A DNA stretch of 35,839 bases from an uncultured Clostridia bacterium (lineage in GTDB: Bacteria; Bacillota_I; Bacilli_A; RF39; UBA660), in NCBI GenBank assembly GCA_947643225.1, contig CANRVH010000015.1:1-35839 (forward strand), given 5' to 3'. The notes below the pieces were generated by a model. That model saw only the letters and a program-made list of their open reading frames with translations. It was not told the origin of the DNA and searched no databases. Position 1 is the stretch's first letter, and each line of letters starts with the position of its first letter. Shown piece by piece: positions 1-35,839 of the stretch. The position numbers and the translations under genes were made by a program.

Positions 1-33
1 TGATATTATATCACATCGTTCGAAATTTCGTGT

Positions 34-690
34 CTATATATCTATACTAACACCAGCTAATGTTGTTGAAGTAAACAGTTCATGATGTTCTTTAAATTCA
101 TCACTTTGAATGATTTTTTGAATGTCATCTAATTTAGCATGTGCTAATGTTTGTGATGTAAATAGTTCAGGATGTTCTTTAAATTCTTTACTATGAATAA
201 TCTTTTGAATTTCATCTAAATTGGTAAATTTCCATTCAATTCCAATAGCAATAGAAAGATTCTCTGTTTTATTTACAAATGGTATATTTAATTTTTCGAC
301 CTCTATAATTGTTTTTTTGTGAATCGCTAATATACTTGGTATTCTATTAATAACATTTTCACTATAATGATCTTTAACATATTGATAAGTTTCTATTAAT
401 TCATTTGGTTCTGAAGATAGGACATGTAAACATGATTCAATATTATTAAAAACTATTTTTGTACTTTTTAAGAAAATTGCATTTTTTGAAATATTATTAA
501 CACTTTTATATAGAATACTGGAGCATTTTTCTATATTCCTTGGAATAATAGATAGTTTATTAATTAAATAATTTAATGTTTGATCTATATCATTATATTC
601 ACCAACTTCTAAAATATTATTATTAACGATTTTTTTAAAATCTAATTTATATTTTTCACATAACATTTTTAAGGTATATTTTTCTATCAT
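34..690 (-). CDS. Hypothetical repeat protein, C-terminus probably truncated
   Basis: I do not recognise a characterised family. The 218-residue product is mainly helical with no signal peptide or membrane segment. Residues 158-186 and 187-215 are two near-identical 29-residue repeats (LDEIQKII..EFKEHPELFTS type). The frame then stops after IDI, which matches the first residues of a third repeat, so the gene was probably longer and has lost its tail. The start at 690 is supported by AAGGAG eight bases upstream and a good promoter at 728-756. A decayed IS lies just upstream, so the locus looks like an accessory region. A role in protein-protein interaction is only a guess from the repeats. Confidence 0.7.
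   Translation of the reverse strand: MIEKYTLKMLCEKYKLDFKKIVNNNILEVGEYNDIDQTLNYLINKLSIIPRNIEKCSSILYKSVNNISKNAIFLKSTKIVFNNIESCLHVLSSEPNELIETYQYVKDHYSENVINRIPSILAIHKKTIIEVEKLNIPFVNKTENLSIAIGIEWKFTNLDEIQKIIHSKEFKEHPELFTSQTLAHAKLDDIQKIIQSDEFKEHHELFTSTTLAGVSIDI
46..219 (-). repeat. Two tandem 87-bp coding repeats
   Basis: Two in-frame 87-bp units (133-219 and 46-132) encode 29-residue repeats that differ at only a few positions. The start of a third unit precedes the stop codon. Such units can expand or contract by recombination without breaking the frame. Confidence 0.8.
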
Positions 691-727
691 TCTAATACTC
701 CTTTTTCTTTGTTTATTCCGATAATTT

Positions 728-756
728 AGTATATCAAAGAAATGTTTTTATATCAA
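728..756 (-). promoter_or_regulatory. SigA-type promoter of the repeat-protein gene
   Basis: On the minus strand, TTGATA (751-756) and TATACT (728-733) are separated by exactly 17 bases, about 40 bases upstream of the start codon at 690. Both hexamers are close to the vegetative consensus. Confidence 0.65.
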
Positions 757-793
757 TTATTTAAAAATGATAAATTGTGTATAATTGTTTAGT

Positions 794-1380
794 TGTCAAT
801 GATGTGAGACCAAAATAAGTCGAAAAAATATTAATTGGGAAGCGGTACTTTTGCATAAGCTTCCTTTATTTTATCCCTTTTTTCAATAAGAGAAATCCAA
901 CCTAGTACTTGTATTGGAATATTATTTGATCGTTTTAAGTATGCTTTCATTTGGATTCATAAATCTTCATATGAATAAAATTTTAAATGATTATAGAATC
1001 TATTTTGATCATTTCTGTGATTTCTTTCAATCTTGCCATTGTGTCTAGGAGTGTGAGCTCTAATTAGTTTGTGTTCAATCTTAAGCTCATTTCATAATGT
1101 ATCGAATGGATGAATTCTTTTTGTATTTGAATGATGAGTAAATTCGAAACCATTATCAGTTTGGATAATTTTAGGTTTATCAATTAAAGATTCTTTAGTA
1201 CCATTAAACTTTCGATTCCATTTCATAAGAGAAGATTTAGAAATTTTGTATCTTCTACAAACAAAGGAAACAGAATATCCATTTCTATATAGTCTAACTG
1301 AATAGTATTTTGTATTTAATTCATGAGGTAAATATCTTTGAGTTTGTGATATACTAGTTATAAGCAATAAGTCCTTTCGT
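794..1380 (-). mobile_element. Remnant insertion sequence around the broken transposase
   Basis: TGTCAATGATGTGAGACC at 794-811 lies just past the transposase 3' end and has the TGT start typical of IS ends. I found no matching inverted copy near 1370-1500, so the other end appears lost and the right boundary is approximate. The element is a fossil rather than a complete IS. Confidence 0.5.
831..1367 (-). pseudogene. Decayed IS481/IS3-like transposase, internally deleted
   Basis: The frame from 1367 begins with a transposase helix-turn-helix region (YLPHELNTKYYSVRLYRNGY, then KISKSSLMKWNRKF). It jumps at about residue 67 directly to the end of an integrase core (IIQTDNGFEF carries the second catalytic Asp), so most of the DDE domain is deleted. 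The same frame continues past a TGA at 1092-1094 with typical core sequence (IEHKLIRAHTPRHNGKIERN, then RFYNHL). It passes a second TGA at 957-959 and ends at a TAA at 831. Recognisable IS481/IS3-type C-terminal residues (YLKRSNNIPIQVLGW) lie between the second TGA and the end. It cannot be active: the first catalytic Asp region is missing and the frame is broken. Confidence 0.85.
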
Positions 1381-1493
1381 ATAGGTTTTGTTTCAATTAA
1401 TATTTTATATAGCTTATTGCTTTTTTTCTATATAATTGCTATTACATCTATTGTAACTCTACAGTGATTCTCTTACGATTTTCATATTTTTCT

Positions 1494-1521
1494 TTGAAAA
1501 AGTAATTAAATATAGTATACT
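1494..1521 (+). promoter_or_regulatory. SigA-type promoter of the ackA operon
   Basis: TTGAAA (1494-1499) and TATACT (1516-1521) with a 16-base spacer lie about 33 bases upstream of the ackA start chosen here. Confidence 0.65.
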
Positions 1522-1553
1522 GTAATAGATTGTAAGAAATGAGGGATAAATAT

Positions 1554-2735
1554 ATGAAAATAATGTCTATTAATGCAGGAAGTAGTTCTTTAAAATTTAG
1601 TCTATTTAATATGGATTCTAGTGAGGTGATTGCTAGTGGTTTATTCGAAAGAATTGGCATAGAACATAGTAATTGTATTATTAAATTTAATGGACAAAAA
1701 GTAGAGCAAGAAGTAGAAATGAATACACATACTGATGCTGTTCAAATTTTACTTGAAAAGCTTATTAGTTTGGAAATTATTCAATCTCTTGATGAGATTG
1801 AAGGTGTTGGACACCGATTGGTTCATGGCAAAGATAAGTATAGTAATTCTGTTATTATTAATGATGAAGTGATTGAAGATTTACTTTCTTTTAAGGAATT
1901 TGCACCATTACATAATCCTGCTAATGTACTTGGAATTCAAGCTTTTCGTGAAGTTTTACCAAATGTAAAAATGGTTGGGGTTTTTGATACTGCCTTTCAT
2001 CAAAGTATAGAAAAGGAAAATTATTTATATGCTGTACCATCTGATTGGTATAAGGATTATGGAGTTCGCAAATATGGGTTTCATGGGACAAGTCATCGAT
2101 ATATTACGGATGTGCTTACTAAAAAAATTGGAAGAGATGATTTGAAAATTATTAGCTGTCATTTAGGTAATGGTGGGTCTATTTCTGCTATTAAAGATGG
2201 TAAGTGTGTCAATACAACGATGGGATTTACTCCTCTTTCTGGTATTATTATGGGGACACGTAGTGGTGATATCGACTCCTCTATTATTCCTTATGTTATG
2301 GAAAAAGAGGGAATGAATGTTGGTGAGGTCTTGGACGTTTTAAATAAACAGAGTGGTCTTTTAGGTATTAGTGAAAAAAGTAGTGATATGCGTGATATCA
2401 TTGATGGGATTAATGAAGGTGATGAGGAATGTCTTTTAGCATTTAATAAGTATTGTCGAGTGGTTACTAATTATATAGCACAATATTATGTCGAATTAGG
2501 TGGATGTGACGTAATTAGTTTTACTGCTGGTGTTGGGGAAAATAGCATTCCTGTGCGTCAGAAAGTTTGCGAAAATTTGGCTTGCTTAGGTGTAAAATTG
2601 GATTTAGAAAAGAACAATATTCATGGTGAATTTGGAAAGATTAGTGCTGATTCCTCAGCGGTTTCGTTATATGTCGTTCCAACTGATGAGGAGTTAATGA
2701 TTGCTCAAGATACGTTAAGACTAATTAGTGATTAG
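1554..2735 (+). CDS. ackA: Acetate kinase
   Basis: Cytosolic acetate kinase interconverts acetyl phosphate plus ADP with acetate plus ATP, the substrate-level phosphorylation step of fermentation. All family signatures are present in order: INAGSSSLKF at the N-terminus, GHRLVHG, VFDTAFHQ, GFHGTSHRY, HLGNGGS, MGTRSGDID and TAGVGENS. At 393 residues it is full length. I chose the ATG at 1554 because GAGGGA (1541-1546) is correctly placed for it; an ATG five codons earlier would overlap this site. It heads an operon with nrnA (14-base gap) and ysxC. No pta phosphotransacetylase gene is in the window. Confidence 0.97.
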   Translation: MKIMSINAGSSSLKFSLFNMDSSEVIASGLFERIGIEHSNCIIKFNGQKVEQEVEMNTHTDAVQILLEKLISLEIIQSLDEIEGVGHRLVHGKDKYSNSVIINDEVIEDLLSFKEFAPLHNPANVLGIQAFREVLPNVKMVGVFDTAFHQSIEKENYLYAVPSDWYKDYGVRKYGFHGTSHRYITDVLTKKIGRDDLKIISCHLGNGGSISAIKDGKCVNTTMGFTPLSGIIMGTRSGDIDSSIIPYVMEKEGMNVGEVLDVLNKQSGLLGISEKSSDMRDIIDGINEGDEECLLAFNKYCRVVTNYIAQYYVELGGCDVISFTAGVGENSIPVRQKVCENLACLGVKLDLEKNNIHGEFGKISADSSAVSLYVVPTDEELMIAQDTLRLISD

Positions 2736-2749
2736 AATGGATGATATAG

Positions 2750-3706
2750 ATGTTTAAACAAATATATAAAGTAATAAAAAAATATGATACGATTGTGATT
2801 GCTAGGCATATTGGTGTAGATCCTGATGCAATGGCAAGTCAAATCGCTTTAAGAGATTCGATTAAACTTACTTTTCCTCATAAAAAAGTAGTTGCTATTG
2901 GAACAGGAACAAGTCGTTTTTCTTATATTGGAAAGCTTGATAAATTAGAAGAATATCAAAATGCCTTACTTATTGTTGTTGATACACCTGATAAGAGAAG
3001 AATTGACTTGGCTGACCCAGCAGATTTTAGTTATGTTATTAAGATTGATCATCATCCTTTTATTGAAAGGTTTGCCAATCTTGAATATATTGAGGATGAT
3101 TCTTCTAGTGTAGCACAGATTATTATGGATTTACTTCTTCACACTAAGTTACAATGTAATCAGAGTATTGCTAAAACGTTATATTATGGGCTTGTTAGCG
3201 ATTCTAATCGTTTCTTATTTTCTAATAGTACATCTAAAACTTTTAGACTTGTTTCTATTTATTTAGAACAATATCCTTTTGATATTACAGAAGTTTATCA
3301 GAATATGTATTTAAGGCCTTTTAATGAAGTTCAACTTGAAGGTTATATTTCTCAAAATATGATTGTAACTGATCATGGTGTTGGATATATTGATATTACT
3401 GATGATATTCAAAATAAATTTAAGGTAGATAGTGCTGCTGCTGGTAATATGGTTAATCACTTTAATCATATAGAGGAGATTCTTGTTTGGGTTACGATTA
3501 CAGAAGATGTTAAGAATGGGCAGATTAGAATTTCTATTCGTTCACGGGGTCCAAAAATTAATACGATTGCCGAAAATTATCATGGAGGTGGGCATAAGTT
3601 TGCAAGTGGTGTGAAGACTCAAACTTTTGAAGAGGCTCATCTAATTATTCGGGATCTTGATCAAGCCTGTTTAGAATATATTAAGGAAAATGAGTTAGGA
3701 GATTAA
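2750..3706 (+). CDS. nrnA: DHH-family nanoRNase / pAp phosphatase
   Basis: NrnA-type phosphoesterase degrades 2-5 nt RNA fragments and dephosphorylates 3',5'-pAp in the cytosol. It has the DHH layout: an aspartate pair in DPDA (residues 24-27), VDTPD (77-81), the DHHP signature at 100-103 and the DHHA1 glycine motif HGGGHKFASG near residue 280. At 318 residues it matches the family length. Only a weak ribosome binding site precedes it, so translational coupling to ackA is possible. Its partners RNase Y, RNase J and RNase P RNA are also in this window. A c-di-nucleotide phosphodiesterase role (GdpP-like) is unlikely because there are no membrane or PAS segments. Confidence 0.93.
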   Translation: MFKQIYKVIKKYDTIVIARHIGVDPDAMASQIALRDSIKLTFPHKKVVAIGTGTSRFSYIGKLDKLEEYQNALLIVVDTPDKRRIDLADPADFSYVIKIDHHPFIERFANLEYIEDDSSSVAQIIMDLLLHTKLQCNQSIAKTLYYGLVSDSNRFLFSNSTSKTFRLVSIYLEQYPFDITEVYQNMYLRPFNEVQLEGYISQNMIVTDHGVGYIDITDDIQNKFKVDSAAAGNMVNHFNHIEEILVWVTITEDVKNGQIRISIRSRGPKINTIAENYHGGGHKFASGVKTQTFEEAHLIIRDLDQACLEYIKENELGD

Positions 3707-3708
3707 AT

Positions 3709-4302
3709 ATGGTAATTAAAAGTGCTGATTTAGAGGTTTTAGCTACTCGTAGAAGTCAATATCCTGAGGGTGGACTTCCTGAATTCTTGTTAGTAGGTAG
3801 AAGTAATGTAGGAAAAAGTAGCTTTATTAATACTTTACTTGGTAGAAAAAATTTGGCTTATACTTCTGCTCGTCCAGGAAAAACACAAACTCTTAATTTT
3901 TATTTAGTTAATAAAAATTTTTATTTAATTGATGTTCCAGGATATGGGTATGCTAGTGTAAGTAAGAGTGTACAAGAAAAGTTTGGGTTAATGATAGAGG
4001 AATATTTACAAAAAAGGACGCAGTTAAAAAGGGTTTTTATGTTAGTTGATTTTAGAATTAAGCCTACTGAAGATGATGTTTTGATGTATAACTTTTTAAA
4101 GTATTATAATTTACCTGTTACGATTATTGCTACAAAGGCGGATAAAGTTGGAGGTAGTAAGAAAGAAAAGTGTTTAAGGCAAATTATGGATACGATTGAT
4201 TTAGTGGTAGGAGATGATGTTATTGTCTTTTCTAGTGCTAATAAGTTAGGAAGGGATGATACTCTTAAAAAAATTGAGGTCCTAGTGGATGAAACCATTT
4301 AG
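3709..4302 (+). CDS. ysxC: Ribosome biogenesis GTP-binding protein YsxC/EngB
   Basis: YsxC (EngB) is an essential small GTPase that helps late assembly of the large ribosomal subunit. The 197-residue product has the G1 loop GRSNVGKSSF, the G2 region GKTQTLNFY, the G3 motif DVPGYGYA and the G4 motif TKADK. The start is two bases after the nrnA stop, so the two genes are translationally linked. The final codons lie within the transcription terminator at 4279-4311, which ends the operon. YsxC usually sits beside clpX or lon; its place after nrnA is a local arrangement. Confidence 0.96.
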   Translation: MVIKSADLEVLATRRSQYPEGGLPEFLLVGRSNVGKSSFINTLLGRKNLAYTSARPGKTQTLNFYLVNKNFYLIDVPGYGYASVSKSVQEKFGLMIEEYLQKRTQLKRVFMLVDFRIKPTEDDVLMYNFLKYYNLPVTIIATKADKVGGSKKEKCLRQIMDTIDLVVGDDVIVFSSANKLGRDDTLKKIEVLVDETI

Positions 4303-4311
4303 GACTTTTTT
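4279..4311 (+). terminator. Intrinsic terminator of ackA-nrnA-ysxC
   Basis: GTCCTA (4279-4284) pairs with TAGGAC (4300-4305), with an inner TGG/CCA pairing and a run of six T. The stop codon of ysxC is part of the stem. Confidence 0.85.
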
Positions 4312-4334
4312 CATATGATATTTTAGGTGATCAT

Positions 4335-4787
4335 ATGAAAATAGAAGAAAATAGTGAGGGAATGAATCTCTTTTTAAATAATCAATATTTTGATGGTATT
4401 AATTGGAATGACAAAATAAGTATAGAAGATGTTGTTAGAGATATTTTTCTAAAGATAAAAACTAATTTTAGAGTAAAGTTAAAGGGCTTTTATAAAATAA
4501 AAATCTATCCAAATAAAGTTGGTGTTTTTATGGAAGTTAAAAAGATTGATGATGATAATTATGATGGAAATGAAATTAATTTTAGAATCATTGTTATTTT
4601 TAATAAAGAGATGTATTTAAAATTAGATGATTCTTTCTATATTGAAGGTGATTATGAGAAATTGTTTTATCAAAATTATTACTATATTAAATTAAACGAT
4701 ATAGATCATATTTTATCTGCGATTGATTTTGGGGATGTGGTGTTAGATGATGAGATAGATTTTGAAAGATGTATTTTTATAAAATAA
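4335..4787 (+). CDS. Hypothetical acidic protein
   Basis: The 150-residue product is acidic, rich in Asp, Ile and Tyr, and has no membrane segment, signal peptide or recognisable catalytic motif. The pattern of alternating hydrophobic residues (for example KLKGFYKIKIYPNKVGVFME) suggests a mostly beta fold. AGGTGA at 4325-4330 is correctly placed for the ATG. It stands alone between the ysxC terminator and the convergent spoIVA gene, so context gives no firm clue. No function is assigned. Confidence 0.75.
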   Translation: MKIEENSEGMNLFLNNQYFDGINWNDKISIEDVVRDIFLKIKTNFRVKLKGFYKIKIYPNKVGVFMEVKKIDDDNYDGNEINFRIIVIFNKEMYLKLDDSFYIEGDYEKLFYQNYYYIKLNDIDHILSAIDFGDVVLDDEIDFERCIFIK

Positions 4788-4806
4788 AAAGACTATTGCT
4801 AGTCTT
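4781..4806 (-). terminator. Intrinsic terminator of spoIVA
   Basis: The seven-base stem AAGACTA/TAGTCTT (4789-4795, 4800-4806) has loop TTGC. On the minus strand it is followed by a T-rich tail (4781-4788). It overlaps the spoIVA stop codon and separates it from the convergent gene ending at 4787. Confidence 0.75.
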
Positions 4807-6280
4807 AAATTACTATTGCTATCATGTTGTTTGATCCTTTATTTACTACTTTTGATAGTGTTTGTTGAAGTTTAAATCTAATATTATCTGGCATCATGTT
4901 AATCTTAGATTGAATTCCTTCTTGAACAATATTATCTAAACTTCTTCCAAATATTTCACTTTGCCAAATGGTTGTAGGATCTTTTTTGTGGTCTCTCATT
5001 AAGTATTCAATTAACTCTTTCGATTGATTTTCACTACCAATGATTGGTTCAAATGTTGATTCTACATCTACTTTAATCATATGAATAGATGGAGCGACTG
5101 CTTTTAATTTTACTCCATATCTAGGCCCCTGTTTGATAATTTCAGGTGTTTCTAATTTCATGTCATTTAAAGATGGAATAGCAACACCATATCCAGTTTG
5201 TTTAACCATTTTTAAAGCAAATTTAATTTGGTCATATTCTCTTTTGGCTGTATTAAATTCTTGGAAAATTCCTAGTAGGTCAGCTTTGCTTTTGACATCA
5301 ACATTAATAATGTCACTTAAAATTTTATCGTATAAATCATTTGGTGCTGTTAAGGTGATTGTTACAATTCCTGTTTTTGGATCAACATCTGAAACATAAG
5401 ATTTTTCTATTTCGTCACAATTTAAGAAATGATTGGTTATTGTTTCGATATCTCTTAATTTATCTACTTCAATGACACTTTCCTTAATTGCTTCAATATA
5501 TTTTTTCTTTAATGGATGATCGTGGTTTAAAATCGCAATCCATTCAGGCATACTTACTTTGATTTCTAAAACTGGAAATTCATATAAAGCTTCTCTTAAT
5601 ATTTTATACATATCTATTTCTGTCATTGCTTCTATATTCATTGGAATTACTGGGACATTATGTTTTTCTTTAATGGATTCTGCAAGACGTTCAGTTTCAG
5701 GAAGGGTAGGGTGTGTTGTATTTAATAAGACAATAAATGGTTTATTGATGTTCTTAAGTTCTGTTATTACTCTTTCTTCGGCATCTTGGTAATCACTTCT
5801 ATTAAATTCACCGATTGAACCATCTGTTGTTACCACGATACCAATTGTTGAGTGGTCTTTGATTACTTTTTCTGTTCCCACCTCAGCTGCCTCAATAAAT
5901 GGAATTTCTTCATCATACCATGGTGTTTTTACCATTCTAGGACCGTTTTCATCTTCTAGACCTTTTGCATTGTCAATGACGTAACCAACACAATCAACTA
6001 ATCTTATGTTACATGAAAAGTCATCTATTTTAATTTTAGCAGCTTGATTTGGAACAAATTTTGGTTCTGTTGTCATGATCATTTTTCCTTGAGCAGATTG
6101 GGGGATTTCATCCAGTGCTCTTTTTTTCTCATAGGTGCCTTCAATATTAGGAACAATTAGAGTTTCTACCACTCTTTTAATAAATGTACTTTTCCCAGTT
6201 CTAACAGCTCCAACTACTCCTAAATAAATATCTCCACCTGTTCTTTCGGCAATATTTTTAATAATTTCTAATTTTTCCAT
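4805..6280 (-). CDS. spoIVA: Stage IV sporulation protein A, spore-coat morphogenetic ATPase
   Basis: SpoIVA polymerises on the outer forespore membrane with ATP hydrolysis and forms the platform for coat assembly and cortex formation. The 491-residue length matches Bacillus SpoIVA (492). A Walker A motif GAVRTGKS is at residues 24-31 in a TRAFAC-like N-terminal domain. A likely Walker B stretch, RLVDCVGYVID, lies near residue 95, and the C-terminus ends in the hydrophobic IAIVI. AAAGG precedes the ATG. A terminator upstream (6322-6348) makes it a separate unit from der-spoVIF. No other protein family has this layout, so the call is firm and implies an endospore-forming lineage. Confidence 0.97.
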   Translation of the reverse strand: MEKLEIIKNIAERTGGDIYLGVVGAVRTGKSTFIKRVVETLIVPNIEGTYEKKRALDEIPQSAQGKMIMTTEPKFVPNQAAKIKIDDFSCNIRLVDCVGYVIDNAKGLEDENGPRMVKTPWYDEEIPFIEAAEVGTEKVIKDHSTIGIVVTTDGSIGEFNRSDYQDAEERVITELKNINKPFIVLLNTTHPTLPETERLAESIKEKHNVPVIPMNIEAMTEIDMYKILREALYEFPVLEIKVSMPEWIAILNHDHPLKKKYIEAIKESVIEVDKLRDIETITNHFLNCDEIEKSYVSDVDPKTGIVTITLTAPNDLYDKILSDIINVDVKSKADLLGIFQEFNTAKREYDQIKFALKMVKQTGYGVAIPSLNDMKLETPEIIKQGPRYGVKLKAVAPSIHMIKVDVESTFEPIIGSENQSKELIEYLMRDHKKDPTTIWQSEIFGRSLDNIVQEGIQSKINMMPDNIRFKLQQTLSKVVNKGSNNMIAIVI

Positions 6281-6321
6281 AATTCTTTCCTTTCTTCAAT
6301 AAAACTTATGTTGTTTTATAG

Positions 6322-6348
6322 TAAAAAAGAACTAAACTTAGTTCTTTC
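6322..6348 (-). terminator. Intrinsic terminator after spoVIF
   Basis: On the minus strand AAAGAACTA and TAGTTCTTT form a stem around AGTT and are followed by a T run. It lies between the spoVIF stop and the spoIVA start. Confidence 0.75.
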
Positions 6349-6350
6349 TA

Positions 6351-6590
6351 TTAAAACATTTTATCGATATCTTTTGGTACGTTATCATTGATAATGGTAT
6401 TAATAATTTTATCTTCTTTTTCTTTGCTTACTTCTTTTCCTGTTAAATTACTGATTTCTTTTACTACTTCTCTTAATGTTTTTTCATCTTTCATGTCAGA
6501 ATTTTGTAATTTTTGTGCTAGGTTTAAGATGGTATTTTTATCTACTTTTGTTTTGCTTTCTACTCTTTTAAAGAAACTATCTCCAAACAT
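6351..6590 (-). CDS. spoVIF: Stage VI sporulation protein F-like protein
   Basis: The 79-residue protein follows the SpoVIF (YjcC) pattern: FF..VE.KT.V near the start, LAQKLQNSDMKDEKTLREVV at residues 25-44, then ISNLTGKEVSKE and a final KIINTIIND motif. In Bacillus SpoVIF is a mother-cell factor needed for correct coat assembly and acts with GerE-dependent genes. AGGAGG precedes the ATG. It is the third gene of der-(60 aa)-spoVIF and is followed by a terminator and then spoIVA, which fits a sporulation role. The call rests on remembered family similarity across a short protein. Confidence 0.78.
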   Translation of the reverse strand: MFGDSFFKRVESKTKVDKNTILNLAQKLQNSDMKDEKTLREVVKEISNLTGKEVSKEKEDKIINTIINDNVPKDIDKMF

Positions 6591-6630
6591 AAAAAACCTC
6601 CTACTTTAAATATATGTAAGAGAGTGTCTT

Positions 6631-6813
6631 TTAGTTATTCTTATTGACTATTTTTTGATATTTATCAATTTTTTTTGTTAATTGTTCACATTGTTTTGTA
6701 AATTCTTCTAGAGTGATTGTTTTTTTTTGGTAACGTTCATTTAAAATATCGAAAGCTTTTTTTAAATTTTCTAATTCTTTTTCAGGATTTTTTTTGGAAA
6801 AGTTAAATAACAT
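6631..6813 (-). CDS. Small coiled-coil, SHOCT-like protein
   Basis: The 60-residue highly charged protein is helical. Its second half (ITLEEFTKQCEQLTKKIDKY) resembles the short C-terminal SHOCT-type helix pair found in many small Bacillota proteins. Its start codon overlaps the der stop codon in TAATG, and AGGATG in the der 3' end serves as ribosome binding site, so it is translationally coupled to der. There are no membrane segments. Function is unknown; the position before spoVIF leaves a sporulation role possible but unproven. Confidence 0.7.
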   Translation of the reverse strand: MLFNFSKKNPEKELENLKKAFDILNERYQKKTITLEEFTKQCEQLTKKIDKYQKIVNKNN

Positions 6814-8117
6814 TAATTATCATCCTTTCTATTTTTAAATTGTAAGATAATTGGTGTTCCTGTTAAATCAAAATTTTCTCTTAATTTGTTTTCTAAATAT
6901 CTTTCATAGGAAAAATGCACTAATCCTTTGTTATTTACTCTAAAGGTGAATTTAGGTGGTTTGATACCTGTTTGACTAGTAAAGTAGATTTTCAATCTTT
7001 TCCCTTTATAGCTGGGGGGAATATTTAATTCATAGGCATCGCTTATAATTTGATTTAAGATGCTGGTTTTTATTTCTTTAGTGATATTTTCACTTACTTT
7101 TAGTACTTCAGGCATTAGAGTAGAAATTCTTTTTTTTGTTAAGGCAGATAAAATGACAATAGGTGCATATGTTGCAAATTGAAATTCGGCTCGAATTAGT
7201 TTTTTAAAGTCATTTATGTTATCTTCTATCATATCCCATTTATTTGCTACAATTATTAAACCTTTACCAGCTTCAATGGCATATCCTGCGATATGTTTAT
7301 CATGTTCTTTGATTCCTTCTTCGGCATTTATTACTAAAAGGCAGATGTCACTTCTATCGATTGCTCGCATGGAACGAATTAGACTATATTTTTCTATATT
7401 TTCATAGATTTTTCCTTTTTTTCGCATTCCTGCTGTATCAATTAGAATATATTCTTCTTTGTTATATTTTAAAATGCTATCAATTGAATCTCTAGTTGTA
7501 CCTGCAATATTACTAACTACGACTCTTTCTTCATTTAGAAGGGCATTCATTAAGGAACTTTTTCCGACATTTGGTCTTCCAATAATGGATATCTTTAATC
7601 TATTATCTATTTCTTCTGTTTCTATTTTTCTAAAGTTTTTACAAATAGTATCCATTAATTCAATATAGCCAGTATTATGGATAGCACTGATTGGAATATA
7701 GGTGTCGAATCCTAACTCATAGAAATCGTAAATATTATTTTGAGCATCTTTAACATCCATTTTATTGATGGCAACTATGACTTCTTTTTTTGATTTACGA
7801 AGAATATCTCTTATTATTCGATCGTTTTCTGTTATTCCTTCTTTTCCATCAACAATTAAGACTACGATATTTGCCTCACTTATAGCTAGTTCTGCTTGCA
7901 TTTTTATTTCATCATTGAAAGTCATTTCTGTAGCATCAATTCCGCCAGTATCAATTAGGCTAAATTGATAATTATTGTAGGTTACTATTTCATAAATTCG
8001 GTCTCTAGTTACTCCGGGAGTATCTTCGATAATGGATATTTTTTTTCCTGCAATTTTATTAAATAAAGTAGATTTGCCAACATTTGGTCTTCCTACTAAA
8101 GCAATGATAGGTAGCAT
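6813..8117 (-). CDS. der: Ribosome-associated double GTPase Der (EngA)
   Basis: Der is an essential GTPase with two tandem G domains and a C-terminal KH-like domain; it drives maturation of the 50S subunit. Both P-loops are visible: GRPNVGKST at residues 9-17 and GRPNVGKSS near 180. They come with paired DTGG/DTAG switch motifs and NKMD/NKWD specificity motifs. I chose the ATG at 8117, giving 434 residues, because AGAGGTG sits six bases upstream and the P-loop then begins at the normal position; a GTG three codons earlier overlaps that site. It leads an operon with the 60-residue gene and spoVIF. Confidence 0.96.
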   Translation of the reverse strand: MLPIIALVGRPNVGKSTLFNKIAGKKISIIEDTPGVTRDRIYEIVTYNNYQFSLIDTGGIDATEMTFNDEIKMQAELAISEANIVVLIVDGKEGITENDRIIRDILRKSKKEVIVAINKMDVKDAQNNIYDFYELGFDTYIPISAIHNTGYIELMDTICKNFRKIETEEIDNRLKISIIGRPNVGKSSLMNALLNEERVVVSNIAGTTRDSIDSILKYNKEEYILIDTAGMRKKGKIYENIEKYSLIRSMRAIDRSDICLLVINAEEGIKEHDKHIAGYAIEAGKGLIIVANKWDMIEDNINDFKKLIRAEFQFATYAPIVILSALTKKRISTLMPEVLKVSENITKEIKTSILNQIISDAYELNIPPSYKGKRLKIYFTSQTGIKPPKFTFRVNNKGLVHFSYERYLENKLRENFDLTGTPIILQFKNRKDDN

Positions 8118-8230
8118 AGAAAACACCTCTTTTCTTTTACCGATTTTAACATGGAATTGTTTATTTGTAAATGTGTTCTTTCTGCATTTAAGAGACTTAT
8201 ATTGGTATAGACTTGTTCTTTTGGTTATAT

Positions 8231-8270
8231 AAAAATAAGAAAGGTCTTTAGTTATTTTTGATCTTTCTTA
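8231..8270 (-). terminator. Intrinsic terminator downstream of the 165-residue gene
   Basis: On the minus strand TAAGAAAG (8263-8270) pairs with CTTTCTTA (8236-8243), and the stem is followed by TTTTTAT. It separates the upstream genes from der. Confidence 0.65.
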
Positions 8271-8276
8271 GTCATT

Positions 8277-8774
8277 TTAATTATTATCATGATTGTTTGC
8301 TTTTTTTATTTCTCTTTGTTTTAATTGTAAGACTTTATTAGCAGTGCTTTTTTCAAAATTATCTTCTGTTAAGTTGCCACCATTAATAATTTCAGGGGAA
8401 TCTTCTTTAAACCCTTCTATGTTATCTTTCCTTATATATGATGTATAAGGAATGTTATAACTTTTTAATAATTTTTTAAAGTGGTTGAATATTTCTTTTT
8501 TAATATTTATATCTAAAAGTACAATAGATCCATTTTGATCCATAGTCGCAATTTTTTTGTTTAATTCGTCAGGTCTTTTATATTCGCTAAATAAACCATA
8601 TGCTCCTTCTTTAATTACTTGAAAATAATTTAATCCCTTTTTTTCTGCTTGTTCTTTAATGAACAGTATTTCTATATTTATATTTGTTCCTATATCTTGT
8701 GAATAACTTTTCATTGTTTGCATTATGTTTCTTGTTAGTGTAAAGTCACCATTTGTTATAAGATACATTTTCAT
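8277..8774 (-). CDS. Hypothetical protein beside the sporulation sigma factor
   Basis: I do not recognise this 165-residue protein. The N-terminal MKMYLITNGDFTLTRNI, a central IVLLDINIKK strand and alternating helices suggest a small alpha/beta fold of nucleotide- or metal-binding type, but no catalytic motif is evident. The last 40 residues are charged and probably disordered. I chose the start at 8774 because AAGGAGT lies nine bases upstream; a longer frame from 8822 has no such site. It lies between a sigK-like gene and a terminator on the same strand, so co-expression in sporulation is possible. Confidence 0.75.
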   Translation of the reverse strand: MKMYLITNGDFTLTRNIMQTMKSYSQDIGTNINIEILFIKEQAEKKGLNYFQVIKEGAYGLFSEYKRPDELNKKIATMDQNGSIVLLDINIKKEIFNHFKKLLKSYNIPYTSYIRKDNIEGFKEDSPEIINGGNLTEDNFEKSTANKVLQLKQREIKKANNHDNN

Positions 8775-8942
8775 CTGTTTATTACTCCTTTCATCTGAAT
8801 ATATTATCATATTTATTGACATTTATCTACACATTTAATTATTTTATTCATTTTTGTTTTATAGTAAAAAGATAGTTTTATGTGTGTATTTTTGCTTTTT
8901 AACGGTTAAAAAATAATCAATTAATAAAATAGAAATTATTCT

Positions 8943-9683
8943 TTATTGTCTTTTGCTACTTTTGGATAGAACTTTGATTTTTGGTGAATCAGTATTTTTT
9001 TTGTTTTCTTTAATATTTACTGCTATACCTCCATTTACTCCTTTTACTATGCCTACCTCTTCTAATTGGGATTGAATCTTTTTTAGAATCTTTTTGATTT
9101 TTCTACTTAGATAAGATCTACTTATACCTAATTCTATTGCCAATTGTTCTTGGGTTATTTTCTCATCATCGATGAAATTGAAGTATTTCATAATAATATA
9201 TTTTTCTTCTTTAGGCAATTTTTCTATAATTCTTCTTGTTAGTTCATTTATTTCTTGTTGTTCATATTCTAGTACAAAATCTTGTTCAGAATCTTCCACC
9301 ACATCTTCTACATTTAATTGGTTTCCTTCGTTATCTTGGGCAAAAGCTTGATTTAGACTGATATCGTTTTTTCTTTTATTATTATTTCTTAAATGCATTA
9401 AAATTTCATTTCCAATACATTTTGATGCATATGATGAAAAGGTGGTGTTTTTATCTAAACTAAAGCTATTAACTGCTTTAATTAAGCCAATTATACCGAT
9501 GGAGATTAAGTCTTCGGTTTCATAAGGTGATGTACTGAATTTTTTAGTTATATGTACAACAAGTCTAATATTGTGTTCAATAATTTCATTCTTGGCTTGT
9601 TCATCTCCATTTTTTATTTTTTTAAATTTTTCTTCTAATTCCTTCTTGTCAAGTGGAGTTGGTAATTTTCCATTTAAGGGCAT
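8943..9683 (-). CDS. sigK: Sporulation sigma factor, SigK/SigE type
   Basis: This sigma-70 family factor would direct RNA polymerase to mother-cell sporulation promoters. Region 2 is clear (IIEHNIRLVVHITKKF, EDLISIGIIGLIKAV, FSSYASKCIGNEILMHLR), with a region 4 helix-turn-helix (QEQLAIELGISRSYLSRKIK). The N-terminal LPTPLDKKELEE and the NGDEQAKNEIIEHNIRL stretch resemble SigK more than SigE or SigG. Compared with Bacillus pro-SigK, the membrane-linked pro-sequence is absent, so no proteolytic activation is expected. A basic 40-residue tail after region 4 is unusual. AAGGAG precedes the ATG. Assignment to SigK rather than SigE is moderate; membership of the sporulation clade is strong. Confidence 0.85.
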   Translation of the reverse strand: MPLNGKLPTPLDKKELEEKFKKIKNGDEQAKNEIIEHNIRLVVHITKKFSTSPYETEDLISIGIIGLIKAVNSFSLDKNTTFSSYASKCIGNEILMHLRNNNKRKNDISLNQAFAQDNEGNQLNVEDVVEDSEQDFVLEYEQQEINELTRRIIEKLPKEEKYIIMKYFNFIDDEKITQEQLAIELGISRSYLSRKIKKILKKIQSQLEEVGIVKGVNGGIAVNIKENKKNTDSPKIKVLSKSSKRQ

Positions 9684-9720
9684 TTTAATATTGTCTCCTT
9701 TCTATTAATCCTCTTCTTCT

Positions 9721-9749
9721 TATTTTATGGTATTAGCTTTCTTAATGTT
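9721..9749 (-). promoter_or_regulatory. Possible SigK/SigE-type promoter of the sigma gene
   Basis: On the minus strand CATAAAATA (9721-9729) fits the mother-cell -10 consensus CATANNNTA. An AAC lies 17 bases upstream (9747-9749), as in SigK -35 elements. It is about 40 bases before the start codon. The motifs are short and AT-rich, so chance is not excluded. Confidence 0.35.
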
Positions 9750-9777
9750 CAATATTCATTTTTAATTTTATCGGGTA

Positions 9778-9847
9778 ATACTATCATTCTATGATTGAAT
9801 CTATTGATTTTATTCTTATTTTTTGAGGGGGGGGGTTATGATAGTAT
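9778..9847. promoter_or_regulatory. G9 homopolymer framed by 10-bp inverted repeats
   Basis: ATACTATCAT (9778-9787) and its exact reverse complement ATGATAGTAT (9838-9847) flank 50 bases that hold nine consecutive G (9827-9835). Smaller hairpins lie at 9783-9795 (ATCAT/ATGAT) and just downstream (CTATC/GATAG). The block sits between the divergent sigma gene and the glycan cassette. Length slippage in the G run or protein binding to the repeats could affect expression of the gene at 9920. Confidence 0.5.
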
Positions 9848-9919
9848 AAATGCTATCTTTTGATAGAGATTTTGATTGTTTTTTGATTAAATGGTGGTAT
9901 TTTAGAGGAAGTGTTGAAG

Positions 9920-11068
9920 ATGGAAGAAGTATTAGATATTCAAAAGAGGCTTAATTGTCAGCTTGCAAATAAACTTGTTCAAGGTAGGATTAACTCTCTT
10001 CGATTAACTAGTTTAGGGAATTCTATTGCTTCGGGATATTCTTGTGTTCGCTCAACTAAACCTTTGTTATTTAGAAATGAGAGTATAGAGGGGATATTGA
10101 GTAAGTATGATATTGATCTTCAAAGATATCATTTTGCCAGAGCTCAAAATAATAATGACGAACATATTTATCATTGGCTAACAACAAATATTAAAGAGTC
10201 TGAAATTTATCAAATGAATAGGATCGATTATGGGAATTCTTCTGTTGCCATGACTTGTCATGGGATTACTAATTATGATATTGATAGATTTTATCCAATT
10301 AGTAAAGAAAGTGATATGGGATTGCAAGATGTTATTTTGAAGGATGATATAGATCTTGCTAATATTGTTATTTATAATGGTTGTACTGGCTCTTTTTTAG
10401 ATAATATGACTAGAGGTGGAAGATTAAAAGAAAAGTTTACTTATGGGTTTCAAAGAGATCTTGTTAGTTTAGAGTCAACTTTAAAATATATTCAAACTAG
10501 TAATCGAGAAAAGAATACCAATACACAGGTTTATCTTTGTGGGGCACCCAATTTTCTGGGACTTGGAATTACTAATATATTTATTAATAATCAGTTGAAA
10601 AATATTGCTAAAAGTTATGCTAATGTTACTTATGTTGATGCAGTTAATTCAAAATTTTTGTATCGAACTTATGACCAATTTCCTAGAGTGGATCAGTTTT
10701 CCTTTTCTGATATTTTTTCTCTTAGACCAGATATTCATTATAATGAGGTTGAATATCTAAAATTTAATAATCATATTCTTAAACAAATTGTTGATCATTA
10801 TTTAATTAAGAAGGTTATGATTCGATTAGATCGAGATTTATATCGCTTGAATCGTAATATAGAATTGGGACAAGAAATTTTTAAAGATCTTAATTTTGCA
10901 GAGAATCTTATTTTTGATAGTTTTTCTGATGTTTCTGGTTATGATCAAAAAATCAAGTTTCTTATTGCTATTAAGAATTATTTAATAGGGAGAGTTCCAT
11001 ATGACTTTTATTGTCTTTCTAAAAGAAAGATTAAACAATCTATAGAGCATTGTTATAAACAACTTTAA
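9920..11068 (+). CDS. SGNH/GDSL-like hydrolase
   Basis: The 382-residue protein looks like an SGNH-fold esterase or lipase. Block I is SLGNSIASGY at residues 31-40, with Ser35 as candidate nucleophile. A possible block III is IVIYNGCTGS near residue 155, and a block V-like PDIHYN near residue 272 holds the candidate His. Block I carries Asn in place of the usual Asp, and the Asp-His spacing in block V is one shorter than normal, so activity is uncertain. There is no signal peptide, so it would act in the cytosol. GAGGAA (9905-9910) supports the ATG at 9920. Placed before the rhamnose genes, it may trim or transfer acyl groups on glycan precursors. Confidence 0.6.
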   Translation: MEEVLDIQKRLNCQLANKLVQGRINSLRLTSLGNSIASGYSCVRSTKPLLFRNESIEGILSKYDIDLQRYHFARAQNNNDEHIYHWLTTNIKESEIYQMNRIDYGNSSVAMTCHGITNYDIDRFYPISKESDMGLQDVILKDDIDLANIVIYNGCTGSFLDNMTRGGRLKEKFTYGFQRDLVSLESTLKYIQTSNREKNTNTQVYLCGAPNFLGLGITNIFINNQLKNIAKSYANVTYVDAVNSKFLYRTYDQFPRVDQFSFSDIFSLRPDIHYNEVEYLKFNNHILKQIVDHYLIKKVMIRLDRDLYRLNRNIELGQEIFKDLNFAENLIFDSFSDVSGYDQKIKFLIAIKNYLIGRVPYDFYCLSKRKIKQSIEHCYKQL

Positions 11069-11078
11069 TACTTTTAAT

Positions 11079-11106
11079 AAAATGTTGACAATTTCAACAT
11101 TTTTTT
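11079..11106 (+). terminator. Perfect 10-bp palindrome: terminator and/or operator
   Basis: AAAATGTTGA (11079-11088) and TCAACATTTT (11094-11103) pair perfectly around CAATT and are followed by more T. It can end the upstream hydrolase transcript. It also contains the -35 box of the rml promoter, so it is equally a candidate operator for the HTH domain encoded next. Confidence 0.75.
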
Positions 11107-11114
11107 GTTATATA
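11085..11114 (+). promoter_or_regulatory. Promoter of the rml operon
   Basis: A consensus -35 TTGACA (11085-11090) lies 18 bases before TATATA (11109-11114); TATAAT at 11115-11120 is an alternative with a long spacer. The -35 lies within the palindrome at 11079-11103. Confidence 0.6.
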
Positions 11115-11137
11115 TATAATATAATGGAGGGAAGTAA

Positions 11138-12241
11138 TTGAAAAAAGAGTATAATCAAATTGTTGGACGGGCCCTAAAACAGTATAGGAAAAAACGTAAA
11201 TTAACTCAACTTGAGGTTGGCAATATGATGGGGCTTAATCGTGATGCAATTATTAGAATAGAAAAAGGAATTAGAAATATAACTATTGATGAAGTAAAAA
11301 AAATATCTCGTTTATTAGGGATTGAGATACAAGATTTGTTATATGAAGATACGGAGGCTAGTAGTATGAAAGGAATTATCCTAGCTGGTGGGAGTGGTAC
11401 AAGACTATATCCGATTACGGAAGCAACTAGTAAGCAGTTGGTTAATATTTATGATAAACCGATGATTTATTATCCTTTATCAACATTGATGACTTTGGGA
11501 GTTCGAGATATTCTCATTATTACAACTAGGGAAGATCAGGCTAATTTTGAAAGATTGTTAGGTGATGGGAGTCAATTTGGATTAAATTTAGTTTATGAAG
11601 TTCAAGAAAGGCCAGAAGGTCTTGCTCAGGCATTTTTAATAGGAGAACAATTTATAGGAAATGATCCTTGTGTCATGATTTTAGGAGATAATATTTTTTA
11701 TGGAAGTGGTTTAAAGGAAGAATTAGAGCAGGCGGAAGTGAATGCTAAAGAAGGGTATGCTACTATATTTGGATATCAAGTTAGAGATCCTGAAAGATTT
11801 GGAATTATGGAACTTGACCAGAATGATCATGTTTTAAGTGTTGAGGAAAAACCAATTAATCCTAAATCAGATTATGCAATATCAGGATTGTATTTTTATC
11901 CTAAAGGTGTTAGTGAGATGGCTAAATTAGTCAAACCTTCTAAACGAGGAGAGTTAGAAATTACTACACTTAATGACTTTTATTTAAAAGAAAAAAGGTT
12001 GAAGGCAAGGGTTTTAGGCGAAGGATACTCTTGGTTTGATACAGGAACGTTTGATAGTCTACTTGAAGCTTCTAATATGATTAAGACTGTCGAGAATAAT
12101 AGGGATTCCATTGTATGTTGCCCTGAAAAAATTGCTTATGATAATAAATGGATTGATCATAAGCAAGTTTTAAAAAGAGCAGAAGTGATGAGTAAAAATA
12201 GATATGGACAATATTTATTAAATTATATTAAGAAGAATTGA
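11138..12241 (+). CDS. rmlA: XRE-type HTH fused to glucose-1-phosphate thymidylyltransferase
   Basis: Residues 8-68 are an XRE/Cro helix-turn-helix domain (ALKQYRKKRKLTQLEVGNMM, then GLNRDAIIRIEKG). Residues 77-367 are a complete RmlA enzyme, which makes dTDP-glucose from dTTP and glucose-1-phosphate. The RmlA part has LAGGSGTRLYPIT, ILGDNIFYG and EKP motifs and is 291 residues, the usual size. No stop lies between the domains. The TTG start at 11138 follows GGAGGGAAG. GGAGG at 11353-11357 also sits eight bases before Met77, so free RmlA may be made as well. The TGA stop is in frame with the downstream rmlC. XRE domains are not normal in this family; autoregulation is inferred, not shown. Confidence 0.92.
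   Translation: MKKEYNQIVGRALKQYRKKRKLTQLEVGNMMGLNRDAIIRIEKGIRNITIDEVKKISRLLGIEIQDLLYEDTEASSMKGIILAGGSGTRLYPITEATSKQLVNIYDKPMIYYPLSTLMTLGVRDILIITTREDQANFERLLGDGSQFGLNLVYEVQERPEGLAQAFLIGEQFIGNDPCVMILGDNIFYGSGLKEELEQAEVNAKEGYATIFGYQVRDPERFGIMELDQNDHVLSVEEKPINPKSDYAISGLYFYPKGVSEMAKLVKPSKRGELEITTLNDFYLKEKRLKARVLGEGYSWFDTGTFDSLLEASNMIKTVENNRDSIVCCPEKIAYDNKWIDHKQVLKRAEVMSKNRYGQYLLNYIKKN
11353..11368 (+). promoter_or_regulatory. Internal ribosome binding site for free RmlA
   Basis: GGAGG (11353-11357), eight bases, then ATG (11366-11368) at the exact first residue of the RmlA domain. The site is strong enough to start a second, shorter product within the fusion gene. Confidence 0.65.
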
Positions 12242-12250
12242 GGTTATAAA

Positions 12251-12820
12251 TTGAAAAAGATTGAAACAAATTTAAAAGATTGTTATATTTTAGAACCAGA
12301 TCTTTTTGGAGATGATCGGGGGTATTTTTCGCCCTATTTTATTCAAAAAAACTTAAATGATTTGGGATTTCGTGCAGTTGTTCAGGCAAATAGAAGTATG
12401 AGTAGCAAAGGTGTAATAAGGGGATTGCATTTTCAAAAAGAGCCTAAGTGTCAAGCAAAAATTGTTGAGGTTATTTGTGGGGCGGCTATTGATGTTGTTG
12501 TTGATATTAGGGAAGACTCAGAAACATATGGAAAATGGACAAGTGTCTTATTAACACCAGATAATCATAGACAATTGTTTGTACCATGTGGATTTGCTCA
12601 TGGCTTTATTAGTTTAGAGGATCATACTGTTTTTCAATATTTGGTAGATCAAGATTATGCTCCAGAGCTTGAAGGTGGGATTTTATGGAATGATCCTGCC
12701 CTTGGAATTGATTGGGAAGGGATATTAAGTGAATATCGTATTGATTCCCCAATTCTTTCTGAAAAAGATCTTCAATATCTTCCGTTAAGTGAGACTGAAG
12801 TACATTTTAGGAGGGACTAA
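12251..12820 (+). CDS. rmlC: dTDP-4-dehydrorhamnose 3,5-epimerase
   Basis: RmlC epimerises dTDP-4-keto-6-deoxyglucose at C3 and C5, the third step to dTDP-L-rhamnose. The cupin-fold signatures are present: RGYFSPYF near residue 24, the catalytic His in IRGLHFQ (about residue 61), VVVDIRE and VPCGFAHGF. The length, 189 residues, is normal. It begins at TTG, with GAGGT overlapping the rmlA stop, so the two genes are coupled; the TTG lies in the same frame as rmlA, three sense codons after its TGA. The final codons overlap the rmlD start. Confidence 0.95.
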   Translation: MKKIETNLKDCYILEPDLFGDDRGYFSPYFIQKNLNDLGFRAVVQANRSMSSKGVIRGLHFQKEPKCQAKIVEVICGAAIDVVVDIREDSETYGKWTSVLLTPDNHRQLFVPCGFAHGFISLEDHTVFQYLVDQDYAPELEGGILWNDPALGIDWEGILSEYRIDSPILSEKDLQYLPLSETEVHFRRD

Positions 12821-13704
12821 TGATGAAATATTTGATTACTGGTGGTCATGGTCAACTTGGATATGATTTAGTTAGGGAGCTTGAAAAAAGAGGCGAGAAA
12901 GATTATTTGGCTTTGACAAAAGAGCAGATGGACATTACTGATAGAGAACAGGTTTTTGATGTTGTTCAAAATTATTATCCTGATGTGATTATTCATTGTG
13001 CGGCATGGACTGCAGTTGACAAAGCGGAAGATATGGAAGAGCAGGTTAGAGAGGTTAATGTAATTGGTACTAAAAATCTTGTTGATGTATCACTAGAACT
13101 TGATATTAAAATTATTTATATTTCTACCGATTATGTATTTGATGGAACGAAAGATGCACCTTATTTAGAAGGGGATCAACCAAATCCAAAGAGTGTTTAT
13201 GGTAGGACGAAATATGAGGGAGAATTAGAGGTATTACGCAATCCAAAACATTTTATTACCAGAATATCTTGGGTCTTTGGGATAAATGGTCATAATTTTA
13301 TTGAAACGATGTTAAAGCTTTCTAAAACACATGATGAGGTTAATGTTGTTTGTGATCAAGTAGGTAGTCCAACATATACAGTTGACCTTGCTAAGATATT
13401 AATTGATATGTCTTATACTTCAAAATATGGGATTTATCATATTAATAATGATGGTTATTGTTCTTGGGCTGATCTTGCTAAATATATCTTTGAACATAGT
13501 CATCTTGCTGTTAGGGTTAATCCTGTTTTAACTGATGATTATATTAAAATGATGAAAATTAAGCAGGCTTATCGGCCAAGAAATTCTAGACTTAGTAAAG
13601 AAAAGTTAAAAAATGAAGGTTTTTCTATGTTACCTAGATGGCAAGATGCTGTTAATCGTTATTGTTTGGAATTAAATGAAAAATTAAAAGGAGGAGAAAA
13701 ATGA
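12820..13704 (+). CDS. rmlD: dTDP-4-dehydrorhamnose reductase
   Basis: RmlD reduces dTDP-4-keto-L-rhamnose with NAD(P)H to give dTDP-L-rhamnose. The extended SDR fold is clear: the nucleotide loop GGHGQLGYDL at the N-terminus, STDYVFDG, and the active-site YGRTKYEGE (Tyr and Lys). The length is 294 residues. AGGAGGGA precedes two adjacent ATG codons (12820 and 12823); either could be used. The first overlaps the rmlC stop by one base and the 3' end overlaps rmlB by four bases (ATGA), which indicates tight coupling. Confidence 0.95.
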   Translation: MMKYLITGGHGQLGYDLVRELEKRGEKDYLALTKEQMDITDREQVFDVVQNYYPDVIIHCAAWTAVDKAEDMEEQVREVNVIGTKNLVDVSLELDIKIIYISTDYVFDGTKDAPYLEGDQPNPKSVYGRTKYEGELEVLRNPKHFITRISWVFGINGHNFIETMLKLSKTHDEVNVVCDQVGSPTYTVDLAKILIDMSYTSKYGIYHINNDGYCSWADLAKYIFEHSHLAVRVNPVLTDDYIKMMKIKQAYRPRNSRLSKEKLKNEGFSMLPRWQDAVNRYCLELNEKLKGGEK

Positions 13705-14711
13705 AATTTTTAATTACAGGAGGGGCTGGATTTATTGGCAGTAATTATTTACATTATGTTGTAGATCGATATCCAGATGACCAGTTTATTTGTTTAGATT
13801 TGTTAACTTATGCAGGGAATTACCATAATATAGAAGATCTAGAGGAAAAAGAAAATTTTAGATTTGTGAAGGGTGATATTACAGATCATGATTTTATTGA
13901 TCAATTATTTTCTAAAGAAAATTTTGATGTTGTCATTAATTTTGCTGCTGAGAGTCATGTTGATCATTCTATTAAAAATCCAGGTATCTTTTTAACAACA
14001 AATATTATTGGTACACAGGTATTAATGGATGCCTCATTAAAATATCAAGTTTCTAGATATCATCAAATTTCTACAGATGAAGTTTATGGAGATTTACCTC
14101 TTAATAGGCCAGATTTACTTTTTACAGAAGATACACCAATTCGTACGTCTAGTCCTTATTCTTCTTCTAAAGCGAGTGCTGATTTATTGGCTTTAGCTTA
14201 TTATAGAACATATGGACTTCCTGTAACCATAAGTAGATGTTCTAATAATTATGGTCCATATCAATTTCCAGAAAAATTAATTCCTGTTGTGATTTCAAAG
14301 GCATTAAAGAATGAAAAGATTCCTGTTTATGGGGTGGGGGAAAATGTACGTGATTGGATTCATGTTATTGATCATAATATTGGAGTGGATTTGATTGTTA
14401 GAAATGGCAAGGTAGGAGAGGTCTATAACCTAGGAGGACATTCTGAAAAAAACAATTTAGAACTGGTTAAAATTATTTTAAAACAACTAGAGAAAAGTGA
14501 AGATTTAATTGAGTTTGTTGAAGATAGAAAAGGACATGATCTAAGGTATGCAATTGATTCAAGTAAAGTAGAAAAAGAACTTGGGTGGCAAAGAACTTAT
14601 ACTTTTGATGATGGGATTAAAGAGACTATTAATTGGTATCTTGATCATAAAGATTGGATTGAAAATATTGAGTCTTTAGAATATAGAGATGCATACAATA
14701 AAAAATTGTAG
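13701..14711 (+). CDS. rmlB: dTDP-glucose 4,6-dehydratase
   Basis: RmlB converts dTDP-glucose to dTDP-4-keto-6-deoxyglucose, the second rhamnose step. The Rossmann loop GGAGFIGSNY, the STDEVYGDL segment with the Thr-Asp-Glu active-site set, and YSSSKASAD (catalytic Tyr-xxx-Lys) are all present in a 336-residue protein of usual length. It is the last gene of rmlA-C-D-B and is followed by a terminator. No rhamnosyltransferase or polymer-export gene is adjacent, so the acceptor of rhamnose must be encoded elsewhere. Confidence 0.97.
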   Translation: MKFLITGGAGFIGSNYLHYVVDRYPDDQFICLDLLTYAGNYHNIEDLEEKENFRFVKGDITDHDFIDQLFSKENFDVVINFAAESHVDHSIKNPGIFLTTNIIGTQVLMDASLKYQVSRYHQISTDEVYGDLPLNRPDLLFTEDTPIRTSSPYSSSKASADLLALAYYRTYGLPVTISRCSNNYGPYQFPEKLIPVVISKALKNEKIPVYGVGENVRDWIHVIDHNIGVDLIVRNGKVGEVYNLGGHSEKNNLELVKIILKQLEKSEDLIEFVEDRKGHDLRYAIDSSKVEKELGWQRTYTFDDGIKETINWYLDHKDWIENIESLEYRDAYNKKL

Positions 14712-14735
14712 AAATTTATTTAAAATTAGTCATTA

Positions 14736-14767
14736 ATATACTTTACACATTTAAAGTATATTTTTTT
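14736..14767 (+). terminator. Intrinsic terminator of the rml operon
   Basis: A ten-base stem ATATACTTTA/TAAAGTATAT (14736-14745, 14752-14761) with a six-base loop is followed by seven T. Confidence 0.8.
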
Positions 14768-14824
14768 ATTATTTAATGAAAAGTTATTTTTTTTAATATA
14801 TAATTATTGTAGGAGGTTATAGTT

Positions 14825-15487
14825 ATGGAAGAAGTAAAAAGAGAAAGTGAATGGTATGATAATCCTAATTTTTTGACTTCAATTATATTAGGTGTAATAA
14901 TTGTTATCATTATACTAAGTCAGGCCTTTGCTGTTAAAAATAATATTGGTACTTTGAATATACTTAGAAGTTTATTTAATCATAATAGTACATATGTTAT
15001 TGCTCTTGTTTATTTTGCTTTGATAAAGTTTAAAGTGGGAAAAAAGTATTTTAATTTTATTAATGTTTTCTATATCTTTATGTATGTTTTAATTGTATTA
15101 GCTTCTTTTCTTACTATTTTTCAATCATTTGGTATTTTTAGTTTGACTAATTTATTACTTAATTTGGTTTTACTTTTCTTTATGATTTATACATTTTTAG
15201 GTAGTAGTCGATATTGGAAGGAATTTAACCTTGATCAAATTCCTTTTGATGAAGTCTCTAATGAGTGGTATTTTTATTCAATATGTATTTTGAGTTTTGT
15301 GGTATTGCTTGCTAATTTAATTGGTGCTACTAATTTTGATAGTGTAATATTATCTTTATTTGATGCAATTTATATTATTTTGTTTGGTAGATATATTTAT
15401 TTATATAAGGAATATGAAGATCATAAGAAAAGTCTTGCTCAGATAAAAAAGAAACAAACAAAGAAGGTGAAAAAAAATGAGAAATGA
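14825..15487 (+). CDS. Hypothetical multi-pass membrane protein
   Basis: The 220-residue protein has about six hydrophobic segments (roughly residues 18-38, 56-70, 78-100, 106-126, 150-170 and 175-195). It ends in a strongly basic cytoplasmic tail of about 25 residues (KKSLAQIKKKQTKKVKKNEK). No transporter or enzyme motif is evident. AGGAGG eight bases upstream fixes the start, and TATAAT (14799-14804) is a likely -10. It overlaps the next small membrane gene by 11 bases, so the pair is probably co-translated and may form a complex. Function unknown. Confidence 0.8.
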   Translation: MEEVKRESEWYDNPNFLTSIILGVIIVIIILSQAFAVKNNIGTLNILRSLFNHNSTYVIALVYFALIKFKVGKKYFNFINVFYIFMYVLIVLASFLTIFQSFGIFSLTNLLLNLVLLFFMIYTFLGSSRYWKEFNLDQIPFDEVSNEWYFYSICILSFVVLLANLIGATNFDSVILSLFDAIYIILFGRYIYLYKEYEDHKKSLAQIKKKQTKKVKKNEK

Positions 15488-15812
15488 TTTATTTGAACAA
15501 ATTGATCAGGAAAAAAAGGAGTTACCTAAGGTAGGAAAAAAGATTAAAGAAATAGAAAAGTATTCATTTAATTTCTATCAACAAGTGGCAATTTTAATTA
15601 TGGTGATTTTCTTTTTTGGAGGAATTATATTAGGAAATATTTTTTCTTCTTGTACAAGTGGTGGGATTTATGGAACACATTGTGTTGCTACACAATTTAA
15701 TATTTTCTTAACAATTATTACTTGGTTTGTTGGTTTTTTAATTTCGATGTTTACTTTTTGGTTAGGGCATATTGTTTATTTATTAGATAGAATAAATAAT
15801 AAGCTGAAATAG
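15477..15812 (+). CDS. Small membrane protein, two transmembrane segments
   Basis: The 111-residue protein has a charged 30-residue N-terminus and two hydrophobic helices (about residues 34-55 and 74-101). A short external loop between them contains two Cys (SSCTSGGIYGTHC) that could form a disulfide. AAGGTGA six bases upstream lies in the preceding gene. No family is recognised. The overlap with the upstream membrane gene suggests a two-subunit membrane complex, which is an inference from layout only. Confidence 0.78.
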   Translation: MRNDLFEQIDQEKKELPKVGKKIKEIEKYSFNFYQQVAILIMVIFFFGGIILGNIFSSCTSGGIYGTHCVATQFNIFLTIITWFVGFLISMFTFWLGHIVYLLDRINNKLK

Positions 15813-15948
15813 TTTTATTAAACCATATTGTACTTGGATTTAGAAATGTGTTTTCTTGTTCTTTAAAAGTTTTAGGTTAAGATAAAATGTTGTAAAATAT
15901 AGTCTTTTTTGTTGCAATTTCTTTTAACTCATGGTAATTTATATATGT

Positions 15949-15963
15949 AAGCATAGTATGCTT
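15949..15963. promoter_or_regulatory. Palindrome in the HU leader
   Basis: AAGCATA-G-TATGCTT is a perfect seven-base inverted repeat 28 bases before the HU start and downstream of a weak TTGCAA -35-like element (15912-15917). It could be an operator or a short leader hairpin. Confidence 0.35.
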
Positions 15964-15991
15964 AATAAAATTAAGGGAGGTATTTAATACT

Positions 15992-16264
15992 ATGAAGAAG
16001 GTAGAATTAGTTGAAGCTGTAGCTGAAGAAGCTGGAATTACTAAAGCAGATGCTACAAGAGCTATTGATGCTACATTTAAAGTAATTACTGAAGCACTTA
16101 CAAAAGGAGATAAAGTACCACTAGTTGGATTTGGAACTTTTGGTGTATCACAAAGAGCTGCTCGTGAAGGACGTAACCCAAGAACTGGTGCTACTGTTCA
16201 AATAGCTGCTAGAAATGCTGTTACATTTAAAGCAGGTTCTGCACTTAAAGATGCAGTTAATTAA
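15992..16264 (+). CDS. hup: DNA-binding protein HU
   Basis: HU is the abundant histone-like dimer that bends and compacts DNA without sequence preference. The 90-residue protein has the typical helical dimer half (ITKADATRAIDATFKVITEA), the GFGTF turn and the DNA-binding arm with GRNPRTGATVQI, where the conserved RNP proline intercalates. GGGAGG precedes the ATG. It is a single-gene unit closed by a terminator at 16267-16293. IHF is unlikely in a Gram-positive bacterium. Confidence 0.97.
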   Translation: MKKVELVEAVAEEAGITKADATRAIDATFKVITEALTKGDKVPLVGFGTFGVSQRAAREGRNPRTGATVQIAARNAVTFKAGSALKDAVN

Positions 16265-16266
16265 GA

Positions 16267-16293
16267 AAAGGTCCGTTTAGGGCTTTTTTTTTT
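16267..16293 (+). terminator. Intrinsic terminator of hup
   Basis: AAGGTCC pairs with GGGCTTT (with two wobble pairs) around GTTTA and is followed by a run of T to 16293. Confidence 0.7.
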
Positions 16294-16328
16294 GTAATAA
16301 TTTGATATAATAACTTTAAAGGTATGTG

Positions 16329-17654
16329 ATGGTCATGAAGAAGAAAAAAAATAAAATGAATACTAATAAAATTTTAATAACGGTTTTGACTTGTTCCTTT
16401 ATCATGTTATTTGGACTTTCCTATGCTTGGTATCATATAAATTTAGAAGGTGAAAAGGAAATTACTTTAACTGCTGGTTCTTTACAACTTGTTTTTGATG
16501 ATGTTAATCGTTCTCCTATTCATTTGGAAAATACTGAGCCAATGAGTGATGAGGCAGGACTTGAAACGGATTCGTATCGTTTTTCTATAAAGAATACTGG
16601 TTCTATTGATAGTAATTTTACTTTGTATTTAGATGATATGGCATTAGACAGTGGTCAAACAAGAATAGAAGATCATTTTATTAAGTATGTTTTGTTTAAA
16701 GAGGAGGATAATTATTTAATTAAAACCCTTAGTATTAATGAGAAGTTTACTACGGATAATGGAGTTGTTTCTAGAAGTATCGGTATGGGGACTATTTCCG
16801 CTGGTGAGACTCAGAATTATATTTTAAAATTATGGATTTCTGATGCTGCAACTAAGGAAACAGTAGCGAATAAGTCTTTTCATGCTAGACTTAGATTAGA
16901 AGCTGTGCAAAAGAATCAACGTTTGAGTGGTTTTGTTGATGCTTATACCTATTCTACAGATGCTAGTAATGGTAACTATTGTATAACAGGAAAAGAAAGT
17001 ACATGTCAAAAAACTACTTGTTATCAAAATAAAACAGAGGGAAGCTGTCCAAGTGGTACAATTATTAATTATAAGGTGAATGATACAGATGAAGTTTTTT
17101 TTCATGTTATGTTTGATGATGGAGATACATTAACGATGCAAAGTCAACAGACTATTGTTGATAATATTAAATGGAATGATCAAAATGATCTTTCAGTTGG
17201 ACCGATGGTAGCTTTAACTAGGTTAGAGGAGGCTACAGCAAAGTGGACTAATGTTAATGATCAAACTTATACGATGGGAACGACGATATTTAAAGATAAT
17301 GCTTATACATTTTGTTCTATTTTGGATCCTATAACTTGTTCAAGTAATGTCTATGTTTTACCAGAACGAACATCTAAGGTGAGAATGATTACGATTCAAG
17401 AGGCTTTGGTGTTAGGATGTACTAGATCAAGGTTATCTTGTCCTATTTGGATGTATAATTATATGGGTTCAACTTCTTTTAATGGTGAGGGGGCATATGA
17501 AGGTGCTTCGTATCAATATTTTACAATGAATGCTGCGAATAATCCAAATATGTCACCTTCTGCTATGGGGATTACTAATAGTGGAGGTATTTACTATTAT
17601 GTGTTGAGGTTTGAAAATGCTGGAGTTAGAGCGGTTGTTAATGTATCAAAATAG
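16329..17654 (+). CDS. Secreted surface protein with a SipW-type signal peptide
   Basis: The N-terminus has a lysine-rich head, a hydrophobic core (ILITVLTCSFIMLFGLSYA) and an AWY site, as in TasA/CalY proteins cut by the SipW signal peptidase. Residues 30-195 form a beta-rich domain with TAGSLQLVF and FSIKNTGSIDSNF, like camelysin/TasA. The C-terminal part, after a Cys-containing segment (residues 215-245), contains GTIINYKVNDTDEVFFHVMF, WMYNYMGS and GVRAVVNVSK. This matches a domain I know from predicted surface proteins of gut Bacillota with unknown function. AAAGG six bases upstream supports the ATG at 16329. No sipW is nearby. The protein probably acts outside the cell as an adhesin or fibre-like factor. 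Confidence 0.72.
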   Translation: MVMKKKKNKMNTNKILITVLTCSFIMLFGLSYAWYHINLEGEKEITLTAGSLQLVFDDVNRSPIHLENTEPMSDEAGLETDSYRFSIKNTGSIDSNFTLYLDDMALDSGQTRIEDHFIKYVLFKEEDNYLIKTLSINEKFTTDNGVVSRSIGMGTISAGETQNYILKLWISDAATKETVANKSFHARLRLEAVQKNQRLSGFVDAYTYSTDASNGNYCITGKESTCQKTTCYQNKTEGSCPSGTIINYKVNDTDEVFFHVMFDDGDTLTMQSQQTIVDNIKWNDQNDLSVGPMVALTRLEEATAKWTNVNDQTYTMGTTIFKDNAYTFCSILDPITCSSNVYVLPERTSKVRMITIQEALVLGCTRSRLSCPIWMYNYMGSTSFNGEGAYEGASYQYFTMNAANNPNMSPSAMGITNSGGIYYYVLRFENAGVRAVVNVSK

Positions 17655-17663
17655 TTAGTTCAT

Positions 17664-17692
17664 AAACTGGTGAATCACATCAGTTTTATTTT
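17664..17692 (+). terminator. Intrinsic terminator after the surface protein
   Basis: AAACTGGTG (17664-17672) pairs with CATCAGTTT (17678-17686) around AATCA and is followed by a T-rich stretch. Confidence 0.7.
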
Positions 17693-17734
17693 ATGTTATA
17701 ATTATAATATGATTGGTACTCGAGGAGGTTGAAT

Positions 17735-18823
17735 ATGCTTGAAGATAGTTTAGAAATATTAAAGAAAATTAATCTTGCTGGCTACGAGGCTTATTTAGTA
17801 GGTGGTTTTGTTAGAGATTACCTTCTTGGAATCAAGTCTAATGATATTGATATTTGTACTAATGCTAAACCAAAGGAATTAGTACAAATATTTAGTCATG
17901 CTAAAATTCCAAAGGAAGATTATGGTGCTGTTACTCTTTATTATCAAAACGTTAGATATGAGATTACTACTTTTAGGAAAGACGTAAAATATAAGGATTT
18001 TAGAAGGCCTGAAAAGGTTATTTATGTAGATTCCTTACAGGAGGATCTCATAAGACGTGATTTTACCATTAATACTTTATGTATGGATAAAGATAAAAAT
18101 ATTATTGATGTGTTTCATGGAAGAGAGGATTTAGATCATAAGCTAATTAGAACAGTCGGAGATAGTTATCATAAATTTTCCGAGGATGCCCTTCGTATTT
18201 TAAGGGCAGTTAGATTTGCAGCAAAACTTCATTTTTCCTTAGATCCTGAAGTTATTCAGGCGATAAAGGATACCAAACATTTACTTAGAAAAATATCTTA
18301 TGAGAGAAAAAGAGAGGAACTTGATAAAGTTTTTACTTGTAATCATAATCAATATGGGATAAAGCTTCTTTTATCTTTAGGATTGGATAAAGATTTGGAG
18401 CTTTCTCATTTGGGTGATATTAATTATACAGATTCTTTAATCGGTATATGGGCAGTTTTGAATAGTTCTTTATATCCTTTTACTAATAATGAAAAGAAAT
18501 TGATTTCCTCTATTCAAGATGCTCTTAAGCAGGATAATTTGGATCCTTATCAATTATATCTTAATGGGTTATATGTTAATAGTGTTGCTGCTAGTATTAA
18601 GGGGATTTCTCAGTTAGATGTTGCGGAACAATATGCTAAATTAGCGATTCATAAGAGAAGTGATTTAGCTATTACAGCAGAGGATATTTTAAAGATTTTT
18701 GATCAGCCGGCAGGTCCTTTTTTAAAAGAAATTTATGAAAAGTTAGAGAAAGATGTTTTATATCATAGAGTTGTTAATGATCATTATGCGTTGGTAAAAT
18801 ATTGTATGGATTATTATCATTAA
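17735..18823 (+). CDS. cca: CCA tRNA nucleotidyltransferase
   Basis: A class II nucleotidyltransferase that adds or repairs the 3' CCA end of tRNAs. The N-terminal domain shows LVGGFVRDYLLGIKSNDIDI, with the GG, RD and metal-binding DxD residues, followed by RRDFTINTLCMD and AEDALRILRAVRFA-like motifs (here SEDALRILRAVRFA). The length is 362 residues. GAGGAGG (17722-17728) six bases before the ATG at 17735 sets the start. I cannot separate a full CCA-adding enzyme from an A-adding or CC-adding variant by eye; no second paralogue is in the window. Confidence 0.93.
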   Translation: MLEDSLEILKKINLAGYEAYLVGGFVRDYLLGIKSNDIDICTNAKPKELVQIFSHAKIPKEDYGAVTLYYQNVRYEITTFRKDVKYKDFRRPEKVIYVDSLQEDLIRRDFTINTLCMDKDKNIIDVFHGREDLDHKLIRTVGDSYHKFSEDALRILRAVRFAAKLHFSLDPEVIQAIKDTKHLLRKISYERKREELDKVFTCNHNQYGIKLLLSLGLDKDLELSHLGDINYTDSLIGIWAVLNSSLYPFTNNEKKLISSIQDALKQDNLDPYQLYLNGLYVNSVAASIKGISQLDVAEQYAKLAIHKRSDLAITAEDILKIFDQPAGPFLKEIYEKLEKDVLYHRVVNDHYALVKYCMDYYH

Positions 18824-18858
18824 ATATGATATTATAATGAGTATTTAGGAGGGATAAT

Positions 18859-19527
18859 GTGAATCAGAAAATTACTCATTTATTTAAGTATGGCAATTTA
18901 GTTATTCCTCTTTATTTTTTTCAAAATATAAAGAAGTTTAATTTGGAACTTAAAGAATTTATTTTTTTGATGTATTTGTATAATCGTGGTGATGTTGTTG
19001 TCTTTGATCCTAATAAAATTAGTGAGGATTTAGGAATTGAAGTTAAGAATGTTATGGAGTCGATTTCTATTTTGAGTGATAAACATTATCTTGAATTAAA
19101 AGTGATTAAAAATGATAAGAATATTAGTGAAGAGGTTATTTCTTTACAAAATTTTTATGATAAGATTTCTCTATTGATGATGGATACCGTCTCTAGTGAT
19201 GAGAAAGTCGATACTAGTTGTTTTGATTTTATTGAGAAAGAGTTTGGGAGAACTTTAAGTCCTACAGAATATGAAATTATTAAGGCTTGGATAGAGGGCG
19301 GAAATAGTGATTCTTTGATTATGGAAGCTGTTCGTGAAGCTACTTTTAATGGGGTTAGTAATTTGCGATATATTGATAAAATTTTATATGAATGGGGTAA
19401 AAAAGGGCTTAAAACAAAAGAGGATGTGGAAAAAAATCGAAAAAGTTTTCGAAAAAATGAAGAAGGTGACATTAATGAAGAGTTGTTTGATTATAATTGG
19501 TTTGAGGATGATGTAGAAGATGAATAG
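18859..19527 (+). CDS. dnaD: DnaD-like replication initiation protein
   Basis: DnaD helps load the replicative helicase at oriC and at restart sites in low-GC Gram-positives. The 222-residue protein has an N-terminal winged-helix region (KEFIFLMYLYNRGDV, PNKISEDLGI). Its C-terminal DnaD domain has FGRTLSPTEYEIIKAWIEGG and LRYIDKILYEW, the latter matching the conserved YxxxIL.W motif. It starts at GTG after AGGAGGG. It overlaps nth by eight bases, the same pair as in Bacillus, which supports DnaD rather than DnaB. The tail is acidic. Confidence 0.9.
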   Translation: MNQKITHLFKYGNLVIPLYFFQNIKKFNLELKEFIFLMYLYNRGDVVVFDPNKISEDLGIEVKNVMESISILSDKHYLELKVIKNDKNISEEVISLQNFYDKISLLMMDTVSSDEKVDTSCFDFIEKEFGRTLSPTEYEIIKAWIEGGNSDSLIMEAVREATFNGVSNLRYIDKILYEWGKKGLKTKEDVEKNRKSFRKNEEGDINEELFDYNWFEDDVEDE

Positions 19528-20161
19528 AGTTAGTGTAGTGGAGGAATATCTTGATTTTTTAATTCCTGATCCTTGGTGTGAACTTAATTTTAAGAGGGAT
19601 TATGAGCTTTTAATTGCTATTGTTTTAAGTGCTCAGACAACAGATAAAAGAGTAAATCAAGTAACTTCTATTTTGTTTTCTAAGTATAGTAATTTAAAAA
19701 GTTTAAAAGATGCTTCTATTAAAGATATAGAGGATATTTTAAGACCATTAGGGTCTTTTCGTAAAAAAAGTTTATATGTAGTTGGAATTGCTAGATTGAT
19801 TGATGAGAAGTATGATGGAAAGGTTCCAACTAAAAGGGACGTTTTAGAAACCTTTCCTGGTGTAGGTAGAAAAACTGTTAATGTTTTTTTTAGTGAATTT
19901 TATCAAATACCAGAATTTGCTGTTGATACACATGTTGAAAGAGTAAGTAAAAGATTAGGGTTAGTTAAAATAGATGATGATGTTTATGATATTGAAATGA
20001 AGTTGAAAAGAAAATTTAAAAAGAAGGATTGGTGTAATAGACATAAACAATTTGTTTTATTTGGAAGATATTATTGTAAGGCAATAAAGCCAGAGTGTGA
20101 GCATTGTCAGCTAGTAGAAATTTGTCATAAGGATATAAAAAAGGATCGTTCAGTTAGTTGA
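19520..20161 (+). CDS. nth: Endonuclease III
   Basis: Nth is a base-excision repair DNA glycosylase/AP lyase for oxidised pyrimidines. The helix-hairpin-helix ETFPGVGRKTVNVF carries the catalytic Lys, and FAVDTHVERVSKRLGL supplies the catalytic Asp. The C-terminal Cys pattern C-x6-C-x2-C-x5-C (within YYCKAIKPECEHC and QLVEIC) binds a 4Fe-4S cluster. The length is 213 residues, with all motifs complete up to the TGA stop. It overlaps dnaD by eight bases and shares a bidirectional terminator with the convergent ponA gene. Confidence 0.96.
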   Translation: MNRVSVVEEYLDFLIPDPWCELNFKRDYELLIAIVLSAQTTDKRVNQVTSILFSKYSNLKSLKDASIKDIEDILRPLGSFRKKSLYVVGIARLIDEKYDGKVPTKRDVLETFPGVGRKTVNVFFSEFYQIPEFAVDTHVERVSKRLGLVKIDDDVYDIEMKLKRKFKKKDWCNRHKQFVLFGRYYCKAIKPECEHCQLVEICHKDIKKDRSVS

Positions 20162-20173
20162 ACGATCCTTTTT
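20138..20173. terminator. Bidirectional terminator between nth and ponA
   Basis: A fifteen-base perfect stem, AAAAAGGATCGTTCA with TGAACGATCCTTTTT, around a six-base loop. It has A and T runs on both sides, so it works for both convergent genes. It contains the nth stop codon. Confidence 0.92.
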
Positions 20174-23069
20174 ATGGAGTAGAAGGGGTTGGAGGTTGTT
20201 GGTCTTCTAAATAATAAATTTCTATTATTCCATTATTGGTTATAGAGAATATTGATTTAGTTTTGGTTGTATCTCTACTATTGGAACATAACGATTGAGG
20301 GTCATATGTTTTAGGGTTGATATCTGGAATTTGGCTTGCATTAATATTAATTGATGTTGATGTAGAGGTTGTTGATTGATTTTTAGTAGCACCTGATATT
20401 AGGACATCTCCACAGTAATATTCTATTTTGTAGTTAATTGTATTTTGTATTGGTTTATTTTCTATTTTGACTGATGTTGTTGCTGCATCACTTGCAAGTC
20501 CTGAATAATTTTTATAGGTTGCAATTACCTTAAATGTTAAGTTACCACTGGATTGTGTATTATATGTATAGCTTGTTGCTGTAGTAAATCCTAATAGGGT
20601 ATCTCCTAAATAAACATTGTATCCTAATTCTCCATAACTGTCATTATTTAATCCTTGAGAGGCACTCCAAGTAATGGTTACCTTTCCATTTGCATAGGTT
20701 GCTTTTAAATTGCCTGGTTTAGCTAATTTTTCTTCGTTTTCGGCATTTTCTGAATTATTTGGTTCATGTCCTTTTTTAAATAGTTCATAAACTACTGCAC
20801 CTGAATAGCCACTTGGTGCAATTTTTGCTGGATTACTTCCTGAAATAACAGGCAATTTAACAACGGAATCAGGCATTTTAAATTCTTCTTTGTTTTGTTC
20901 AAAGGCTCCTTGTGCTAAAGCTTTAAATAAGCGATCTTTTGCAGCAGATGCAGGTATATTTCTAAGACAATGTGCACTATCTGTTATTTTATTATAACCA
21001 TACCACATTCCAACTACTGTTTTTGTTGAAAATCCTACAACCCAAGAATCTCTAATGGCATCAAGTGGAAGGCCTTTGCTTCTTATTAGGGCTTCGTCAA
21101 AGTTTGTTGTACCTGTTTTTGCTGCTACATTTGGAATAGATCCTCCTGTTAAGGAAACATCTTGTAGAACACTACTAATCATATAAGCGGTGGCATCACT
21201 CATTACTTTCTTTTTATTTTCTTTATGTTTAATTGTCTCACCAGTTTGTCTTAGTACAATTTTTTCAACAGTATATGGTTCATTGTAGTATCCTCCATTT
21301 GAGAAAGCAGCATAAGCAGCAGACATTTGAAGGGGATTTGTTCCAGTAAATGCACCTATAGAGTGTGCTTCATGGATTCTTCCATTTTCTACTTCTGGAG
21401 TGATTCCTAGGTTTTGTACAAATTCAATAATTTTTTTGTTTTCTACTTGTTGAAAGGCTTTTAAAGCAGGGATATTACGAGATAGAGATAGGGATTTTCT
21501 TAAAGTCATTGTACCCATATGTGAATTGTCCCAGTTACTAATTGAACGACCATTTGAATAAGAATATGGTTCATCCGCAAAGAGTGTATAGGTTGACCAA
21601 TCGTTGTATTCAATACCAGGTCCATAATCAAATAGTGGTTTTGCTGTTGATCCTGGTTGTCTCGTTCCTTGAGTTGCATAATTGTAATCTCCTATTTTTC
21701 TGTTTCTTCCAGCACCTATTGCTAAGACTTTTCCTGTTGCACTGTCTAGGACAGAAACTCCAGCTTGTACTTGATCATCTTTCCAAGTATAGGTTTTACC
21801 ATCCATAACATCATTTATAGAAAGTTGTCTTTGTTTGTCTAAATTTGTATATACTTGCACAGAGGTTTTGTAAGGATCAATTTCGTATTTATCCATTAAT
21901 TCTTCAACTACAGTATCAATGTAGCCTTGATATTCATTTGCTGATGCATTAAGGCCACCTGTTGCATCTCCAGTAAGGGATTCTACTGATATTTTTTTTG
22001 CTGTTTCTTCTTGTTCTTTTGTAATATATCCATGTCTTCTCATTAAGTATAAAACAGTATTTCTTCTTTTTGTAGCATTTTCAGGGTTAGTTGTTGGTTT
22101 ATAATAGTTAGGTGCTTTAAACATTCCTGCAATAATTGCGGCTTCACTTAGGTTTAATTCACTAACACTTTTTTTGAAGTAGGCTTGACTAGCTTCTTCT
22201 ACTCCATAGATTACTCCACCTAAATTATGATTATTTACATAAAATTCTATAATTTGTTCTTTTGTATAATTTTTTTCTAGTTTAAATATAGCTAGATAGA
22301 TATCTGTAAATTTACGAATGATTCCTTTAATTCCTGAATCCACTTTGGCATCTGTAAAACTATTTTTTACTACTTGCATTGATAGGGTAGAAGCACCACC
22401 AGCATTCGATCTACCTAATAATTGTTCAGCTGTTGCTTTAATAAATCTTGGGGCATCTAATCCATTGTGAGTAAAAAATCTTGAGTCTTCTGTTGCAATG
22501 ATTGCATCAACTAGTACTTGAGGCAGTTCATCGTAAGTTACTTTTTCTCTTTTTTCACTACCTAATTTAGCATATTCATTTCCATCTTTATCATAAAGAA
22601 TGGATAGTTCTTTAGTATTTAATTCTTTGGGATCAAATTTTGGGGCATTTACTGTGATATATATTAAGAAAGCTCCAAATGAAAGTAATCCTATGATAAA
22701 TAAAATTAAGAATATAATTAATAGGGCATTGATTACTTTTCTTTTTTTCGATTTCGTTTTTGCATTTCCTATTAAATATACTATTCCTGTTATTAATATG
22801 ATTATGATTGCAGTAAATAATGTTGCTAGTAGTCCTAATTTGAAAAAGCATAATACTAATATAAAGGTACAAAATGAGAGCCAAATGATCCAAAGAGTAC
22901 CGCTTTTGCTATCTTTCTTTTTGGGTATTTTCTCTTTTTTACTACTATTATTATGGTTATTTTCTTTAAACTCTTTTGTTTGATATTTTTTTGTCTTCAT
23001 ATCTACCTTATGATTTGTTTTACTAGTAGTAGTTGTTTTTTTCTTATTATTGTTATTTTTATTCGTCAT
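20172..23069 (-). CDS. ponA: Class A penicillin-binding protein (PBP1)
   Basis: Bifunctional peptidoglycan synthase with outside-facing domains. The glycosyltransferase domain has the catalytic Glu in ATEDSRFF (residue 194) and GGASTLSMQVVKN. The transpeptidase domain has GSTAKPL (SxxK), SLSRN (SxN) and AKTGTTN (KTG). After it come a fibronectin type III-like domain (PGNLKATYANGKVTITWSA) and a Ser/Thr-rich tail. The N-terminus has a Lys/Asn-rich cytoplasmic head and three hydrophobic stretches (about 59-78, 80-101, 113-140) where one is usual. GGAGGG eight bases upstream supports the ATG at 23069; the start overlaps recU by 11 bases, as in the Bacillus recU-ponA operon. The 965-residue size is large for the family. 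Confidence 0.95.
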   Translation of the reverse strand: MTNKNNNNKKKTTTTSKTNHKVDMKTKKYQTKEFKENNHNNSSKKEKIPKKKDSKSGTLWIIWLSFCTFILVLCFFKLGLLATLFTAIIIILITGIVYLIGNAKTKSKKRKVINALLIIFLILFIIGLLSFGAFLIYITVNAPKFDPKELNTKELSILYDKDGNEYAKLGSEKREKVTYDELPQVLVDAIIATEDSRFFTHNGLDAPRFIKATAEQLLGRSNAGGASTLSMQVVKNSFTDAKVDSGIKGIIRKFTDIYLAIFKLEKNYTKEQIIEFYVNNHNLGGVIYGVEEASQAYFKKSVSELNLSEAAIIAGMFKAPNYYKPTTNPENATKRRNTVLYLMRRHGYITKEQEETAKKISVESLTGDATGGLNASANEYQGYIDTVVEELMDKYEIDPYKTSVQVYTNLDKQRQLSINDVMDGKTYTWKDDQVQAGVSVLDSATGKVLAIGAGRNRKIGDYNYATQGTRQPGSTAKPLFDYGPGIEYNDWSTYTLFADEPYSYSNGRSISNWDNSHMGTMTLRKSLSLSRNIPALKAFQQVENKKIIEFVQNLGITPEVENGRIHEAHSIGAFTGTNPLQMSAAYAAFSNGGYYNEPYTVEKIVLRQTGETIKHKENKKKVMSDATAYMISSVLQDVSLTGGSIPNVAAKTGTTNFDEALIRSKGLPLDAIRDSWVVGFSTKTVVGMWYGYNKITDSAHCLRNIPASAAKDRLFKALAQGAFEQNKEEFKMPDSVVKLPVISGSNPAKIAPSGYSGAVVYELFKKGHEPNNSENAENEEKLAKPGNLKATYANGKVTITWSASQGLNNDSYGELGYNVYLGDTLLGFTTATSYTYNTQSSGNLTFKVIATYKNYSGLASDAATTSVKIENKPIQNTINYKIEYYCGDVLISGATKNQSTTSTSTSININASQIPDINPKTYDPQSLCSNSRDTTKTKSIFSITNNGIIEIYYLEDQQPPTPSTP

Positions 23070-23640
23070 GGTTAATCCCTCCAATATTATCTAATATTTC
23101 TAAATAGTCAATTCTAGGACTGTATTTTTCTTTAATTAAATGTGCTTTTTCTTTAAAGTATGAAATAGGTATTGACTTTTTAGTATTGTTTTCTAAAAAG
23201 TCTTTTAATTCTTTTTCTAATAATAAATAGGTTTCTTTCTTTTTGGTAAATCTTATTATTAAAAAAGCAATACCATTGTGTTTTTCTATCTTTTCTAAAT
23301 GCTTGATTTGATGAGGATGAATGTTATTTAAAGGAAATGAAGTTAAAGAGGTTGTTTCTTTAGCTTCAAAATCAATGTATTTTCCTTTATAAATTCCATT
23401 ATAATCTGTAGTTGAAGGGGTATCAAAATAGGCTTCTGTAATTTTTGCTTTTTTTTGTGGAAAAATAACCTTAACTATTTTGATTGGTGTAGGTTTCTTA
23501 TAAATATATGCTTTATCTATTTGACGATAATACTCATTTGTTTTATTTAAATCGTCTTCTAAACTCATTCCTCTATTAGCATATTTAATCTCTAATTTAT
23601 TTTTTATTAATTCTTTTTTTAAGCCATTTGGATAATTCAT
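23059..23640 (-). CDS. recU: Holliday junction resolvase RecU
   Basis: RecU cuts four-way junctions in recombination and chromosome segregation. The 193-residue protein has the N-terminal NRGMSLEDDLNKTNEYY motif and the catalytic core, with an Asp in TPSTTDYNG and YIDFEAKET (Asp and ExK metal site). FPLNNIHPHQ follows, as in Bacillus RecU. It overlaps the downstream ponA start by 11 bases. The start is the only suitable ATG, after AGGTGAAGAG. Confidence 0.93.
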   Translation of the reverse strand: MNYPNGLKKELIKNKLEIKYANRGMSLEDDLNKTNEYYRQIDKAYIYKKPTPIKIVKVIFPQKKAKITEAYFDTPSTTDYNGIYKGKYIDFEAKETTSLTSFPLNNIHPHQIKHLEKIEKHNGIAFLIIRFTKKKETYLLLEKELKDFLENNTKKSIPISYFKEKAHLIKEKYSPRIDYLEILDNIGGINHDE

Positions 23641-23773
23641 CTCTTCACCTATTCTATATTATACTATATAATTTTTATTTTGACTATTTAAATTTTTATT
23701 TATTTATTTTAGCTTATTTTGTCGAAAATCTGATTTTTATTTTTTAAAGTATTATAATGGTTTTGGTGATTGG

Positions 23774-23875
23774 ATGAGAGATGAATTGATTTTTAAAATT
23801 AATAAAATGATAGAAGAGATTAAGTATATTAAACTTGATACAAGAATTACCCTAATAAATTCTTCTAATAATTGA
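23774..23875 (+). CDS. Possible 33-residue peptide upstream of gpsB
   Basis: An open frame from ATG 23774 to TGA 23875 encodes a short charged, helical peptide (MRDELIFKINKMIEEIKYIK...). A TATAAT lies at 23753-23758, but only a weak GGTGAT site precedes the ATG and no family is known to me. Its stop codon is part of the gpsB -35 box. It could be a leader peptide or chance. Confidence 0.35.
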   Translation: MRDELIFKINKMIEEIKYIKLDTRITLINSSNN

Positions 23876-23900
23876 CAAAAATCTTAGTTTTTGTAATAAT
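23872..23900 (+). promoter_or_regulatory. Promoter of gpsB and probably rnpB
   Basis: A consensus -35 TTGACA (23872-23877) is followed after 17 bases by AATAAT (23895-23900), or after 16 by TAATAA. It lies 30 bases before the gpsB start. Confidence 0.6.
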
Positions 23901-23929
23901 AGTTAGTGTAAGGGATTGGTGAATAGAAT

Positions 23930-24274
23930 ATGTATCAGAATAAGATAACACTTACACCCCAAGAAATTCTTGAAAAGGAATTTAAAATAGATACTAGAGG
24001 GTATCGACTAAAGGAAGTTGATCAATTTCTAGATACTATTATTGGAGATTATGAACAGTTTTTTAGTATCATTAATAGCCTAGAACAAGAAAAAACTGAT
24101 CTTTTAGCAGAAGTAATGAAATTAAAACAGGAGCTTAGAAATGCTAAGACTACAGTTGAATTTGCTAAGAAAAATGATGTTCCTGAGGTTACTAATGTAG
24201 ATATTATGCGTAGACTTGCTAGACTTGAAAAGCTTGTTTATGGTAGTGAAAAAGATGATGATCATAATGAATAA
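23930..24274 (+). CDS. gpsB: Cell-cycle protein GpsB (DivIVA family)
   Basis: GpsB is a membrane-surface adaptor that moves PBP1 between elongation and division sites. The 114-residue protein has the DivIVA-type N-terminal lipid/PBP-binding domain (LTPQEILEKEFKIDTRGYRL, then EVDQFLDTIIGDYEQF). A coiled coil follows (LEQEKTDLLAEVMKLKQEL), then a short C-terminal trimerisation segment (VDIMRRLARLEKLVYG). Its size fits GpsB and is too short for DivIVA. It sits directly before rnpB, as in Bacillus; its partner PBP1 is encoded just upstream on the other strand. Confidence 0.92.
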   Translation: MYQNKITLTPQEILEKEFKIDTRGYRLKEVDQFLDTIIGDYEQFFSIINSLEQEKTDLLAEVMKLKQELRNAKTTVEFAKKNDVPEVTNVDIMRRLARLEKLVYGSEKDDDHNE

Positions 24275-24620
24275 TATTTTAGACAAACGCGGTATTCTTT
24301 AAGAATATTGAGGAAAGTCCATGCTCACACAGACTGTGATGTTTGTAGTGTTCGTGCTTAGGGAAAAAATAACCTAAGGTAGAGATTTCTAACGACGGAG
24401 AAATAGTCTAATTCTTTGATATGATTATTTCTCATAAAGTGCCACAGTGACGAATTCTTAAGAAATTAAGAAGTGAAACGAGGTAAACTCCACGAGTGAG
24501 AAACCCAAATTATGGTAGGGGAGCTTTAACAAGGGAATAAGAACTGAGTTAGGGACTGAGTAATCAGTAGATAGATGTTTGTCACCTTTTAAAGGTACAG
24601 AACATGGCTTATTAAATATT
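24273..24620 (+). ncRNA. rnpB: RNase P RNA, Bacillus class B
   Basis: The catalytic RNA of RNase P trims the 5' leader of tRNA precursors. The universally conserved GAGGAAAGTCC is at 24310-24320 and its partner block ACAGAACATGGCTTA is at 24597-24611. The ends pair as helix P1 (AATATTT 24273-24279 with AAATATT 24614-24620). The 348-base length, internal GAAACGAGGTAAACTCCACG-type segment and neighbour gpsB fit the Bacillus type. Helix P1 overlaps the gpsB stop codon, so the RNA is probably cut from a gpsB transcript or starts very close to it. Ends are estimated to within a few bases. Confidence 0.96.
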
Positions 24621-24646
24621 ATTTGTAAATAAAGAGGTGTTATATT

Positions 24647-25147
24647 TTGAAAGAGTTAGGCAGTTATTTAAAGCGAACTAGAATTTCTAATGGAGTTAGT
24701 TTAGAAGAGGCAGCTGATGATATGGGGCTTTCAATGACACAACTTGAAAATATAGAAAGTGGAAATACTAAAGCATTTAAGGATATCTATGAATTAAAAG
24801 AAGATATTAAGTTTTATGCTAAATATTTGGGACTTGATCCTGATGAAGTTATGGATATTTTTAATGATTTTTTATTTGAGAAAACTTCAAAAATTTCTTT
24901 GGAGGATATCAAACAAGCACAAGCTAAAGCAGCTTTAAAAGAACGTGAAGAAAAAAGTAAAGTACGTTCTCCTTATACTATTATTAGAAGAAAAAGAATC
25001 GATGTGTGGCCAGTTCTTATTTGGTTTGGAGTAGTGTTACTTGCTATTTCTTTAGCTTTAATTGTAGTTAAAAATATTAATCAAGAGCCAATTAGAAGTA
25101 GTGAACTTAAAGGTTCTATGGAGGAAGTTTATGAATTTACCAAATAA
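24647..25147 (+). CDS. rodZ: RodZ-like membrane-anchored HTH protein
   Basis: RodZ links the MreB cytoskeleton to the membrane for rod-shape growth. The 166-residue protein has an XRE-like N-terminal domain (LGSYLKRTRISNGVSLEEAA, then MGLSMTQLENIESG), a charged linker and one membrane helix (about residues 119-141). Only about 25 residues lie beyond it, so the usual external beta domain is missing. It begins at TTG after AAGAGGTG. It precedes pgsA, as ymfM does in Bacillus, and overlaps it by 17 bases. Confidence 0.82.
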   Translation: MKELGSYLKRTRISNGVSLEEAADDMGLSMTQLENIESGNTKAFKDIYELKEDIKFYAKYLGLDPDEVMDIFNDFLFEKTSKISLEDIKQAQAKAALKEREEKSKVRSPYTIIRRKRIDVWPVLIWFGVVLLAISLALIVVKNINQEPIRSSELKGSMEEVYEFTK

Positions 25148-25733
25148 GTTAACTGTACTTAGAATTATTTTAACATTTGTTATTATTTTACTTTTGGTTT
25201 TTCCCTTTTATTCAGTAGGAATTTATTTACCACAATTTTCTGTAAATGGTGTTGTTGTTAAAATTCAATATATTTTATCGGGAGTTTTATTTATTATTGC
25301 TAGTCTTACTGATTTTTTGGATGGGTATTTGGCAAGAAAGAATAATCAAGTAACTGATCTTGGAAAAATGCTTGATGCTATTGCTGATAAAATTTTAGTT
25401 AATCCTATTTTGATTATTTTGGCTTGTCAGGGATTTGTTCATGTATTAGTTCCAGTTATTGTTGTATTAAGAGATATTATTGTTAATGCGATTAAGATGC
25501 AGGCTGCTAGTAGTGGTAAAGTGGTAGCAGCAATTAAGAGTGGGAAGATTAAGACTGCATCATTAATGGTTGGTACTGTTCTTGTGTTTTTTTATAATAT
25601 ACCATTTGAATTTATTGGTTTAGATGTTGCAGATTTTTTACTTCTTATTGGTACAGTAATGTCTTTTATTTCTGCCGTTCAATACTTTCTGCTTAATAAA
25701 AATATATTATTTTCAAAAAAGGAAACTTTATAA
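25131..25733 (+). CDS. pgsA: CDP-diacylglycerol-glycerol-3-phosphate phosphatidyltransferase
   Basis: PgsA makes phosphatidylglycerophosphate, the committed step to phosphatidylglycerol, in the cytoplasmic membrane. The CDP-alcohol phosphotransferase signature is complete: DFLDGYLARKNNQVTDLGKM followed by LDAIADK (D-x2-DG-x2-AR...G-x3-D-x3-D). Four to five hydrophobic helices surround it. I chose the ATG at 25131, because GGAGGAAG sits just upstream and NLPNKLTVLR is the normal N-terminus; this gives 200 residues. In Bacillus cinA lies between pgsA and recA; here it is absent. Confidence 0.95.
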   Translation: MNLPNKLTVLRIILTFVIILLLVFPFYSVGIYLPQFSVNGVVVKIQYILSGVLFIIASLTDFLDGYLARKNNQVTDLGKMLDAIADKILVNPILIILACQGFVHVLVPVIVVLRDIIVNAIKMQAASSGKVVAAIKSGKIKTASLMVGTVLVFFYNIPFEFIGLDVADFLLLIGTVMSFISAVQYFLLNKNILFSKKETL

Positions 25734-25743
25734 TTTATTTCTA

Positions 25744-25778
25744 AAACTAGTGTAAATTTGATATTTCACTGGTTTTTT
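25744..25778 (+). terminator. Intrinsic terminator after pgsA
   Basis: AAACTAGTG pairs with CACTGGTTT (one wobble pair), extended by A/T pairs in the loop region, and is followed by a T run. It separates rodZ-pgsA from recA. Confidence 0.7.
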
Positions 25779-25818
25779 GTTAATTTGATTATTATTTTTT
25801 ACTGAAAAAATCATTTTA

Positions 25819-25832
25819 CGAATTTTTGTTCG
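25819..25832 (+). promoter_or_regulatory. LexA-type SOS box upstream of recA
   Basis: CGAATTTTTGTTCG matches the Gram-positive SOS consensus CGAAC-N4-GTTCG at nine of ten fixed positions. It lies ten bases before the recA -35 element, so recA should be induced by DNA damage through a LexA repressor encoded elsewhere. Confidence 0.75.
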
Positions 25833-25841
25833 AAAAAACTC

Positions 25842-25870
25842 TTGCAATTTTTAATTTTATATTATAAAAT
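25842..25870 (+). promoter_or_regulatory. recA promoter
   Basis: TTGCAA (25842-25847) and TAAAAT (25865-25870) with a 17-base spacer lie 31 bases before the recA start codon. Confidence 0.6.
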
Positions 25871-25900
25871 TGATTTGTAAGGATTTTTAGGAGGAGACAG

Positions 25901-26926
25901 ATGAAAAAAACAGAAAAAAAAGAAAGTAATAAGGCTTTAGACCAAGTCCTATTAGATATAGAAAAACAGTTTGGTAAGGGTTCTATTATGAAATTAGGAG
26001 AAAGTACTCATATGAAAGTAGATGTTATTTCTAGTGGGTGTTTATCTCTTGATATTGCTTTGGGTGTAGGAGGTTATCCTAGGGGTAGAATTGTTGAAAT
26101 ATATGGACCTGAATCAAGTGGAAAAACCACATTTGCTTTACAGGCGATTGCTTCCGTTCAAAAGTCTGGTGGAAGAGCAGCATTTATTGATGCAGAACAT
26201 GCTCTTGATCCTGTTTATGCTGAAAAATTAGGGGTTAATATTAATGAATTGTTACTTAGTCAACCAGATACTGGTGAGCAAGCTTTAGAGATTTGTGATG
26301 CGTTGGTTAAAAGTGAAGCAATTAGTATTATTGTTATTGATTCTGTAGCTGCACTTGTACCACAAGCTGAAATCGATGGAGAAATGGGTGATACTCATGT
26401 CGGTCTTCAGGCAAGATTAATGAGTCAAGCTTTAAGAAAACTTGCTGGTACAATTAATCGAACAAATACAATAGCTATTTTTATTAATCAATTACGTGAG
26501 AAGGTTGGAGTAATGTTTGGAAATCCTGAGACTACTACAGGTGGACGGGCTTTGAAGTTTTACTCAACTATTCGACTAGAAGTTAGAAGAAATGAACAAC
26601 TTAAAATGGGTGATGGTGTTGTTGGAAATAAGACTACTGTCAAAGTTGTTAAGAATAAGGTAGCCCCTCCATTTAAGTCTGCTGTTGTTGATATTATGTA
26701 TGGCGAAGGGGTTAGTAGAGCAGGAGAAATTATTGATTTAGGGGTAGAAGCTGGTGTTATAGATAAAACAGGTGCTTGGTATTCTTATCAAGGCGAAAAA
26801 TTAGGTCAAGGAAAAGAAAATGTTAAGCTACTTCTTAAAGATAATCCTGAGTTAAGAAATGAATTAGAAAAGAAAGTCAGGGAATATTATCAAATTTCTT
26901 TAGATAGTGATCAGGGAACTAAATAG
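25901..26926 (+). CDS. recA: RecA recombinase
   Basis: RecA forms ATP-dependent filaments on single-stranded DNA for strand exchange, and stimulates LexA self-cleavage. The 341-residue protein has a Walker A loop GPESSGKTT near residue 68, [11 protein letters not shown] (Walker B), the L2 region [19 protein letters not shown] and the C-terminal [12 protein letters not shown] motif. The full-length frame follows GGAGGAGACAG. It has its own SOS-controlled promoter and a terminator, so it is a single-gene unit. Confidence 0.99.
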
Positions 26927-26946
26927 AATAGTTTCCTTTTTTTTTT
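26914..26946 (+). terminator. Intrinsic terminator of recA
   Basis: GGAACTA pairs with TAGTTTCC (one bulge) around AATAGAA and is followed by ten T. The stem overlaps the recA stop codon. Confidence 0.75.
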
Positions 26947-26964
26947 ATTCTCATAAGTTATAAT

Positions 26965-28377
26965 ATGAAAAGATTAAATGAAATTATTAAGTGTAATTAT
27001 GATATTCCTATTAGGGGAATACAAACTGATTCTAGAAAAGTTCAAAAAGGAGATTTATTTATAGCAGTCAAGGGTTTTCATGTTGATCATCATCAATTTA
27101 TTGACGAGGCAATTCAAAATGGGGCTGTTGCAGTTATAGGATGTTTGGATCTTAAAATTGATGTCATTTATATTCAAGTTGAGAATGTTAATGATATTTT
27201 GAATGAGGTATTATCTAATTATTATGATCATGTGGAAGAGCAATTTAGGTTTATAGGAATAACGGGTACTGATGGGAAAACAACCTCAGCAACTATTGTA
27301 TCTAAAATTTTAGATTGTGCTTATATAGGAACAAATGGTGTATCTTATCAAGAATATTATTTTTCGTGTAGTAATACTACTCCTGAGATTTGTGAATTAT
27401 ATGAGTGTTTGGATCGATTATATAATTTAGGCTGTAAATTAATTGTTATGGAGGTGTCAAGTGAAGCCCTTCTTCATGGAAGAGTCGATCATTTAAAATT
27501 TGATCTTGTCTCCTTTACAAATATAACGGAGGATCATTTAAATATTCATCAAAGTATGAAAAACTATATTGATGCAAAGAAAAAACTGTTTTCTCTTGTT
27601 AAAAAAAATGGTTTCTCTATACTAAATATAGATGATTATCATTATTTTAATGTCAAAGATTGTTGTAAAAGTGATGTTTATACTTATGGAAAAGATAGTC
27701 AAGCAGATTTTCAAATTTGTAAAATTGACTGTCAAGAAAATTCGACTAATTTTGATCTTCAATTTTTAGATTCTTCCTATTCTATTTATAGTAAGTTAAT
27801 AGGTGAGTATAATGTTTATAATTTAGCACTTGCTTTTGCTATTTGTTCTTTAATTGGAACAGATATTCCTATTATTGTTCGTAAAATAAAAGAGATTGAT
27901 CATATTATTGGTAGGGGTGAAAAGTTGGAGTTTGGTCAAAATTATACAATTATTTTGGATTATGCTCATACTTACAATGGAATATATCACATTATTTCTA
28001 ATTTAAAGAAGTTTCATTATAAAAAAATTACTGTTGTCACAGGTGCAGCAGGAGGTAGAGAGAAAGAAAAAAGAGCAAAAATAGGAAAAATGCTTCTTGA
28101 GAATGTTGATCATGTTATTTTTACTATGGATGATCCTAGGTATGAGAGTGTTAATTCGATTATTGATGATCTATTAAGTGATACGAATTTAATTAATTAT
28201 GAAAGAGTAATTGATCGTAGTAAAGCAATTATTAAGGCTTTTAATGATGCGAAAGAAGGAGAACTTGTTCTAATATTGGGTAAAGGAAGAGATGATTATA
28301 TGGCAATTGAGGATGAAAAAATAAATTACTGTGATTATGATGTTATCTGTGAGTATTTCAAAGACAGTTTCGCTTGA
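26965..28377 (+). CDS. murE: MurE-type UDP-MurNAc-tripeptide synthetase
   Basis: Mur ligase that would add the third amino acid to UDP-MurNAc-L-Ala-D-Glu in the cytosol. The layout is complete: an N-terminal MurE domain with TDSRKVQKGDLFIAVKG, the ATP loop GTDGKTTS (residues 101-108), EVSSEALLHGRVDHL, the TNITEDHLNIH carbamyl-Lys region, DYAHTYNG and TGAAGGREKEKR. The specificity site reads DDPR near residue 392, where DNPR marks meso-DAP enzymes; I cannot tell whether DAP or Lys is used. No Shine-Dalgarno precedes the ATG, and TATAAT abuts it directly, so the start or the mode of initiation is unusual. The 470-residue length is normal. Confidence 0.88.
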   Translation: MKRLNEIIKCNYDIPIRGIQTDSRKVQKGDLFIAVKGFHVDHHQFIDEAIQNGAVAVIGCLDLKIDVIYIQVENVNDILNEVLSNYYDHVEEQFRFIGITGTDGKTTSATIVSKILDCAYIGTNGVSYQEYYFSCSNTTPEICELYECLDRLYNLGCKLIVMEVSSEALLHGRVDHLKFDLVSFTNITEDHLNIHQSMKNYIDAKKKLFSLVKKNGFSILNIDDYHYFNVKDCCKSDVYTYGKDSQADFQICKIDCQENSTNFDLQFLDSSYSIYSKLIGEYNVYNLALAFAICSLIGTDIPIIVRKIKEIDHIIGRGEKLEFGQNYTIILDYAHTYNGIYHIISNLKKFHYKKITVVTGAAGGREKEKRAKIGKMLLENVDHVIFTMDDPRYESVNSIIDDLLSDTNLINYERVIDRSKAIIKAFNDAKEGELVLILGKGRDDYMAIEDEKINYCDYDVICEYFKDSFA

Positions 28378-28402
28378 CAAGTGGTTAAAAGACTTTTAAA
28401 AT
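28374..28402 (+). promoter_or_regulatory. Promoter of rny
   Basis: TTGACA (28374-28379) overlaps the murE stop codon and is followed after 17 bases by TAAAAT (28397-28402). A second TATAAT-like element lies near 28436. Confidence 0.65.
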
Positions 28403-28460
28403 AAAAGTGGATAATAATTTAAATATTGTTTAAATATATAATCTAGAAATGGAGGAAGTA

Positions 28461-30014
28461 ATGAATGAAGTAATATTCTCCATTTTACTTTTAATCATTG
28501 GATTAGTTATTGGTATAGGCTTAACTATTTTATTTGGATATATTAGAAAACATAGTGCTTCAAAAGAAGCAGAGAGTATTTTGCAAAATGCTAGAATTAA
28601 TGCAGAAAAGCGTGTAAAAGAAGCTATGGATGAACAACGTAGGGAAGTAGAAAAGATAAAAAAAGAAGGCTTAGAGGAACTAAAGGAAAAGAAAGTTGAA
28701 TTGAAAAATAGTGAAGAGCGACTTTTACAACGCGAAGCTAGTATGGATAAGAGAGATGAACTTTATCAGAAAAGGGAAAGTATCTTAGATGATAAAGAGG
28801 AAAAATTAAATGATAGAATAGAAGAAATTCAAGAAGAAAAAAGTAAAGTGGATGAAATAAAAAATGAACAATTGAAACTACTTCAAAAAATAGCAGGCTT
28901 TGACCAAGAAAAGGCGAGAACAATGTTAATGGATGAAGTAAAAAGTGATATGTCTAGAGAGATTACGCAATATATTAAGGAGCAGGAACAAGAGGCTAAG
29001 TTGGTTGTTGATAAAAAGGCTAAGGAAATGCTTGTTGCTTCTATGCAAAGATATGCTGCTGATATTGCAAGTGACCAGACCGTCACTGTTGTTGATTTAC
29101 CTAATGATGATATGAAAGGTAGAATTATTGGTAGAGAGGGAAGGAATATTAGAACAATTGAAGCGGTTACAGGAGTTGATTTAATTATTGATGATACACC
29201 TGAAGCTGTTGTTGTTTCTAGTTTTGATCCTTTAAGACGCGAGATTGCAAGAGTAACACTTGAAACTTTAATTAAGGATGGGAGAATTCATCCTACTAGA
29301 ATAGAAGAAATTTATGATAAAGTTAGCAAAGAGATGAAAGAAAAAATTATTGAATATGGAAATGATATTTTATTTGAACTGGGAATCACTAAAATGGATC
29401 CAAGTTTAATTGAAATTGTTGGGAAACTTCATTTTCGAACTAGCTATGGTCAAAATGCTTTGCAACATTCTATGGAAGTTGCTCAACTTTCTGGTGTTAT
29501 TGCTAGTGAACTTGGAGAAGATGTTATGCTTGCTAAAAGGGCTGGTCTTTTGCATGATATTGGTAAAGCGATAGATCATGATATTGAAGGTAGTCATGTT
29601 GAACTTGGTATTAATATAGCAAATAAATTTCATGAAGATCAGGTTGTTGTCAATGCTATAGCCTCTCATCATGGTGATAGTGATGCTACTAGTGTGATCT
29701 CTAATATTGTAGCGATTGCTGATACCTTAAGTGCATCTCGTCCAGGTGCTAGAAATGATTCTTTGGAGAATTATATTCAAAGACTTTCGCAACTTGAAGA
29801 AATTGGTAATGATATTGAGGGTGTTGAGAAAACTTATGCTTTACAGGCTGGTAGAGAACTTAGAGTAGTTGTAAAACCTGAAGAGGTGGATGATTTAACA
29901 GCTCATCAAATAGCAAGAAATGTTAAAGAAAAAATTGAAGAATCTATGAAGTATCCTGGTACAATAAAAATTACTGTTGTAAGAGAAACTAGAGCAACGG
30001 AAGAGGCTAAGTAG
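28461..30014 (+). CDS. rny: Ribonuclease Y
   Basis: RNase Y is the membrane-anchored endonuclease that starts mRNA decay in many Gram-positives. From the ATG at 28461 (517 residues) the protein has an N-terminal membrane helix (residues 3-25), a long coiled coil (about 30-180), and a KH domain with GRIIGREGRNIRTIEAVTG. An HD domain follows with HSMEVAQLSG and LLHDIGKAIDH. GGAGG (28452-28456) supports this start over an ATG four codons earlier, which overlaps the site. It follows recA-murE, close to the recA-pbpX-rny order of Bacillus. Confidence 0.97.
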   Translation: MNEVIFSILLLIIGLVIGIGLTILFGYIRKHSASKEAESILQNARINAEKRVKEAMDEQRREVEKIKKEGLEELKEKKVELKNSEERLLQREASMDKRDELYQKRESILDDKEEKLNDRIEEIQEEKSKVDEIKNEQLKLLQKIAGFDQEKARTMLMDEVKSDMSREITQYIKEQEQEAKLVVDKKAKEMLVASMQRYAADIASDQTVTVVDLPNDDMKGRIIGREGRNIRTIEAVTGVDLIIDDTPEAVVVSSFDPLRREIARVTLETLIKDGRIHPTRIEEIYDKVSKEMKEKIIEYGNDILFELGITKMDPSLIEIVGKLHFRTSYGQNALQHSMEVAQLSGVIASELGEDVMLAKRAGLLHDIGKAIDHDIEGSHVELGINIANKFHEDQVVVNAIASHHGDSDATSVISNIVAIADTLSASRPGARNDSLENYIQRLSQLEEIGNDIEGVEKTYALQAGRELRVVVKPEEVDDLTAHQIARNVKEKIEESMKYPGTIKITVVRETRATEEAK

Positions 30015-30457
30015 TTTCTTTTTCTATACTATAAATTTATTTACAGACTCTTCGTATATGTTTCATAATGAGCTTAATATTTTATATCTTGATCGTTTAA
30101 ATTGATATTTAAATCAAAGAATATATGATAATATTAGTTTATTAAAAAAGAGACTGAATGAATCATTCTCTAATATCTGTGTTACTATAGATATGGTAAC
30201 TTTACACAAAGTTTTTTACACTTTCTATTTTGCTAATATCGTTTTTTAATTTACATTCATAATGTGAAAGATCATTATAAAAAATATTACCTGATAGGTT
30301 TATGTATTTTGGATATGCTTTAAAATATAGAGATTTTAGACCTAACTTAATGAGGTTTTTATTGTCTGTATTTATCATATTAAAACTTATTGGTCTATTT
30401 ATAACTAAGTTGTCTTTTCATGTTAGTATATAATATATTTAATATCATATCATATTT
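30015..30457. other. Intergenic stretch between rny and rnjA, no confident gene
   Basis: About 440 bases of very AT-rich DNA separate the convergent RNase genes. Two short frames exist. A minus-strand frame at 30202-30378 (58 residues, MINTDNKNLIKLGLKSLYFK...) has no ribosome binding site. A plus-strand frame around 30040-30247 (ILYLDRLN.., YLNQRIYDN..) is broken by one TGA. Both may be remnants of a decayed gene. I see no tRNA, riboswitch or IS end here. Confidence 0.5.
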
Positions 30458-30490
30458 AAAAAAAGCTCTATTTTGTTTCAATAGGAGCTT
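30458..30490 (-). terminator. Intrinsic terminator of rnjA
   Basis: On the minus strand AAGCTC and AATAG-AGCTT pair across the last codons (one unpaired C) and a run of seven T follows at 30458-30464. The stop codon of rnjA is in the hairpin. Confidence 0.75.
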
Positions 30491-32165
30491 CTTTTTTAAT
30501 ATCCAGAATAACTGGTAGAATAATTGGTTTTCTTCCTGTTAATTCATTGATATATGGAATTAGTTTTGATACTAATTCATTTTTTATGATTGCAAATGTT
30601 GAGCGTGGATCTGCTAGTTGTTCTTTTATGGTTTTTTCTGCTAGGATTTCTATTTTTTTAAGTAGTTCTTCATTTTCGTTTACTTGAACGAAACCTCTTG
30701 TTGTGATATTTGGTTTAATTAATAATTCTCTTTTTTTCATATCAACATTTACAATTACTACTAATATTCCATCATTTGCCATTGATTTTCTATCTTTGAT
30801 TACTGTACTTCCGATTTCTCCAATACGATTTCCATCAACATAAACATCGGCTCCTGGCATACTTTCTCCTTTAGTGATTTGATGATTGATTAAATTTAAT
30901 GTATCTCCATTTTTTATTACGAATGTATTTTCTTTTGGTATACCACAATCAATTCCTAGGTTAGCATGATGTTTTAACATACGATAATCTCCATGAAAAG
31001 GCATTAGATATTTTGGATTGATTAATCTAATCATTAATTTTAATTCCTCTTCATTAGCATGACCTGATGTATGTAAGTCACTTAGGGCTTTATTGGTATA
31101 AACACGAACACCACTTAAGTATAGTTTATTGATAATTTTTGAAATGCTTAAGGCATTTCCAGGGATAGCAGATGATGAGAATATGACGATATCATCAGGC
31201 CTTAATTTAATGTATTTGTGGCTATTAGTGGACATGCGGGAAAGTGCTGCAAGGGGTTCTCCTTGAGAACCAGTACATAGAATAGTAATTTCTCCTGGTT
31301 TGTAGTTTTTGACTTCATCTGGTGTTACTAATAGTTCTTTATGGTCGATGTATCCTCCTTCTGTTGATATTTTTATATTGTTTTCCATACTGCGTCCAAA
31401 TACACAGATTTTTCTGTTGTGTTTGAAACAGGTTTCAAAGATGTGTTTTACGCGATAAATATTTGAAGCAAAGGTTGCAATAATGATTCTTTCTTGTGGG
31501 TATAAATCAAACATTTCATTTAAGGCGTCATCTACTTTGGATTCACTTGTTGAAAATCCTTCATTTAGTGCATTGGTTGAGTCACTAATTAATAAATCTA
31601 CACCTTCATGGCCGATTTTTGCTATTTTATATAAATCAGCGACAGGTCCAATAGGAGTTAAGTCGAATTTAAAATCTCCAGTAGTTACTATTCTACCATC
31701 TGGAGTAGTTAAAGATATTCCATGGGAATCTGGAATAGAGTGAGTAGTTCTAAAAAAATCTACTTCAATTTCTCCAAATTTTAATTTTGTATCTTCTGTA
31801 TAGATATTTAAGTGATCATAGCGAATATTTCTATCTTCTAATTTTACAGCAATTAATTCTTTAGCATGTCTTGGTGCATAAATTTCTGGTATGTTAATAC
31901 TTTGTAGTAAGAAAGGAATGCTTCCTATATGATCCTCATGTCCATGTGTAATTAATAAAGCTTTTATTTTTTCTTCGTTTTCTTTTAAAAATGTAAAGTC
32001 AGGTAGAACATAATCGATTCCTAAAAGTTCACTTTCGGGAAAACTAACTCCTGCATCAATAATAACAATATTGTCTTTATGCATTACACAATACATATTT
32101 TTTCCGACTTCTCCTAAACCTCCTAAAACAACTATCTTTGTTCCATTTGGTTTTTTTACTTCCAT
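30468..32165 (-). CDS. rnjA: Ribonuclease J
   Basis: RNase J is a 5'-3' exonuclease and endonuclease of the metallo-beta-lactamase/beta-CASP family acting on mRNA and rRNA. The zinc-binding HGHEDH is at residues 74-79, with further motifs RTTHSIPDSHG, TGDFKFD, the beta-CASP ATFASNIYRV and LHTSGHANEEE. At 565 residues it is full length, including the C-terminal domain. AAAGGAG precedes the ATG. It lies convergent to rny, so two decay enzymes share the locus. J1 against J2 cannot be decided from one copy. Confidence 0.96.
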   Translation of the reverse strand: MEVKKPNGTKIVVLGGLGEVGKNMYCVMHKDNIVIIDAGVSFPESELLGIDYVLPDFTFLKENEEKIKALLITHGHEDHIGSIPFLLQSINIPEIYAPRHAKELIAVKLEDRNIRYDHLNIYTEDTKLKFGEIEVDFFRTTHSIPDSHGISLTTPDGRIVTTGDFKFDLTPIGPVADLYKIAKIGHEGVDLLISDSTNALNEGFSTSESKVDDALNEMFDLYPQERIIIATFASNIYRVKHIFETCFKHNRKICVFGRSMENNIKISTEGGYIDHKELLVTPDEVKNYKPGEITILCTGSQGEPLAALSRMSTNSHKYIKLRPDDIVIFSSSAIPGNALSISKIINKLYLSGVRVYTNKALSDLHTSGHANEEELKLMIRLINPKYLMPFHGDYRMLKHHANLGIDCGIPKENTFVIKNGDTLNLINHQITKGESMPGADVYVDGNRIGEIGSTVIKDRKSMANDGILVVIVNVDMKKRELLIKPNITTRGFVQVNENEELLKKIEILAEKTIKEQLADPRSTFAIIKNELVSKLIPYINELTGRKPIILPVILDIKKEAPIETK

Positions 32166-32274
32166 TATTTCTCCTTTCTTTCTTTATTTCTCATAAAAGA
32201 ACCAACTTTCTATATTATACACTAAATCTTTTTGTTTGTCTATTATTCTAAATTTATCTTTATTGAGAAAAAAG

Positions 32275-32732
32275 ATAAAGGTTCTTCTTATCATTTTTTA
32301 GATGCGAGGTGAACAGGAGATTAAAATTGTAAATTGTATGCTTTCTTTTTTCATATTCTAAAAAGTATTTTAATGATTCTTCTCGATTTTTATTATGGTC
32401 CTAGGGAATAGTATCCATTAGGTTTAGGAATAATTGTTATTGTTTTTTGATAATCTTCTTTTACTTTTTACTTTTTTTTAAATATTCATAATTTTTTCCT
32501 CTTAATAGATATCCCTTAGTACTTAAATTATGATCTTTTTCCATCTATTCATTTAAAAGTTCAATACCTTCTTGGTTCTTTTCTTACTAGTATAATATTT
32601 AGTAGCATCATATAGTAGCTGTTTTTTTATGAAGTCTTCTTTTTATAGTCTAGAAGAGCTTAGTAATAGTCTATATTTCATAGTCATTTAATTGTTGTAG
32701 AGCATATTCTGTTTGTTCAAATTCATCTCTTT
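32275..32732 (-). pseudogene. Decayed TPR-repeat gene
   Basis: Minus-strand fragments in different frames read as a TPR protein: KRDEFEQTEYALQQLNDYE, then KYYTSK, then GYLLRGKNYEYLKK, then KEDYQKTITIIPKPNGYYSL, then REESLKYFLEYEKRKH. Several stops and frameshifts break it. The LLRGKNYEYLKK..KEDYQKTITIIP segment fits the TPR pattern. It follows the large helical-repeat gene on the same strand and may be a broken relative or its former 3' part. The remaining bases up to 32165 show no gene. Confidence 0.65.
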
Positions 32733-32738
32733 TAGGTT

Positions 32739-34745
32739 TTATATTTTGTTGTTAGTTCTTTTTTTTACTTTAGTTGTAGATTTATTTAAAAATGGTAAAA
32801 ATATTTGTAATTCTTTGTCTAATTCTTCACAGATTCCATCTAAATTATTTTGTTGATAATACAAATAAGCTTCGTTATATTTTTCCTTTTGTATTAATTT
32901 TTTAAGATTATTTATATGTACTATTAATTGACGATTTTTTTTAGCTGGTAATTCAAATTTATTATTATCTTTTGTTCTTTTTAGAGAATTATTTATATTT
33001 AATTCTTTTTTAATCTTTATTAATAAAGTTCTATATAAAGTAAAATAATTTTTATTTAGGCTATTTTTTGTTTTTTGATGCCACTCTTTACTCTCGAGTA
33101 TACTTAAGGCTTCTATATAGTATCCTTGATTAATTGCTGTAAAAAATTGTTCCTCTATATCTTTTTCCTCATATGTAAAATGTTGAAAATCATTTTTTGT
33201 TATACCATTTTCTTTAATTTGTTTTAGCATTTTGATTATTTCTAAAATATATTTATAATTATATAGTTTTGTTTGTTGTTCTGTTTGTTGTTCTGTTTGT
33301 TGTTTTGTTTGTTGCTTTGTTTGTTGTTTTGTTTGTTGTTTTGTTTGTTCTATGCTTTCTAGAATATCTTCTATTATATATCTATATATGGTAAATTCTT
33401 TTGAATCTTGAACAGTTATTTCAGAAATAGTTGTCATAATGTATGCCTCTATATAGTCGTTATACTTTAATGCTTCAAAGAATCTTTTAGATGGCTCATA
33501 TATACTATTGAAATAAATAGGATTTTCTTTTTTGATCAATACTTTTTTTTGGTTTATGTTATTCATTTTTTTAATTAGTGTTAATATAGTATAATAGATA
33601 CGACTATTTTCTTTTTTTAAGAATTCTTCTAGATAGGATTCAACTATTCTATATTCCCTATGATAAATTAAGGTAGTTAATTCATTAATTGTATATATGG
33701 TCATTTTATTTTGTTGTTCTTGATTTTCTAATTTCTTACTGTTTTGTTGATCTTGCTCTATCAGTTTTTTTAGTAAAGTTCTATACATCATTAAGGTTTT
33801 ATTATTTGGACTATAGTCAATGCATTTTTCTATACTTTGATAGGCAAAATGGAAATCGTTTTCTTTTATAGCTGTGTGAAATATTTTATGAATAGAAAAA
33901 GCTTCGTTATTTTGATTTAAATAGTCATAGTTGATATTTTTTTCTGGTAATGGTTCTTTAGTATTTTTGATTTGCAAATAGGTTTTAATAATCTTTATGT
34001 AGTCGTTTATTCTTCCATTTATATTAAAATGTTTATGTGAAAGAAGTTTTTGAAGATGTTCTAATGCTTCTTCATAATTTTCTTCTTCAATATTTTTTAG
34101 GAAGTGATCATAGTGTTCTTCTTGTTCCTGTATTTCTTCTTTCTTTCTCTTACTTGTTTTTGTCATTACATTTTTTGTTAATATAGAAAATAATAATGTA
34201 CTAATATTGTTCGATTGTTTTCTTTCTTTTTCAGCAAATTCAAATTTTATAATTGATTGATTAGCTTTTTTAAAATTATGTGATAATACTGCATCACTAA
34301 AATTTATATAATACTGATAGTAACTTTCTGTATTATGGTCCTTATCCCCTACTAAAAGGAGATTATCAAGAGTGTCCAAAAAACTAAAGTCTTTTTCATC
34401 ACCTAATATTTCTTTAAGCAAAGTAAAATAAAGTACTATGTGATTGTCATAGTTATGATTTATTTGGTTGATCATACTGTTATATAAATTATCATATGCT
34501 TCACTAAAATTTTTATTGAAAATATTTTCTGTAAATTGTTTAAAATAATTACTTGCTTTTTTTATTTTTTCCTTCGTGGGTGCGGTGATTTTATATTTTC
34601 CTCTTGCTATTTTTTCTAATTTTCCTTCTTGAATAGCTTTTTTAATATAATAATCGTTTAATCCATACTCTTTTAATTCTTTTGTTGTTATTTTTTCTAA
34701 TTCGGATTCTTCTATTTTCTTCATTACTAATTCTAAATCTATCAT
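32739..34745 (-). CDS. Large helical-repeat protein with AbiEi-like N-terminus
   Basis: The first 42 residues (IDLELVMKKIEESELEKITT, then KELKEYGLNDYYIKKAIQEG, then LEKIARGKYKI) resemble the winged-helix of AbiEi-type antitoxins. The remaining 620 residues are helical, with recurring units of the form F..A....Y.EA...L......NS.....Y..LL, similar to TPR-like solenoids. In the middle are seven QQTK/QQTE units. There is no membrane or signal segment. The ATG at 34745 follows AAAAGGA; a longer frame from 34781 lacks a ribosome binding site. It ends in a basic tail. Function unknown; I suspect DNA binding plus a protein scaffold. A decayed TPR gene follows. Confidence 0.7.
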   Translation of the reverse strand: MIDLELVMKKIEESELEKITTKELKEYGLNDYYIKKAIQEGKLEKIARGKYKITAPTKEKIKKASNYFKQFTENIFNKNFSEAYDNLYNSMINQINHNYDNHIVLYFTLLKEILGDEKDFSFLDTLDNLLLVGDKDHNTESYYQYYINFSDAVLSHNFKKANQSIIKFEFAEKERKQSNNISTLLFSILTKNVMTKTSKRKKEEIQEQEEHYDHFLKNIEEENYEEALEHLQKLLSHKHFNINGRINDYIKIIKTYLQIKNTKEPLPEKNINYDYLNQNNEAFSIHKIFHTAIKENDFHFAYQSIEKCIDYSPNNKTLMMYRTLLKKLIEQDQQNSKKLENQEQQNKMTIYTINELTTLIYHREYRIVESYLEEFLKKENSRIYYTILTLIKKMNNINQKKVLIKKENPIYFNSIYEPSKRFFEALKYNDYIEAYIMTTISEITVQDSKEFTIYRYIIEDILESIEQTKQQTKQQTKQQTKQQTEQQTEQQTKLYNYKYILEIIKMLKQIKENGITKNDFQHFTYEEKDIEEQFFTAINQGYYIEALSILESKEWHQKTKNSLNKNYFTLYRTLLIKIKKELNINNSLKRTKDNNKFELPAKKNRQLIVHINNLKKLIQKEKYNEAYLYYQQNNLDGICEELDKELQIFLPFLNKSTTKVKKRTNNKI
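33267..33350 (-). repeat. Seven 12-bp tandem repeats in the helical-repeat gene
   Basis: Seven adjacent 12-bp units (plus-strand form TTTTGTTTGTTG with T/C changes) encode QQTK or QQTE in frame. The unit is a multiple of three, so copy-number change alters linker length but not the frame. Confidence 0.9.
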
Positions 34746-34851
34746 ATTTTTTCTGTCCTTTTCTACTAATGATTTAAACATATATGTGCTTATTAGTCTT
34801 TATTTTATCATAAATTCTTCTTTATGATACATTTTTTTCATTAAACTATGA

Positions 34852-34857
34852 TATAAT
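34852..34857 (+). promoter_or_regulatory. -10 element of the dehydrogenase gene
   Basis: TATAAT lies 31 bases upstream of the GTG start at 34889. I see no clear -35 at normal spacing. Confidence 0.45.
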
Positions 34858-34888
34858 GATTTTATTCTAGAATAGAGGAGGATGGAAA

Positions 34889-35671
34889 GTGAAGTTAGAT
34901 GGAAAAGTTGCTATTGTTACAGGTGGTGCGATGGGTAATGGGCTAGGAATTGTTAAAATGTTTTTAAAATATGGAGCAGATGTTGTTATTATTGACTACT
35001 CTGATCAAATTAATGTTACTATTCAAGAGTTAAAAAGTCCTAAAGTTACTGGTTATAAAGCAGATATTCGGGATGTAGATAGACTTCAAAAAATTGTGAA
35101 AGATGTTATTGCTAAAAAAGGAAAAATTGATATTTTGGTTAACAATGCGGGAGTTGCTAGATTAGATAAATTTGTTGATATGTCAGATGAAGTTAGAGAT
35201 TTACATTTTGATATTAATATTCGAGGTACTTGGAATATTACTAAGTTAGTTGTTCCTTTTATGGTTGAGAATCAATATGGAAAAATTGTTAATTTATCTA
35301 GTGTAACAGGACCTATGGTTGCTGATAGTGGGGAGGTTGCCTATGCTACTACAAAGGCTGCTTTAATAGGGTTTACTAAAGGTCTTGCGATGGAACTTGT
35401 CGATTATCATATTAATGTTAATGCTATTATGCCTGGATATATTATGACTCCTATGGTTGAAGGAATTGCTAAGGATTCTAATCAGGTTGATCCTAGTAGT
35501 GTGATTAAGGGAATTGCAAGTGGTATTCCAATGAAGAGATTAGGAACTATAGAAGAGTTAGGGGAGTTAGCTGCCTTTTTAGCTAGTGATGAAGCAAGTT
35601 ATATAACTGGCCAAGGTATTGTTATTGATGGAGGATCTACGTTACCAGAAACCATGAGTGTTGGTGCCTAA
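34889..35671 (+). CDS. ucpA: UcpA-like short-chain dehydrogenase/reductase
   Basis: A classical SDR oxidoreductase, cytosolic, using NAD(P)(H). The cofactor loop reads TGGAMGNGLG (residues 11-20), NNAG is at about 88, and Ser in NLSSVTG with YATTKAA forms the active site. The segments DMSDEVRDLHFDINIRGTWN, SSVTGPMVADSGEVAYATTK and the terminal GGSTLPETMSVG closely match E. coli UcpA, whose substrate is not settled. Length is 260 residues. It starts at GTG after GAGGAGG. It stands alone beside an IS3-type end; similarity to a protobacterial protein could hint at transfer, but this subfamily is widespread. Confidence 0.85.
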   Translation: MKLDGKVAIVTGGAMGNGLGIVKMFLKYGADVVIIDYSDQINVTIQELKSPKVTGYKADIRDVDRLQKIVKDVIAKKGKIDILVNNAGVARLDKFVDMSDEVRDLHFDINIRGTWNITKLVVPFMVENQYGKIVNLSSVTGPMVADSGEVAYATTKAALIGFTKGLAMELVDYHINVNAIMPGYIMTPMVEGIAKDSNQVDPSSVIKGIASGIPMKRLGTIEELGELAAFLASDEASYITGQGIVIDGGSTLPETMSVGA

Positions 35672-35733
35672 ATTAAGGATAAGTTTATCAAAATTAGTTG
35701 GAAGTTTGTATAAAGTAAAAAAGATACCTTTTA

Positions 35734-35839
35734 TGAACTGAACCCTAAAAATTGAACAGTTTATAATAGTTTCTAATTAGAGGGTTGTAACCTGTAGTTG
35801 ACAGGTGATAGTCCTTTTAATTTTACTTTAATTCTATCA
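35734..35839 (-). mobile_element. End of an IS3-family element running off the window
   Basis: A terminal inverted repeat begins TGAACTGAACCCTAAAAATT at 35734, typical of the IS150 group of IS3. It is followed by the 3' end of the transposase on the minus strand. The rest of the element lies beyond the window. Confidence 0.8.
35773..35838 (-). CDS. IS3-family transposase OrfB, C-terminal end only
   Basis: The minus-strand frame entering from the right edge reads DRIKVKLKGLSPVNYRLQPS, then N and TAG at 35773-35775. The R(I/Y)K.KLKG.SPV.YR pattern is the characteristic end of IS150-type OrfB (DDE integrase). The stop lies 14 bases before the terminal inverted repeat. Only the last 21 codons are in the window, so activity cannot be judged. 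Confidence 0.82.
   Translation of the reverse strand, partial: DRIKVKLKGLSPVNYRLQPSN

Follow-up and report, generated by a model that had tools for sequence, protein, structure and literature searches.

A probable transcription regulator with an antitoxin-type AbiEi head on a long helical body, from a protein family linked to sigma-70 factors in some related gut Bacilli

Regulators that join a DNA-binding HTH head to a TPR-type superhelix are already known as the RRNPP-type proteins (Rgg, PlcR, NprR, ComR), which work with a cognate peptide gene, and a TPR-type superhelix is a protein-binding surface. Two further elements of the arrangement described here are also known singly, namely AbiEi heads (PMC7319586) and sigma factors bearing TPR domains (PMC11119718). 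In the S. agalactiae AbiEi antitoxin, the N-terminal winged-helix domain consists of three helices followed by an antiparallel sheet, and this head binds DNA (PMC7319586). Sigma-70 factors with accessory TPR domains (TPR_MalT) are described in cyanobacteria (PMC11119718). Members of the order RF39 are predicted to be able to form spores, with a regulation markedly different from that of Erysipelotrichales (PMC10868615).

We analysed a stretch of 35,839 nucleotides from an uncultured bacterium of this order, hereafter the window. It encodes a member of a protein family, family A, that shares the PF13338 head of the AbiEi antitoxins of type IV AbiE systems. Such antitoxins are encoded next to an AbiEii nucleotidyltransferase toxin and regulate their own promoter by way of its inverted repeats. 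Unlike them, family A shows no match to the AbiEi C-terminal domain, has no AbiEii partner, and carries a helical body of about 600 residues instead. The order of head and TPR superhelix is that of RRNPP regulators, whereas the head family, the length and the R3H domain differ. A fusion of sigma-70 to a second TPR protein, B, in one relative (G022) is similar to the cyanobacterial sigma-70-TPR proteins, but the TPR protein here is mostly a separate gene and is joined by a winged-helix-headed component (PMC11119718). Searches of a limited literature collection listed no description of an AbiEi head on a TPR superhelix or of a linkage between sigma, B and A. The window protein is probably a transcription regulator with an antitoxin-type head, rather than an AbiEi antitoxin.

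The window gene and its protein

The gene and its surroundings comprise the following features, in window coordinates.

32739-34745, minus strand: family A gene, AbiEi head and helical solenoid, 668 codons from the homology-supported start
34581-34745, minus strand: AbiEi_4-type winged-helix head, residues 1-55; the Pfam match proper spans 34593-34691
32742-34580, minus strand: degenerate TPR-like helical body, collinear with the body of R3H-bearing family members
33266-33349, minus strand: tandem array of a 12-bp unit, in frame, 7.0 copies, 94% matches, coding for a TKQQ-like linker
32278-32738, minus strand: eroded 3' end of the family A gene, remnant of a C-terminal TPR tail, by alignment to an 898-residue orthologue
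30468-32165, minus strand: ribonuclease J gene (rnj), downstream neighbour, by Pfam
34889-35671, plus strand: short-chain dehydrogenase (SDR) gene, divergent neighbour, by Pfam; syntenic in G003

A first-pass annotation had placed the gene correctly and had left out its strand, which is minus. An in-frame ATG at 34781 gives an alternative reading of 680 residues (ORF 32739-34781, minus strand); homologues begin at the position equivalent to 34745, which yields 668 residues. The RNase J gene also adjoins the family A gene in G003 and G206, and lies one gene off in G002. The tandem array is a likely site of length variation, and the G003 protein has no TKQQ-like repeat at the place aligned to it. 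IS elements, which had been suspected nearby, were not found. Pfam was run on 27 of the 29 window ORFs of at least 150 residues and returned a transposase family for none of them; six of the scanned ORFs had no match at the thresholds used, and one HTH protein resembled a transposase HTH at E = 0.07, far under the cut-off. The window also contains a SpoIVA gene (4805-6280) and a sigma-70 gene (8943-9683), the latter about 23 kb from the family A gene.

The proposal that the N-terminus resembles the DNA-binding head of AbiEi antitoxins was borne out by Pfam, by profile comparison and by structure prediction. The AbiEi_4 model matches residues 31-63 of the 680-residue reading (E = 1.3e-5, 25.7 bits, cut-off 25), a match recovered again in the genome-level search. 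As had been suggested, head and body were each compared by HMM-HMM alignment. A profile of the family heads (first 75 residues of family ORFs longer than 330 residues; 66 sequences, some without a head), compared with one built from the seed and 22 ordinary AbiEi antitoxins, gave a probability of 97.7 (hhalign, E = 1.3e-12, 57 columns), against at most 2.6 in 20 column-shuffled controls. AlphaFold predicts a winged helix of three helices and two wing strands for residues 4-53 of the window protein (helix 4-13, strand 18-20, helices 21-26 and 31-39, strands 43-47 and 50-53; block pLDDT 69-88), in agreement with the helices and antiparallel sheet described for S. agalactiae AbiEi (PMC7319586). 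A sequence search of solved structures with the head alone returned two matches, the best at E = 0.008 (PSD-1), and no AbiEi.

The long helical body behind the head was likewise confirmed. Built from 23 sequences, the AlphaFold prediction for the window protein (mean pLDDT 59.9) is almost entirely helical after the head, at a confidence too low to use past about residue 340. The model of a homologue, L101 (31 sequences, mean pLDDT 78.8), is clearer and shows the same winged-helix head and a solenoid up to residue 515, followed by a disordered linker, a mixed helix-strand unit at about 578-635, and a C-terminal helical region. This unit occupies the place of the Pfam R3H domain, which is under the cut-off in L101 and above it in G037 and G022. 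TPR matches of the window protein are weak (best Pfam E = 0.072); the headless body of its subfamily aligns with that of the R3H-bearing main group over 364 collinear columns at a probability of 95.9 (E = 6.1e-9), with at most 0.2 for the reversed profile and ten shuffles. The head and the collinear helical body place the window protein in family A. Its match to the family profile (E = 2.1e-205) is not independent evidence, because the protein is a row of that profile. Searches of solved structures gave no matches with profile A2 and chiefly designed and other TPR proteins with profile A3. The best Foldseek matches of the homologue model are TPR scaffolds (Ctr9, APC/C and Ski-complex subunits), and since TM-scores are at most 0.20 among the 50 matches listed, they indicate the type of repeat only.

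Downstream of the stop codon lies eroded TPR sequence, which the first-pass annotation had noticed but had taken for a separate decayed gene. The syntenic orthologue in G003, from the same genus (SDR gene, family A gene, RNase J gene), encodes a protein of 898 residues, counted from the first ATG, with TPR matches towards the C-terminus. Its C-terminal part aligns beyond the window stop at 32739, down to 32278, beginning in the gene's own frame and switching to a second one, with scores of 50.1 and 30.4 bits against a maximum of 22.7 in 200 shuffles. Because of this alignment, a separate TPR gene is rejected, and the remnant, with six further stop codons and one frame change, is the family A gene's own 3' end. 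The G002 orthologue (696 residues) stops at about the same place, and the DNA downstream of it holds no tail remnant.

The 668 upstream codons are free of lesions, compared with seven lesions in about 157 aligned tail codons (an estimated length); the tail rate predicts about 30 lesions in 668 codons, and the probability of none is about 1e-13 in a rough Poisson estimate. Between the window genome (G000) and G003, dN/dS by the Nei-Gojobori method is 0.36 overall and 0.17 in the head, at a dS of about 1.1 that is near saturation; for the neighbours it is 0.033 (rnj) and 0.091 (SDR gene). Against G002, the same method gives 0.70 overall and 0.68 in the head. The gene is conserved, and the remaining reading frame is under purifying selection; as a winged helix was also found, neither of the two refuting outcomes named in the first-pass annotation was observed. 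It follows that the truncated gene has been retained, yet evolves fast. Within family A, the window copy is thus a rapidly evolving member that has lost its C-terminal part.

Spread and variation of family A

A single-sequence search matched 4 of 98 genomes, namely the window genome itself, G002, G003 and, by the head only, G029. With a profile of eight proteins, the search reached at least 86 of the 386 genomes of a single family of gut Bacilli, in 52 of its 150 genera, a lower bound because at most two candidates per genome were scored. Short frames only (58-217 residues) are present in seven of the 86, leaving at least 79 of the 386 genomes with family A. In a class-wide draw of 395 genomes, whose make-up outside this bacterial family is not given, the R3H-group profile matched 17, all within the same family. 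A scan of genome contigs yielded 34 loci with titles such as uncultured Bacilli, Tenericutes and Erysipelotrichaceae, many of the isolates being labelled Lapin.

The 67 loci analysed are a non-random choice of profile matches, mostly the stronger ones and including L060; the window itself is not among them. The analysis excluded from the start six loci chosen on Pfam AbiEi_4 matches (L045-L050) and a stretch of 2 bases (L051), and one analysed locus, L043, contained no family member. The Pfam order in the main group is head, TPR repeats, R3H and further TPR. Among 78 family ORFs, or 77 without one sigma fusion, the head HMM finds 57 and the R3H-unit HMM 42; the head count is low, as this HMM misses L037 and L038, whose heads Pfam detects. 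The window subfamily (G000, G002, G003, G286, G362 and G206) has neither R3H nor an adjacent B. R3H was absent by Pfam from the window protein and those of G003, G002 and G206, and by HMM from those of G286 and G362. The window protein therefore differs from the long form, which bears R3H and a C-terminal TPR part, in having no R3H and an eroded TPR tail. Its genome encodes a second, shorter member of 417 residues. Elsewhere, one genome has four family A ORFs in tandem (L154:6209-14275; 442, 801, 659 and 764 residues).

Mosaic A genes are found in the pair G286/G362 (L095:7202-9826 and L136:1249-3873). Six of the seven neighbour genes compared are 94.5-100% identical and one is 88.5% identical. 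Compared in blocks of 50 residues, the A proteins are 38-70% identical up to residue 450 and 92-100% thereafter, with 90% in the last block, and dS falls from 0.64-0.76 over codons 1-440 to 0.03 beyond. Because dS jumps at the same point as identity, we attribute the pattern to intragenic recombination; positive selection on the hypervariable N-terminal half is disfavoured, since synonymous divergence jumps too. Such a half is seen in this pair and is not a rule among the 45 pairs listed of 108. A milder mosaic occurs in L060, L105 and L107.

Linkage of family A to B and to sigma-70 factors

A search for linked genes in relatives, as the first-pass annotation had recommended, revealed two kinds of neighbour. 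B, a second TPR protein of about 330 residues, is encoded directly upstream of A on the same strand in 19 of the 67 loci; 16 of these pairs overlap, going by mechanically assigned start codons, and the others are separated by 1, 1 and 118 bases. Of the 386 genomes, 26 have a strong B match (E < 1e-40), and A is present in 23 of these (p = 1.2e-13, seed genomes included), an association that is inflated because the B profile was built mainly from A-bearing genomes and supplied by 19 of the 26. Outside the profile-supplying genomes, B occurs with A in 4 of 7 (p = 0.023). The association tests for B, sigma and M2 (a module described below) are without phylogenetic control.

Of the 67 loci, 11 have a sigma-70 gene no further than two genes from A (L040, L042, L083, L091, L099, L144, L146, L147, L160, L162 and L173; binomial p = 6.6e-6), and 13 have one within three genes (adding L098 and L145; p = 1.0e-5). 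Either value becomes 1.8e-4 after collapsing three loci of one genus. The background was set at 9.2 sigma genes per genome (221 in 24 hand-picked genomes, all A-bearing but for G144) and one ORF per 1.1 kb. No sigma gene is present within three genes in the remaining 54 loci. As several kinds of sigma gene are found near A and that of L099 is a 74-residue fragment, some of this adjacency may be due to chance. In G010 (L040), sigma, B and A form a gene row. The window copy has no such cassette, its neighbours being rnj and the SDR gene; its genome holds a B gene of 335 residues on another contig (L216:7319-8323), with no A or sigma gene alongside, and eight Sigma70_r2 matches. A link to sporulation was judged too weak to claim: of the lineage's 386 genomes, 333 have SpoIVA, namely 83 of the 86 with A (a set still including 7 ordinary AbiEi-type matches) and 250 of the 300 without it (p = 0.0011, uncorrected for phylogeny).

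Fusions bring these components into single reading frames. In G022, one ORF of 874 residues (L197:5532-8153) consists of sigma-70 regions 2 to 4 followed by B (E = 3.3e-52). An 851-residue ORF of G135 (L091:8986-11538) comprises sigma regions 2 and 4, an A-type helical module and a sigma C-terminal module, M2, which by eye appears to resemble an extra sigma region 4. B and A genes follow this ORF, and its A module matches the A protein encoded two genes on at 53% identity over 119 residues. In G346, a sigma-like part is joined to the same A module in an ORF of 444 residues (L220:6630-7961). The module fused to sigma is the central helical module of family A. The comparison covered 49 ORFs with the A module and 36 sigma-like ORFs, a few loci being counted twice; two ORFs were both, and one sigma-like ORF carried B. 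The counterpart in the window protein, residues 364-456 of the 680-residue reading, is collinear, with a match that is not significant alone (probability 6.6, E = 0.0056).

Of the 79 A-bearing genomes, 28 had an M2 match (E < 1e-10), compared with 10 of the 80 A-lacking ones (p = 7.8e-4, seed genomes included, inflated because its profile too was built mainly from A-bearing genomes). Without the six profile-supplying genomes, the figures are 22 of 73 against 10 of 80 (p = 0.0095). For the A-lacking set, 140 of 300 genomes were drawn at random and the first 80 of these were searched; two of the 80, G027 and G205, match the other family profile. A profile search of the window genome gave no M2 match. 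Two proteins of 1192 residues in the same gene context (L195:6948-10523 and L196:4118-7693) combine a sigma-70 part at the N-terminus with additional HTH units resembling region 4.

Possible roles of the window protein

Family A is tied to sigma factors in some related bacteria, and its members thus probably regulate genes rather than serve in defence or as part of a toxin-antitoxin pair. For the window protein itself, we lean slightly towards a sequence-specific DNA-binding transcription regulator whose superhelix would hold B and/or an alternative sigma-70 factor, as in relatives. The AbiEi-type head would hold an operator or promoter, the superhelix would engage the protein partner, and sigma activity would thereby be directed or restrained at chosen promoters. 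From the repeated linkage and fusion with sigma-70 factors, we infer that A positions or restrains sigma or B at particular promoters. DNA binding, physical contact of A with B or sigma, and the direction of regulation are predicted in this scheme, and the unlinked window copy would have a sigma-linked role by extension from its relatives. Against a regulator role of this copy stand the missing B or sigma gene beside it, the absent R3H, the lost TPR tail, and the sigma-fused module of relatives, which is not detectable alone in the window protein.

More tentatively, family A could form the DNA-tethering arm of a new three-part transcription switch, a possibility in which we place limited confidence. 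The switch would consist of an alternative sigma-70 factor whose C-terminus bears an additional module resembling region 4, the TPR protein B and the AbiEi-headed superhelix A. We postulate that A, often with R3H, would bridge sigma to chosen DNA or RNA. An antitoxin-type winged helix would have been recruited for this in a spore-gene-bearing lineage of gut Bacilli; A and B modules would be fused directly to sigma in some species, and A alleles would be exchanged by intragenic recombination.

The window copy may instead be a dying paralogue, truncated and functionless now, of a family that functions elsewhere. The eroded tail, the G002 copy that also lacks a tail and any remnant of it, the low-complexity expansion, the shorter second member in the same genome, and a dN/dS about ten times that of rnj, or 0.70 against G002, agree with this; the long lesion-free frame, where some 30 lesions were predicted, and the low dN/dS against G003, particularly in the head, speak against it even with dS near saturation, and we regard such a fate as unlikely. 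Less likely still is a DNA-tethered scaffold without a direct role in transcription, serving for instance chromosome organisation or RNA handling, in which the R3H of relatives would bind single-stranded nucleic acid. The first-pass annotation had suggested such a scaffold, and the long solenoid, the R3H of relatives, fold matches to TPR scaffolds (repeat type only) and the RNase J gene beside part of the window subfamily are compatible with it. Nevertheless, the RNase J adjacency is confined to a few genomes, and a transcription regulator is likelier than a mere scaffold because of the sigma-70 proximity and fusions in relatives.

A regulator that senses a peptide or ligand by RRNPP-like logic, with B or the superhelix receiving the signal, would share the general order of HTH head and TPR-like superhelix; its AbiEi winged helix, its much longer superhelix and the R3H of the long forms make this improbable. 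Most improbable of all is an AbiEi-like antitoxin or other defence component. The head does match the AbiEi models of Pfam and PADLOC, and a relation to defence had been considered from the outset, but these matches end at the head, the best PADLOC match covering 43 of 198 profile positions, and NCBIfam returned no AbiEi C-terminal antitoxin domain. AbiEii-like genes are present in none of the 67 family loci, as opposed to 16 of 22 ordinary AbiEi loci, for which shorter flanks were available, and one scan of viral contigs found no relative of family A. The earlier remark that no AbiEii toxin gene accompanies the window gene was accurate. Because the C-terminal domain and the AbiEii partner were both looked for and neither was found, the protein is not classed as an AbiEi antitoxin, and the link to defence is unsupported.

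The window protein carries a predicted antitoxin-type DNA-binding head outside a toxin-antitoxin pair, and the AbiEi models of Pfam and PADLOC match such proteins by that head. The gene row of G010 and the fusions make the idea of a sigma link directly testable. If this link is true, family A would represent an undescribed control of alternative sigma factors in uncultured gut Bacilli.
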